From Mollicutes bacterium (GTDB lineage: Bacteria; Bacillota_I; Bacilli_A; Izemoplasmatales; Izemoplasmataceae), in contig PWEL01000005.1 in assembly GCA_003553945.1 (NCBI GenBank), positions 1 to 42,279 of the forward strand: 42,279 nt of DNA, read 5' to 3'. Positions 1-42,279 of the stretch are shown here, piece after piece. Below the pieces are notes generated by a model, which saw only the letters and a list, made by a program, of their open reading frames with translations, did not search any database and was not told the origin of the DNA. The position numbers and the translations under genes were made by a program. Position 1 is the first letter of the stretch. Every line of letters begins with the position of its first letter.

Positions 1-43
<43 letters not shown>

Positions 44-160
44 ACATTCAGCATCCACTCGACCGACCACTCAAGATTCAATGAAATACAGATCCGCTCT
101 GTTTGATTGTTTTCAGGTTCAGAAAGTCAGACACTCTGCCAATGAAAGGGGGACACATCA

Positions 161-1090
161 ATGTCCCGTCTGGACGCAACGCTTGCGGCCGCCTTGAAAA
201 ATGAATGGTTCAAGAGTAGCACCAGCAAGAAACAGCTTCTGCAGGATGTCAAGCCTGTCGAGGCCTATTACAGCCTCGCCGAGCAGTATGGGTTCGAAAG
301 CATCCTAGAACCCTACCTGAAATGGCTGCTGAGCCGTTTCCAGACATTCGGCCTGAACAGCGGACACCTTGAAGCCTTCCTGTGGTCAACCATCGGCAAC
401 TATGACATATCTCACCTAGAACCCGACGCTCCGCCGAGCACGCACAGTGCTTATGAAACGTCGATACACGCCTATATCAAAGCGCTTAGCAAGCACAGGG
501 CCAAGGACGCATCGCACATCATCGATCAATTGAAACATGCCATATCCCTTCAGGAACTCTATCAGGAATTCTTCCAGCCGATGCTCTACGAAGTGGGATA
601 TCTATGGGAGAAAGGCAGACTCTCCGTCGCATTGGAGCATTACATCACAGCGTTCACCCAGTACGAGATGTCGAAATTCTACAAAGAGATCTTCGCCACT
701 GAGAACACAAAAGGAAACATCCTCACCGCCGCGATTGGCGATGAAGCCCATGAAATCGGCATCCGCATGATTGCGGACATGTTCGAATCAACCGGATATG
801 ATACAGTCTTTCTAGGCAGCGACCTTCCCGTCGAGGAGATCATCTCCCATGCGGAAAACGACCCGCCGGACCTCTTCGCCTTCTCCATCACCATGACGCC
901 GCATCTCACATCACTCACCCGGCTCATCAGCAACATCAAGACAAAAGACACCCTCAAAGACATCCCCGTCCTTGTCGGCGGACGCCCCTTCAACCATGAC
1001 CCTGCACTTTATGAAAAAATCGGCGCCGCCGCGTCAGCGAACACGCTCGATGAAGCGGTGGAAAAAGGAGGGGAGCTCATTGGACAATAA
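161..1090 (+). CDS. Cobalamin-binding protein, CarH-like photosensor domain without DNA-binding domain
   Basis: A 309-residue soluble protein. Residues 1-90 are a helical region I do not recognise. Residues 95-178 look like the four-helix cap of B12-binding proteins, and 185-309 like the Rossmann-type cobalamin-binding fold (LGSDLP, then VGGRPF). W149 followed by nine residues and E159-H160 reproduces the W-x9-EH signature of CarH/LitR adenosylcobalamin photoreceptors. D194-x-x-H197-x-x-G200 is the likely cobalt-ligand motif, with H197 as lower ligand. The MerR-type DNA-binding domain of CarH is absent. ATG 161 follows AAAGGGGGA. The gene overlaps the downstream GGDEF gene by 11 bases, so the pair is almost certainly co-translated and the protein may be a sensory partner of that cyclase. 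The alternative, a methyltransferase corrinoid protein, is less likely given W-x9-EH. Fold assignment is firm; light sensing is inference. Confidence 0.8.
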   Translation: MSRLDATLAAALKNEWFKSSTSKKQLLQDVKPVEAYYSLAEQYGFESILEPYLKWLLSRFQTFGLNSGHLEAFLWSTIGNYDISHLEPDAPPSTHSAYETSIHAYIKALSKHRAKDASHIIDQLKHAISLQELYQEFFQPMLYEVGYLWEKGRLSVALEHYITAFTQYEMSKFYKEIFATENTKGNILTAAIGDEAHEIGIRMIADMFESTGYDTVFLGSDLPVEEIISHAENDPPDLFAFSITMTPHLTSLTRLISNIKTKDTLKDIPVLVGGRPFNHDPALYEKIGAAASANTLDEAVEKGGELIGQ

Positions 1091-2033
1091 GAAGTCGGGC
1101 ATCCTTCTCTCGCTGGACGAACAAGGCGTCATCGAGGACATCATGCATACGCCGGAATCTTTGACTTTCAAAAAAGGGACGCCCATTATCACCTATGTCG
1201 ACGATACCGCTAAAGAGACCTTCTACGACCTTTTCGAACATGCCAGGAAGCATCGATTCAGCTTCGGGACGCTTCTCCCCCTCGCCGGCGGCGAACAGGA
1301 CATGCGCGTCACAGTCGCCATCGTCCGGCATGCAGGCGATTTTCTTTTCATCGGGCATTTCCAGGACTTTGAGACCATGAAATCCCTAGAAGAGACCATC
1401 TCCCTCAATAACAAGCAGATCAACCGACTCCGGGACAGCATGAAACAGAATGCCTCCCCGGATGCGGCCGCGTTCGAGGAGATCTCGAAACTCAACAGCG
1501 AGCTCATAACCACCAGACGCGCTCTCGAGCAGAAAAACCGGTCGCTAGAGAGCCTCAACAAGAGACTTGAAGCGGCGCAGCGCACCGACCCGCTCACCAA
1601 CGTCCCGAACCGGCGCGCGTTCTTCCTTGATTATGAAAATGTGACCCTCGAAGAACCGATCAGGCTCGTCTTCACCGACTTCAACAATTTCAAGCTGGTC
1701 AACGACAGCCTGGGACACCAGGCGGGCGATGAAGCGCTCATACATTTTACGGAGGAAATCCGGGCCATCCTGAAAGAGAAGGATAGAGTCTATCGCTTCG
1801 GCGGGGATGAATTCCTCATCGTCATCCACGCCGACAATGATCAATTCCTGAAACAGCTGCCGGAAGTCGGCGAATCATTAAAAGAGATCCATCCGAGCCT
1901 TTCCCTCGCAGAAGGAAGTGCAGGCCTCGACGCCGGGGAGACTTTGAGCGCGGACCGACTCCGGAAAGTCCTCGCAAAAGCGGACAAGAATATGTACCGC
2001 TCTAAGCGCTCATACAAAAAAAGCCCTGAATAA
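1080..2033 (+). CDS. Diguanylate cyclase (PAS-like + GGDEF)
   Basis: Predicted to make c-di-GMP from two GTP. I chose TTG at 1080 as start because AAGGAGGGG lies about 8 bases upstream; it gives 317 residues. Earlier in-frame codons lie deep in the preceding gene. Residues 1-95 form a small PAS-like module, 100-168 a coiled-coil linker typical of dimerising cyclases, and 169-317 the GGDEF domain with DPLTNVPNRR, the metal-binding FTDFNNFK stretch and an intact GGDEF at 241-245. The inhibitory I-site (RxxD five residues before GGDEF) reads KEKD, so product feedback is probably lost. There are no membrane segments. Overlap with the B12-binding gene suggests that protein provides the input signal. 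The stop codon lies in the loop of the terminator. Confidence 0.9.
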   Translation: MDNKKSGILLSLDEQGVIEDIMHTPESLTFKKGTPIITYVDDTAKETFYDLFEHARKHRFSFGTLLPLAGGEQDMRVTVAIVRHAGDFLFIGHFQDFETMKSLEETISLNNKQINRLRDSMKQNASPDAAAFEEISKLNSELITTRRALEQKNRSLESLNKRLEAAQRTDPLTNVPNRRAFFLDYENVTLEEPIRLVFTDFNNFKLVNDSLGHQAGDEALIHFTEEIRAILKEKDRVYRFGGDEFLIVIHADNDQFLKQLPEVGESLKEIHPSLSLAEGSAGLDAGETLSADRLRKVLAKADKNMYRSKRSYKKSPE

Positions 2034-2044
2034 AGGGCTTTTTT
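2016..2044 (+). terminator. Intrinsic terminator overlapping the GGDEF gene stop
   Basis: AAGCCCT (2021-2027) pairs with AGGGCTT (2034-2040), followed by T residues. The A-run before the stem makes it able to work in the opposite direction too, for the ABC permease ending at 2044. Confidence 0.85.
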
Positions 2045-2922
2045 CATATCTTGAAGCGCCTGATCCTTAGCAGGGAGAGCACAAGGAACACTGCGAGCCA
2101 CGCGATGAGCAATGCGAAGAGATGCCCGCTCTCAAGACTCATGCCGAAGAGCTCGACATCGATTCCGGCATAGTCGCGATAGCGCGCTTCAGCCTCGGCA
2201 ACCCCTTCGTGGGCGAACATCTCGGCGAGGGCGGAATCCATGTAGATGCGCCGGTAAAGACTCGCCACCTGCATCGGCGGGAGGATATTGAGCGTATTCT
2301 GAAGGATCGTGCCGAACTCGCCGATGGGCACATAGATGCCTGCTAAAAAGCCGATCAATGTCCCGACGAGGGTGTTGAGAGCGCTCGCCGCGTTCATAGT
2401 GCGGATCAGACTGATCACATAGAAACCGATGGCGGAGAAGACTGTGGACGTGAACGCAACTAGAGCGAAGAGCTTCATGACATCGAAAGCGGGAAGCATC
2501 GTCGAGGCGCTCACAAAAAGCACGAGCTGTCCCACAGCCAGTACAATGACCCCCATGAACAGGGACAGCACCATCGCCGAGATAAGATAGCTGAACACGA
2601 TCATCGAGCGGTCGAGGGGCGTCACGAAGAAATCATTGAGACTGAGCGAGACCCGGTCCTCGACCAGGCGGTTCAAGAACCCGAGCGGCACCGTGCATGT
2701 CGCCACGGCCAGCACTCCGGCGAACAACCAGCTGTTGAGAAGATACGCTGATTCATCCGTACCGCGGAACACCTCGGGGATGTTCTGTTCCTGGACATTG
2801 CTGAGGAACAGCGCGAAAAGCATCACCACGATCATGACGCTGAGGAATGAGAAGAACACCGACCAGCGGTCTCTTAGATAACAGAGTGCATGTCGTTTAA
2901 TCAGCGGCCACATTAAGATCAC
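2044..2922 (-). CDS. ABC-2 type transporter permease
   Basis: A 292-residue membrane protein with about six hydrophobic segments (near residues 18-40, 65-85, 108-135, 145-168, 180-200, 265-288) in the ABC-2 exporter layout, including an amphipathic region before the last segment. It should form the membrane channel of an exporter driven by the ATPase encoded just upstream. The GTG start at 2922 has GGAAG 8 bases before it and overlaps the ATPase gene by 26 bases. ATG at 2913 (residue 4) is an alternative. Nothing in the sequence fixes the substrate; close relatives are usually called multidrug or lipid exporters. It ends head-on against the GGDEF gene, sharing the terminator. Confidence 0.85.
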   Translation of the reverse strand: MILMWPLIKRHALCYLRDRWSVFFSFLSVMIVVMLFALFLSNVQEQNIPEVFRGTDESAYLLNSWLFAGVLAVATCTVPLGFLNRLVEDRVSLSLNDFFVTPLDRSMIVFSYLISAMVLSLFMGVIVLAVGQLVLFVSASTMLPAFDVMKLFALVAFTSTVFSAIGFYVISLIRTMNAASALNTLVGTLIGFLAGIYVPIGEFGTILQNTLNILPPMQVASLYRRIYMDSALAEMFAHEGVAEAEARYRDYAGIDVELFGMSLESGHLFALLIAWLAVFLVLSLLRIRRFKI

Positions 2923-3817
2923 TCAGCTTTCTTCCGGTGATGGCCAGGAACACATCATCCATAGTGCCTTTCACAATTTCAAACGTCTCTATATGGTCCT
3001 TATAGCGCTCGACAATCTCAAGACCGTCAAAAGAGGAGTCCACGGGGACATGCAGTGTCGATTGAACCGCGTGATACTCGACGGCATCCTTTTGAAGCCT
3101 TTCTGCGAGCGCTTCGTCCTTCGGGATTATGCGCACTTTATCCTTTGCGAAGCGGGCGCGGAGCTTATCCGCTGAATCCTCCGCCTCGACATTGCCTTCA
3201 TGCAGGACGACCACATGGTCGCAGTCGCTCACTTCCTCCATGTAATGCGTCGTGAGCACAATGGTCATGTTCGTCTGGTTCTTGAGTTTCAGAATGAGCT
3301 CCCAGAGGTCCTCCCGGCTCTTCGGGTCGAGTCCTGTCGTCGGTTCGTCCAAAAGAAGCACTTTCGGGTCATGCAACAAGGCGCGGGCGATGTCGGACTT
3401 TCGGCGTTCGCCTCCGGAAAGCGTCCCCACGCGCCTTTCGAGAAGGCTGTCGATCCCCAGAGTTTCGGACAGCGCATCGATGCGCTGCTTCAGGCGGGCT
3501 TTCTCCAGCTTGTAGAACCGTCCCCTGATCTCGAGGTTCTCCCGGACAGTGAGCACATCGTCGAGCGTCGAATACTGGAACACCACGCCGATGGATCGGC
3601 GGATGGTTTCATCGTCATCGCCTACACAGGCGCCGTTGACGCTCACGCTTCCGCTGCTCTCGCGCTTTAATGTCGAGATGATCTCGATAGTCGTGCTCTT
3701 GCCGGCCCCGTTCGGTCCCAAAAGCGCGAAAAAGGAACCCTCGGAGACATTGAAGGATATGCCCTTGAGGGCACGGGTGCGTTCGTAGTCCTTGATGAGA
3801 TCCTTGATATCGATCAT
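2897..3817 (-). CDS. ABC transporter ATP-binding protein (DrrA-like)
   Basis: The energising subunit of the two-gene exporter. It shows Walker A (GPNGAGKST), Q-loop region, signature LSGGERRK, Walker B LLLDEPTTGLDP and the H-loop TTHYMEE, with the extended C-terminal part typical of DrrA/CcmA-type exporter ATPases. A TTG at 3847 and an ATG at 3826 are possible upstream starts, but AAAGGAAAGG at 3827-3836 is best placed for the ATG at 3817, giving 306 residues starting MIDIKDL. A promoter (3850-3878) lies directly upstream, so the ABC pair can be expressed apart from cardiolipin synthase. Substrate unknown. Confidence 0.9.
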   Translation of the reverse strand: MIDIKDLIKDYERTRALKGISFNVSEGSFFALLGPNGAGKSTTIEIISTLKRESSGSVSVNGACVGDDDETIRRSIGVVFQYSTLDDVLTVRENLEIRGRFYKLEKARLKQRIDALSETLGIDSLLERRVGTLSGGERRKSDIARALLHDPKVLLLDEPTTGLDPKSREDLWELILKLKNQTNMTIVLTTHYMEEVSDCDHVVVLHEGNVEAEDSADKLRARFAKDKVRIIPKDEALAERLQKDAVEYHAVQSTLHVPVDSSFDGLEIVERYKDHIETFEIVKGTMDDVFLAITGRKLSDLNVAAD

Positions 3818-3849
3818 CGCTTTCATCCTTTCCTTTGAATTGTTCAAGG

Positions 3850-3878
3850 TGTAAACTATCTAAAACTTATCATGTCAA
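3850..3878 (-). promoter_or_regulatory. Sigma-A-like promoter of the ABC exporter operon
   Basis: On the minus strand a perfect TTGACA (3873-3878) is followed after 17 bases by TTTACA (3850-3855). The -35 is consensus, the -10 weak (3 of 6). Confidence 0.5.
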
Positions 3879-3895
3879 GGGAGGGATTGAAAATG

Positions 3896-5440
3896 CTATA
3901 TGATAGGTGAGAACAGGCTGAAGACACTCTCGACGAGTCTTGTCGGCAAGGGGCGTCTCGCCCATTCGACTGGGTCTATGAGAGAGCTGTCCTCCTTGTC
4001 CGCCTCGAAATGCTCGACAAGCGTCTGCACGGAATCATTGTAGAGAAGGGCGGTGACTTCGAAATCGATGACGGCGCTGCGGTTGTCGAGATTATAACTG
4101 CCGACCGAAGCCATCTCATCATCGATGATAAGCACCTTGGCATGCGAGAACCCCCTGTCATAGCTGTAGATCTTTATATCAAAACCGAGCAGTGTCGTCA
4201 CGAAGTACTTCGTGACTTTATATACAAGATATTTATCCGGGTCGCCCGGGATGATGATCTCCACGTCGACGCCTGATTGAGAGGCCGTCTCAAGCGCTGT
4301 GAGCGTTTCCTGATCTAGCGCCATGTAGGGGGTCATAATCTTGATGGAACGCTTCGCGTTCAAAATCATCTTCAGATAGAGGTTCCTGATATGCGCAGCA
4401 TCGGAATCGGGACCGCTTTCTATGATTTGGCTCACGCCCTTCTGCCCGGCGGTGACGTGGGGATAATAAAAATCAGTGTCGATGAACTCGCCGGTGTTAT
4501 AGTAGTAATCCTTGAAGAAAAGAGCGGTCAGGGACTTGATGGCCGTACCTCGGACTTTGATCTGTGTGTCCCGGAAATAATATGAAGAAGCGACGCGGTT
4601 ATCGTATTCATTGCCTAGGTTCATGCCGCCCGTATAGGCGGTTTCTCCGTCCACAACGACAATCTTCCTGTGATTGCGGAAGTTGATGCGCGTGTTGAAA
4701 AGCGGGAAGTAGATAGGGTCGTTGATGATGAGGTCGATGGCGCTTTTTTTCAAACGCCTCAGATAAGACCGCTTCATACGGGCACTGCCGAGGCCGTCGA
4801 GGATGAGTTTGACATCGACACCCGCCTCCGCTTTTTCAATGAGCATCTCCATGATTCGGCGGCCGGTCTCATCCGAACGGATGATGAAGAATTCGAGGAG
4901 AATGAACTTCTCGGCCTTTTGAATCGCCTCTTCAAGGTCGGGGTAGAAGGTTTCACCGTTCGGCAGGATGTCGATTCTGGCATCATTGATGAAAGGCTGG
5001 TGATGGGAGATGTGATGAGCGGCCCGGAAGATCTCCCGCGGACGCTCGGGAATATCGTACATGGCGAACTCCATCTTTTCAGGAGAGGTCTCCCGCGTGA
5101 TATAACGGTCCCCCACCATCAACGGTCTCTTTTTATAGCGCCGGCTGTTCTTGAAGTTCCTTCCGAACGTCAAAAAGAGGGTCGTGCCGACAACCGGCTC
5201 GAATGCAAGAATCAGAAGCCAGGGAAGCTTCTGATTCGGGCTCTCGCTTCGGAGCGTGACAGAGAGCCATACCAAAGCGAAAATCCCTACGAAGAAGCCC
5301 CGGCCTAAAAGACCGAACAGTGTGCCGAACTCAAAGAAGTCCCATATGGCGTTGAAAGCGAACTCCAAAGCAAATCTAAGGGCGATAGCGAATACTATCA
5401 CCCCTATGATCATGAAGAGTTTCCGAATGTTCTTTTCCAT
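3896..5440 (-). CDS. cls: Cardiolipin synthase (phospholipase D superfamily)
   Basis: Condenses two phosphatidylglycerols to cardiolipin and glycerol at the membrane. The 514-residue length is normal for bacterial Cls. Two to three N-terminal hydrophobic segments (about residues 8-28, 45-65, 74-92) are followed by two phospholipase D catalytic motifs: H257-x-K259-x4-D264 (HRKIVVVDG) and H433-x-K435-x4-D440 (HAKVLIIDD), each followed by the usual GG/GS-x-N. ATG 5440 is preceded by AAAGGA. The gene starts only 20 bases after the stop of the large coiled-coil gene, so the two probably share a transcript. That links the coiled-coil protein to membrane or envelope biology by context only. Confidence 0.93.
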   Translation of the reverse strand: MEKNIRKLFMIIGVIVFAIALRFALEFAFNAIWDFFEFGTLFGLLGRGFFVGIFALVWLSVTLRSESPNQKLPWLLILAFEPVVGTTLFLTFGRNFKNSRRYKKRPLMVGDRYITRETSPEKMEFAMYDIPERPREIFRAAHHISHHQPFINDARIDILPNGETFYPDLEEAIQKAEKFILLEFFIIRSDETGRRIMEMLIEKAEAGVDVKLILDGLGSARMKRSYLRRLKKSAIDLIINDPIYFPLFNTRINFRNHRKIVVVDGETAYTGGMNLGNEYDNRVASSYYFRDTQIKVRGTAIKSLTALFFKDYYYNTGEFIDTDFYYPHVTAGQKGVSQIIESGPDSDAAHIRNLYLKMILNAKRSIKIMTPYMALDQETLTALETASQSGVDVEIIIPGDPDKYLVYKVTKYFVTTLLGFDIKIYSYDRGFSHAKVLIIDDEMASVGSYNLDNRSAVIDFEVTALLYNDSVQTLVEHFEADKEDSSLIDPVEWARRPLPTRLVESVFSLFSPII

Positions 5441-5460
5441 TGCAACCGTCCTTTAACGCT

Positions 5461-8166
5461 TTATGTAGCGAGTGTGTCAGGGGATAGCGAGCCGTTGATG
5501 ATATTGAACAGATCCGAGACATCGGAGGGGGAGAGATGCTCATCCGGCGCTTCAGAAACGATGTCCTTGATCACTTCTACATGGTGTTCATGTGCCTTTT
5601 GGCGCTCTTCCAAGGCTTCCTTCTTCTTGTTCTTCTCGTCCTCGAGCGCTTGGTCGAAGCGTTCGAGCTTTTGTTTCAGAGTGGCTTCGACATTGCGTTT
5701 TTCATCAAAGTATTTCTCTTCCTCATGCTCGGCTTTTTCCTTGAGCTTTTTCAGCGTCTCTTCATGCCGGTCCTTCAATTTACGGATATAGAGTTCTAGA
5801 CGTTTTTTCTCATCCTGGAAATTCTCATTCAACGTCTTGGTCTTTTGTTCTCTTTCCTTTTCAATCTCGGCAAGGGCGTTGTCATAGGCATTCCTATATT
5901 CCTTGAGGTTCTCTTCGTGTGAACTCTTATATGCCTTGAAATCGCTGTCGACGGATTCAAGCGCCGCGCTGAGGCGGTCCTCGCATCGTGTTTTTCTGGC
6001 TTTTATGCGATGAGTGCGGGAGTTGAGATATTCCTTGGCCGCTTCAAGTGTGTTGCTTTTCCTGTCTTCCTGGAACGCCTTGAACTGAAGGCTCCGCCGC
6101 TTGATGCTCGCAAAGTGTTCCTCGATGGCCTTTTTCTCTTCTTCCGCGCGGTTTTCAACGTCATTGATGAGCGCTGTATAGTAATCGGTAATGTGAAACA
6201 GCAGCGTCTCCGCCTCTTCAATGGAATGGTCGCGCTTTTGCTGGATGGTCTCGAGCATGCGTTCGTGAAGCTGTCGTTTCTGTTCGAGCGAGGTTCTTTT
6301 TTTCTCGTAGGCTTTCTGTCTTTCGGCCGCTCGGCGGGCGTTCTCGTTCTTCTGTTGTTGATATGCTTTTTTCTCCCGCTTGGGGTCGATCTTTTCGAGC
6401 TTGCTCTTGTCTTGAAGCGCTTCTTCTTCCTGAGAGGTCTTCAGGGAGGCCAGTGTATCTTCCTGCTCTTTCTTCACGTTCTGATAGATGCGTTCATAGA
6501 TGCTTTTTTCATGCTTGTAGGTCTCCTCTATTTTCGCAGTCATTTCCTTGTGGTCGCTCTTCGCCTGATCGATCATGGCGTTGTAGCGTTTTTTACGCAT
6601 ATCGGCGCGACGGTCTATCTCTTGTTTAATGTCGGGGAGATGGGCATTCACCGTCTCCGTCTTGAGCGCGGCATAATTGGTTGTGTATTTGAGGAAATGA
6701 TCCAGAAGCATTGCTTCATTGCTATGGTCAAGCTGGTAATAGCCGAGTTCCTTCTCGATATCGAGATAATCCTTGTCGTATTTGAATAGATAATTCAAAC
6801 GCTTTGTATCGGTCTCCGCGGCTTTGATGGAGAGGTCGCGTCCAGCGGTCGCGATATTGCGGTCCATCTCTTCCTTCGCTTCCGCGGATTTTTTGGACAT
6901 TTCGAGCTCGAGCTCCTCGAGGTCACGTTTCAGCCTCGCTTCATTCTCCTTCAGATCGTTGCGGGGCTGTGCGACGGCTTTCTCGTGTTCCTGGGTTTCC
7001 TTCTGCTCCTCCTGCGTACGGTTGATATTCATCGTCTGAAGGTCGTGTTCTAGTTCTATGAATTTCTTCTGCTTTTGATAGTGCGCATATGCCTTGTTGT
7101 ATTCCACATTCGCCTTCTCCAGTTCAATCAAGGAGTCGGTCTTGGCGGCTTCAACGTCATCGAGGTACTGCTTAAGCGTCGCGACACCATCCTCCTTCAA
7201 TTCTATAAGCCGGCTGTGAAATTCATCCACGACTTTACGGCGTTCTTCCTTGAGGGCCTCGAAGGCCTCCTCCTGTTCGCCGATCAGTTTGTTCAAAGCT
7301 TCCTTCTGCTGTTTGCGAAGTGTTTTCTTCTCTTTTTCCCTCGCTTCGGCAGTGGCTTTGTCATCGAGCTTCTTCGCCTCGTTGATGTAGGAATCCAGTT
7401 TCGACTGCTCTTTTTCGTGTTTCTCTTCAAGCGCCTCGCGGGATTTCTTGTGTTTCTTTTCCAAATCATTGATCTTCTTGTCATGAGGCTTGAGAGCCTT
7501 CCGGTACTCTTTCAGCGTATCCTCGATCTGTTTTTTAAAGGTTTTCTCATATTCGATGCGCTCTTTCTCAAGACGGCGTTCTTCCTTTTGTTCTGCCTCT
7601 TCGATCTCCTCATGACGGACATCGTAAGCAATGCGCGCCATGCGTATATAGTTGTCATTGACGGCGCGTTTGACATTCGTCTCTTTTGAAAGTTCAATCA
7701 TGTGATGATTGTGGCGTTGCACCGCCTCGTCGATCTTCTCATCAGCCTGTTCCTGGATTGAGAGCAGCTCCTTGGTGGCCTCCTTGGTGACATGGTCGTA
7801 GCCGGCCTGGATCTTCTGTCTTTTCAAATCCCGCAGCGCCTTCTTCTCATCCAACGTCTCTTCAAGGTCCGAAAGTTTGCTTTCATGGGTGCGGCGGGCT
7901 TCCTTTTTTCGCTGCTCGAGGATACTGAGTTTTTCTTCGTACACGGATTTGATCTCTTTGAAACGCTCTTCATACAATTTTTCGAGAACCTTCAGATTTT
8001 CGTGGTATTTCTTGAGGTTCTCTCTCAAAGAAGTGTCGATCCGCTTTGCGTTGTCTAAAAAGAGGCGATGCTTCCCCCTCAGCATAGCATCGGTGCTCAG
8101 ATAATGCTCGACAATAGGACGATAATATGTCTCGAATTGTTTTTGTATGCGTTTTTCATCACTCAT
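5461..8166 (-). CDS. Giant charged coiled-coil protein of unknown function
   Basis: A 901-residue protein I do not recognise. It is almost wholly helical and extremely rich in K, E, R, Q and D, with long heptad-like stretches from about residue 40 to 870, no signal peptide, no membrane segment and no nucleotide-binding motif, so it is not a normal SMC protein. The first 40 residues (QFETYYRPIVEHY) and last 35 (SPSDVSDLFNIINGSL) are less charged and may be small end domains. GGGAGGGAG sits 5 bases before ATG 8166. The gene precedes cls by 20 bases, suggesting an operon. A filament or scaffold role is plausible from composition, but the function is unknown. Low-complexity coiled coils give misleading database hits to myosin or SMC. 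Confidence 0.85.
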   Translation of the reverse strand: MSDEKRIQKQFETYYRPIVEHYLSTDAMLRGKHRLFLDNAKRIDTSLRENLKKYHENLKVLEKLYEERFKEIKSVYEEKLSILEQRKKEARRTHESKLSDLEETLDEKKALRDLKRQKIQAGYDHVTKEATKELLSIQEQADEKIDEAVQRHNHHMIELSKETNVKRAVNDNYIRMARIAYDVRHEEIEEAEQKEERRLEKERIEYEKTFKKQIEDTLKEYRKALKPHDKKINDLEKKHKKSREALEEKHEKEQSKLDSYINEAKKLDDKATAEAREKEKKTLRKQQKEALNKLIGEQEEAFEALKEERRKVVDEFHSRLIELKEDGVATLKQYLDDVEAAKTDSLIELEKANVEYNKAYAHYQKQKKFIELEHDLQTMNINRTQEEQKETQEHEKAVAQPRNDLKENEARLKRDLEELELEMSKKSAEAKEEMDRNIATAGRDLSIKAAETDTKRLNYLFKYDKDYLDIEKELGYYQLDHSNEAMLLDHFLKYTTNYAALKTETVNAHLPDIKQEIDRRADMRKKRYNAMIDQAKSDHKEMTAKIEETYKHEKSIYERIYQNVKKEQEDTLASLKTSQEEEALQDKSKLEKIDPKREKKAYQQQKNENARRAAERQKAYEKKRTSLEQKRQLHERMLETIQQKRDHSIEEAETLLFHITDYYTALINDVENRAEEEKKAIEEHFASIKRRSLQFKAFQEDRKSNTLEAAKEYLNSRTHRIKARKTRCEDRLSAALESVDSDFKAYKSSHEENLKEYRNAYDNALAEIEKEREQKTKTLNENFQDEKKRLELYIRKLKDRHEETLKKLKEKAEHEEEKYFDEKRNVEATLKQKLERFDQALEDEKNKKKEALEERQKAHEHHVEVIKDIVSEAPDEHLSPSDVSDLFNIINGSLSPDTLAT

Positions 8167-8187
8167 ATTTCTCCCTCCCTGTTTTCT

Positions 8188-8196
8188 ATATTACCA
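8188..8196 (-). promoter_or_regulatory. Candidate extended -10 for the coiled-coil/cls operon
   Basis: On the minus strand TGGTAATAT lies about 20 bases before the start of the coiled-coil gene, in an AT-rich gap. No good -35 is visible. Confidence 0.35.
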
Positions 8197-8213
8197 TTTT
8201 TCTAATTAAAGCA

Positions 8214-9050
8214 CTACCCATCCTGTACGCTGATATCTTCTTTCTCTATCAAGCGGGCGGTTCCACCCACATAAATCCTCATGCCTTCAGCGCTGTTTTC
8301 AACGCGGGCGGTTATTCTCGATGGCTTCCCCATGAGATCCCCCTGTTCGAACATGAAGATGCGTCCGCCATTCTTTTCATGCAGCGAGGCCGCTAAAGAA
8401 ACGCACGCTGTCCCGGTCGCGCTCTCCTCGGGGATGCCGATGGGCGGCAGAAAATTGCGCAGGAATATATCGCCGCCGGTCAGTGCGTCCTCGGTGTAGA
8501 CGCACAGTCCGGAAGCATCATATGACTCTAGAAGTTCCGCGATGCGTCTCGAATCGACATGAAGCCTCTTCAAATCCTCGTTGCGCTCTACTTTCACATA
8601 CAATTCACACACACCTGAATCTATCCGCTGAACAGGCGGAACACCATCGACATTCAAAAGACGCGCAAAAGGGGATGGGTCTTCAAGCGTCTCGATGACA
8701 GGCTGGGCGAAACCCAGCTGGACATCCTTCTCCCCTACAAGCACCCGGATGGGCCCTGCTTTGGTGGAGAGTGCGTAAACGCCCGGAGGGATGCGCCCCT
8801 CGTCGCGCAATGCGTTGAATGCGGCCACTGTGGCATGACCGCACATGTCGACCTCGGCGGTCGGAGTGAAAAAACGGGCCGAAAAGGCGTCCTTCGCCAA
8901 GACGCGCACAAAGGCGGTCTCCGAATACCCCGCATAATGCGCTATACGTTGCATGGTGCCTTCGTCGAGGTCGCCGTTAAATATCATCGCGGCTTCGTTT
9001 CCACCCTCGTCGCCTCTTGGAAACGCGGCAAGCCTGTAGAGCTTTGGCAA
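8214..9050 (-). CDS. PhzF-family isomerase/epimerase-like protein
   Basis: The 278-residue protein matches the diaminopimelate-epimerase-like fold of PhzF proteins: near the N-terminus GGNEAAMIF, the general-acid/base glutamate E44 in YSETAFV, then DMCGHATVAAF and, in the second half, ESATGTACVSLAA. Most family members outside phenazine clusters have no known substrate, and no phenazine genes are nearby, so the role is open. The only possible start is TTG 9050; an in-frame TGA lies 6 bases further upstream, and GAGG stands 9 bases before the TTG. The gene is divergent from the HD-GYP gene and leads towards the coiled-coil gene 47 bases downstream. Confidence 0.85.
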   Translation of the reverse strand: MPKLYRLAAFPRGDEGGNEAAMIFNGDLDEGTMQRIAHYAGYSETAFVRVLAKDAFSARFFTPTAEVDMCGHATVAAFNALRDEGRIPPGVYALSTKAGPIRVLVGEKDVQLGFAQPVIETLEDPSPFARLLNVDGVPPVQRIDSGVCELYVKVERNEDLKRLHVDSRRIAELLESYDASGLCVYTEDALTGGDIFLRNFLPPIGIPEESATGTACVSLAASLHEKNGGRIFMFEQGDLMGKPSRITARVENSAEGMRIYVGGTARLIEKEDISVQDG

Positions 9051-9138
9051 TGCGCATCACCTCTTTATATTTCAAGTATAGCCTATTTAAAATCCCTTGC
9101 AAAGCAAAAAAGATTTTTTTCAGCTCCATCCCTTATGG

Positions 9139-9144
9139 TAGAAT
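9139..9144 (+). promoter_or_regulatory. Candidate -10 for the HD-GYP gene
   Basis: TAGAAT (5 of 6 to TATAAT) about 20 bases before the start; the -35 side is a poor T-rich stretch. Confidence 0.3.
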
Positions 9145-9164
9145 AGTTTTGAGAGGTGAACACC

Positions 9165-11177
9165 ATGCGTTTTCCCCTGACCTTCACAAAAGGCCTGCTG
9201 ATCGCGGCCGCTATATTCCTCTTCAAATGGGGCGGCCATTTTTTCGCCGCCGAGACCATGGAAGCCCCTGTCTTCAATCCGGCCGTGGGCGTTGCGCTCG
9301 CCATCATGCTGCTATATTCAAAAAAAGCGTTGATTCCCATACTCATCGGGTTCTTCCCCGCGGAGCTCTTGGGCATTCTTGAAGAAGGCGCCCCCTTCTG
9401 GGGTGCGCTCCCCCTCACCCTAGCCTTCGCGATAAAACTGCTCATCGCCTATCATATCTCGGTTCGCTTCAAGCTCACTGAACGCTTCTTCGATTACAAT
9501 AAGACAAAGGTCCTTTTTTTATTCCTGCTCATAGTGGCCATCGTCTCTGTTGCGAGCGGGATCATCTGCCTCATCATGAACCCATTATGCTATTGGCTTG
9601 ATCACAACCTCGCCTTGCTTCTCTCCCGTATGCTGGCGGTCTTCACCGGCATCACGCTGTTGACGCCGCTTGTCTATCTTTCGCTTGTGGAGAGCGCAGA
9701 CACTGGCAAGCTCAAGGACAAGGCAGGGGGCTACGCCCTTTTCTTCACACTTTTCATCGGCGCCATCATTCTCTTCACGATTCCTGATACTATATTCGTC
9801 TTCATGCGGCATATGTATCTCTTTGCACTGTTCTTTGTCATAGGGGCCTATCTTCTTCCCTATAGCTATATCACCATCGCGCTCCTCGTTTTCCTCTTCG
9901 CGCCTATCTTCTTTAAAACGGCCGGACTCTACGAAGTCGAGAATCATCCGTTGTTGCTGACTACAATGGGCGCCTTCAGTGTGATTACGCTCGCTTTGGT
10001 CTTCTCCATCAAGCCCAAGAAGGATCTGCAGATGGAAAAGCGGGAAGCTCTTGAAGACACCACGCAATCCCTCGACCATACCATCGGATATCTCCGGGAA
10101 TTGCTTGAACTCTCCAAGGATATCCTCGAAGGGGACATCTCTTCAGATATCTTCTCCCAGAAGGCTTTTTTCATCACCAATCACCTCTTCACCGATGCCG
10201 AGGCCTCCTTCAGCTATCACGAAAAGGACGGAGCCATCGAGATGGCTTATGCAAAAGGGTATCCCGTCAGGCGCGTCCCTTTCCTCTATGAGCTGCATGA
10301 TGCTGACGCTATGCAGACATCCCAGCACATCTACATTGAAAACCCGGCAAGGACACTTGCCTCCAAATACGGCGAGACGTTTGAACAGCTGAATGCCGGG
10401 GATATAGATTTCAAACGGCATTATTTCATCTTCACGTTCACGCCTTCGCATCGTTTCATCGTGGCATTGGACTACGACATGAACAAACCACTGAGCGCCG
10501 CCTTGATCAGGCGTATGAAAACGTTCGCCGCCCTTTTGAACAAACTATTCTACAAAAGCTATGTATCAACGCTCACAGTATCGATCAAGGAAGACATCAT
10601 CCTCACGTTCGCAAGAGCCCTTGAACTCTATGATCGTTACACCCGCGGCCACAGCGAGGACGTTGCGGTCCTGGCCACGGCCATCTCAAAACACATGAAT
10701 GTGCTGGAGGACGAGCGCGATGAACTCTACTGGGCCGGGCTTTTGCATGACATCGGCAAAATCGGTGTCGACCATCAGATCCTCAATAAAAAAGAAACCC
10801 TCAGCGACGAAGAATACGCCGAAATCAAAGCGCATGTCAACTACAGTCACGACATGCTCAAGGACGCTGAAAGCCTCGAGAACGTGGCCCGCATGGTAAG
10901 GGACCACCATGAATGGTGGAACGGCGAAGGCTATCCTGATGGTCTGAAGGGCGAGGAAATCTCTAAAGGGGGACGCATATTGAGCGTCGCAGACGCCATC
11001 GCCACGATGTCCTCGGACAGACCTTACAGAAAAAGAAGGACCTCCGTCGAGGCAATCAAGAAAGAGCTCAGACGCTATCAGGGCGAACAATTCGCACCGG
11101 ACGTCACAGACGCCGCCATCGAGCTTCTCGACGCGAACATACTCGAAAAAATGAAAAACTCAAGCACTCGGGCTTGA
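9165..11177 (+). CDS. Membrane HD-GYP c-di-GMP phosphodiesterase
   Basis: Predicted to break down c-di-GMP. Residues 1-290 contain about eight hydrophobic segments in a MASE1-like sensor arrangement (early NPAVGVALAIMLL). Residues about 300-460 form a cytosolic GAF-like or linker region, and about 480-665 hold the HD-GYP domain: HSEDVA, GLLHDIGKIG, the metal-site DHHEWWNGEGYPDG stretch and SVADAIATMSSDRPYR. All signature residues of an active HD-GYP enzyme are visible. A GTG at 9156 is in frame, but GAGAGGTG is better placed for ATG 9165 (670 residues). The gene balances the two GGDEF genes in this window, so c-di-GMP is probably both made and removed locally. The stop falls inside the terminator stem. 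Confidence 0.9.
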   Translation: MRFPLTFTKGLLIAAAIFLFKWGGHFFAAETMEAPVFNPAVGVALAIMLLYSKKALIPILIGFFPAELLGILEEGAPFWGALPLTLAFAIKLLIAYHISVRFKLTERFFDYNKTKVLFLFLLIVAIVSVASGIICLIMNPLCYWLDHNLALLLSRMLAVFTGITLLTPLVYLSLVESADTGKLKDKAGGYALFFTLFIGAIILFTIPDTIFVFMRHMYLFALFFVIGAYLLPYSYITIALLVFLFAPIFFKTAGLYEVENHPLLLTTMGAFSVITLALVFSIKPKKDLQMEKREALEDTTQSLDHTIGYLRELLELSKDILEGDISSDIFSQKAFFITNHLFTDAEASFSYHEKDGAIEMAYAKGYPVRRVPFLYELHDADAMQTSQHIYIENPARTLASKYGETFEQLNAGDIDFKRHYFIFTFTPSHRFIVALDYDMNKPLSAALIRRMKTFAALLNKLFYKSYVSTLTVSIKEDIILTFARALELYDRYTRGHSEDVAVLATAISKHMNVLEDERDELYWAGLLHDIGKIGVDHQILNKKETLSDEEYAEIKAHVNYSHDMLKDAESLENVARMVRDHHEWWNGEGYPDGLKGEEISKGGRILSVADAIATMSSDRPYRKRRTSVEAIKKELRRYQGEQFAPDVTDAAIELLDANILEKMKNSSTRA

Positions 11178-11185
11178 GTTTTTTT
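11154..11185 (+). terminator. Intrinsic terminator overlapping the HD-GYP gene stop
   Basis: AACTCAAGC (11157-11165) pairs with GCTTGAGTT (11172-11180), followed by T residues. The opposite strand also has a T-run, so it can serve the convergent amidohydrolase gene. Confidence 0.85.
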
Positions 11186-12722
11186 ATGTCCATTCGGAAA
11201 ACACAGCTTCGCCGGCGATGTAGGTCTCTCTGACCTTCGCCCGTGCGATTGTTTCAGGGTTGTCAGTGTCCAGGCCTTCCACAACGACGAAATCGGCGGA
11301 CTGTCCGCGTTCTAACGCACCCAGCATATCCTCCTGCCGGGAGAAATACGCTGAAACGGCGGTGTAGCTTTCAATCGCCTCAGGAAGGGGCATGGCCTCC
11401 TCGGGAACAAGCGTCTTCCGGTCATTGTACCCAGGGCTTCTCGTCGAGGCGATATAGAGATTGAGCAGAGGGTCGCAAGGCTCGATGGGAGCGTCCGTGG
11501 ATAATGCCGTCGGCACGCGTTGACGCATCGTTTCGAAGAGATACGCATCCTTGAGCCGTTCCCCCAGACGTGCTTCAGCGATGGATATATCGCTGCGGAT
11601 GAAGACGGGTTGGACCTGGGCGCCGATACCGTTGAGGCGCATCCGCTCGATCTGGGTATGATCAGCCAGCTGTGCGTGGATGATCGCATGTCTTGGATGC
11701 TTCCTGTGCGGACTGGCCTCCGCCGCGTCGAGGAAGCGTTCGACAGCCATGTCACCGATCGCATGGACCGCGACGTCCTTCTCATGACTGGAAGCCAGGG
11801 TGAATAGGCGCTTGAGCTCTGAAAAGCCTTGCACTTCAGTGCCGTAGGTGTCGGCATCCTCATAAGGCGCACGGAGGAGCGCCGTGCGCGCACCCAGGGA
11901 GCCATCTATGAACCGCTTGAGAGGGCCACTCCGGAAACGCCCGGAGGTGAATTCGCCATAGCCCTTCTGTAAAAACTCCTCCATCGTATCGAGGGGCAGG
12001 TTGACTTGTTCATAGACACGCAGTTTCAACTCTCCCTTGGCATGCAACGCCTTGAACGCATCGAGCACCAGTTCATAGGGCGCGGTAGTCACAGCGAAAT
12101 CATCGCTCCCCACAGCTGTGATGCCGCGTTCCAACAATGCATCCTGAGCGGCGAGGATGTCGCGCTTCAGGGTTTCAATGTCGGAAGGGGGGAGGACGCT
12201 TTTAATCCAGGGACGCGCTTCTTCCTTGAAAAACCCTTTCTTCAGGTCGACATCCGCTTCCAGTTCAGACGGGACAGGTTTCTCAAGACGGTCGATCGCG
12301 GCTTGATTGGCGACGATCAGATGCCCGCACGCCCGGGTGATGAGGATGGGGACCGAGGTGGAGACGGCGTCGAGATCCTGTTTCTCGATACTTCTCTTCT
12401 CGTCGAGGCGTTCTTCATGGAACCCCCGCCCTAGAAGATAAGGGACGCCGTCTGCATGAGCTTTCAACTCCCGCTGCATCTCTTCGATCGATGCAGGTCG
12501 GGACGCATCATACATGGAAAAAGTCATCCCGGTCCCGAGCAAATGCATGTGCGCATCATGGAATCCGGGCAGCACCTTGGCGTCCTTTAAGTCGACGATG
12601 CGGTCGATATCCTTTTTCAGAATGGCGGAGGCTTTGCCGAAACTATGGAAGCGGCCGTCCTCGACGATGAAGGCGTCGGCCTTTTTTTTGAAGAGGTCGG
12701 CGTGGATATAGGCGGTTTTCAT
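11184..12722 (-). CDS. Amidohydrolase, YtcJ-like (amidohydrolase 3 family)
   Basis: A metal-dependent hydrolase of unknown substrate. GFHDAHMHLLGTG near residue 55 is the first metal-binding HxH of the amidohydrolase barrel. Later come HAIGDMAVERFLDA, IIHAQLADH and the metal-binding aspartate in STDAPIEPCDP, all typical of the YtcJ/exoenzyme-regulator group. The N- and C-terminal parts supply the usual small beta-domain. I chose ATG 12722 (512 residues) because AGGAAGGAA lies 7 bases upstream; the reading frame extends to 12770 but without a ribosome site. It follows htpG by 57 bases that contain a strong hairpin. Function cannot be narrowed from context. Confidence 0.85.
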   Translation of the reverse strand: MKTAYIHADLFKKKADAFIVEDGRFHSFGKASAILKKDIDRIVDLKDAKVLPGFHDAHMHLLGTGMTFSMYDASRPASIEEMQRELKAHADGVPYLLGRGFHEERLDEKRSIEKQDLDAVSTSVPILITRACGHLIVANQAAIDRLEKPVPSELEADVDLKKGFFKEEARPWIKSVLPPSDIETLKRDILAAQDALLERGITAVGSDDFAVTTAPYELVLDAFKALHAKGELKLRVYEQVNLPLDTMEEFLQKGYGEFTSGRFRSGPLKRFIDGSLGARTALLRAPYEDADTYGTEVQGFSELKRLFTLASSHEKDVAVHAIGDMAVERFLDAAEASPHRKHPRHAIIHAQLADHTQIERMRLNGIGAQVQPVFIRSDISIAEARLGERLKDAYLFETMRQRVPTALSTDAPIEPCDPLLNLYIASTRSPGYNDRKTLVPEEAMPLPEAIESYTAVSAYFSRQEDMLGALERGQSADFVVVEGLDTDNPETIARAKVRETYIAGEAVFSEWT

Positions 12723-12749
12723 GAGTATTCCTTCCTGCTTATGGAAAGC

Positions 12750-12768
12750 GCCGGCGGAGGACGCCGGC
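12750..12768 (-). terminator. GC-rich hairpin between htpG and the amidohydrolase gene
   Basis: A perfect inverted repeat GCCGGCG-GAGGA-CGCCGGC. On the htpG transcript the T-tract after it is poor (GCTTTCC), so it may attenuate or stabilise the 3' end rather than stop transcription fully. Confidence 0.5.
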
Positions 12769-12779
12769 ACTTACAAGCG

Positions 12780-14681
12780 CTACTTGGTCGCTTCGACCAT
12801 CAGTTGGGCCATGAGGTCGGAGACTTCCTTGGGATTTTCAATGGGGTAGCCTTCGATGAGGAGCGCCTGATGATAGAGAAGATTGGCATAGTCCTCTACT
12901 TTGCGCTTGTCCTTCTCATGCACACTTTTCAGGGCCTGGAAGAGCTCGTGGTCCGGGTTGATCTCGAGGATCTTCTCGGCCTGGAGCTCTTGTGCCTGTG
13001 ATTGCGGCATCTGCTTAAGCACCTTCTCCATCTCGAGGCTGAGGCCCTCCCCGCTCACAAGACAGACGGGAGAATCCTTGAGCCTGCCCGAGAGACGGAC
13101 GTCCTTGACTTTATCCTTGAGTGCCTTTTTCAAGGACTTGATCAATTTGGAATGTTCTTTCTGCTGTTCTTCGATCTCTTCTTTCTTGTCTTCATCAAGG
13201 AGGTCGTTCTCGCCCTGCTGGATCGATTTGAAAGGCACGTCCTCGTATTCGGTGAGGAACTGGACCATGAATTCATCGACATCCTCTGTGAAGAACAGTA
13301 CTTCGTAATCCTTCTCTTTCACGGCATCCATCTGGGGAAGGTTCATGATCTGGTCCTTGTTCTTGCCGCTGGCATAGTAGATGGCCTCCTGGGGCTCCGG
13401 CATCCTTTCGATGTATTCGGAGAGGGTCACGTATTCATCGCTTTTCGAGGTCTTGAACATGATGAGGTCCTTGAGTTTATCCTTGTTCGCGCCGAACTGG
13501 TCATAAATGCCGTATTTAAGGATTGTGCCGTAGGCCTCGTAGAACTCGATATATTTCTCGCGGTCGTTCTTGAGCATCTTCTCGAGCTCGCTCTTGATCT
13601 TCTTCTCGAGATGCTGTGCGATCTTTCTGAGCTGTCGATTGTGCTGCAGCATCTCACGTGAGATGTTCAATGACAGATCGCTTGAATCGACAAGGCCCTT
13701 GACGAAACGGAAATGTTCAGGAACGAGCGCTTTGTTCTTATCCTCGATAAAGACACCCTTGGAATAGAGCTGAAGGCCTTTTTCATACTTTTCCGTGAAG
13801 AAGTCATATGGCGGCTTCTTGGGGATGAAGACCAGAGCTGTATAGGTGATGAGCCCTTCAACGCTTGTGTGGATGACCTTCAGGGGGTCTTCGAATTCAT
13901 TGAACTGACGCTTGTAGAATTCATTGAGCGCTTCATCATCGAGCTCGCTCTTCGGTTTCTGCCAGATGGGCACCATGGAGTTGAGCGTCTCGACTTCCTT
14001 ATACGTTTCGGCTTCTACTTCCTCATCCTCTTTCTCTTTTGTCTTGGTCTTTTCCATCCTGATGGGGTAGCGGATATAGTCGCTGTACTTTTTCACGATG
14101 CGTTCGATGGTGTTCTCTTCGAGATATTCGGAGTAATAGGCTTCATGCTCCTCGTCGTCTTCACGCAGCACAATGATGACACTCGTGCCTATGTCGTCCT
14201 TGTCAATCGTTTCGATCGTATAGGTGGATTCACCAGTGCTCCGCCACTCATAACCTGTATCGGCATAGGGCGAGCGTGTGCGCACAATGACCTCCCGGGC
14301 GACCATGAATGCAGAATAGAACCCCACACCGAACTGGCCGATGATATCGAGGTCCTTTTTCTCAAGCTTTTCCATGAACGCTTTCGAACCGCTCTCCGCG
14401 ATGGTACCAATCTCGCTCACGAGCTCGTCCTCCGTCATGCCGATTCCGTTGTCCCTCACAGTAAGGGTACGGCCCTCTTTGTCCGGTTCGATGAAAATCT
14501 CGTGTTCATCAGCCGCCGGAACCGTCTCATCCGTAAGCGAAAGATGGTGACGTTTGTCAATCGCATCGCTTGCGTTCGATATGAGTTCGCGCAGAAAAAT
14601 CTCCTTGTGTGTGTAGATGGCGTTCACCATCAGGTCCAATAGTTTCTTGGATTCAGTCTGAAACTGTTTTGTTTTTGCCAT
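12780..14681 (-). CDS. htpG: HtpG, Hsp90-family molecular chaperone
   Basis: An ATP-dependent cytosolic chaperone that remodels client proteins. The 633-residue length is normal. The GHKL ATPase domain (about 1-230) shows RELISNASDAIDK with the catalytic glutamate and Mg-binding asparagine, DNGIGM and GQFGVGFYSAFM. The middle domain carries the SLNISREMLQ segment that includes the conserved arginine loop, and the C-terminal dimerisation domain ends at about 630. A lysine- and glutamate-rich linker (near 218-235, KTKEKEDEEVEAE) is longer and more charged than in E. coli, as often seen in Gram-positive HtpG. ATG 14681 follows GGAGGGA. A consensus-quality promoter lies just upstream; I see no CIRCE element. 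Confidence 0.97.
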   Translation of the reverse strand: MAKTKQFQTESKKLLDLMVNAIYTHKEIFLRELISNASDAIDKRHHLSLTDETVPAADEHEIFIEPDKEGRTLTVRDNGIGMTEDELVSEIGTIAESGSKAFMEKLEKKDLDIIGQFGVGFYSAFMVAREVIVRTRSPYADTGYEWRSTGESTYTIETIDKDDIGTSVIIVLREDDEEHEAYYSEYLEENTIERIVKKYSDYIRYPIRMEKTKTKEKEDEEVEAETYKEVETLNSMVPIWQKPKSELDDEALNEFYKRQFNEFEDPLKVIHTSVEGLITYTALVFIPKKPPYDFFTEKYEKGLQLYSKGVFIEDKNKALVPEHFRFVKGLVDSSDLSLNISREMLQHNRQLRKIAQHLEKKIKSELEKMLKNDREKYIEFYEAYGTILKYGIYDQFGANKDKLKDLIMFKTSKSDEYVTLSEYIERMPEPQEAIYYASGKNKDQIMNLPQMDAVKEKDYEVLFFTEDVDEFMVQFLTEYEDVPFKSIQQGENDLLDEDKKEEIEEQQKEHSKLIKSLKKALKDKVKDVRLSGRLKDSPVCLVSGEGLSLEMEKVLKQMPQSQAQELQAEKILEINPDHELFQALKSVHEKDKRKVEDYANLLYHQALLIEGYPIENPKEVSDLMAQLMVEATK

Positions 14682-14705
14682 AATCGTCCCTCCAATCCAA
14701 AATAA

Positions 14706-14734
14706 ATTGTATGTGCCGGATGGTGTTTTGTCAA
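14706..14734 (-). promoter_or_regulatory. Sigma-A promoter of htpG
   Basis: On the minus strand TTGACA (14729-14734), 17 bases, TACAAT (14706-14711), about 25 bases before the htpG start. One of the best promoters in the window. Confidence 0.8.
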
Positions 14735-14771
14735 GTCAGATGACCACAGCGAGCGATGCACGCTGTTTAAT

Positions 14772-14794
14772 AAAAAAACCGCCGATGGCGGTTT
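14772..14794 (-). terminator. Intrinsic terminator of the NERD-like gene
   Basis: AAACCGCC/GGCGGTTT with a 3-base loop and a minus-strand run of seven T. The stem abuts and partly overlaps the stop codon of the NERD-like gene and insulates htpG. Confidence 0.85.
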
Positions 14795-15575
14795 ATGAGG
14801 CGGCATTGTGCAGAAGGTTGCGTTCAAGGGTTGTTCTGATATCATCGAGTGTCGAGGCATCGAGCACTGCGGAAGCACTGGCGAGCGCCTCTTGGAAATC
14901 CGATGGCGTGTAGACGCGATTGATCGGCTGACGGAGGTCCGCAGACTCTTCAAGAATCACAACAGGCTCGATATGGTCCTCTCTGAAATTCAAAAGCGCC
15001 TCATGGCGTTTTGCATTCTGCTTGATAGGATTGGGGACCTCCCGCGTTCTCAAGGGACCGTTCTGGCTTATGGTCCAGAAATCCGAGGTCTCGCTCCCAT
15101 ATACCTTGCCGTCTATCGGCTCGAATTTCAATACATAGATGCCGCTTTGATGGAGAAACACGGCATCCGCAAAAGCGAAACCGTTGGCCTGTCTTTCATC
15201 CGGAATCAAGACATGAAAGAACCAGTAACCTTCTTCACTTACTGCTTGAAACGTCTCATACCCCAGTCTGTGACGGTCGGTCTTCAAAAGCGCCTGATAG
15301 GGGATGGATGTCTGCAGGTAAAACTGAGAGCGTTCATAACGGCGTCTTGCGTCCTGCTTTTCCTTATATCGACTGGTTTTCTGATAGAGATACATACCGA
15401 ATGCGGCCGCATTCAACATCAAGACAATGATTGCGAGCAGGAACCCGATCCACGTGAACGCCCTGAAGACATAGATAGTGATAAGCGCCCCTATAAGCAC
15501 GATGAACAGTCCGGCCAGAATATACGGAAAGGTGCGGGAAGACAGCACCGTACCTTCTCCCGACATTTTTCGCAT
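14793..15575 (-). CDS. Membrane protein with divergent NERD (nuclease-related) domain
   Basis: 260 residues. Two adjacent membrane segments (about 17-38 and 42-64) are followed by a charged helix (66-85) and a cytosolic NERD-like domain (about 100-230): AFADAVFLHQSGIYVLKFEP, then GKVYG, DFWT and NPIKQNAKRHEALL. In typical NERD domains the strand after HxxGxxV carries E-x-K, as in the restriction-endonuclease fold. Here the same place reads K150-F-E152, a swap that may abolish or alter nuclease activity. ATG 15575 follows GAGGG by 8 bases. It lies directly downstream of a membrane-anchored XRE regulator, with a 15-base palindrome between them. Function unknown; the domain call rests on the motif pattern. 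Confidence 0.65.
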   Translation of the reverse strand: MRKMSGEGTVLSSRTFPYILAGLFIVLIGALITIYVFRAFTWIGFLLAIIVLMLNAAAFGMYLYQKTSRYKEKQDARRRYERSQFYLQTSIPYQALLKTDRHRLGYETFQAVSEEGYWFFHVLIPDERQANGFAFADAVFLHQSGIYVLKFEPIDGKVYGSETSDFWTISQNGPLRTREVPNPIKQNAKRHEALLNFREDHIEPVVILEESADLRQPINRVYTPSDFQEALASASAVLDASTLDDIRTTLERNLLHNAAS

Positions 15576-15642
15576 ATGACATCCCTCTTCCTTACTTACA
15601 TTTGTACCATGCCTGCAAAAAAATCAAGAGCTCCAACGCTAT

Positions 15643-15657
15643 TTGACAAATTGTCAA
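15643..15657. promoter_or_regulatory. 15-base palindrome between XRE regulator and NERD-like gene
   Basis: TTGACAA-A-TTGTCAA is a perfect inverted repeat seven bases after the XRE gene stop. It contains TTGACA on both strands. It could be an operator for the neighbouring regulator or a -35 box; no good -10 follows at 17 bases. Confidence 0.45.
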
Positions 15658-15663
15658 CTGTCA

Positions 15664-16617
15664 TCAAGCGTCTTTATGTGCTTCCCTCCTTTTAACCGTA
15701 AAACTCGCGAACAGCCGCAGCTTCTCATTCGCATAGAGCCAGCTGAGAATCAGGTGAAGCTGCAGAAGGAGGTAAGCGACAGGCATAAGCCATGTTTCTG
15801 TGAGACCGCCTCCGTGCAGGATTTCACCATAGGCGACAGAGAAGAACGCATAGATTACGATTGAAACCACCTTCAACACGAGGAACTTATAGGTGTTCAA
15901 ACGCTTGTTCGCCCATTTATCGGCAATCACTTCTTTCACGGTCTTTCCTGAGGCGACCGTGACGAACATATAGATGAAGAACAGTATGTAAAAGACAGTG
16001 AGCGCACTGAATACAACCATGTCCACCTCTCCCAGGGAGTCGATGACCAAAGACATGAAGAAAAGCAAGGAAGAAAGAAGGGCCAGCCACAGGAGTATCT
16101 CCACAAAGGGGGTGCCGAACGCATCCTTCTCCCCGTTCTCTTTCACATAGGCAATGCTTTCGCCTTCGTTGTAGACGGGAATCAACTCATCCTGGCCGTT
16201 CTCATAGAAGAAGATGCGGTATATATGATAGAAAGCGAGAAAGACAGTCACGAAAAACCAGATGAGCAAGGCGTTGAAACTTTCAAAAAACACATAGGCA
16301 TTCAACGACAAAATCCAGAGTATGCTAAAGGGGACCGTCACTCTGTTCCAAAGGGGCATATACGGCTTCTTGACCGCATAATATCGAACTGGCAGCTTCG
16401 GGGTATCGCTAGGCTTATCCATGAGATGCCCTGTGGAAACGCCATAGAGGGCCGCAAGCGCCTGGAGCACATCGCTCGATACCGCCCTTCTGCCGCGTTC
16501 GTAATTGGAGATCGTCGATGCGTCGACATTCACACGCTTCGCGACATACTTCTGCGATAGCCCGGCCGATTCCCGGCAGGCACGCAGCCGTTGTCCTATC
16601 CAATGCGCGTTGTTCAT
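15664..16617 (-). CDS. Membrane-anchored XRE-family transcriptional regulator
   Basis: 317 residues. Residues 6-62 form a Cro/CI-type helix-turn-helix (GLSQKYVAKRVNVDASTISNYERGRR). The rest contains about seven hydrophobic segments in three clusters (near 90-110, 115-135, 175-215, 245-300). A DNA-binding head on a multi-span membrane domain implies regulation by a membrane signal, as in one-component membrane regulators. ATG 16617 follows AAGGAGGGGG. The gene has its own AT-rich upstream region after the tpx terminator and is probably co-transcribed with the NERD-like gene 88 bases downstream. Targets are unknown; the palindrome downstream is one candidate. Confidence 0.85.
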   Translation of the reverse strand: MNNAHWIGQRLRACRESAGLSQKYVAKRVNVDASTISNYERGRRAVSSDVLQALAALYGVSTGHLMDKPSDTPKLPVRYYAVKKPYMPLWNRVTVPFSILWILSLNAYVFFESFNALLIWFFVTVFLAFYHIYRIFFYENGQDELIPVYNEGESIAYVKENGEKDAFGTPFVEILLWLALLSSLLFFMSLVIDSLGEVDMVVFSALTVFYILFFIYMFVTVASGKTVKEVIADKWANKRLNTYKFLVLKVVSIVIYAFFSVAYGEILHGGGLTETWLMPVAYLLLQLHLILSWLYANEKLRLFASFTVKRREAHKDA

Positions 16618-16684
16618 CCATCCCCCTCCTTCACCATGTTGAAAACTTTTTGTTATATTTTAACATATGCTTTCCGTTTCAGAC

Positions 16685-16736
16685 GAAAAAAATCCCTTAA
16701 AGCAGTCCCCGAGTCCGCGGTGACTGCTTTAAGGGA
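16685..16736 (-). terminator. Strong intrinsic terminator after tpx
   Basis: A 15-base-pair stem (16693-16707 with 16722-16736; TCCCTTAAAGCAGTC and its complement) followed on the minus strand by a run of seven T. Confidence 0.92.
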
Positions 16737-16755
16737 AGCGTATCAAGTCGATGTC

Positions 16756-17247
16756 CTAGGATTCGAGGAGTTGAACCACCTTGTCATAGTCCGGGTGGTC
16801 CCCTACCTCGTCCACATACTCGAGATGTATGATTCTCCTCTCGCGGTCGAGGACGAAAACTGAGCGCGCCTGCAGGCGGTACTCATCGATAAGTGTGCCA
16901 TATTTCATGGCGAAATCGAGGTCCTTATAGTCGCTGAGCGTCACGATGCTCTCCATGCCTTCGTTCGCGCACCAGCGCTTTTGTGCAAACGGCAGGTCGT
17001 TCGAGATTGTCAGCACGGTCACATTGTCGAAGGATTCAAGCTTCGAGTTGAACGCCTTGGTCTGATAATCGCAGACGCTCGTGTCGATGGACGGGACTAC
17101 GCTGATGACGATATATTCATTGTCAAAATCCTCAAGCCGTCTCTTCTGGAAGTCACGGTCGAGTACAGTGAACGTAGGGGCTTCATCCCCTTTTTGTTTC
17201 GTCTTACCTTTAATAGTCACGGGGGTTCCTGCAAATGTGGGCATCAT
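16756..17247 (-). CDS. tpx: Thiol peroxidase (Tpx, atypical 2-Cys peroxiredoxin)
   Basis: Reduces hydrogen peroxide and alkyl hydroperoxides using thioredoxin. The 163-residue length fits. The peroxidatic cysteine C59 lies in the Tpx signature VPSIDTSVCDYQT, and the resolving cysteine C93 in QKRWCANEG. FVLDRERRI and the C-terminal YDKVVQLL are also family-typical. Two adjacent ATG codons (17247 and 17244) follow AAAGGAGGAT; the second has the better spacing and may be the real start. The gene is a monocistron, separated from pncB by 91 bases, with a TACAAT -10-like box about 30 bases upstream but no clear -35, and ends at a strong terminator. Confidence 0.96.
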   Translation of the reverse strand: MMPTFAGTPVTIKGKTKQKGDEAPTFTVLDRDFQKRRLEDFDNEYIVISVVPSIDTSVCDYQTKAFNSKLESFDNVTVLTISNDLPFAQKRWCANEGMESIVTLSDYKDLDFAMKYGTLIDEYRLQARSVFVLDRERRIIHLEYVDEVGDHPDYDKVVQLLES

Positions 17248-17338
17248 ATCCTCCTTTATGCTTATTGTAATTCCATACTAACATCTCTTGCGGGAGGAAG
17301 GGGCTGTGATGCTCACAAAAGCTTCAGCGCCATGCTTT

Positions 17339-18793
17339 TCAACCGTTCTTCTCTTTGGGCATCGCATGCGCGGTGATCAATTCATGCTTGATGTTCCAGA
17401 GTTTCTCGGAGAGGTCCACGTAATAGATATGCGGATAGTCAAAACGTTTCACTTCATCCCATAATCTGTTCATGGACGCTTCCCGATGAGCCCGTATTGA
17501 TTCCACATCAGGCAGGTCATAGACTCTTTCGCCCTGTTTTATGATGGGAATCAGTAGATTCTCGACGGAATACGTCCTGAATGTCTGGCGCTTCCATGTA
17601 TGGGTCGGATCGAACAAGGTCAACGGCTTGTCCGTATCGATGGTCTCATCGTGGACGGTGAGCAAATCCGCAGCGGCATGGCCTTGCTTGTCGTAGATAC
17701 GGTAGAGTTTCTTGAAATGCGGGGTGGTGATCTTCTCTACATTGTCGCTGATCTTTATCTTGGGGTCGATTCTGCCATCCTTCTCTACAGCAGTCAGCTT
17801 GTAGACGCCGCCGAAGACGGGGTCGCTCTTCGCTGTGATCAAGCGTTCGCCCACTCCGAAAATATCAATCGGCGCGCCCTGATTCAAAAGGGCGCGGATC
17901 AGGTATTCATCGAGCGCGTTGCTGGCGACGATGCGGCATTCTTCAAGACCGGCTTCATCGAGAAGGCGGCGCGCCTCCTTGGAAAGGTAGGTGAGGTCGC
18001 CTGAATCGATGCGGATGGCGTAACGCTCATACCCCGCCGGGATAAGCACATCCTTGATGACCTTGATGGCATTAGGGACGCCGCTTTGAAGCGTGTCATA
18101 GGTGTCGACGAGGAATGTCGCCATGTTCGGATAGAGCTCTGCATAACGCTTGAACGCTTCATACTCGTTCTCGAACATCTGAACCCAGGAATGGGCCATC
18201 GTTCCGCCCGCCGGCACCGTGTAGAGACGATCCGCGAGGGTGTTGGATGTCATGTCCGCACCACCGATGTAGGCGGCACGGGCCCCTAGGTTGGCGCTGC
18301 TCGCACCATGGGCGCGCCGGGCGCCCATTTCAATCACAGTACGGCCGCTCGCCGCATGCTTTATGCGGGAAGCCTTGGTGGCGATCAGGGTCTGGTGATT
18401 GATGGTCAGCAACAGGTAGGTCTCGAGCAGCTGTGCCTCAGGAGCGCTCGCCCGGACCGTGAGGATGGGCTCGTTCGGAAAGACAACCGTCCCCTCTTTC
18501 ACCGCATAGATATCACCGGTGAATTCAAAGTTCGCCAGGTAGTCCAGAAACTCCTCGTTGAAAATCCCGCGTCCCCGGAGGTAGGCTATATCCTCATCGG
18601 AGAACGTCAGGTTCTCAATAAAGCGCACGACACTCTCGAGCCCTGCCATGACGGCATAGCCGCCATCGTTGGGGATGCGCCTGAAGGACAAGTCGAAATA
18701 CACCGTTTGATTCCTGTGGGGGCTGTCGAAGTATCCATGCGCCATAGTGAACTCGTAAAAATCGATCAACATGCTTTCGTTCAGTTTCTCCAT
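17339..18793 (-). CDS. pncB: Nicotinate phosphoribosyltransferase
   Basis: Converts nicotinate and PRPP to nicotinate mononucleotide in the Preiss-Handler route to NAD. 484 residues matches the Gram-positive form. Family features include the N-terminal LIDFYEFTMAHGYF, MGARRAHG with the active-site histidine region, GTMAHSWVQMF and IRIDSGDLTYLSKEARR. ATG 18793 is preceded by AGAGGG, which lies inside the stop region of pncA; only 4 bases separate the genes. The pair makes a two-step nicotinamide-to-NaMN salvage operon driven from the promoter at 19355-19383. Confidence 0.95.
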   Translation of the reverse strand: MEKLNESMLIDFYEFTMAHGYFDSPHRNQTVYFDLSFRRIPNDGGYAVMAGLESVVRFIENLTFSDEDIAYLRGRGIFNEEFLDYLANFEFTGDIYAVKEGTVVFPNEPILTVRASAPEAQLLETYLLLTINHQTLIATKASRIKHAASGRTVIEMGARRAHGASSANLGARAAYIGGADMTSNTLADRLYTVPAGGTMAHSWVQMFENEYEAFKRYAELYPNMATFLVDTYDTLQSGVPNAIKVIKDVLIPAGYERYAIRIDSGDLTYLSKEARRLLDEAGLEECRIVASNALDEYLIRALLNQGAPIDIFGVGERLITAKSDPVFGGVYKLTAVEKDGRIDPKIKISDNVEKITTPHFKKLYRIYDKQGHAAADLLTVHDETIDTDKPLTLFDPTHTWKRQTFRTYSVENLLIPIIKQGERVYDLPDVESIRAHREASMNRLWDEVKRFDYPHIYYVDLSEKLWNIKHELITAHAMPKEKNG

Positions 18794-18797
18794 TCGT

Positions 18798-19331
18798 CTA
18801 CCCTCTATTCTTTACATGCACATGAAGCCCCGCAAGAATATCGAGGGTCTTTTCGTGCATAGTGTCATCGAAACTCGCTGTCGCGGACGCATCAACGATG
18901 ATCTTCGCATCGGGGAGCGCCGCCTTGGCGATCACTGCATTGGATAGGACGCAGATGTTGGAGACGAGTCCGACAAGCTCGACCGAATCGAAATCCTTCT
19001 CTTCAAGATAGGACCCGAGGTCCAATGAAGGGAACGTGTTCTTTTCAAACACAGTCTCCTCAGGACGTTTCAGGGCCTTGATGTCGGGATGAAGCTCATG
19101 GCCTTCTGTGCCCTTGACGCAGTGCTCGACGGGAAGATTCGACCCTTCTTCGGTATTGAGATAGGTCTCATCATGCGTGTCCTTGGTATAGATGACATCA
19201 TCGCCCTCTTTGCGATAGGCCTTGATCTTTTCGACCACTGGAGGCACGACGTCCTCAGCCTTGTCGAAACCAAGCGCACCTGTGATGAAATCGTTCTGCA
19301 TATCGACGACGATGAGACAGTTCCTGCCCAT
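18798..19331 (-). CDS. pncA: Nicotinamidase (isochorismatase-like hydrolase)
   Basis: Deamidates nicotinamide to nicotinate, feeding PncB encoded 4 bases downstream. The 177-residue protein has the cysteine-hydrolase triad: D10 in VVDMQNDF, the lysine in FEKNTFPSL and the nucleophile in GLVSNICVLSNA. Metal-site residues D and H appear in YTKDTHDE and LPVEHCVKGTEGHEL. ATG 19331 follows GGAGGTGA by about 7 bases. It lies first in the operon, divergent from lplA. Confidence 0.95.
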   Translation of the reverse strand: MGRNCLIVVDMQNDFITGALGFDKAEDVVPPVVEKIKAYRKEGDDVIYTKDTHDETYLNTEEGSNLPVEHCVKGTEGHELHPDIKALKRPEETVFEKNTFPSLDLGSYLEEKDFDSVELVGLVSNICVLSNAVIAKAALPDAKIIVDASATASFDDTMHEKTLDILAGLHVHVKNRG

Positions 19332-19354
19332 GCCATCACCTCCGTTTCATACGA

Positions 19355-19383
19355 ATTGTAACACGTTTTTTCGTGTTTTGTAA
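19355..19383 (-). promoter_or_regulatory. pncAB promoter with inverted-repeat spacer (candidate operator)
   Basis: On the minus strand TTACAA (19378-19383), 17 bases, TACAAT (19355-19360). Nearly the whole spacer is a perfect inverted repeat AACACG-N6-CGTGTT (19360-19377). A repressor sensing NAD status could bind here; I cannot match it to a known consensus. Confidence 0.6.
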
Positions 19384-19420
19384 GTCCGGACAGCTGCTTT
19401 TATAAAGGGTCGTACTACGA

Positions 19421-19449
19421 TTGACCCAGGGCGCTCGATGCGCTACACT
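19421..19449 (+). promoter_or_regulatory. lplA promoter
   Basis: TTGACC (19421-19426), 17 bases, TACACT (19444-19449), about 30 bases before the lplA start. Confidence 0.7.
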
Positions 19450-19478
19450 TTAAGTAACTAACGAAAAGAGGTGTCCGG

Positions 19479-20471
19479 ATGAAAACCATACTGAACGATT
19501 CCAAGAACCCCCGTTTCAATCTCGCCCTTGAAGAATATGCACTCAAATATCTCGAGGCGGGAGACGACTTCGTGCTGCTATGGCAGAATGAGAACAGTGT
19601 CATCATCGGACGGAATCAGAACACGATTGAAGAGATCAACTCTTCGTACGTCAAAGAGCATGATGTCAACGTCGTGAGGCGCATCACAGGCGGCGGCGCA
19701 GTCTATCATGACCTCGGGAATCTGAACTTCTCCTTCATCACGAAGATGCGCGACAACCTGAACGACTATAAGAAATTCACCGCGCCTGTCATAGAAGCGT
19801 TGAACGCGCTTGGCGTCCCGGCGAGCTTCCAGGGCCGCAACGATATCGTCGTGGAGGGCAAGAAGATCAGCGGCAACGCCCAGAGTTTCTATAAGGACCG
19901 CATGCTGCATCATGGGACGATCCTCTTCGACTCCGACTTAAGTATCGTCGGAGACGTATTGGATGTCAAAGAAGACAAGATCGCCTCGAAAGGCATCAAA
20001 TCCAAACGTTCGCGCGTAACCAATGTCAAACCTTATCTCGACAAGGATATCTCGATGGAGACCTTCAAAAAGACCTTGCTCACCCATCTTCTCGGGACCG
20101 ACGAAATCGCCGGGAAAGTCTATGAACTCACGCAGGACGACCTCGGCAGAATCTATGAACTCATGGAGAAGCGCTACAATCGCTGGGAGTGGAATTATGG
20201 AGAATCCCCCGACTTCAGCATCGAGAAGGCCGCACGCTATGAAGGGGGGAAGGTCGAGTTCCATTTCAATGTCAAGGAAGGCCGGATCAGCGATGTCAGA
20301 ATCTTCGGGGACTTTCTGAGCACACGGGACCTCACGACATTAGAAGAGAAGATCAAAGGCATCAGATACAATGAGGACGCCTTCAGGGAGACATTGAAGG
20401 ATGAGCCGCTCGAGGAATATTTCTTCAACATTTCCCTGGATGACCTTCTGGATTGCGTATTCCATACATGA
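19479..20471 (+). CDS. lplA: Lipoate-protein ligase A
   Basis: Activates free lipoate with ATP and attaches it to lipoyl domains such as the one on PdhC encoded nearby. The 330-residue protein has the biotin/lipoate ligase fold: NLALEEYAL at the start, IIGRNQNT, the lipoate-binding VRRITGGGAVYHDLGNLNFSF, and the SGNAQSFYKDRMLHHGTILF segment with the catalytic lysine region just before it. A C-terminal accessory domain (about 245-330) is present, so the protein should both activate and transfer. SD AGAGGTG precedes ATG 19479. It converges on the pyruvate dehydrogenase operon. No lipoate synthesis genes are in view, so salvage is inferred. Confidence 0.95.
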   Translation: MKTILNDSKNPRFNLALEEYALKYLEAGDDFVLLWQNENSVIIGRNQNTIEEINSSYVKEHDVNVVRRITGGGAVYHDLGNLNFSFITKMRDNLNDYKKFTAPVIEALNALGVPASFQGRNDIVVEGKKISGNAQSFYKDRMLHHGTILFDSDLSIVGDVLDVKEDKIASKGIKSKRSRVTNVKPYLDKDISMETFKKTLLTHLLGTDEIAGKVYELTQDDLGRIYELMEKRYNRWEWNYGESPDFSIEKAARYEGGKVEFHFNVKEGRISDVRIFGDFLSTRDLTTLEEKIKGIRYNEDAFRETLKDEPLEEYFFNISLDDLLDCVFHT

Positions 20472-20473
20472 AT

Positions 20474-20517
20474 AAAACACCCTGGTGCGTCATAAGCGCT
20501 CCAGGGTGCTGTTTTTA
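20474..20517. terminator. Bidirectional terminator between lplA and lpdA
   Basis: CACCCTGG (20478-20485) pairs with CCAGGGTG (20501-20508), flanked by A-rich and T-rich runs, so it serves both convergent transcripts. Confidence 0.85.
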
Positions 20518-21888
20518 GATATGAATCGGTTTATCCACTATGCCGTGGGCGATTTCATGCACGGTCTCCGAAAGTGTCGGATGGGGGTGCACCGCGGATG
20601 CGATATCCTCCGCGCTGGCTTCTAGTGTCATGCCGAGGACACTCTCGCTGATGAGCTCCGTGGCGTTCTCACAGAAAAGGTGGACGCCGATGACCTCGTC
20701 ATAGGGACGCTTGGCGATCATCTTCGCGAGGCCTGCGGACTGGCCTTCGCCGACGGCGCGGCCGTTCGCGCTGATGGGGAATGTGCTCACTTTGTAGTCG
20801 ATATCCTGCGCTTTCGCCTCTTCTTCGGTGAGCCCCACATGCGCAATCTCTGGGAACGTGTAGATACCTGAAGGGAAATGGTCATAGTTGAGGGGGCGGG
20901 CTTCGCCGTCGATCGCTTCGATGGCGGTGACGCCCTCTTTGGATGCGACATGGGCGAGAAGAAGTTTGCCGTTCACATCGCCGATGGCATAGACGTTCTC
21001 TAGATTCGTGCGGCTATAGGCATCCGTCTTGATGCCGTTATCGCCCATCTCGAGTTCAAGTGCCTCAAGCCCTTCGAGGTTGGGCTTCATGCCGGCGCTC
21101 AGCAGGGTGAGGTCGCTTGAGAGTGTGCGGGACTCTCCCGCATGTTCATAGTGCAGAGTGCCGCCTTCATGTTTCTTGACCTCCGCACCGCTTATCACTT
21201 TGATCTTCTGTTTCTTAAGTTCCTTCTTGTAGGCATCGCGGATCTCCTTGTCGACAGTGAGAAGGATGTCCTCCTCGCGCTCTAGAATGGTCACATCCGT
21301 ACCGAGGGTGTTGAAGATCGTCGCGAATTCGACCCCTATGACACCACCGCCGATGATCGCGAGCGAACCGGGCAGCGAGTCGATGGAGAGAAGGCCGCGG
21401 CTTGTGACAACACTGCCGTTTTCAAGCGCTTCATCGATGCCTTCTATAGGCGGTACGGCAGGCGAGGCCCCCGTGGCGATGATCAGATAATCAGTCGTGA
21501 TGGTCTCATCATTCACCTCGACGGTCCTTGCATCCTTGACGCTGGCTTCGCCTTTATAGACTTCCACGCCGTTTTTCTTCATCAGATGCCCCACACCTGT
21601 GGTGAGTTTCCTGACCGCTCGGTCCTTGCGTTTCATCACTTTCTTGAAATCCATGCCGACATCGTCCATATCAAGCGTGAAGCCGTAGGATTTCGCTTTC
21701 TTGAACGTGTCGTAGACCTTCGCGCTTTTAAGCAGGGCCTTCGTCGGGATGCAGCCCCAGTTCAGACAGACGCCGCCGAGCGCCTCTTTCTCGATCAAGG
21801 CGACATCCTTCCCTTTCTGAGCGGCCTTGATGGCGGCGACATAGCCGCCCGGCCCGCCGCCGATGATGGTGATCTCATGTGTCTTCAC
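20515..21888 (-). CDS. lpdA: Dihydrolipoamide dehydrogenase (E3 of pyruvate dehydrogenase)
   Basis: Reoxidises dihydrolipoamide on E2 and makes NADH. The FAD-binding GGGPGGYVAA motif, redox-active disulfide in GGVCLNWGCIPTKAL, second nucleotide site IIGGGVIGVEFA, the AIGDVNG motif and the C-terminal catalytic HPHPTLSE histidine are all present. GTG 21888 (457 residues) is the best start, 8 bases after GAGGAG. A TTG at 21903 would also be in frame and would overlap pdhC by 4 bases. It is the last gene of the pdh operon, 11 bases after pdhC. Confidence 0.96.
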   Translation of the reverse strand: MKTHEITIIGGGPGGYVAAIKAAQKGKDVALIEKEALGGVCLNWGCIPTKALLKSAKVYDTFKKAKSYGFTLDMDDVGMDFKKVMKRKDRAVRKLTTGVGHLMKKNGVEVYKGEASVKDARTVEVNDETITTDYLIIATGASPAVPPIEGIDEALENGSVVTSRGLLSIDSLPGSLAIIGGGVIGVEFATIFNTLGTDVTILEREEDILLTVDKEIRDAYKKELKKQKIKVISGAEVKKHEGGTLHYEHAGESRTLSSDLTLLSAGMKPNLEGLEALELEMGDNGIKTDAYSRTNLENVYAIGDVNGKLLLAHVASKEGVTAIEAIDGEARPLNYDHFPSGIYTFPEIAHVGLTEEEAKAQDIDYKVSTFPISANGRAVGEGQSAGLAKMIAKRPYDEVIGVHLFCENATELISESVLGMTLEASAEDIASAVHPHPTLSETVHEIAHGIVDKPIHI

Positions 21889-21899
21889 AGTCTCACTCC

Positions 21900-23195
21900 T
21901 CAACTCAGTAATAGTAGATACGGATCCTGAAGATACCGTTTCAATTCTACCATGAAACGGCCGGCGTCGCCACCGTCTATCACGCGGTGGTCGACTGTGA
22001 GGGAGATCGGAAGCACATGGCGGGCTGTGATCTCTCCATCGATGACGAGGGGTTTTTCATGGATGGCGCCCATGCCCAGTATCGCCACCTCCGGATGATT
22101 GATCACAGGCGTGCCGAGTTTGGCGCCGAAGGCGCCGTAGTTGGTGATGGAGAACGTGGTGTCCCTGAGTTCGCTGATATCGAGCTTCTTCTCCCGTGCA
22201 CGACCGGCAAGGTCCTGGACCTCTCCGGCGAGTTCGAGCAGGCTCTTTTCGTCCGCATCCTTGATATTGGGGACAACGAGACCGTCCGGTGTGTCGACGG
22301 CAAGTCCGATGTTGAAGTAGTGCTTGTAGACGATCTCTTCCTTCTCGTGATCGAAACTCGCGTTGAAGATGGGATACTTTTTCATCGCCAGAATGGATGC
22401 CTTGATGATGAGCGGGAGATAGGTGAGTTTCTTGTCCTCGGACTCGGCGCGGGATTTTTGTTCGTTGCGGAAGGCGACGAGGTCGCTTACATCGAATTCG
22501 TCCATGACTGTGGTTGCCGGAATCAGCTGATTGGATGTGTCCATCGCCTCGACGATGGTCTTCCTGAGGGTGCCGATGGACTCCCTGGTAGTGTCCGCTT
22601 CACGCATTGAGGGCATGGAGGGGGCTGTAGCGGTCCTTTCCTCCTCTTTTTCCGGCGTTTCTTCTGCGCGGGCCGCCTTGCGGATATCGTCTTTCATCAC
22701 ACGTCCCTGCGGACCACTGCCAGCGATCTTCTTGATCTCGACGCCCATGTCCTTCGCCATCTTGCGCGCGACAGGGGTCGCGAGCGCAGGACGGTCCTCA
22801 TCGGTGCTTTCACTTTCCTCTTCGCCGCTCGGCGGCAGGACCTCGTCTGAGCTCTGGACTTCACCGACGACGCTCGCGCCTTCTTCCTCTTCTTCAGACG
22901 CCTCTTCGGTTTCGTCCGTCTCTTCCTCATCTTCCTGCGGCGTCTCATCGGAATCACCGCTGCCATCGTCGATCACGGCGAGGACATCGCCGACTTCGAC
23001 TGTGTCGCCGACTTCGGCGCCTTTTTTCTTGAGCACACCGTCTTCGGGGACGGGGAGCTCGGCGTTGACTTTGTCGGTCTCGACGACGACCATCGTCTCG
23101 CCTTCTTCCACTTCGTCGCCGACGTCATAGTGCCATTTCAACACTTTGCCTTCATGGATGCCTTCTCCGACATCGGGGAATTTGAATTCAACCAT
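21900..23195 (-). CDS. pdhC: Dihydrolipoamide acetyltransferase (E2 of pyruvate dehydrogenase)
   Basis: The core of the complex, transferring acetyl groups from E1 to CoA. 431 residues: one lipoyl domain (1-76) with the modified lysine K42 in ETDKVNAEL, an extremely acidic linker (about 77-134, mostly D, E and S), a peripheral subunit-binding domain (137-172, ATPVARKMAKDMG ... GPQGRVMKDDI) and a catalytic domain (about 205-431) ending with the active-site DHRVIDGG. The linker, normally Ala/Pro-rich, is unusually negative, which may reflect salt adaptation. ATG 23195 follows AAGGAGGA; 11 bases separate it from pdhB. Confidence 0.97.
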   Translation of the reverse strand: MVEFKFPDVGEGIHEGKVLKWHYDVGDEVEEGETMVVVETDKVNAELPVPEDGVLKKKGAEVGDTVEVGDVLAVIDDGSGDSDETPQEDEEETDETEEASEEEEEGASVVGEVQSSDEVLPPSGEEESESTDEDRPALATPVARKMAKDMGVEIKKIAGSGPQGRVMKDDIRKAARAEETPEKEEERTATAPSMPSMREADTTRESIGTLRKTIVEAMDTSNQLIPATTVMDEFDVSDLVAFRNEQKSRAESEDKKLTYLPLIIKASILAMKKYPIFNASFDHEKEEIVYKHYFNIGLAVDTPDGLVVPNIKDADEKSLLELAGEVQDLAGRAREKKLDISELRDTTFSITNYGAFGAKLGTPVINHPEVAILGMGAIHEKPLVIDGEITARHVLPISLTVDHRVIDGGDAGRFMVELKRYLQDPYLLLLS

Positions 23196-23206
23196 GACAA
23201 TCCTCC

Positions 23207-24187
23207 TTACTCGAATGTGGCGACGCGCTTGATCTCATGCGCGATGCGCCCGCTGTCGATGATATGATGGTGTTCTCCCCGGGGGAGCGGGACAGTGATG
23301 TCGTGGCCGCTCACTCGGGTCGGCTGCGCCTCTAGGTGGAAGAACGCTTCTTCATTAACCCTCGAGATAAGCTCGCTGCCTATGCCCAGTGTCTTGACCG
23401 CTTCATGCGCAACGAGGAAGCGTCCGGTCTTCTTGACGGATTCGATGATGGTGTCGGTATCGATCGGGGAGATGGTGCGAAGGTCGATCAGTTCGACGGA
23501 GAAATCTTCATCCTTGAGGGAATCGATCGCTTTCTTCGCTTCATGCAGAATCGGCCCCCAGGCGACGACGGTGATGTCCTTGCCTTTCTGCACGATGTTC
23601 GCCTTGCCGAGGGGGACGGTGTAGGCATCATCGGGCACCTCCTGCTTGAAGGCGCGGTAGATGCGCTTGCCTTCCATGAACACGACAGGGTCGTCATCGC
23701 GGATCGCCGATGTCAGAAGCCCTTTCGCATCATACGGTGTCGAGGGGATGACGACCTTGAGGCCGGGGAGATGCGCGAAGAGCGTCTCTAGTGATTCGGA
23801 GTGGTGCTCGAGCGCCCTCACGCCGCCGCCGTAGGGCATGCGGATGGTGATGGGCATCTTGTATTTGCCGCGTGAGCGGTTGTGCATGCGCGCCATGTGC
23901 ACGGCGATCTGGTTGTAGCCCGGAAACATGAAACCGGAGAACTGGATCTCGGGGACGGGTCTAAGCCCGTTAGCCGCCATGCCGACGGCGCTGCCGAGAA
24001 TCGCGGCCTCGGCGATCGGCGTGTCGAAGACACGCTGCTTGCCGAAACGTTCCTGAAGTCCGGCGGTCACGCGGAACACGCCGCCTTCATAGCCCGCATC
24101 CTCGCCGTATACAACGACGGAGTCGTCGCGTTCCATTTCCTGAGACAATGCTTCGTTGATCGCTTTGAGGAGTGTCTTTTCAGCCAT
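23207..24187 (-). CDS. pdhB: Pyruvate dehydrogenase E1 component, beta subunit
   Basis: Forms the alpha2beta2 E1 with PdhA, decarboxylating pyruvate with thiamine diphosphate. The 326-residue length is standard. It shows the N-terminal ALSQEMERDDSVVVYGEDAG region with the glutamate that activates thiamine, then FDTPIAEAAILGSAVGMA, the central MPYGGGVRALEHHSES and the C-terminal transketolase domain (FLVAHEAVKTLGIGSE). ATG 24187 follows GGGAGGGTGA inside the end of pdhA; only 2 bases separate the genes, so translation is probably coupled. Branched-chain substrates are not excluded, but the full operon favours pyruvate. Confidence 0.95.
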   Translation of the reverse strand: MAEKTLLKAINEALSQEMERDDSVVVYGEDAGYEGGVFRVTAGLQERFGKQRVFDTPIAEAAILGSAVGMAANGLRPVPEIQFSGFMFPGYNQIAVHMARMHNRSRGKYKMPITIRMPYGGGVRALEHHSESLETLFAHLPGLKVVIPSTPYDAKGLLTSAIRDDDPVVFMEGKRIYRAFKQEVPDDAYTVPLGKANIVQKGKDITVVAWGPILHEAKKAIDSLKDEDFSVELIDLRTISPIDTDTIIESVKKTGRFLVAHEAVKTLGIGSELISRVNEEAFFHLEAQPTRVSGHDITVPLPRGEHHHIIDSGRIAHEIKRVATFE

Positions 24188-24189
24188 GC

Positions 24190-25272
24190 TTATTCACCCT
24201 CCCTTTCTTTCAGATAGGCTTTGTATGCCTCTTTCTGCGCTTTGATCGTCTTTGGCATCTCAGCGTAGGTGTAGTCGAATACTTCGTCCACAGTGGGCGT
24301 GGGATATTTCTCGACAGCCTTGAATGTCTCCTTGACGAAGTCCTTGTACTCGTCCTGAAGCGCTTCGTCTTTCTCCTTGTTCCAGAGTTTCTTGTTGGAG
24401 ATGTATTTCCTGAAACGGCTTATCGGGTCCTTCTTCTGCCAGTTCTTGACCTCTTCCTCGCTTCTATAGATGGAGGGATCGTCGGAAGTGGTGTGGGGGC
24501 CCTGACGATAGGTCACCGCTTCGATAAGCGTCGGACCTTTTCCGGCTCTCGCCCTATTTAAGGCTTCTTTGGTGGCCGCATACATCGCGAGCGGGTCGTT
24601 GCCATCGACCTGGATGCCCGGAATGCCATAACTGATGGCTTTCTGGGCGAGTGTCTCCGATTTCGACTGCATCTGCCTCGGCGTCGAGATGGCGTATTGA
24701 TTGTTCTGGATGATGGTGACCATCGGTGCGTCATAGACACCGGCGAAGTTCATGCCCTCGTGAAACTCTCCGTGGCTCGTGCCGCCGTCGCCAATGAAGC
24801 TTATGGCTACTTGGTTCTTGCCCCGGATGCTCGATGCCATGGCGATGCCGGCCGCGTGATTGATCTGAGATCCGATGGGGACGTTCACGGGCATGACGTT
24901 CTGTTCGAACTTCGACCCCTGTTCATTGCCGTACCAATAGAGATACAGCTGCTTGAGCGGCACGCCTTTATAGAGCATGGCGGCCATCTCCCTGAACGAG
25001 GGGACGAGCCAGTCGTCATCCTCCGCAGCGGCCATGGGGCCGACCTGCGCGCCCTCCTGTCCCTTGACGGGCGCGAATGTCAGCATGCGGCCCTGCCTTT
25101 GATACTGCAGGGCCTTCACATCCGCGATGCGGGCGAGCTGCATGGTCTTGTACATGTTGATGAGTGTCTCGTTGTCGATGTCGGGTTCATAGTCCTTATT
25201 CACGACTTTGCCGTTATCATCGATGACGTTGAACATCTCCTGCTTGAGCGGATCATAGGAATCAAGTATCAT
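24190..25272 (-). CDS. pdhA: Pyruvate dehydrogenase E1 component, alpha subunit
   Basis: Carries the thiamine diphosphate site: GDGGTSHGEFHEGMNFAG followed by the NNQYAIS end of the motif, 30 residues apart as expected. The phosphorylation-loop-like YRQGPHTTSDDPSIYR is also present. 360 residues matches Gram-positive PdhA. The active-site entry includes a typical N-terminal helix region (residues 30-60). ATG 25272 is preceded by TAGGAGGG. It is first in the operon pdhA-pdhB-pdhC-lpdA, after a 142-base gap that contains a hairpin ending the fbp transcript. Confidence 0.95.
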   Translation of the reverse strand: MILDSYDPLKQEMFNVIDDNGKVVNKDYEPDIDNETLINMYKTMQLARIADVKALQYQRQGRMLTFAPVKGQEGAQVGPMAAAEDDDWLVPSFREMAAMLYKGVPLKQLYLYWYGNEQGSKFEQNVMPVNVPIGSQINHAAGIAMASSIRGKNQVAISFIGDGGTSHGEFHEGMNFAGVYDAPMVTIIQNNQYAISTPRQMQSKSETLAQKAISYGIPGIQVDGNDPLAMYAATKEALNRARAGKGPTLIEAVTYRQGPHTTSDDPSIYRSEEEVKNWQKKDPISRFRKYISNKKLWNKEKDEALQDEYKDFVKETFKAVEKYPTPTVDEVFDYTYAEMPKTIKAQKEAYKAYLKEREGE

Positions 25273-25311
25273 GATAACCCTCCTATTTAGAAATTTTATA
25301 ATTTTTTGTAG

Positions 25312-25367
25312 AGAAAAAAAGAAAAGGGAACCTATATGACAATTCCATCATAACGCAGGCTCCCTTT
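25312..25367 (-). terminator. Intrinsic terminator between fbp and pdhA
   Basis: A 10-base-pair stem with one G-T pair (25323-25332 with 25358-25367), a 25-base loop, and a minus-strand T-rich tail. It probably ends the fbp transcript. If a pdh promoter lies upstream of it, it would instead be a leader attenuator. Confidence 0.7.
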
Positions 25368-25414
25368 GCATGCACGTAAAACGCACCTTTTATTTGTAAT
25401 TATGATAAATTAAA

Positions 25415-27382
25415 CTACTTTTCAAACTCGCTTTCCTTGATGATGCCGTCCCTGTAGGCTTTAATGAGTTTATCGAGGTCGGCGATCTGGGCTTTCAAGC
25501 TCTCCCCCTTGTCCGTGTCGTAGATATAGGTGCGGCGCTTGTTCAAGTCCTCGCTATGGGTCACGGAGACAATGTCCTTCTCCTTTTCAATCAGGCCTTC
25601 GTACGAATCGAAACGGGAATGATAGACGAGATAGAACGCATAGGAGTCGCTGATCAGCGTGTAGCCCCCGATGGAGGTCTTGCCGGCGTATTGCTTGCTC
25701 ATGCCGCCGTCGATGAGATACATGCGCTTATCGGCGAGTACGACATCATGCCCTCTTGTGACATCGAGAGGGACATGGCCGTTGATGATCTTTCCTTTTG
25801 CAGGGTCGATATCATACTCTTTGAAGATGCGGTCCAGGACGTCATGTCCCTCTCGCATCTTGAAATAGGGATTCATGATCTCTTCATGGGTCGCCTTGTC
25901 CTTGACGAAATATCTTTCAAAGGTCTTCATCGCATGTTTGCCGAAAAGCGGGCTCGTCTCGCCCTGCCATAGCATGACGAAGAAGTCGCGCTCGGGGTTT
26001 TGCTTGTTATAGCGGTTGAGATAGGCATTTCTGATCTTCTTTTCATACACGTCCGTCAACGCCTTACCCTTGTAGGCTGTGCCGTCAATCGATTGCGTCA
26101 TGAACGTGCCGTCTTCATTCAACGGGAGACCGGCATGGAAGAGAAGCACGTCATTCGCTTTATGGATGATGCTGCCCTTCCTGAAGAGAAAGCGCACATG
26201 CTTCTGCATCATCTCGTTATGAAGGAAGAGATGGCTCAGATGATCGACGACACGTTGTTCCTCCTCGGTAAGCGCGTAAGGGTCGTTGTTGAAATCGACG
26301 GTCGGGAAATGGGCGTTCCGCATGTCATAAGCCGTGCCGTCGATGGTGACGGTGCCTTCGGCGGGATCGATCTTGTCGAGAAGCAGACGGTCGTCGAGGC
26401 CGAACTCCGGGTTGCGCCTGATCACATCGGCCTCGAGCTTGAACTGGATGATGCTGATGGCTTTATGCATGCGGGCGACGAATTTGTTGTCGGCGTCGTT
26501 GAGCGTGATCTTTCCCGGTTCCTTGGGATAGAACGGCTCGCAGTCATCGCCCTTGTAGACCTTGTTGGCAAGACCGGCGAGAAGCCGGAGATTGATGCCG
26601 TAGCCGTCCTCGAGACAATCGAGGTTGTTATAACGGGCGGCGATGCGCACGACATTGGCGATGCATATCTTGCAGCCGCTGGCGGCGCCCATCCAGATGA
26701 TGTCGTGGTTCCCCCACTGTACATCGACGTGGTCCTGGCGAATGAGGCGCTCCATCACCATATGCGGTTTAGGGCCCCTGTCGAAGATGTCGCCGACGAC
26801 ATGCAGGCGGTCGATGGCCAGGTGACGGATGACCCGGCTCAGCTCGATGATCAGTTTCTTCTCCCTCTCCGTCTCGAACGCCGCTTCGATGAGGGCATCG
26901 TAATAGTACTTCTTGTCCTCGTGGTCCTCGCTCTCATAGAGCAGCTCCTGGATGATCGTGGTGAATTCCTCGGGCAGTTGCCTGCGCACATAGCTCTTGG
27001 TATATTTGCTGGCGATGATTCTCGCAAGCGAGACCATGCGCTTGAGCACTGTCTTTAGAAGGATGCGGAAGTCCTCGCCGGTGAGCTTCCTCTGGTATTT
27101 GTCCAGCATGTCCGTCGGATAATAGATAAAAAAGGCAAGGCGACGGCGCTCCTCTTTTGAGAGCGCATTGAAACGGGTGTTGATCTTCTGCTTGATGATG
27201 CCCGAGGCGTTCTTCAGGAAGTGATTGAACGCGTCGTATTCCCCGTGGATATCGGCGATGAAATGCTCAGTGCCCTTGGGAAGGTTGAGCAGCGCCGTCA
27301 GGTTGATGCGCTTCGTGCTCGCCGATTGCACGTTCGGATAGCGTTGACTGAGGAGTGAGAGGTATTTCCGCTCATACGTCAT
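25415..27382 (-). CDS. fbp: Fructose-1,6-bisphosphatase, class III
   Basis: Dephosphorylates fructose 1,6-bisphosphate in gluconeogenesis. Class III enzymes, found mainly in Bacillota, are large metallophosphatases of about 640-670 residues; this is 655. Metal-binding motifs are visible: DIHGEYD near residue 45, VVGDIFDRGPKPH and WGNHDIIWMG near 200-240, then the later IINGHVPLD and YLIDGGMSKQY region. ATG 27382 has AAGGAAGGG well placed; the frame extends to a TTG-initiated 27424 without a ribosome site. The gene stands alone, with a candidate operator at 27419-27436. Its presence indicates that sugar phosphates can be made from C3 units. Confidence 0.95.
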   Translation of the reverse strand: MTYERKYLSLLSQRYPNVQSASTKRINLTALLNLPKGTEHFIADIHGEYDAFNHFLKNASGIIKQKINTRFNALSKEERRRLAFFIYYPTDMLDKYQRKLTGEDFRILLKTVLKRMVSLARIIASKYTKSYVRRQLPEEFTTIIQELLYESEDHEDKKYYYDALIEAAFETEREKKLIIELSRVIRHLAIDRLHVVGDIFDRGPKPHMVMERLIRQDHVDVQWGNHDIIWMGAASGCKICIANVVRIAARYNNLDCLEDGYGINLRLLAGLANKVYKGDDCEPFYPKEPGKITLNDADNKFVARMHKAISIIQFKLEADVIRRNPEFGLDDRLLLDKIDPAEGTVTIDGTAYDMRNAHFPTVDFNNDPYALTEEEQRVVDHLSHLFLHNEMMQKHVRFLFRKGSIIHKANDVLLFHAGLPLNEDGTFMTQSIDGTAYKGKALTDVYEKKIRNAYLNRYNKQNPERDFFVMLWQGETSPLFGKHAMKTFERYFVKDKATHEEIMNPYFKMREGHDVLDRIFKEYDIDPAKGKIINGHVPLDVTRGHDVVLADKRMYLIDGGMSKQYAGKTSIGGYTLISDSYAFYLVYHSRFDSYEGLIEKEKDIVSVTHSEDLNKRRTYIYDTDKGESLKAQIADLDKLIKAYRDGIIKESEFEK

Positions 27383-27418
27383 AAAGACCCTTCCTTTCGA
27401 ATCAAGTAGCTGTTGTGA

Positions 27419-27436
27419 CGCCATAAGTCAATGGCG
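27419..27436. promoter_or_regulatory. Inverted repeat upstream of fbp (candidate operator)
   Basis: CGCCAT-N6-ATGGCG, a perfect repeat about 40 bases before the fbp start, overlapping a minus-strand TTGACT (27426-27431). The -10 at the right distance (TACTTG) is poor, so promoter status is weak; the symmetry is clear. Confidence 0.4.
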
Positions 27437-27470
27437 CTTTCCTTTACTATACTATAAGCGCGCATGATAG

Positions 27471-27492
27471 AAAAGCCGCCTGAGCGGCTTTT
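27471..27492. terminator. Bidirectionally symmetric terminator at the end of the alcohol dehydrogenase gene
   Basis: AAAAGCCGC/GCGGCTTTT with a 4-base loop. It overlaps the first base of the dehydrogenase stop codon and insulates fbp. Confidence 0.85.
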
Positions 27493-28652
27493 CATAAACG
27501 CTTATAAAATGCTTCGGCCATGTATTCGTCGATGGTGAACATGTTGCCGATCGGGCCGAGAAGCGTGGCCTGACGGGCGAACTTGATCGCATCCTCGTCG
27601 TCGATTTCAATACCGAGGTCCTCAATGCTTGTCGGTGCACCCCAGGAGTTGAACAATATCTCGATGGCCTCGATCGTCGATTCAGACGTCTCCTTGGAGA
27701 ACACTTCCGTCCCGAGTTGCTCGAGACGCGGACGCATGGCTTCTTCGTTCCTCTCAAGCGCCATCCGCATCCAGGTTGGCTGCATCGCGCTCAGAGAATA
27801 ACCGTGGGTGAGGCCGTGCTTCGCCGCTGGTGGATAGACGAGACGATGAGAGGCCCAGTCGCCTTTCTTTCCCTGTTGCAGTATCCAGTTGAGCGCCAGG
27901 GTTGAAGCCCAGGAGATATTCGCCCTGGTATGGTAGTCTTCCCCTTCAAGCAACAGCTTGTTGGTGTTTTCAATGACACTTTTCAGTATGCCCAGAGACA
28001 TGTAGTCGCTCGTCTCCGTGCGTTTTGTCGGGGAGAAATACTGCTCGAAGATATGCATCATGATATCGATGCTGCCAGCGACGGTGTGATAGCGGTCGAC
28101 ATGCATGGTATATGAAGGGTCGATGATTGCGAACTGGGGGATCAACGCTTGATTCTTGATCGAGCGTTTCGCCCGTTTCGCATCATTGCTTATGACAGTA
28201 TTCCCGTTTGTCTCCGAGCCGGTCGCTGCAAGCGTTACGATGACGCCGAGAGGAATGGCGCGATGAACCTGGCTTTTCTTGAGGAACACATCCCAGATGG
28301 CATCCTCTTTCTTGAATGCGGCGAACGCGATGGCTTTCGCACAATCGATGACGCTCCCGCCTCCGGCGGCAAGGATGAAGTCAATGCCATGCTGGATGAC
28401 TGTCCGTCTGCCGCTCTTTACGCTTTCGAGCTCAGGGTTAGGACGCACGCCGGATTCCTCATAGAGCTCAATGCCGAGCTCATCCGCGATATCTTGAACC
28501 TTGTCATAGATGCCGAGCTCTTTGATCGACTTCCTGCCATAGACGAGCAACATCTTTTTAACGTCATGTGATTTCAATAGTTCCGGAAGCCGCTCGACCT
28601 GGTCCTTGCCGAACACCATCTTCGCAGGACTGTGGAATACAAAATTCTCCAT
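27492..28652 (-). CDS. Iron-containing alcohol dehydrogenase (butanol dehydrogenase-like)
   Basis: An NAD(P)H-dependent reductase of aldehydes, or the reverse reaction. 386 residues matches the YugJ/BdhA-type group III family. The GGGSVIDCAKAIAFAA motif binds the dinucleotide, and the metal ligands are the aspartate in AIIDPSYTMHVDRYHTVAGSIDIMMHIFEQYF-type context (D and H near residues 195-215) and histidines in KHGLTHGYSLSAM. ATG 28652 has AAAGGTG about 10 bases upstream. A consensus extended -10 lies 24 bases before the start. Likely role: recycling NADH by reducing aldehydes; the substrate is uncertain. Confidence 0.9.
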   Translation of the reverse strand: MENFVFHSPAKMVFGKDQVERLPELLKSHDVKKMLLVYGRKSIKELGIYDKVQDIADELGIELYEESGVRPNPELESVKSGRRTVIQHGIDFILAAGGGSVIDCAKAIAFAAFKKEDAIWDVFLKKSQVHRAIPLGVIVTLAATGSETNGNTVISNDAKRAKRSIKNQALIPQFAIIDPSYTMHVDRYHTVAGSIDIMMHIFEQYFSPTKRTETSDYMSLGILKSVIENTNKLLLEGEDYHTRANISWASTLALNWILQQGKKGDWASHRLVYPPAAKHGLTHGYSLSAMQPTWMRMALERNEEAMRPRLEQLGTEVFSKETSESTIEAIEILFNSWGAPTSIEDLGIEIDDEDAIKFARQATLLGPIGNMFTIDEYMAEAFYKRL

Positions 28653-28675
28653 TCATCTCACACCTTTCTTTTCTA

Positions 28676-28684
28676 ATTATAGCA
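28676..28684 (-). promoter_or_regulatory. Extended -10 promoter of the alcohol dehydrogenase gene
   Basis: TGCTATAAT on the minus strand (28676-28684) is a perfect extended -10. The -35 is poor, as expected for this class. Confidence 0.6.
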
Positions 28685-28855
28685 TGCATGAGAACTGCAA
28701 GGAACTCCTTTACTTCATATACAAGACAGAATCTTTGTCACAGATTGCACAAGGGCGGGGCTGATTAACGCAGGCTACACAAGGACCGCTCTGTTATATA
28801 TCCCATCTTCACCTGAAAAAAGCGCTCATGCGCATTTTCTTTTTGCGCTGATGGC

Positions 28856-28882
28856 TTGCAAACGGAGGTGTTCTCTTATAAA
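28856..28882 (+). promoter_or_regulatory. Candidate promoter of the phosphatase/rhomboid operon
   Basis: TTGCAA, 15 bases, TATAAA. The spacing is short. The rest of the 268-base divergent gap holds only a small GCGC-TCAT-GCGC hairpin (28822-28833) followed by a T-rich run, and nothing I recognise. Confidence 0.35.
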
Positions 28883-28920
28883 CTGTACATATAAATCCAG
28901 CATAAAAGCGAGGCTTTCCT

Positions 28921-30030
28921 ATGAGACCAGACTATCGCCGCTCCATCGTCAATCTCACCTCATCCCTGCTCAAGCACTTCGACCTCGAGACATATCATCC
29001 GAGTCTTTCAGCTCTGGATGAAGTGCTGAAGAGAGATTATAAACATATCCTCCTCGTCGTGCTGGACGGCATGGGCGAGAATATTCTTGATGCACATCTC
29101 AAACAGGAGGACCTTCTCAAACAAGCAAGAAAGTCTACACTGACATCAGTCTTCCCCGCGACAACGACAGCGGCCACAACATCACTGATGAGCGGAAAGA
29201 CACCTTATGAACACGGCTTCCTAGGATGGAACCAGTTTTTTAAAAATGAAGACATCCACTACGAGATCTTCATGGGCACTGACTTCTACGATAAGGACAA
29301 GGAGATCCCTAAGGACTTTCATAAAAAGTATTTCGAATACAAGAGCGCCCTGGAGTCTATAAAAGAGAAACATCCGTCGCTCTGCGTCAAGGCGTTTCAA
29401 CCGACTCCGGTCGATGAAAAAGGCCATGAAACCTTCAAAGAGGGTGTGGATCGCTACCTCTCGATGCAGAGGGACGCCCCGCGGTCCTTCGCCTATCTAT
29501 ATAGCCAGGCCCCGGACCTTCATGCCCATGAGTACGGCACGGAAAGCATCGAAGTCAACCGGGGGATGCGCACGTTGAATAATGAACTCACGCGGTTGAG
29601 ACACACAATGGATGACGACACGCTCGTCGTCGTTACTGCCGACCACGGACTGATCGATATAGTGGAGATCCCCTTGTTTGAATTCCACGATTTGACATCG
29701 ACCTTTGAGCATCTCCCCGCGAACGAACCGCGGATGACGAATTTCTTCATCAAGGACACACACCGCGAACATTTCATCAACTTCTTTAATGAACATTTCT
29801 CGAAGTATTTCAACCTTTACACCAAGAATGAACTCCTCTCTAAAAAGCTTCTCGGACACGGCGAGAAACATCCGCACGTGGATGAGTGCCTGGGCGATTT
29901 CATCGCAGTCGCAAAAAGCAAATACATGTTCAAACTCTCCGATGACAAGTCACACAAGGCGCATCATGCGGGGATTACAGATGCAGAGATGCGCGTACCG
30001 CTCATCTTCTTCGACAAGGAGGCATCCTAA
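28921..30030 (+). CDS. Alkaline-phosphatase-superfamily hydrolase (phosphodiesterase/pyrophosphatase-like)
   Basis: 369 residues with the type I phosphodiesterase/nucleotide pyrophosphatase core. The first metal aspartate D49 is in VVLDGMGE, the nucleophile threonine in FPATTTAATTSLMSG (T81-T83), followed by SQAPDLHAHEYG (metal D and H), VVTADHG (metal D and H) and KAHHAGIT (last metal H). All six metal ligands of the superfamily are visible. There is no signal peptide, so it acts in the cytosol. The substrate cannot be told from sequence. ATG 28921 has only a weak ribosome site (GCGAGG). The rhomboid gene starts on the base after its stop. Confidence 0.85.
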   Translation: MRPDYRRSIVNLTSSLLKHFDLETYHPSLSALDEVLKRDYKHILLVVLDGMGENILDAHLKQEDLLKQARKSTLTSVFPATTTAATTSLMSGKTPYEHGFLGWNQFFKNEDIHYEIFMGTDFYDKDKEIPKDFHKKYFEYKSALESIKEKHPSLCVKAFQPTPVDEKGHETFKEGVDRYLSMQRDAPRSFAYLYSQAPDLHAHEYGTESIEVNRGMRTLNNELTRLRHTMDDDTLVVVTADHGLIDIVEIPLFEFHDLTSTFEHLPANEPRMTNFFIKDTHREHFINFFNEHFSKYFNLYTKNELLSKKLLGHGEKHPHVDECLGDFIAVAKSKYMFKLSDDKSHKAHHAGITDAEMRVPLIFFDKEAS

Positions 30031-30858
30031 ATGCGGGTTCTCGAACAGCGCAGAGGCATAAAGAACATTATCCAGCAGAACCCTGTGTCTTTTCTGTTCA
30101 TCATCATAATCACAGTGTTCTTCATATCTTCACCAACACTTGTCGAGCTGAGTTTTGACGACATCGACAATGTTTTCTTCAATGTAGTGAACGGCCAGAT
30201 CAGGGATCCGGAATTCAAAGCTCTCTATGAAAGAGGTGCCCTCAACGGCATCTGGGTCGCCGAGACCGGCGAGTACTGGCGCTACCTCACCGTCATGCTT
30301 CTGCACGGAGGGTTCTTCCACTATCTCTTCAATGTCCTTTTCGGCATCTTCATCCTCGGTGCGGCGCTTGAGAGACTCATCGGTTCGTTCCGTTATTTCT
30401 TCCTCTTCCTCCTCAGCGGCGTATTGGCCAGCGGCGCAGTCGTCCTCTCCGACATACTGACGAGCAGCCCCATCCCGACTGTCGGAGCGAGTGGTGCGAT
30501 CTTCGGCGTTTTGGGCGCTTTCCTCTTTTTGACAACGAAACGCCCGGATATGTTCGACCCGCAGGATATCGCCGGTATCCGCGGGCTTATCTTCATCAAT
30601 GTCATCTATACCTTCATAGGCGGAAACATCTCGATCCCCGGCCATATCGGAGGGCTTATCGCCGGATACCTCATCGCCGCACTGCTCGGACTCCACAGAG
30701 GCGGTCCCGCTCACCGGCGCAGGGGATTCCAGGACCCCTACAGTGGCGACAATTTCATCGAACCCGGTTCAATAGATGACCTTGAAGAGGTGGATATCCT
30801 TGATGACTACGAGGAGGATGATGAGGACCCGTTCTCAAAATATGACAATCGTTATTAG
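30031..30858 (+). CDS. Rhomboid-family intramembrane serine protease
   Basis: Cleaves transmembrane proteins within the bilayer. 275 residues with about six to seven membrane segments from residue 18 to 218. The catalytic dyad is visible: S154 in GASGAIFG and H205 in IPGHIGGLIAGY. H97-x3-N101 in HYLFN is the conserved oxyanion-hole motif on the second helix. A long acidic cytosolic tail (about 238-275, rich in D and E) follows and is not part of the catalytic core. AAGGAGG before ATG 30031 lies inside the previous gene, so translation is coupled to the phosphatase-like protein. The natural substrate is unknown. Confidence 0.93.
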   Translation: MRVLEQRRGIKNIIQQNPVSFLFIIIITVFFISSPTLVELSFDDIDNVFFNVVNGQIRDPEFKALYERGALNGIWVAETGEYWRYLTVMLLHGGFFHYLFNVLFGIFILGAALERLIGSFRYFFLFLLSGVLASGAVVLSDILTSSPIPTVGASGAIFGVLGAFLFLTTKRPDMFDPQDIAGIRGLIFINVIYTFIGGNISIPGHIGGLIAGYLIAALLGLHRGGPAHRRRGFQDPYSGDNFIEPGSIDDLEEVDILDDYEEDDEDPFSKYDNRY

Positions 30859-30865
30859 ACATCCA

Positions 30866-30896
30866 TAAAAAAGTCGGTTTCCGACTTTTTTTCTTT
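30866..30896 (+). terminator. Intrinsic terminator after the rhomboid gene
   Basis: AAGTCGG-TTT-CCGACTT (30871-30887) with flanking A and T runs. Confidence 0.9.
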
Positions 30897-30912
30897 TAGG
30901 AGTTCTTTTTAA

Positions 30913-30921
30913 TGCTATAAT
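30913..30921 (+). promoter_or_regulatory. Extended -10 promoter of the M48 protease/GGDEF operon
   Basis: TGCTATAAT, a perfect extended -10, directly after the preceding terminator; the -35 is poor. Confidence 0.65.
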
Positions 30922-30944
30922 GCATGTGAAAGGGGTTTTGACAA

Positions 30945-32189
30945 ATGGAGACAGCTGTATTCGCACTGATCATCATCATCTTTGTCCTGATGAACGGTCT
31001 GGATGTCGTCACGAACATCCTCAATCAAAAGGCAAAGAGACGAGAAATCCCGGATTCGGTAAGCGACATTTACGACGAAGAGTCCTATGACGAATGGTTG
31101 CGTTATGGCAAGGAACGCGAACGCTTGAAATTCCTGAAAAGCGGTGTGTCTTTTGTTGTGATCCTATTCCTGCTCGCCTTCGGAGGGTTTCGACTGCTCG
31201 CTGAATGGACGATGGACCTCAGTGACAGCATCTACGTGCAGACGCTTGTTTTCATCGGCGTTCTGAGCGGCGCGAGCTATCTGTTCTCGATTCCTCTAAG
31301 CTATTATGAAACCTTCTCCATTGAAGAGCGCTACGGGTTCAACCGCTCGATGAGGAAGACGTTCGTGAAGGATCAGTTTATGAAGCTGCTTCTCACCGTC
31401 GTGCTTGGCGGCGGCCTGCTTGTGCTGATCGTAGCGATCTATGAAACGTTCGGCGCGAGTTTCTTCCTCGTCGCCTTCATCGCCATCATGGCCATATTCC
31501 TCTTCATCAACATGTTCTACACCAAACTGCTTTTGCCGCTCTTCAACACCCTGACCCCGCTTGAAAAGGGGTCCTTGAAAGGGCGCATTGAAACGCTTGC
31601 GGCGTCTGAGGATTATGAAGTGCGCAAAATCTCCGTCATGGACGCTTCGAAGCGATCAAGCCGTCTGAACGCTTTCTTCAGCGGCTTTTCGCGCTTCAAG
31701 CACGTGGTGCTCTTCGACACTTTGCTGGAGAAAATGGAGGAGGATGAAATCCTCGCCGTCCTTGCACATGAGATTGCGCATTCGAAACATAAGGATGTGA
31801 TTAAGAACATCCTCATGTCCGCACTATCACTGTTCGTGCTGTTGAGCCTGCTCTACCTTTTCATCACTCAGGAGGTCGTCTACGCCGCATTCTCCCTTGA
31901 ACAGCTTCACTTCGGCTTCGGCCTCATCCTCTTTTCCATCGTCATCAACCCCATCACGCTTTTCATCGGCATCTTCCGCAACCACCTGAGCCGAAAATAC
32001 GAATTCAAGGCGGACACCTTCGCCGGAGACAGAGTAGGAAAAGACGCCATGCAACGTGCACTGAAGACACTCGCGAGGGCGAACTACGCCCATCTCACAC
32101 CCCATGAATTCCATGTGTTCCTGCATTACTCCCATCCCCCGGTCAAGGACCGTATAGAGGCGCTGGAGGCATTGGATGACAAGAAGTAA
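30945..32189 (+). CDS. M48-family zinc metalloprotease (Ste24/CAAX protease-like)
   Basis: 414-residue multi-span membrane protease. Hydrophobic segments lie near residues 3-22, 65-85, 98-118, 145-168, 172-192, 290-310 and 325-345. The zinc site is H275-E276-x-x-H279 (LAHEIAHSKHKD), with E353 in the RKYEFKADTFA motif as third ligand. This layout, with HExxH between membrane segments, matches Ste24-type proteases rather than the shorter HtpX. ATG 30945 follows AAAGGGG. It overlaps the following GGDEF gene by 14 bases. The likely role is quality control or processing of membrane proteins. Confidence 0.93.
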   Translation: METAVFALIIIIFVLMNGLDVVTNILNQKAKRREIPDSVSDIYDEESYDEWLRYGKERERLKFLKSGVSFVVILFLLAFGGFRLLAEWTMDLSDSIYVQTLVFIGVLSGASYLFSIPLSYYETFSIEERYGFNRSMRKTFVKDQFMKLLLTVVLGGGLLVLIVAIYETFGASFFLVAFIAIMAIFLFINMFYTKLLLPLFNTLTPLEKGSLKGRIETLAASEDYEVRKISVMDASKRSSRLNAFFSGFSRFKHVVLFDTLLEKMEEDEILAVLAHEIAHSKHKDVIKNILMSALSLFVLLSLLYLFITQEVVYAAFSLEQLHFGFGLILFSIVINPITLFIGIFRNHLSRKYEFKADTFAGDRVGKDAMQRALKTLARANYAHLTPHEFHVFLHYSHPPVKDRIEALEALDDKK

Positions 32190-33300
32190 GGCGCATGTGG
32201 CGAAGCTGATCCTCGCACAGATCAATCTGAGACGCATGATGATCGCGTTTTTGTTCATGTTCGGCGTCGAGGTACTCTTTCTCCTCTATGTTGAACGCAT
32301 CCGTCTGGATGAATCGGCGGGGGATGAACTCACGCTGATCTGGGTCTCCTATCTTCTGCATTTTGTGCTCGCGGTGTTCCTCATCTTCTCTGTGGGAACT
32401 GCCTACTACGCGGAGAGAAAGGCCAAGGCTTCGGTGGAATTCAAGACACGCCTGCCGATGATCTGTGTATGGATCGCCCTCATCATCAGCGCCGTCATCA
32501 GCATGTTCGACCAGATGACTATCGGGCACATAACCCTCTTCACCGCGAAGCTCCTCGTGTTCGGGCTGCTTATATACATTCAACCGAGATGGCAATGGCT
32601 CGTATATGGGGTCCCCTTCGCGATCTTCCTCTTCGGCATCTTTCTATTCCAGAGCGAGACGGACCTTCTCATCACTCATCTCATCAATGGCACTGTAGTG
32701 TTCGCGGGGGTCATGGTGGCCTCCACGCTCTTCTACCGCTATAAATATAACGACATCTTCACACGGCTCACATTGAAACGCATGAACCGGACACTGGAGA
32801 AGCTCTCGACACTCGACGCCCTGACAACGCTACCGAACAGACGCTATTTCGAGGCGCAGATCCAATACGAGCTCGCCATCAACCGCCGGTACGGCCACAC
32901 TGCGAGTTTATTGTTGATGGACATCGATTATTTCAAGACCATCAACGACACCTATGGCCATGACGTCGGCGACCGCATCCTGAAGGAACTCGGTGCCTTT
33001 TTAACGAACAACGTGCGGGAATCCGACACGGTGTGCCGCTGGGGCGGCGAGGAATTCATGATTCTGCTCAGCCACACAGATCTCGAGGGCGCTCAGAAGC
33101 TCGCCATACGCCTGAAGGATTCAATCTCGGACATGGTCTTTCTCCCGGGGGAGAAGGACATCGCCCTCTCGGTAAGCATCGGCGTTACGGAACTCGTGCA
33201 TGAACGCAAAGACGCCTTTGACTATAGCTATAACCTCGTAGACAAAGCGTTATACGAAGCGAAAACGCAGGGCAGGAACCGGGTCCGGACAAAAAAATAG
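32176..33300 (+). CDS. Membrane diguanylate cyclase (GGEEF)
   Basis: 374 residues: about six membrane segments (near 22-40, 55-75, 95-112, 118-136, 140-158, 168-187) as an uncharacterised sensor, then a GGDEF domain (about 205-372). LDALTTLPNRRYF and LMDIDYFKTINDTYGHD are typical; the active site is GGEEF (290-294), an accepted active variant. The I-site R281-E-S-D284 stands exactly five residues before it, so product inhibition is expected, unlike in the first cyclase (1080-2033). ATG 32176 follows GGAGG and overlaps the protease gene, so the two are translationally coupled. The sensed signal is unknown. Confidence 0.93.
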   Translation: MTRSKAHVAKLILAQINLRRMMIAFLFMFGVEVLFLLYVERIRLDESAGDELTLIWVSYLLHFVLAVFLIFSVGTAYYAERKAKASVEFKTRLPMICVWIALIISAVISMFDQMTIGHITLFTAKLLVFGLLIYIQPRWQWLVYGVPFAIFLFGIFLFQSETDLLITHLINGTVVFAGVMVASTLFYRYKYNDIFTRLTLKRMNRTLEKLSTLDALTTLPNRRYFEAQIQYELAINRRYGHTASLLLMDIDYFKTINDTYGHDVGDRILKELGAFLTNNVRESDTVCRWGGEEFMILLSHTDLEGAQKLAIRLKDSISDMVFLPGEKDIALSVSIGVTELVHERKDAFDYSYNLVDKALYEAKTQGRNRVRTKK

Positions 33301-33317
33301 GCCCCGGCGGGGCCTAT
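33291..33317 (-). terminator. Intrinsic terminator of the phosphatase operon, inside the end of the GGEEF gene
   Basis: ATAGGCCCC/GGGGCCTAT with a 3-base loop; the minus-strand T-run is the complement of the last lysine codons of the convergent GGEEF gene. It touches the stop codon of both genes. Confidence 0.85.
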
Positions 33318-34042
33318 CAGAGCGTCTCTTCCAGCGTTACCCGGTAGACATTGACGCGTTTTGAAAGTTCCGTGAACGCATCGATGTGGACCTTGTCTTC
33401 CGACTCGATGATGTCGAACGCTCCGGGGTCGTCGAAGGAGAGCCCCAGGGACGGATCCCGTGCCATACGTATCATGGCCGTCCGTTCATGCCCGCATATG
33501 ATGGTCTTTCCCGGAACGCCCGGCAGCCGCGATTGATAATTCCAGACGATGCTGTGCGTGTCAGTCCGGCGCCACTCGGGATCCGACCCGTCGACGCCGC
33601 CGTGCAAAAAGATGTAGTCATCGCGCTCTATAAGAACCGGCAGGTGCTTCAGCCATTCATGAAGTTCAGGAAATCTCTTTTCAATGCGTTTCCTCATAGC
33701 TTTCAGGGAAGCCTCGTTTTCAAAGGGTATGCCGCTGAAACTCTCCAGTGTCTCCTTGAGACCGTTGTGGGCGACATTGAAGAGCGCGCCTCGGTCATCG
33801 CCCTCTAAAAACTCCAACAGGAAGAGGTCATGGTTGCCAAGAAGGCACGTGGCCTTTTTTTCGTCCGCCAAGCGCTTGAAATAGCGGTAGACTTCCTTGT
33901 TTTCAACACCCCTGTCGAAATGGTCGCCCAGGCTGAGGAGGTGGTGAGAGGGTTCCTCTTCATCGAACCCCGCCTCTTTAAGCGCATCCTTCAAGACGTG
34001 ATAATGCCCGTGCACATCAGATACGATAAAGACCTCTTGCAT
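33317..34042 (-). CDS. Calcineurin-like metallophosphatase (PrpE/ApaH-like)
   Basis: 241 residues with the three motifs of serine/threonine and diadenosine-tetraphosphate phosphatases: SDVHGHY (residues 8-14), GDHFDRG (near 40) and LGNHD (near 70), then the C-terminal LHGGVDG and GHERT histidines. Substrates in this group include phosphoproteins and Ap4A, and sequence alone does not choose. SD AAAGGGAG lies in the last codons of the transaldolase-like gene, 3 bases upstream, so expression is coupled. No kinase partner is nearby. Confidence 0.88.
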   Translation of the reverse strand: MQEVFIVSDVHGHYHVLKDALKEAGFDEEEPSHHLLSLGDHFDRGVENKEVYRYFKRLADEKKATCLLGNHDLFLLEFLEGDDRGALFNVAHNGLKETLESFSGIPFENEASLKAMRKRIEKRFPELHEWLKHLPVLIERDDYIFLHGGVDGSDPEWRRTDTHSIVWNYQSRLPGVPGKTIICGHERTAMIRMARDPSLGLSFDDPGAFDIIESEDKVHIDAFTELSKRVNVYRVTLEETL

Positions 34043-34045
34043 GAT

Positions 34046-34717
34046 TCACTCCCTTTCAGTGGCGGTGTGCGCCTTTTTATACGTCTCCTGAAAAAGCTTG
34101 GAAAAGCGTCTGACGGATTTCTCGGTCGCTTGATGCTTGAACAGCGACCACAGTATCTTCGGTTTCACTGTCGCCATGTGCGCACCGTTCGCAAGCGCTG
34201 ACTCGACCAGGGGCGGGGAGTCGAAAGAAGCGGCGAGAATCGTCACATCCAGCCCCTCTTTGTCAACCTTGTCGCGCAGGGACTTGATCAGATCGATCGG
34301 CGAAAGGCCTTCCTTGATCAACCGCTGTACATAGACAACGAGAGTTCCGGCGCCGCACTCGACGCTCATCATCCCCTGATGGAAATTGGACACGGCGGTC
34401 GCGGCGATCTCCGTATCGCCCTTCAGCCGGCGCATGAGCTTGAACCCTTCGCGGGTCGTGGGGACCTTGAGCACGAAAGAGCGCTTCAATCGCTCTTTGA
34501 ACAATGAGACTTCCTGCATCATGGCCTCCACGCTCTCTGCATTCACCTGGACATATACCGGATTCGGAGCGATAGCATCAGAAAGTGCATTCACTCGATT
34601 GAAGAAATGCGCGTTCTCTTTTGCGATCAGGGAAGGGTTCGTGGTTACGCCCCTGAATTCAAAGACCGTAACGAGTTCTTTGACAATCTCCGTATCGGCG
34701 GTGTCGATGAGATACAT
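34046..34717 (-). CDS. Transaldolase-like protein (fructose-6-phosphate aldolase/TalC family)
   Basis: 223 residues, the short form of the transaldolase barrel. MYLIDTADTE and VTTNPSLIAKE at the start and the Schiff-base lysine K84 in VLKVPTTREG are diagnostic of the family. The later AASFDSPPLVESALANGAHMATVKPKILWSLFKH region also fits, but several family positions look divergent, for example FDSPPLV where aldolases read RVGR-like residues. Activity as fructose-6-phosphate aldolase, transaldolase or other is unclear. ATG 34717 is better spaced from AAAGGGGGA than ATG 34723. It lies in an operon with the phosphatase. Confidence 0.85.
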   Translation of the reverse strand: MYLIDTADTEIVKELVTVFEFRGVTTNPSLIAKENAHFFNRVNALSDAIAPNPVYVQVNAESVEAMMQEVSLFKERLKRSFVLKVPTTREGFKLMRRLKGDTEIAATAVSNFHQGMMSVECGAGTLVVYVQRLIKEGLSPIDLIKSLRDKVDKEGLDVTILAASFDSPPLVESALANGAHMATVKPKILWSLFKHQATEKSVRRFSKLFQETYKKAHTATERE

Positions 34718-34765
34718 GGTCATTCCCCCTTTATTTCATGATAACGTCTATCCGGAAAAAAGCGA

Positions 34766-34792
34766 ACAAAAAACCGTCCACGAAGGACGGTC
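34766..34792 (-). terminator. Intrinsic terminator of the carbamate kinase gene
   Basis: ACCGTCC/GGACGGT with a 5-base loop and a minus-strand run of six T. Confidence 0.88.
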
Positions 34793-34794
34793 AT

Positions 34795-35730
34795 TCATTC
34801 ATAGTAGACAACAGTGCCTTTTTCGCCCTTTATGGCCTCGGCCGCATCCTCCAGACTAGCGATGATTGCCTGGGCATCCTGCTTGCCGCTGACGAAATCG
34901 ATCGAGGCCTCGACCTTCGGAAGCATGCTTCCCCTGGCGAAATGCCCTTCATTGATATACGCTTTCGCCTCGCTCGTCGACATGCGATCGATATCCTTCT
35001 GTTCAGGAGTGCCGAAGTTCAGCGAGACGCGTTCGACGGCGGTAAGGATGATGAACGCGTCCGCATTGATCAATTGCGCGAGCGTGGCGCTTGAAGAGTC
35101 CTTGTCGATCACGGCGGGGACACCGCGGAGTGTCCCATCGTCCTCGCGCACGACCGGAATGCCGCCGCCGCCCGAAGCGATGACAATGTTTTCATTATCG
35201 ATAAGCTGTTTGATGCTGTTCTTCTCGACAATGTCGCTGGGTTTCGGACTCGCGACTACCTGGCGGTAACCGCGGCCGCTGTCTTCGACGAATGGAAGGC
35301 CGGTCTCCTTCTTGAGCGCTTCGGCCTCATCCTTGCTATAGAAGGCGCCGATCGGCTTCGAGGGTCTATCGAACGCTTCATCGTCCGAATCGACTAAAGT
35401 CTGCGTCACTACGGTGGCTACAGGCCGGAAGATGCCTCTTGCTTCAAGAGCGTTCCGGATGGCGCTCTGAAGGTGAAACCCGATATACCCCTGACTCATG
35501 GCGCCACATTCAGGAAGGGGCATGCGAGGGATGGCGTCTTTCACACGGTTCGCCTCTTCAAAGGCACTCTGGATCATGCCGACTTGCGGGCCGTTTCCGT
35601 GCACGATGACCACATCATGTTTCTGTTCGACCAGGTCGGCGATGCTCTCAGAGGTGTTCTTCACAAGCTCCTTCTGTTCTTCGGGTGTCTTTCCCAGGGC
35701 GTTCCCGCCCAATGCAACTACGATTCTCAT
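34795..35730 (-). CDS. arcC: Carbamate kinase
   Basis: Makes ATP from carbamoyl phosphate, or the reverse. 311 residues, typical length. Family motifs: VVALGGNALG at the start, VIVHGNGPQVG, the long AMSQGYIGFHLQSAI stretch, IASGGGGIPVV and VIDKDSSSATLAQLINAD. ATG 35730 is chosen because AGGAG precedes it by about 9 bases; the frame runs to a TTG at 35748. No arginine deiminase or ornithine carbamoyltransferase gene is nearby, so the source of carbamoyl phosphate (arginine, agmatine, allantoin, or none) is not visible here. It is monocistronic with its own promoter and terminator. Confidence 0.95.
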   Translation of the reverse strand: MRIVVALGGNALGKTPEEQKELVKNTSESIADLVEQKHDVVIVHGNGPQVGMIQSAFEEANRVKDAIPRMPLPECGAMSQGYIGFHLQSAIRNALEARGIFRPVATVVTQTLVDSDDEAFDRPSKPIGAFYSKDEAEALKKETGLPFVEDSGRGYRQVVASPKPSDIVEKNSIKQLIDNENIVIASGGGGIPVVREDDGTLRGVPAVIDKDSSSATLAQLINADAFIILTAVERVSLNFGTPEQKDIDRMSTSEAKAYINEGHFARGSMLPKVEASIDFVSGKQDAQAIIASLEDAAEAIKGEKGTVVYYE

Positions 35731-35768
35731 AAGATGTCTCCTCTCCAATCAAAAAAGGGTTGTATTTA

Positions 35769-35803
35769 TGTTTCATTTTGTTTCATCATAAGGTTTAAGT
35801 CAA
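35769..35803 (-). promoter_or_regulatory. arcC promoter with TGTTTCAT direct repeats
   Basis: On the minus strand TTGACT (35798-35803), 17 bases, CAAAAT (35775-35780). Two exact plus-strand copies of TGTTTCAT (35769-35776 and 35779-35786), 10 bases apart, cover the -10, a layout suited to a dimeric regulator. Confidence 0.55.
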
Positions 35804-35826
35804 ACTCAGAACATAAGAGGCGATGC

Positions 35827-36207
35827 CTACAGGACCTCCCCGTAGAGCACATAAAAAGCCATCTTGATGTCCTCGTCCAATACATGGGCTTCGAGCAGCG
35901 TCTCTACAGCGTTCTCGCGCTCGAAATCTTCAATGTCGCGCTTCATGGCCTCGTAGCGACGTCGCGCCTCCTCCGAAGGGGAGGTGTGGCGTCTTTTCCG
36001 CATGAAAAGATGCATGGCGTATACTTCTGTCAAAACATCCCCGGACACTTTAAGAAGGCGTTTTTTCAATTTGCGGCGCTCTTTGAAATAACGCTTGTTC
36101 GGGACATGCCTGAGGCCGGTCTCTTCTGCGTGCCTATGCATCTCGAACCGCATCTTTTCAACGTGCCGGACGATTTTCAAAAGCATCTTTCTCTTGGTTC
36201 TGTTCAT
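35827..36207 (-). CDS. Small basic helical protein of unknown function
   Basis: 126 residues, no recognised domain. It is strongly basic in the first 80 residues (many K, R and H) and acidic towards the end, predicted mostly helical, without membrane segment or signal peptide. It starts one base after the stop of the bacterial-PH-domain membrane protein, with no strong ribosome site, so translation is probably coupled. That supports it as a real gene working with the membrane protein. The low-confidence alternative is that it is an unused frame, but the exact junction and full-length open frame argue against that. Confidence 0.65.
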   Translation of the reverse strand: MNRTKRKMLLKIVRHVEKMRFEMHRHAEETGLRHVPNKRYFKERRKLKKRLLKVSGDVLTEVYAMHLFMRKRRHTSPSEEARRRYEAMKRDIEDFERENAVETLLEAHVLDEDIKMAFYVLYGEVL

Positions 36208-36208
36208 A

Positions 36209-36667
36209 TCAATCCACGGAGAAAAAGTGCTCTACGAATTCATACGGGCGACGGGCATACTCAAAACGGACGGAATCAAGACCGGCCATGTTCACTTCTA
36301 TATGACCATATTTCAAGAGTCTTCCGAACCTGGTCGTCCTTACCTTCATATTGATGACCTTGTCAAGAGGAATATGCATATCCTGTCTTACAGCCGCTCT
36401 CTCCCGATAGATGATGCGCAGGTTCGTCAGTTCGATACGCTTTTTGCGAACTCTGAATATATAACCGATATACAAGATGAAATACACAGCGATCAATGCG
36501 TAGAATAGATATTGAAGCATCGCGTCCTGAAATTCCAGAAAAGCCATGTACGCCACAGCCACGATGATGAGAAGATAAAGCATCATAAACTTTCTGAACG
36601 GAAACAAAAAAGCGCGCCAAAGCGACATCTTGATGACCATCAGGGTTTCTTCATTGCGTTCAGCCAT
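36209..36667 (-). CDS. Membrane protein with bacterial PH-like domain (bPH2)
   Basis: 152 residues. Two membrane segments (about 26-46 and 50-72) are followed by a beta-rich cytosolic domain (85-150) with LTNLRIIYRE, MHIPLDKVINMKVR and RLLKYGHIEVN, the usual pattern of YdbS/YdbT-like bacterial PH domains. The role in this family is not well defined; some members protect against antimicrobial peptides. GGGGGGGA precedes ATG 36667. It is first in a two-gene unit with the 126-residue protein, with an extended -10 promoter upstream. Confidence 0.75.
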   Translation of the reverse strand: MAERNEETLMVIKMSLWRAFLFPFRKFMMLYLLIIVAVAYMAFLEFQDAMLQYLFYALIAVYFILYIGYIFRVRKKRIELTNLRIIYRERAAVRQDMHIPLDKVINMKVRTTRFGRLLKYGHIEVNMAGLDSVRFEYARRPYEFVEHFFSVD

Positions 36668-36697
36668 GTCCCCCCCGCCTCTCTTATCAATATATCC

Positions 36698-36706
36698 ATT
36701 ATATCA
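36698..36706 (-). promoter_or_regulatory. Extended -10 promoter of the PH-domain gene
   Basis: TGATATAAT on the minus strand. A short palindrome TGCAT-ACG-ATGCA (36713-36725) lies at the -35 side. Confidence 0.55.
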
Positions 36707-36732
36707 TCTCAATGCATACGATGCACTGTCGA

Positions 36733-37548
36733 TCAGTCCGTCGTTTCATAAGTGTAATCATTCCGTTTCAACAGAATGAACAATGTGAGGGTTGAAATGA
36801 AGATCACGCTGGCTCCTAAGAGTTCAATGGACTCCTCCATGGGGAAATCGAGCAGGAAAAAACCTATGGGATGGCCGAAAGTGTCCTGAGCATAAGCTTC
36901 GGCGATCTGCCACACATCCATATGCATCACATCGAGCCGATCAACAAGCGCTGTACCTACCTGGGTATACCAACCGAACATATGGCGGGACGCAGACAGC
37001 ATGGCGCCGGCGCCATAGAGGACATAACCCGCTATAAGCCATTTGAAGGCCTTTGGATAAGCGAAAAGGACCCGTCTCAATTTATAGACCGAAAGCAGCA
37101 TCAAAACACCGAACAGTGCATAGAGTCCGACCTCGACACCGATGCCGAGCCAGGAAGTCAAACGCTCCTCCACTCCGAAAACCCCTGTCACAAAGCCGCG
37201 GAGGGAATGGCGGAGATTGCCCGTATCCTCGAGCAGTAAAAGACCGACTGCTACGCCGAAGAGCAAAAAGGCGCGCCAGTGTACATCCTTTTTCACCAGC
37301 ATGACGCCCAGCATCGTCCCAGCGAGCAGGATCGTGCCGGTGTTCGACGCATACTGCAGAATCTCCGTAACACCCTCCTCCTGAAAGAGCACAAACCAGA
37401 TAAGTGGGGCGGTATCCACTCTGTCCTCCATGAGGGACTGCAAATCGAACACATTCAGAAAATCAACCAATAGGACAGCCAAAAAGACCAGTATAAGATA
37501 CGAAACAATTAAAATGAACAGCACTCTGGAAACCTTCGGTGTTTTCAT
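36733..37548 (-). CDS. Multi-span membrane protein of unknown function
   Basis: 271 residues with about seven hydrophobic segments (near 8-30, 68-85, 92-108, 135-155, 168-190, 240-265 and one weaker). I recognise no family. The loop between segments 1 and 2 contains acidic residues (DLQSLMEDRVDTAP), and a long loop near 190-235 is rich in H, M and D. ATG 37548 is preferred over ATG 37566 because GAAAGGGG lies between them. It is divergent from the aminomutase gene, with its own promoter, and is separated from the PH-domain gene by 65 bases. No function is offered. Confidence 0.75.
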   Translation of the reverse strand: MKTPKVSRVLFILIVSYLILVFLAVLLVDFLNVFDLQSLMEDRVDTAPLIWFVLFQEEGVTEILQYASNTGTILLAGTMLGVMLVKKDVHWRAFLLFGVAVGLLLLEDTGNLRHSLRGFVTGVFGVEERLTSWLGIGVEVGLYALFGVLMLLSVYKLRRVLFAYPKAFKWLIAGYVLYGAGAMLSASRHMFGWYTQVGTALVDRLDVMHMDVWQIAEAYAQDTFGHPIGFFLLDFPMEESIELLGASVIFISTLTLFILLKRNDYTYETTD

Positions 37549-37574
37549 GCAACAAACCCCTTTCATTTCTTATA

Positions 37575-37602
37575 ATTATATACGAAAACGATGACATTTA
37601 AA
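37575..37602 (-). promoter_or_regulatory. Promoter of the multi-span membrane protein gene
   Basis: On the minus strand TTTAAA (37597-37602), 16 bases, TATAAT (37575-37580). Confidence 0.6.
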
Positions 37603-37617
37603 AGCATCTTCCGCCAT

Positions 37618-37646
37618 TTGCCAGGGAATAGGGATTATAATATAAT
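37618..37646 (+). promoter_or_regulatory. Promoter of the aminomutase/EIIA-like operon
   Basis: TTGCCA (37618-37623), 17 bases, consensus TATAAT (37641-37646), 36 bases before the start. Confidence 0.75.
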
Positions 37647-37681
37647 ATAGACATCCATCCTTAAGAAGAAAGGGTGAAACA

Positions 37682-38947
37682 ATGTCCGAAGACAAAAGAA
37701 CCGTCGCCCAGCAACGGGCAAAGACACTTAAAGGACGTATTGAAGACTATCTCGAGGCACGGGAGGACATACCCCGCGGCCTTTACATGCAAAAAAGCCT
37801 GCAAGAAAGAAAACAACGCATCCTCGAGATCCTCGGAGGCAGCGAAGAGGATTGGAACGACTACCGCTGGCAGCTCGCCAACCGCATCAATGACGTGGAC
37901 ACGCTGAAGAGAATCATCTCCCTCACAGACGATGAGACCAATGCCATCCGGAAAGTGGACAAGCTCTTCCGCTGGTCCATATCACCCTACTACCTCTCAC
38001 TCATAAACCCCGACGAAGTATTCGACCCCGTCAAACTCATGGCCATGCCCACCTTCCTCGAAATAGAGGACACCTACAGCGACCTTGACCCGATGGGCGA
38101 GGAGTACACCAACCCCGCCGGCAGCATCACGCGCCGCTACCCGGACCGCCTCATCATCAACGTCACCAATGAATGCGCGATGTACTGCCGCTACTGCCAG
38201 CGCCGCAGAAACATCGGCGAGAAGGATGAAGCCAAACCGAAGGAGGAAGTGCAGGCTTCGATCGACTATATCAGAGATCATGAAGAGATCCGCGACGTCC
38301 TCATCACCGGCGGCGACCCCTTCACACTCTCCGATGGCCGTCTCGAATGGATCATAAGCCAGCTCTACGAGATCGACCATGTCGAATACATACGCCTCGG
38401 CTCCCGCACGCCCGTCACCATGCCTCAGCGCATCACCGATGACCTTGTAGACATGCTCAAGAAGTACCACCCCATCTACATCAACACGCATTTCAACCAT
38501 CCGATGGAGATCACAGACACCTCAAAAGCGGCATGCGAAAAGCTCGCCGATGCCGGCATCCCCCTCGGCAACCAGGCCGTTCTCCTCAACGGCATCAACA
38601 ACGACAAGTTCGTCATGCGCTCGCTCAACCACGAGCTCTTGAAGATCCGCGTCAAGCCCTATTATCTCTTCCACGCCAAGGCCGTCCGCGGCACAAGGCA
38701 TTTCAACACCAACATCGACGACGGCATAGAGATCATGGAGTACCTGCGCGGCTATACATCCGGAATGGCGATCCCGACATATATCGTCAACGCCCCGGGC
38801 GGGAAAGGCAAGACCCCCATTCTTCCGGAATATCTTGTCTCGAGGGGCAAGGACCATTTCACCATCCGCACCTGGGAAGGTGAAGTGCTCACCCACGAAA
38901 ACCACCCCACCATCGACATCAAATCCATCCTGAAAAAGCAGTCCTGA
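37682..38947 (+). CDS. eam: Radical SAM aminomutase, most likely glutamate 2,3-aminomutase
   Basis: 421 residues of the KamA family, using SAM, a [4Fe-4S] cluster and PLP. The cluster cysteines are C165, C169 and C172 (CAMYCRYC), GGDP is at 210-213, and the PLP lysine is K377 in APGGKGKTP. In lysine 2,3-aminomutase two aspartates (D293 and D330 of the clostridial enzyme) hold the substrate's side-chain amino group. Here the aligned residues are K333 (LFHAKAVRG) and N370 (YIVNAPGG), the exchange described for glutamate 2,3-aminomutase. The product would then be beta-glutamate, a compatible solute. The gene is followed 28 bases later by an EIIA-like gene. Family assignment is firm; substrate rests on these two residues. 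Confidence 0.85.
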   Translation: MSEDKRTVAQQRAKTLKGRIEDYLEAREDIPRGLYMQKSLQERKQRILEILGGSEEDWNDYRWQLANRINDVDTLKRIISLTDDETNAIRKVDKLFRWSISPYYLSLINPDEVFDPVKLMAMPTFLEIEDTYSDLDPMGEEYTNPAGSITRRYPDRLIINVTNECAMYCRYCQRRRNIGEKDEAKPKEEVQASIDYIRDHEEIRDVLITGGDPFTLSDGRLEWIISQLYEIDHVEYIRLGSRTPVTMPQRITDDLVDMLKKYHPIYINTHFNHPMEITDTSKAACEKLADAGIPLGNQAVLLNGINNDKFVMRSLNHELLKIRVKPYYLFHAKAVRGTRHFNTNIDDGIEIMEYLRGYTSGMAIPTYIVNAPGGKGKTPILPEYLVSRGKDHFTIRTWEGEVLTHENHPTIDIKSILKKQS

Positions 38948-38975
38948 TAAATCCCACGAAAGGGAGGCATCTCCC

Positions 38976-39422
38976 ATGAAGCGCACCTTCAACATGCCAT
39001 TGAAAGGGACCGTCCAGCCGATCGAGAACGCAGGGAACGAGATATTTTCGGAAAAAAGACGTGGGGACGGTTTTCTCGTCAGTCCTTCTGAAGGCTATGT
39101 CTATGCGCCTTTCAGAGGCGTGATCACGGGGACGAGCCCAACCAAGCACACCATCATCATCGAGGACGCCGACGAGGTCCAGATGCTCATCCAGGTGAGC
39201 ATCGACGACGAGGTGCCGCTCGAAGAGGCGTTCGTCCAGCATGTCAAGCAGAACGAAGTCATCGAAAAAGGCGAGCTCATCCTCGAATTCGACCCGAAGC
39301 TGCTTGAGGAAAGAGGTTATTCAACCACTACCGCCGTCATATTCCTCGGCAAGACATTCAAAAAGAAAAAGACGCGAAGACGCATCAATAGAAGCGTACG
39401 CGCCAAAGTGCATTCCGACTGA
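38976..39422 (+). CDS. EIIA(Glc)-like protein lacking the phosphorylated histidine
   Basis: 148 residues with the fold pattern of the glucose PTS EIIA domain: GDGFLVSPSEGYVYAPFRGVI, PTKHTIIIED, IDDEV, GELILEFDPKLLEERGYST. In active EIIA the phosphate acceptor H90 (E. coli numbering) lies in the HFGID motif. Here the aligned segment reads LIQVSIDDEV, so the acceptor is Q73; the helper histidine is kept (H58). It cannot be a normal phosphocarrier and is better seen as a regulatory or structural relative. A basic tail (about 128-146, KKKKTRRRINR) is extra to the family. SD GGGAGG precedes ATG 38976. It is in an operon with the aminomutase. Confidence 0.85.
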   Translation: MKRTFNMPLKGTVQPIENAGNEIFSEKRRGDGFLVSPSEGYVYAPFRGVITGTSPTKHTIIIEDADEVQMLIQVSIDDEVPLEEAFVQHVKQNEVIEKGELILEFDPKLLEERGYSTTTAVIFLGKTFKKKKTRRRINRSVRAKVHSD

Positions 39423-39460
39423 GCCGGCATGAAAAAAGCCGGCTTTTTTCATGCCGGCTC
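39421..39460. terminator. 40-base perfect palindrome acting as bidirectional terminator
   Basis: The whole of 39421-39460 equals its own reverse complement. GCCGGC occurs three times, separated by A6 and T6 runs. Either outer GCCGGC can pair with the central one, followed by six T, giving an intrinsic terminator on each strand for the convergent EIIA-like and galU genes. Confidence 0.9.
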
Positions 39461-39464
39461 CCGT

Positions 39465-40331
39465 TCATAGTTTGAGTGATCTGAGATATTCCTTGAAGCT
39501 TTCCTTGAGGGAGGGATCCCTGAGAGCGAACTCCACAGTCGCCTGCAGGAATCCCTGCTTGTCGCCGACGTCATAGCGTCTGCCCTTGAAATCATACGCG
39601 TACATGGACCTTTTTTCCGACAAGGTGAGCAAGGCGTCGGTGATCTGGATTTCATTGCCTTTGCCCGGCGGTGTCTTTTTAAGAACGGGGAATATATCGG
39701 GACTGATGACATAGCGCCCGAGCACAGCGACATTCGAAGGCGCTTCTTCAACACCGGGCTTCTCGATCAGGCCGTTGACGGTGTATAGCCTCTCATCCAC
39801 TTGTTCACCATCGACAATGCCGTATTTGACGACATCCTCGCGGGGGACTGTCTGTACACCGAGGATCGACGCGTCATGTGTCTCGTAGGCATCGATGAGC
39901 TGCTTGAGGCAGGGGTCCCCCTCGTGATACACTACATCGTCGCCGAGAAGCACGGCGAAGGGTTCGTCGCCGACAAATCGCTCGGCCTTCAAGACGGCAT
40001 GGCCCAGCCCCTTCGGCTCCTTCTGCCTCACGGTATGGATGTTGGCGAGGTCCGAGATCGAGCGCACGGTCTTCAAAAGGTCCTCTTTCTCCTTCTTCTG
40101 CAGTTCGAGTTCGAGCTCGACAGAACGGTCGAAGTGATCCTCGATCGATGTCTTATGACGCCCCAGGATGATGAGGATATCCTCGATTCCGCTCTCGACC
40201 GCCTCCTCGACGACATATTGAAGCGTCGGCTTGTCGACGACCGGAAGCATCTCCTTGGGAATCGCCTTGGTCGCGGGCAGGAATCGTGTCCCCAGCCCCG
40301 CGGCCGGTATGACTGCTTTTCTGACTTTCAT
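39465..40331 (-). CDS. galU: UTP-glucose-1-phosphate uridylyltransferase
   Basis: Makes UDP-glucose for envelope glycolipids and polysaccharides. 288 residues, normal length. The nucleotide-binding PAAGLGTRFLPATKAIPKEM is complete, followed by VDKPTLQYVVEEA, the LLGDD metal-binding aspartates, GLIEKP and AVLGRYVISPDIF, all diagnostic. SD AAAGGGGA precedes ATG 40331. It lies 17 bases after the Nudix gene's stop region and is probably co-transcribed with it. The gene ends at the shared palindrome. Confidence 0.97.
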   Translation of the reverse strand: MKVRKAVIPAAGLGTRFLPATKAIPKEMLPVVDKPTLQYVVEEAVESGIEDILIILGRHKTSIEDHFDRSVELELELQKKEKEDLLKTVRSISDLANIHTVRQKEPKGLGHAVLKAERFVGDEPFAVLLGDDVVYHEGDPCLKQLIDAYETHDASILGVQTVPREDVVKYGIVDGEQVDERLYTVNGLIEKPGVEEAPSNVAVLGRYVISPDIFPVLKKTPPGKGNEIQITDALLTLSEKRSMYAYDFKGRRYDVGDKQGFLQATVEFALRDPSLKESFKEYLRSLKL

Positions 40332-40348
40332 TCTATCCCCTTTCCGTA

Positions 40349-40879
40349 CTATATTTTATCCATCTTCAAAAGCATCTCCATGACGCGCATCTCCCGTCTG
40401 ACCCAGCTGTTGATGACTGACTTTTTTTCAAGAAGGGAGCGGTTGCGTTCAAAAGCTTCTGAAAGCGTCATAAAGACAGGTTCGAAGCCTAGCGCCTCTT
40501 CATAAGGTTCAAGCTTTTGTGCGCCACGTCCCTCTTCAAGATGACCGACATAATAATGCGATGTCATCTCGAATCGCGCATTGTCCTTCATGATATCCGG
40601 ACGGCGTTCAGTAGTCCTGAGAAGGAAACGCGAAGGGGTGAATGCGCAGCCTGTCTCCTCGAGCACTTCGCGGGATACGGCATCCATGGGGCGTTCGGTA
40701 GCATCCAGGCCGCCGCCGGGGAACTTGTAATCCCCAAGCTTGTTGGTGACCATCAGGAAACGGCCGTCTTTTTCCGCTATCGCACGCACAGCCTTGCGTT
40801 CATGGGTTGTTTCATAATGCAGGCACCGGATCTCTAAAAGCAGCTCAAAAGGTATGCGCAAGGGCTCTTCCTCCTTCAT
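40349..40879 (-). CDS. Nudix hydrolase
   Basis: Hydrolyses a nucleoside diphosphate linked to another group; substrate unknown. The Nudix box is complete: GGLDATERPMDAVSREVLEE followed by TG (G-x5-E-x7-R-E-V-x-E-E-x-G pattern), preceded by YKFPGG. Length from ATG 40879 is 176 residues; GGGAG stands 2-4 bases before it, close but the best ribosome site. ATG 40891 and a TTG at 40918 are alternatives, giving 13 extra residues at most. It is divergent from pcm and upstream of galU. Confidence 0.9.
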   Translation of the reverse strand: MKEEEPLRIPFELLLEIRCLHYETTHERKAVRAIAEKDGRFLMVTNKLGDYKFPGGGLDATERPMDAVSREVLEETGCAFTPSRFLLRTTERRPDIMKDNARFEMTSHYYVGHLEEGRGAQKLEPYEEALGFEPVFMTLSEAFERNRSLLEKKSVINSWVRREMRVMEMLLKMDKI

Positions 40880-40922
40880 TCTCCCTTTCATTCTAACGGT
40901 TCGGGCCAAAAAAGACAAGGCG

Positions 40923-40931
40923 TGTTATACT
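40923..40931 (+). promoter_or_regulatory. Extended -10 promoter of pcm
   Basis: TGTTATACT, an extended -10 with one mismatch, 24 bases before the pcm start. No good -35. Confidence 0.5.
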
Positions 40932-40954
40932 GAAGATAGAGGGGAGGCGAGAGC

Positions 40955-41584
40955 ATGAAAAAAACGCAGCTTGAACTCATGAGGCAGCACATGGTGGAGA
41001 TGCAGCTGAAAAGGCGCGGCATAAGGGATAAGAAGATCCTGGATGCCTTTGCGAAAGTGCCGCGGCATCGTTTTGTCAACCGTTTCCAAAGACGGTTCGC
41101 CTATGAAGACCACCCTCTCCCCATCGGAAGCGGGCAGACCATCTCACAACCCTATATCGTCGCATTGATGAGCGAAGCCCTTAATCTTGAAGGGGGCAAG
41201 AAAGTCCTCGAGATCGGCACCGGTTCAGGCTATCAGACTGCCATCCTCGCCGAGATTGCAGGGGAAGTCTTCACGGTGGAGAACATCTCAAAATTGCAAG
41301 CGCAAGCGAAAGGGACCCTTGACGACATCGGATATGACAATATCACATTCATCGAAGGGGACGGAAAAAAGGGTTACTCGGAATCGGCGCCTTACGACGC
41401 TATCCTGGTTACCGCCGCAGCAAAAAAAATCCCCAAGGACCTTTACGAACAGCTCGAAGAGGGCGGCATCATGGTCATCCCTCTGGGCGGCATGTTCATG
41501 CAGTCGCTATATCGTATAGAAAAGCGAGACGGCAGCTATGACAAACACGACCTGGGCGGAGTTAGATTCGTGCCGTTGAGATGA
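40955..41584 (+). CDS. pcm: Protein-L-isoaspartate O-methyltransferase
   Basis: Starts the repair of isoaspartyl damage in ageing proteins using SAM. 209 residues, usual length. The N-terminal VPRHRFV, substrate-site GSGQTISQPYIVALM, SAM-binding VLEIGTGSGYQTAIL, acidic VEN, DGKKGY and the C-terminal GGIMVIPLG are all present. ATG 40955 follows GAGGGGAGGCGAG. It is monocistronic. No terminator follows directly; the next plus-strand terminator is 235 bases downstream. Confidence 0.95.
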   Translation: MKKTQLELMRQHMVEMQLKRRGIRDKKILDAFAKVPRHRFVNRFQRRFAYEDHPLPIGSGQTISQPYIVALMSEALNLEGGKKVLEIGTGSGYQTAILAEIAGEVFTVENISKLQAQAKGTLDDIGYDNITFIEGDGKKGYSESAPYDAILVTAAAKKIPKDLYEQLEEGGIMVIPLGGMFMQSLYRIEKRDGSYDKHDLGGVRFVPLR

Positions 41585-41725
41585 TAAAACCTATACCATA
41601 ACGTTGTTATTATAAACCATATATCTAATATCTGATTATCGTCTAAACCAGTAAACATAGACGAATCGTTGATTGTATTTTTTACATTTCTCAAAAAAAA
41701 TTTATGCTTCATTGCCAATATCAAG

Positions 41726-41754
41726 TTGACTATTATCATCGAATACTGTCTAAT
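41726..41754 (+). promoter_or_regulatory. Promoter of a candidate small RNA
   Basis: TTGACT (41726-41731), 17 bases, TCTAAT (41749-41754). A second consensus TATAAT lies at 41774-41779 with a weaker -35. Confidence 0.55.
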
Positions 41755-41760
41755 TCAATA

Positions 41761-41845
41761 ACATTCACAGCACTATAATATAAATTTCTTCACCAGGAAA
41801 CAGCTTTCAATATCGCTTATGTACAGGAAAACTGTACATTTTTTT
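41761..41845 (+). ncRNA. Candidate small RNA of about 60-85 bases
   Basis: Inferred from a good promoter whose start point falls near 41761 (or near 41786 from the second -10) and a strong intrinsic terminator ending near 41845, with no open frame or ribosome site between them. It matches no family I know. The alternative is that the terminator simply ends a long pcm transcript. Confidence 0.35.
41819..41845 (+). terminator. Strong intrinsic terminator
   Basis: ATGTACAG-GAAAA-CTGTACAT followed by T residues: an 8-base-pair stem with a GAAAA loop, plus-strand direction. Confidence 0.88.
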
Positions 41846-41857
41846 ATTGTTAGGCAA

Positions 41858-41911
41858 GAAAAAGGGGCTGTAAGCATGAAATCAATCAGATTCCATTTAC
41901 TTACAGCCCCT
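41858..41911 (-). terminator. Large hairpin terminator of the partial gene at the right edge
   Basis: A perfect 12-base stem (41863-41874 with 41900-41911) extended by an inner TGGAATC/GATTTCA stem, then a minus-strand T-run. It lies 80 bases after the stop of the partial gene. Confidence 0.8.
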
Positions 41912-41992
41912 GAATGGCTGTCCTACAACCATTTGGCCATGTTACGAACAGAGCTTTTGTTTGAAAACAATAATCTTCATCTGTTCAGGTCT

Positions 41993-42279
41993 TCAGTCAA
42001 TTATAAATTCGAGCTCATGAATTATGATTGCAGAAGAAGGATTGTCGATAGTAATGTTTACAACTTCATCTTCGAAATCAAGGCCGTCAATCACTATGGT
42101 GCTTACATCATCATCAATGTCTTCAATCTGATAAACATCACCGTTAATCGTCAAGTCTGCAGTGCGTCCATCACTAAATGCTTCTGCGGTAATCCTGATT
42201 TCAGATAAAGTTCCATCAACCTCGAAAACAGATGATAGTGAACCGTCTGGTGATCCTAGTTGCATATTTCCACCTGTTT
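41993..42279 (-). CDS. C-terminal part of a beta-rich, acidic (probably extracellular) protein, cut by the window edge
   Basis: The frame is open to the edge; 95 residues are visible. They are rich in V, I, T, S, D and E with alternating hydrophobic residues (DLTINGDVY, STIVIDGLDF, VVNITIDNPS), which suggests a beta-sandwich adhesion or binding domain of a secreted protein. An ATG at 42265 has AGGTGG nearby, but a start there would give a domain with no signal peptide, so an upstream start outside the window is more likely. No family is recognised. Its AT-rich composition differs from all other genes here. It is followed by a large hairpin terminator. Confidence 0.6.
   Translation of the reverse strand, partial: TGGNMQLGSPDGSLSSVFEVDGTLSEIRITAEAFSDGRTADLTINGDVYQIEDIDDDVSTIVIDGLDFEDEVVNITIDNPSSAIIIHELEFIID

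Follow-up and report, generated by a model that had tools for sequence, protein, structure and literature searches.

The protein encoded at positions 38976-39422 of the window (the whole analysed stretch of 42,279 nucleotides from a Mollicutes bacterium) is probably a pseudo-EIIA: an additional EIIA of the GlcNAc/glucose PTS type, no longer capable of phosphotransfer and retained as a folded protein with a binding role. We put the probability of this reading at about 60%. EIIA(Glc) is the textbook example of a phosphate carrier with an additional regulatory role exerted by binding. Judged from its sequence, a non-transport role of the protein together with the loss of the phosphorylation site appears well supported. 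The gene and its surroundings comprise the following features.

37618-37646, forward strand: sigma-70-like promoter upstream of the aminomutase gene (TTGCCA-17-TATAAT; 11/12 in a consensus scan, which is no proof of function).
37682-38947, forward strand: glutamate 2,3-aminomutase (radical SAM), gene 1 of a two-gene operon (TIGR04368, 678 bits; cut-off 650).
38976-39422, forward strand: EIIA(Glc)-family protein with Gln (Q73) as acceptor residue and the helper His (H58) kept (open reading frame, PF00358, alignment with 1ggr_A, AF2, Foldseek).
39147-39149, forward strand: H58 codon CAC, at the position of the E. coli helper H75 (sequence, alignment).
39192-39194, forward strand: Q73 codon CAG, at the position of the E. 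coli acceptor H90 (sequence, alignment).
39354-39419, forward strand: basic C-terminal tail, residues 127-148, predicted to be disordered, located where canonical EIIA has its C-terminal segment (AF2 models, charge count).
39421-39460, no strand assigned: near-perfect inverted repeat, a bidirectional terminator separating galU from the EIIA-like gene (RNA fold -30.9 kcal/mol, z -7.3).
39465-40331, reverse strand: galU, the convergent neighbour, conserved in congeners (TIGR01099, 399 bits; synteny).

The open reading frame is intact and encodes 148 amino acids from an ATG to the stop codon at 39420-39422. A purine-rich AGGGAGG resembling a ribosome binding site lies 5' of the ATG. The deduced protein matched PTS_EIIA_1 (PF00358) over profile positions 3-122 of 127 with 106.4 bits (E=1.1e-30, cut-off 27.2). 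Its score with TIGR00830, the glucose PTS IIA subfamily of NCBIfam, was 85.2 bits and thus below the cut-off of 97.5. Residues 7-124 aligned with residues 24-141 of the 1ggr_A chain (E. coli EIIAGlc) without gaps and with an offset of 17. This register placed H58 on the helper H75 and Q73 on the acceptor H90, in agreement with the initial annotation. The acceptor column contained His in all 34 other aligned EIIAs, which were taken from the same genome, the order, the class and one Blautia, and Gln only in the 38976-39422 protein. A different His at the acceptor place is ruled out by the ungapped alignment.

Apart from the acceptor, D38 (N21), A76, G92, T95, V96, L98 and G100 are changed. The acceptor His, D38, G92 and A76 are each invariant across the other 34 EIIAs. 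F41, T73 and H75 (E. coli numbering) are retained. On this comparison Q73 is one part of a rewritten active site and no isolated point change. The CAG codon lies amid an otherwise diverged stretch and is therefore no single-base sequencing error. More generally, a sequencing or assembly error behind Q73 is ruled out by the many linked changes and by the synteny with congeners on both sides.

The AF2 model of the protein (pLDDT 88, pTM 0.78) exhibited the beta-sandwich fold of EIIA(Glc). Foldseek matched this model to 1gpr and 1f3g with a TM score of 0.79 and an rmsd of 1.3-1.4. The model may be taken as compatible with the EIIA fold rather than as proof of it, since the input alignment consisted mostly of canonical EIIAs; the model of the canonical paralogue from the same genome rests on the same alignment. 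Together with the PF00358 match and the position of H58, the predicted fold bears out the persistence of the fold markers and the helper histidine. In common with EIIA(Glc)/Crr of E. coli (1f3g) and B. subtilis (1gpr), the protein has the fold (Foldseek TM 0.74-0.79), 31-36% identity, the helper His, T73, F41 and the glycines and prolines of the fold. It differs from them by Gln at H90, Asn at D38, a rewritten G92-G100 loop, a charged docking face and a basic C-terminal segment predicted to be disordered.

This segment had been described as a basic tail of about 20 residues added to the protein. The last approximately 22 residues are indeed strongly basic, and the last 24 carry a net charge of +10 compared to +1 in the paralogue. 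An addition is ruled out, as the two proteins have the same length (148 and 147 aa). The AF2 model of the paralogue contained additional end strands at residues 2-6, 129-132 and 141-146, the last two with low confidence, and a helix at 78-81 within the active-site loop. In contrast, the model of the 38976-39422 protein lacked these end strands and this helix, and residues 127-148 were disordered. Since the model lacks the C-terminal strands and residues 127-148 are basic and predicted to be disordered, the tail represents a transformed C-terminal segment.

The same genome encodes EI, three proteins matching the HPr family and an EIIBC(Nag)-EIIA-DUF7916 operon (GlcNAc PTS) with the canonical EIIA paralogue (C31:76345, L001). 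This paralogue shares about 40% identity over 126 aa with the 38976-39422 protein and is its nearest relative in the tree. Unlike the latter, it keeps all catalytic residues and lies within the PTS operon. Consequently, with EI, HPr and a normal EIIA present, the 38976-39422 protein is a second, presumably phosphotransfer-incompetent paralogue. The DUF7916 protein of about 301 aa follows EIIA in GlcNAc-type PTS operons of three genomes belonging to this family (L075:8799-9701, L004:568-1479 and L006:1911-2837); it has no NCBIfam name and is a conserved PTS-linked gene.

The substitution found at Q73 has been engineered at the same site of V. cholerae EIIAGlc, where H91Q is the locked dephospho allele (PMC10208484). 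Thus, phosphotransfer should be dead in the 38976-39422 protein, which would neither take phosphate from HPr nor donate it to EIIB. In V. cholerae H91Q a single change was made on an otherwise intact face, whereas the 38976-39422 protein has its entire face altered. B. subtilis PtsA (YpqE) is likewise a small soluble EIIA that is not built into a transporter polypeptide; PtsA receives phosphate from HPr and works for transporters that lack an EIIA (PMC6148471), and in this respect the 38976-39422 protein appears to differ. A literature search found no natural EIIA proteins lacking the His, which is no proof of their absence.

In order to locate the substitutions, the docking face was defined independently as the 20 positions of E. 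coli Crr that contact glycerol kinase (table in PMC5770620, numbering counting Met1). Residues unseen in the other 34 EIIAs occupied 10 of the 20 face positions compared to 11 of 105 positions elsewhere (Fisher p=1.4e-4), the face set being that of E. coli EIIAGlc-GlpK, a distant homologue of the protein. The enrichment persisted without Q73 (p=4e-4), and the same bias was seen in no other EIIA row (next row p=0.10). The face substitutions include M/V/L46 to R, I45 (position 45) to R, F71 to S, V96 to E and D38 to N. Among 38 hydrophobic columns 14 were substituted relative to both nearest relatives, and eight of these 14 are still hydrophobic. The six substitutions that break the hydrophobic character are found at the positions of V46, I70, F71, A76, V96 and L98. 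Of these, V46, F71 and V96 are among the 20 published contacts, and I70, A76 and L98 are sequence neighbours of such contacts. Off the face all hydrophobic substitutions are conservative. The lost conserved columns cluster in residues 73-83, beyond chance in most window sizes used for the scan (permutation p 0.007-0.13). Going by these substitutions, the docking face has been rebuilt by the introduction of charged and polar residues, and the core off the face is kept.

A kept fold with a rebuilt face argues against plain imitation of normal EIIA docking. An EIIA that stays unphosphorylated at all times and binds its usual targets regardless of the sugar supply would agree with the experimental H-to-Q lock of EIIAGlc (PMC10208484) and with the conservation of F41, T73 and H75. 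We nevertheless consider such a locked mimic quite improbable: the substitutions listed above change the face that is common to the targets, and a single His-to-Gln exchange already weakens target binding, as observed for H91Q and ChiS (PMC10208484) and, in a different EIIA family, for H65Q and GlpK (PMC5770620). Because the face for HPr and targets is itself rebuilt, the protein should not simply dock like dephospho-EIIA. This weakens the earlier proposal of a regulator mimicking one fixed state of EIIA; the binding adaptor proposed alongside it fits better. With the docking face rebuilt as well, the best reading is therefore a pseudo-EIIA binding protein, which would bind another partner via the altered face, the tail or both.

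Decay offers another explanation for these changes. The gene might be an in-place remnant of a PTS operon on the galU side, functionless and still open in frame by chance or recency. A sister genome (G004) indeed contains EIIBC-EIIA-DUF7916 beside galU at this position, on a contig that ends just past EIIBC, and its galU is the nearest to that of the window (79.5% compared to 72-73%). The complete PTS operon with the canonical EIIA elsewhere in the same genome also speaks for a relic. In the tree the 38976-39422 protein grouped with the paralogue and the EIIA of G004, with weak support (72/86) and on a long branch; its end branch measured 2.16 versus 0.32 for the paralogue. The orthologue searches, a further point for decay, retrieved none in the order, class, phylum, genome_contigs and viral_contigs scans. 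A second protein with Gln was likewise absent from the order (90 genomes), the class (395) and the phylum (392, with largely overlapping hits); the genome_contigs pattern scan gave one Blautia EIIA with the acceptor His kept, and the viral_contigs scan gave nothing. As the gene occurs without orthologue in a single genome, a 64%-complete MAG, selection on it is not directly measurable.

Identity to the paralogue was 55%, 70% and 35% at first, second and third codon positions, respectively. When neutral decay was simulated from the start of the divergence, the frame was still open in about 3% of the runs. Under late-only neutral decay, starting from about 68% identity, no stop arose in 16-21% of the runs; the simulation by itself is therefore insufficient to exclude late decay. 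Against a relic stand the strong terminator, the intact frame with its RBS-like site, the conservative nature of the off-face hydrophobic substitutions and the concentration of changes on the docking face, which is unlike uniform decay. The similarly fast EIIA L071 had unseen residues at 4 of 20 face positions versus 21 of 104 elsewhere. Overall, a relic seems unlikely, and a function of the protein is likely, although an open reading frame by itself is no proof of it.

L071 (1501-1827, genome G139) is a stand-alone EIIA with the acceptor His kept; its DTVxLxGxGF loop is lost and reads TDKIRHKDLF, and its changes are dispersed over the whole protein. A further EIIA match, L060 (G263:C39:11733-12101), contains two TAA stops near the C-terminal end and may be a transporter domain that is decaying or ends differently.

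The EIIA-like gene follows the aminomutase gene in the same direction after a gap of 28 bp. The terminator behind it has 18-bp arms, with an identical 28-mer present on both strands, and an Rfam search of the window detected nothing. NCBIfam assigned the first gene to glutamate 2,3-aminomutase above the cut-off, and not to lysine aminomutase. A bacterial PH-domain protein (36209-36667) and a divergent membrane protein without Pfam or NCBIfam match (36733-37566) are encoded in the window as well; both are conserved beside the aminomutase in the congeners G003 and G005. The initial annotation had placed the gene in an operon with the aminomutase and not with sugar genes. The aminomutase operon stands; however, the gene faces galU, and the sister genome has a GlcNAc-type PTS operon there. 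In an economical scenario, such an operon may have entered beside galU in an ancestor common to the window lineage and G004, a genome without a detected aminomutase. The window lineage would then have retained or copied solely the EIIA at this slot, as a remnant or a duplicate.

A pairing of aminomutase and EIIA genes had been suggested as a check. EIIA was present at none of the 29 other aminomutase loci of the order, three of which have less than 300 bp of downstream flank. In G002, G003, G005, G028 and G079 aminomutase and galU are direct neighbours that face each other, and no EIIA separates them; the congener aminomutases without adjoining EIIA show 74-80% identity. A general partnership is thereby rejected as unsupported, and the aminomutase does not need EIIA. 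These loci also speak against a dedicated regulator of glutamate 2,3-aminomutase that ties the synthesis of beta-glutamate, an osmolyte, to the state of the cell. The co-directional genes, their short gap and the common terminator would suit such a regulator. Metabolic enzymes are also among the known binding partners of EIIAGlc (glycerol kinase 1gla; 3our). All in all, we regard a dedicated regulator as very improbable.

For the preferred pseudo-EIIA, production together with the aminomutase is to be expected because the gene lies in the aminomutase transcription unit, and by neighbourhood alone the aminomutase is a candidate partner. It is doubtful, though conceivable, that a natural pseudo-EIIA with lost acceptor and rebuilt face was recruited to the beta-glutamate operon and became a new regulator there, one that has a basic tail and binds proteins or nucleic acids. 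Methanogens and a few bacteria have beta-glutamate as an osmolyte (PMC1224877), and a link of the protein to the osmotic state via this compound is possible. With a single genome at hand, the present weight of the finding is modest. If the reading is true, the protein would be a natural EIIA copy without chemistry in which the scaffold is kept, a natural counterpart of the laboratory H-to-Q mutant. The binding role of EIIA would then be detachable from phosphotransfer, and the sugar PTS might be linked to the synthesis of the osmolyte beta-glutamate.
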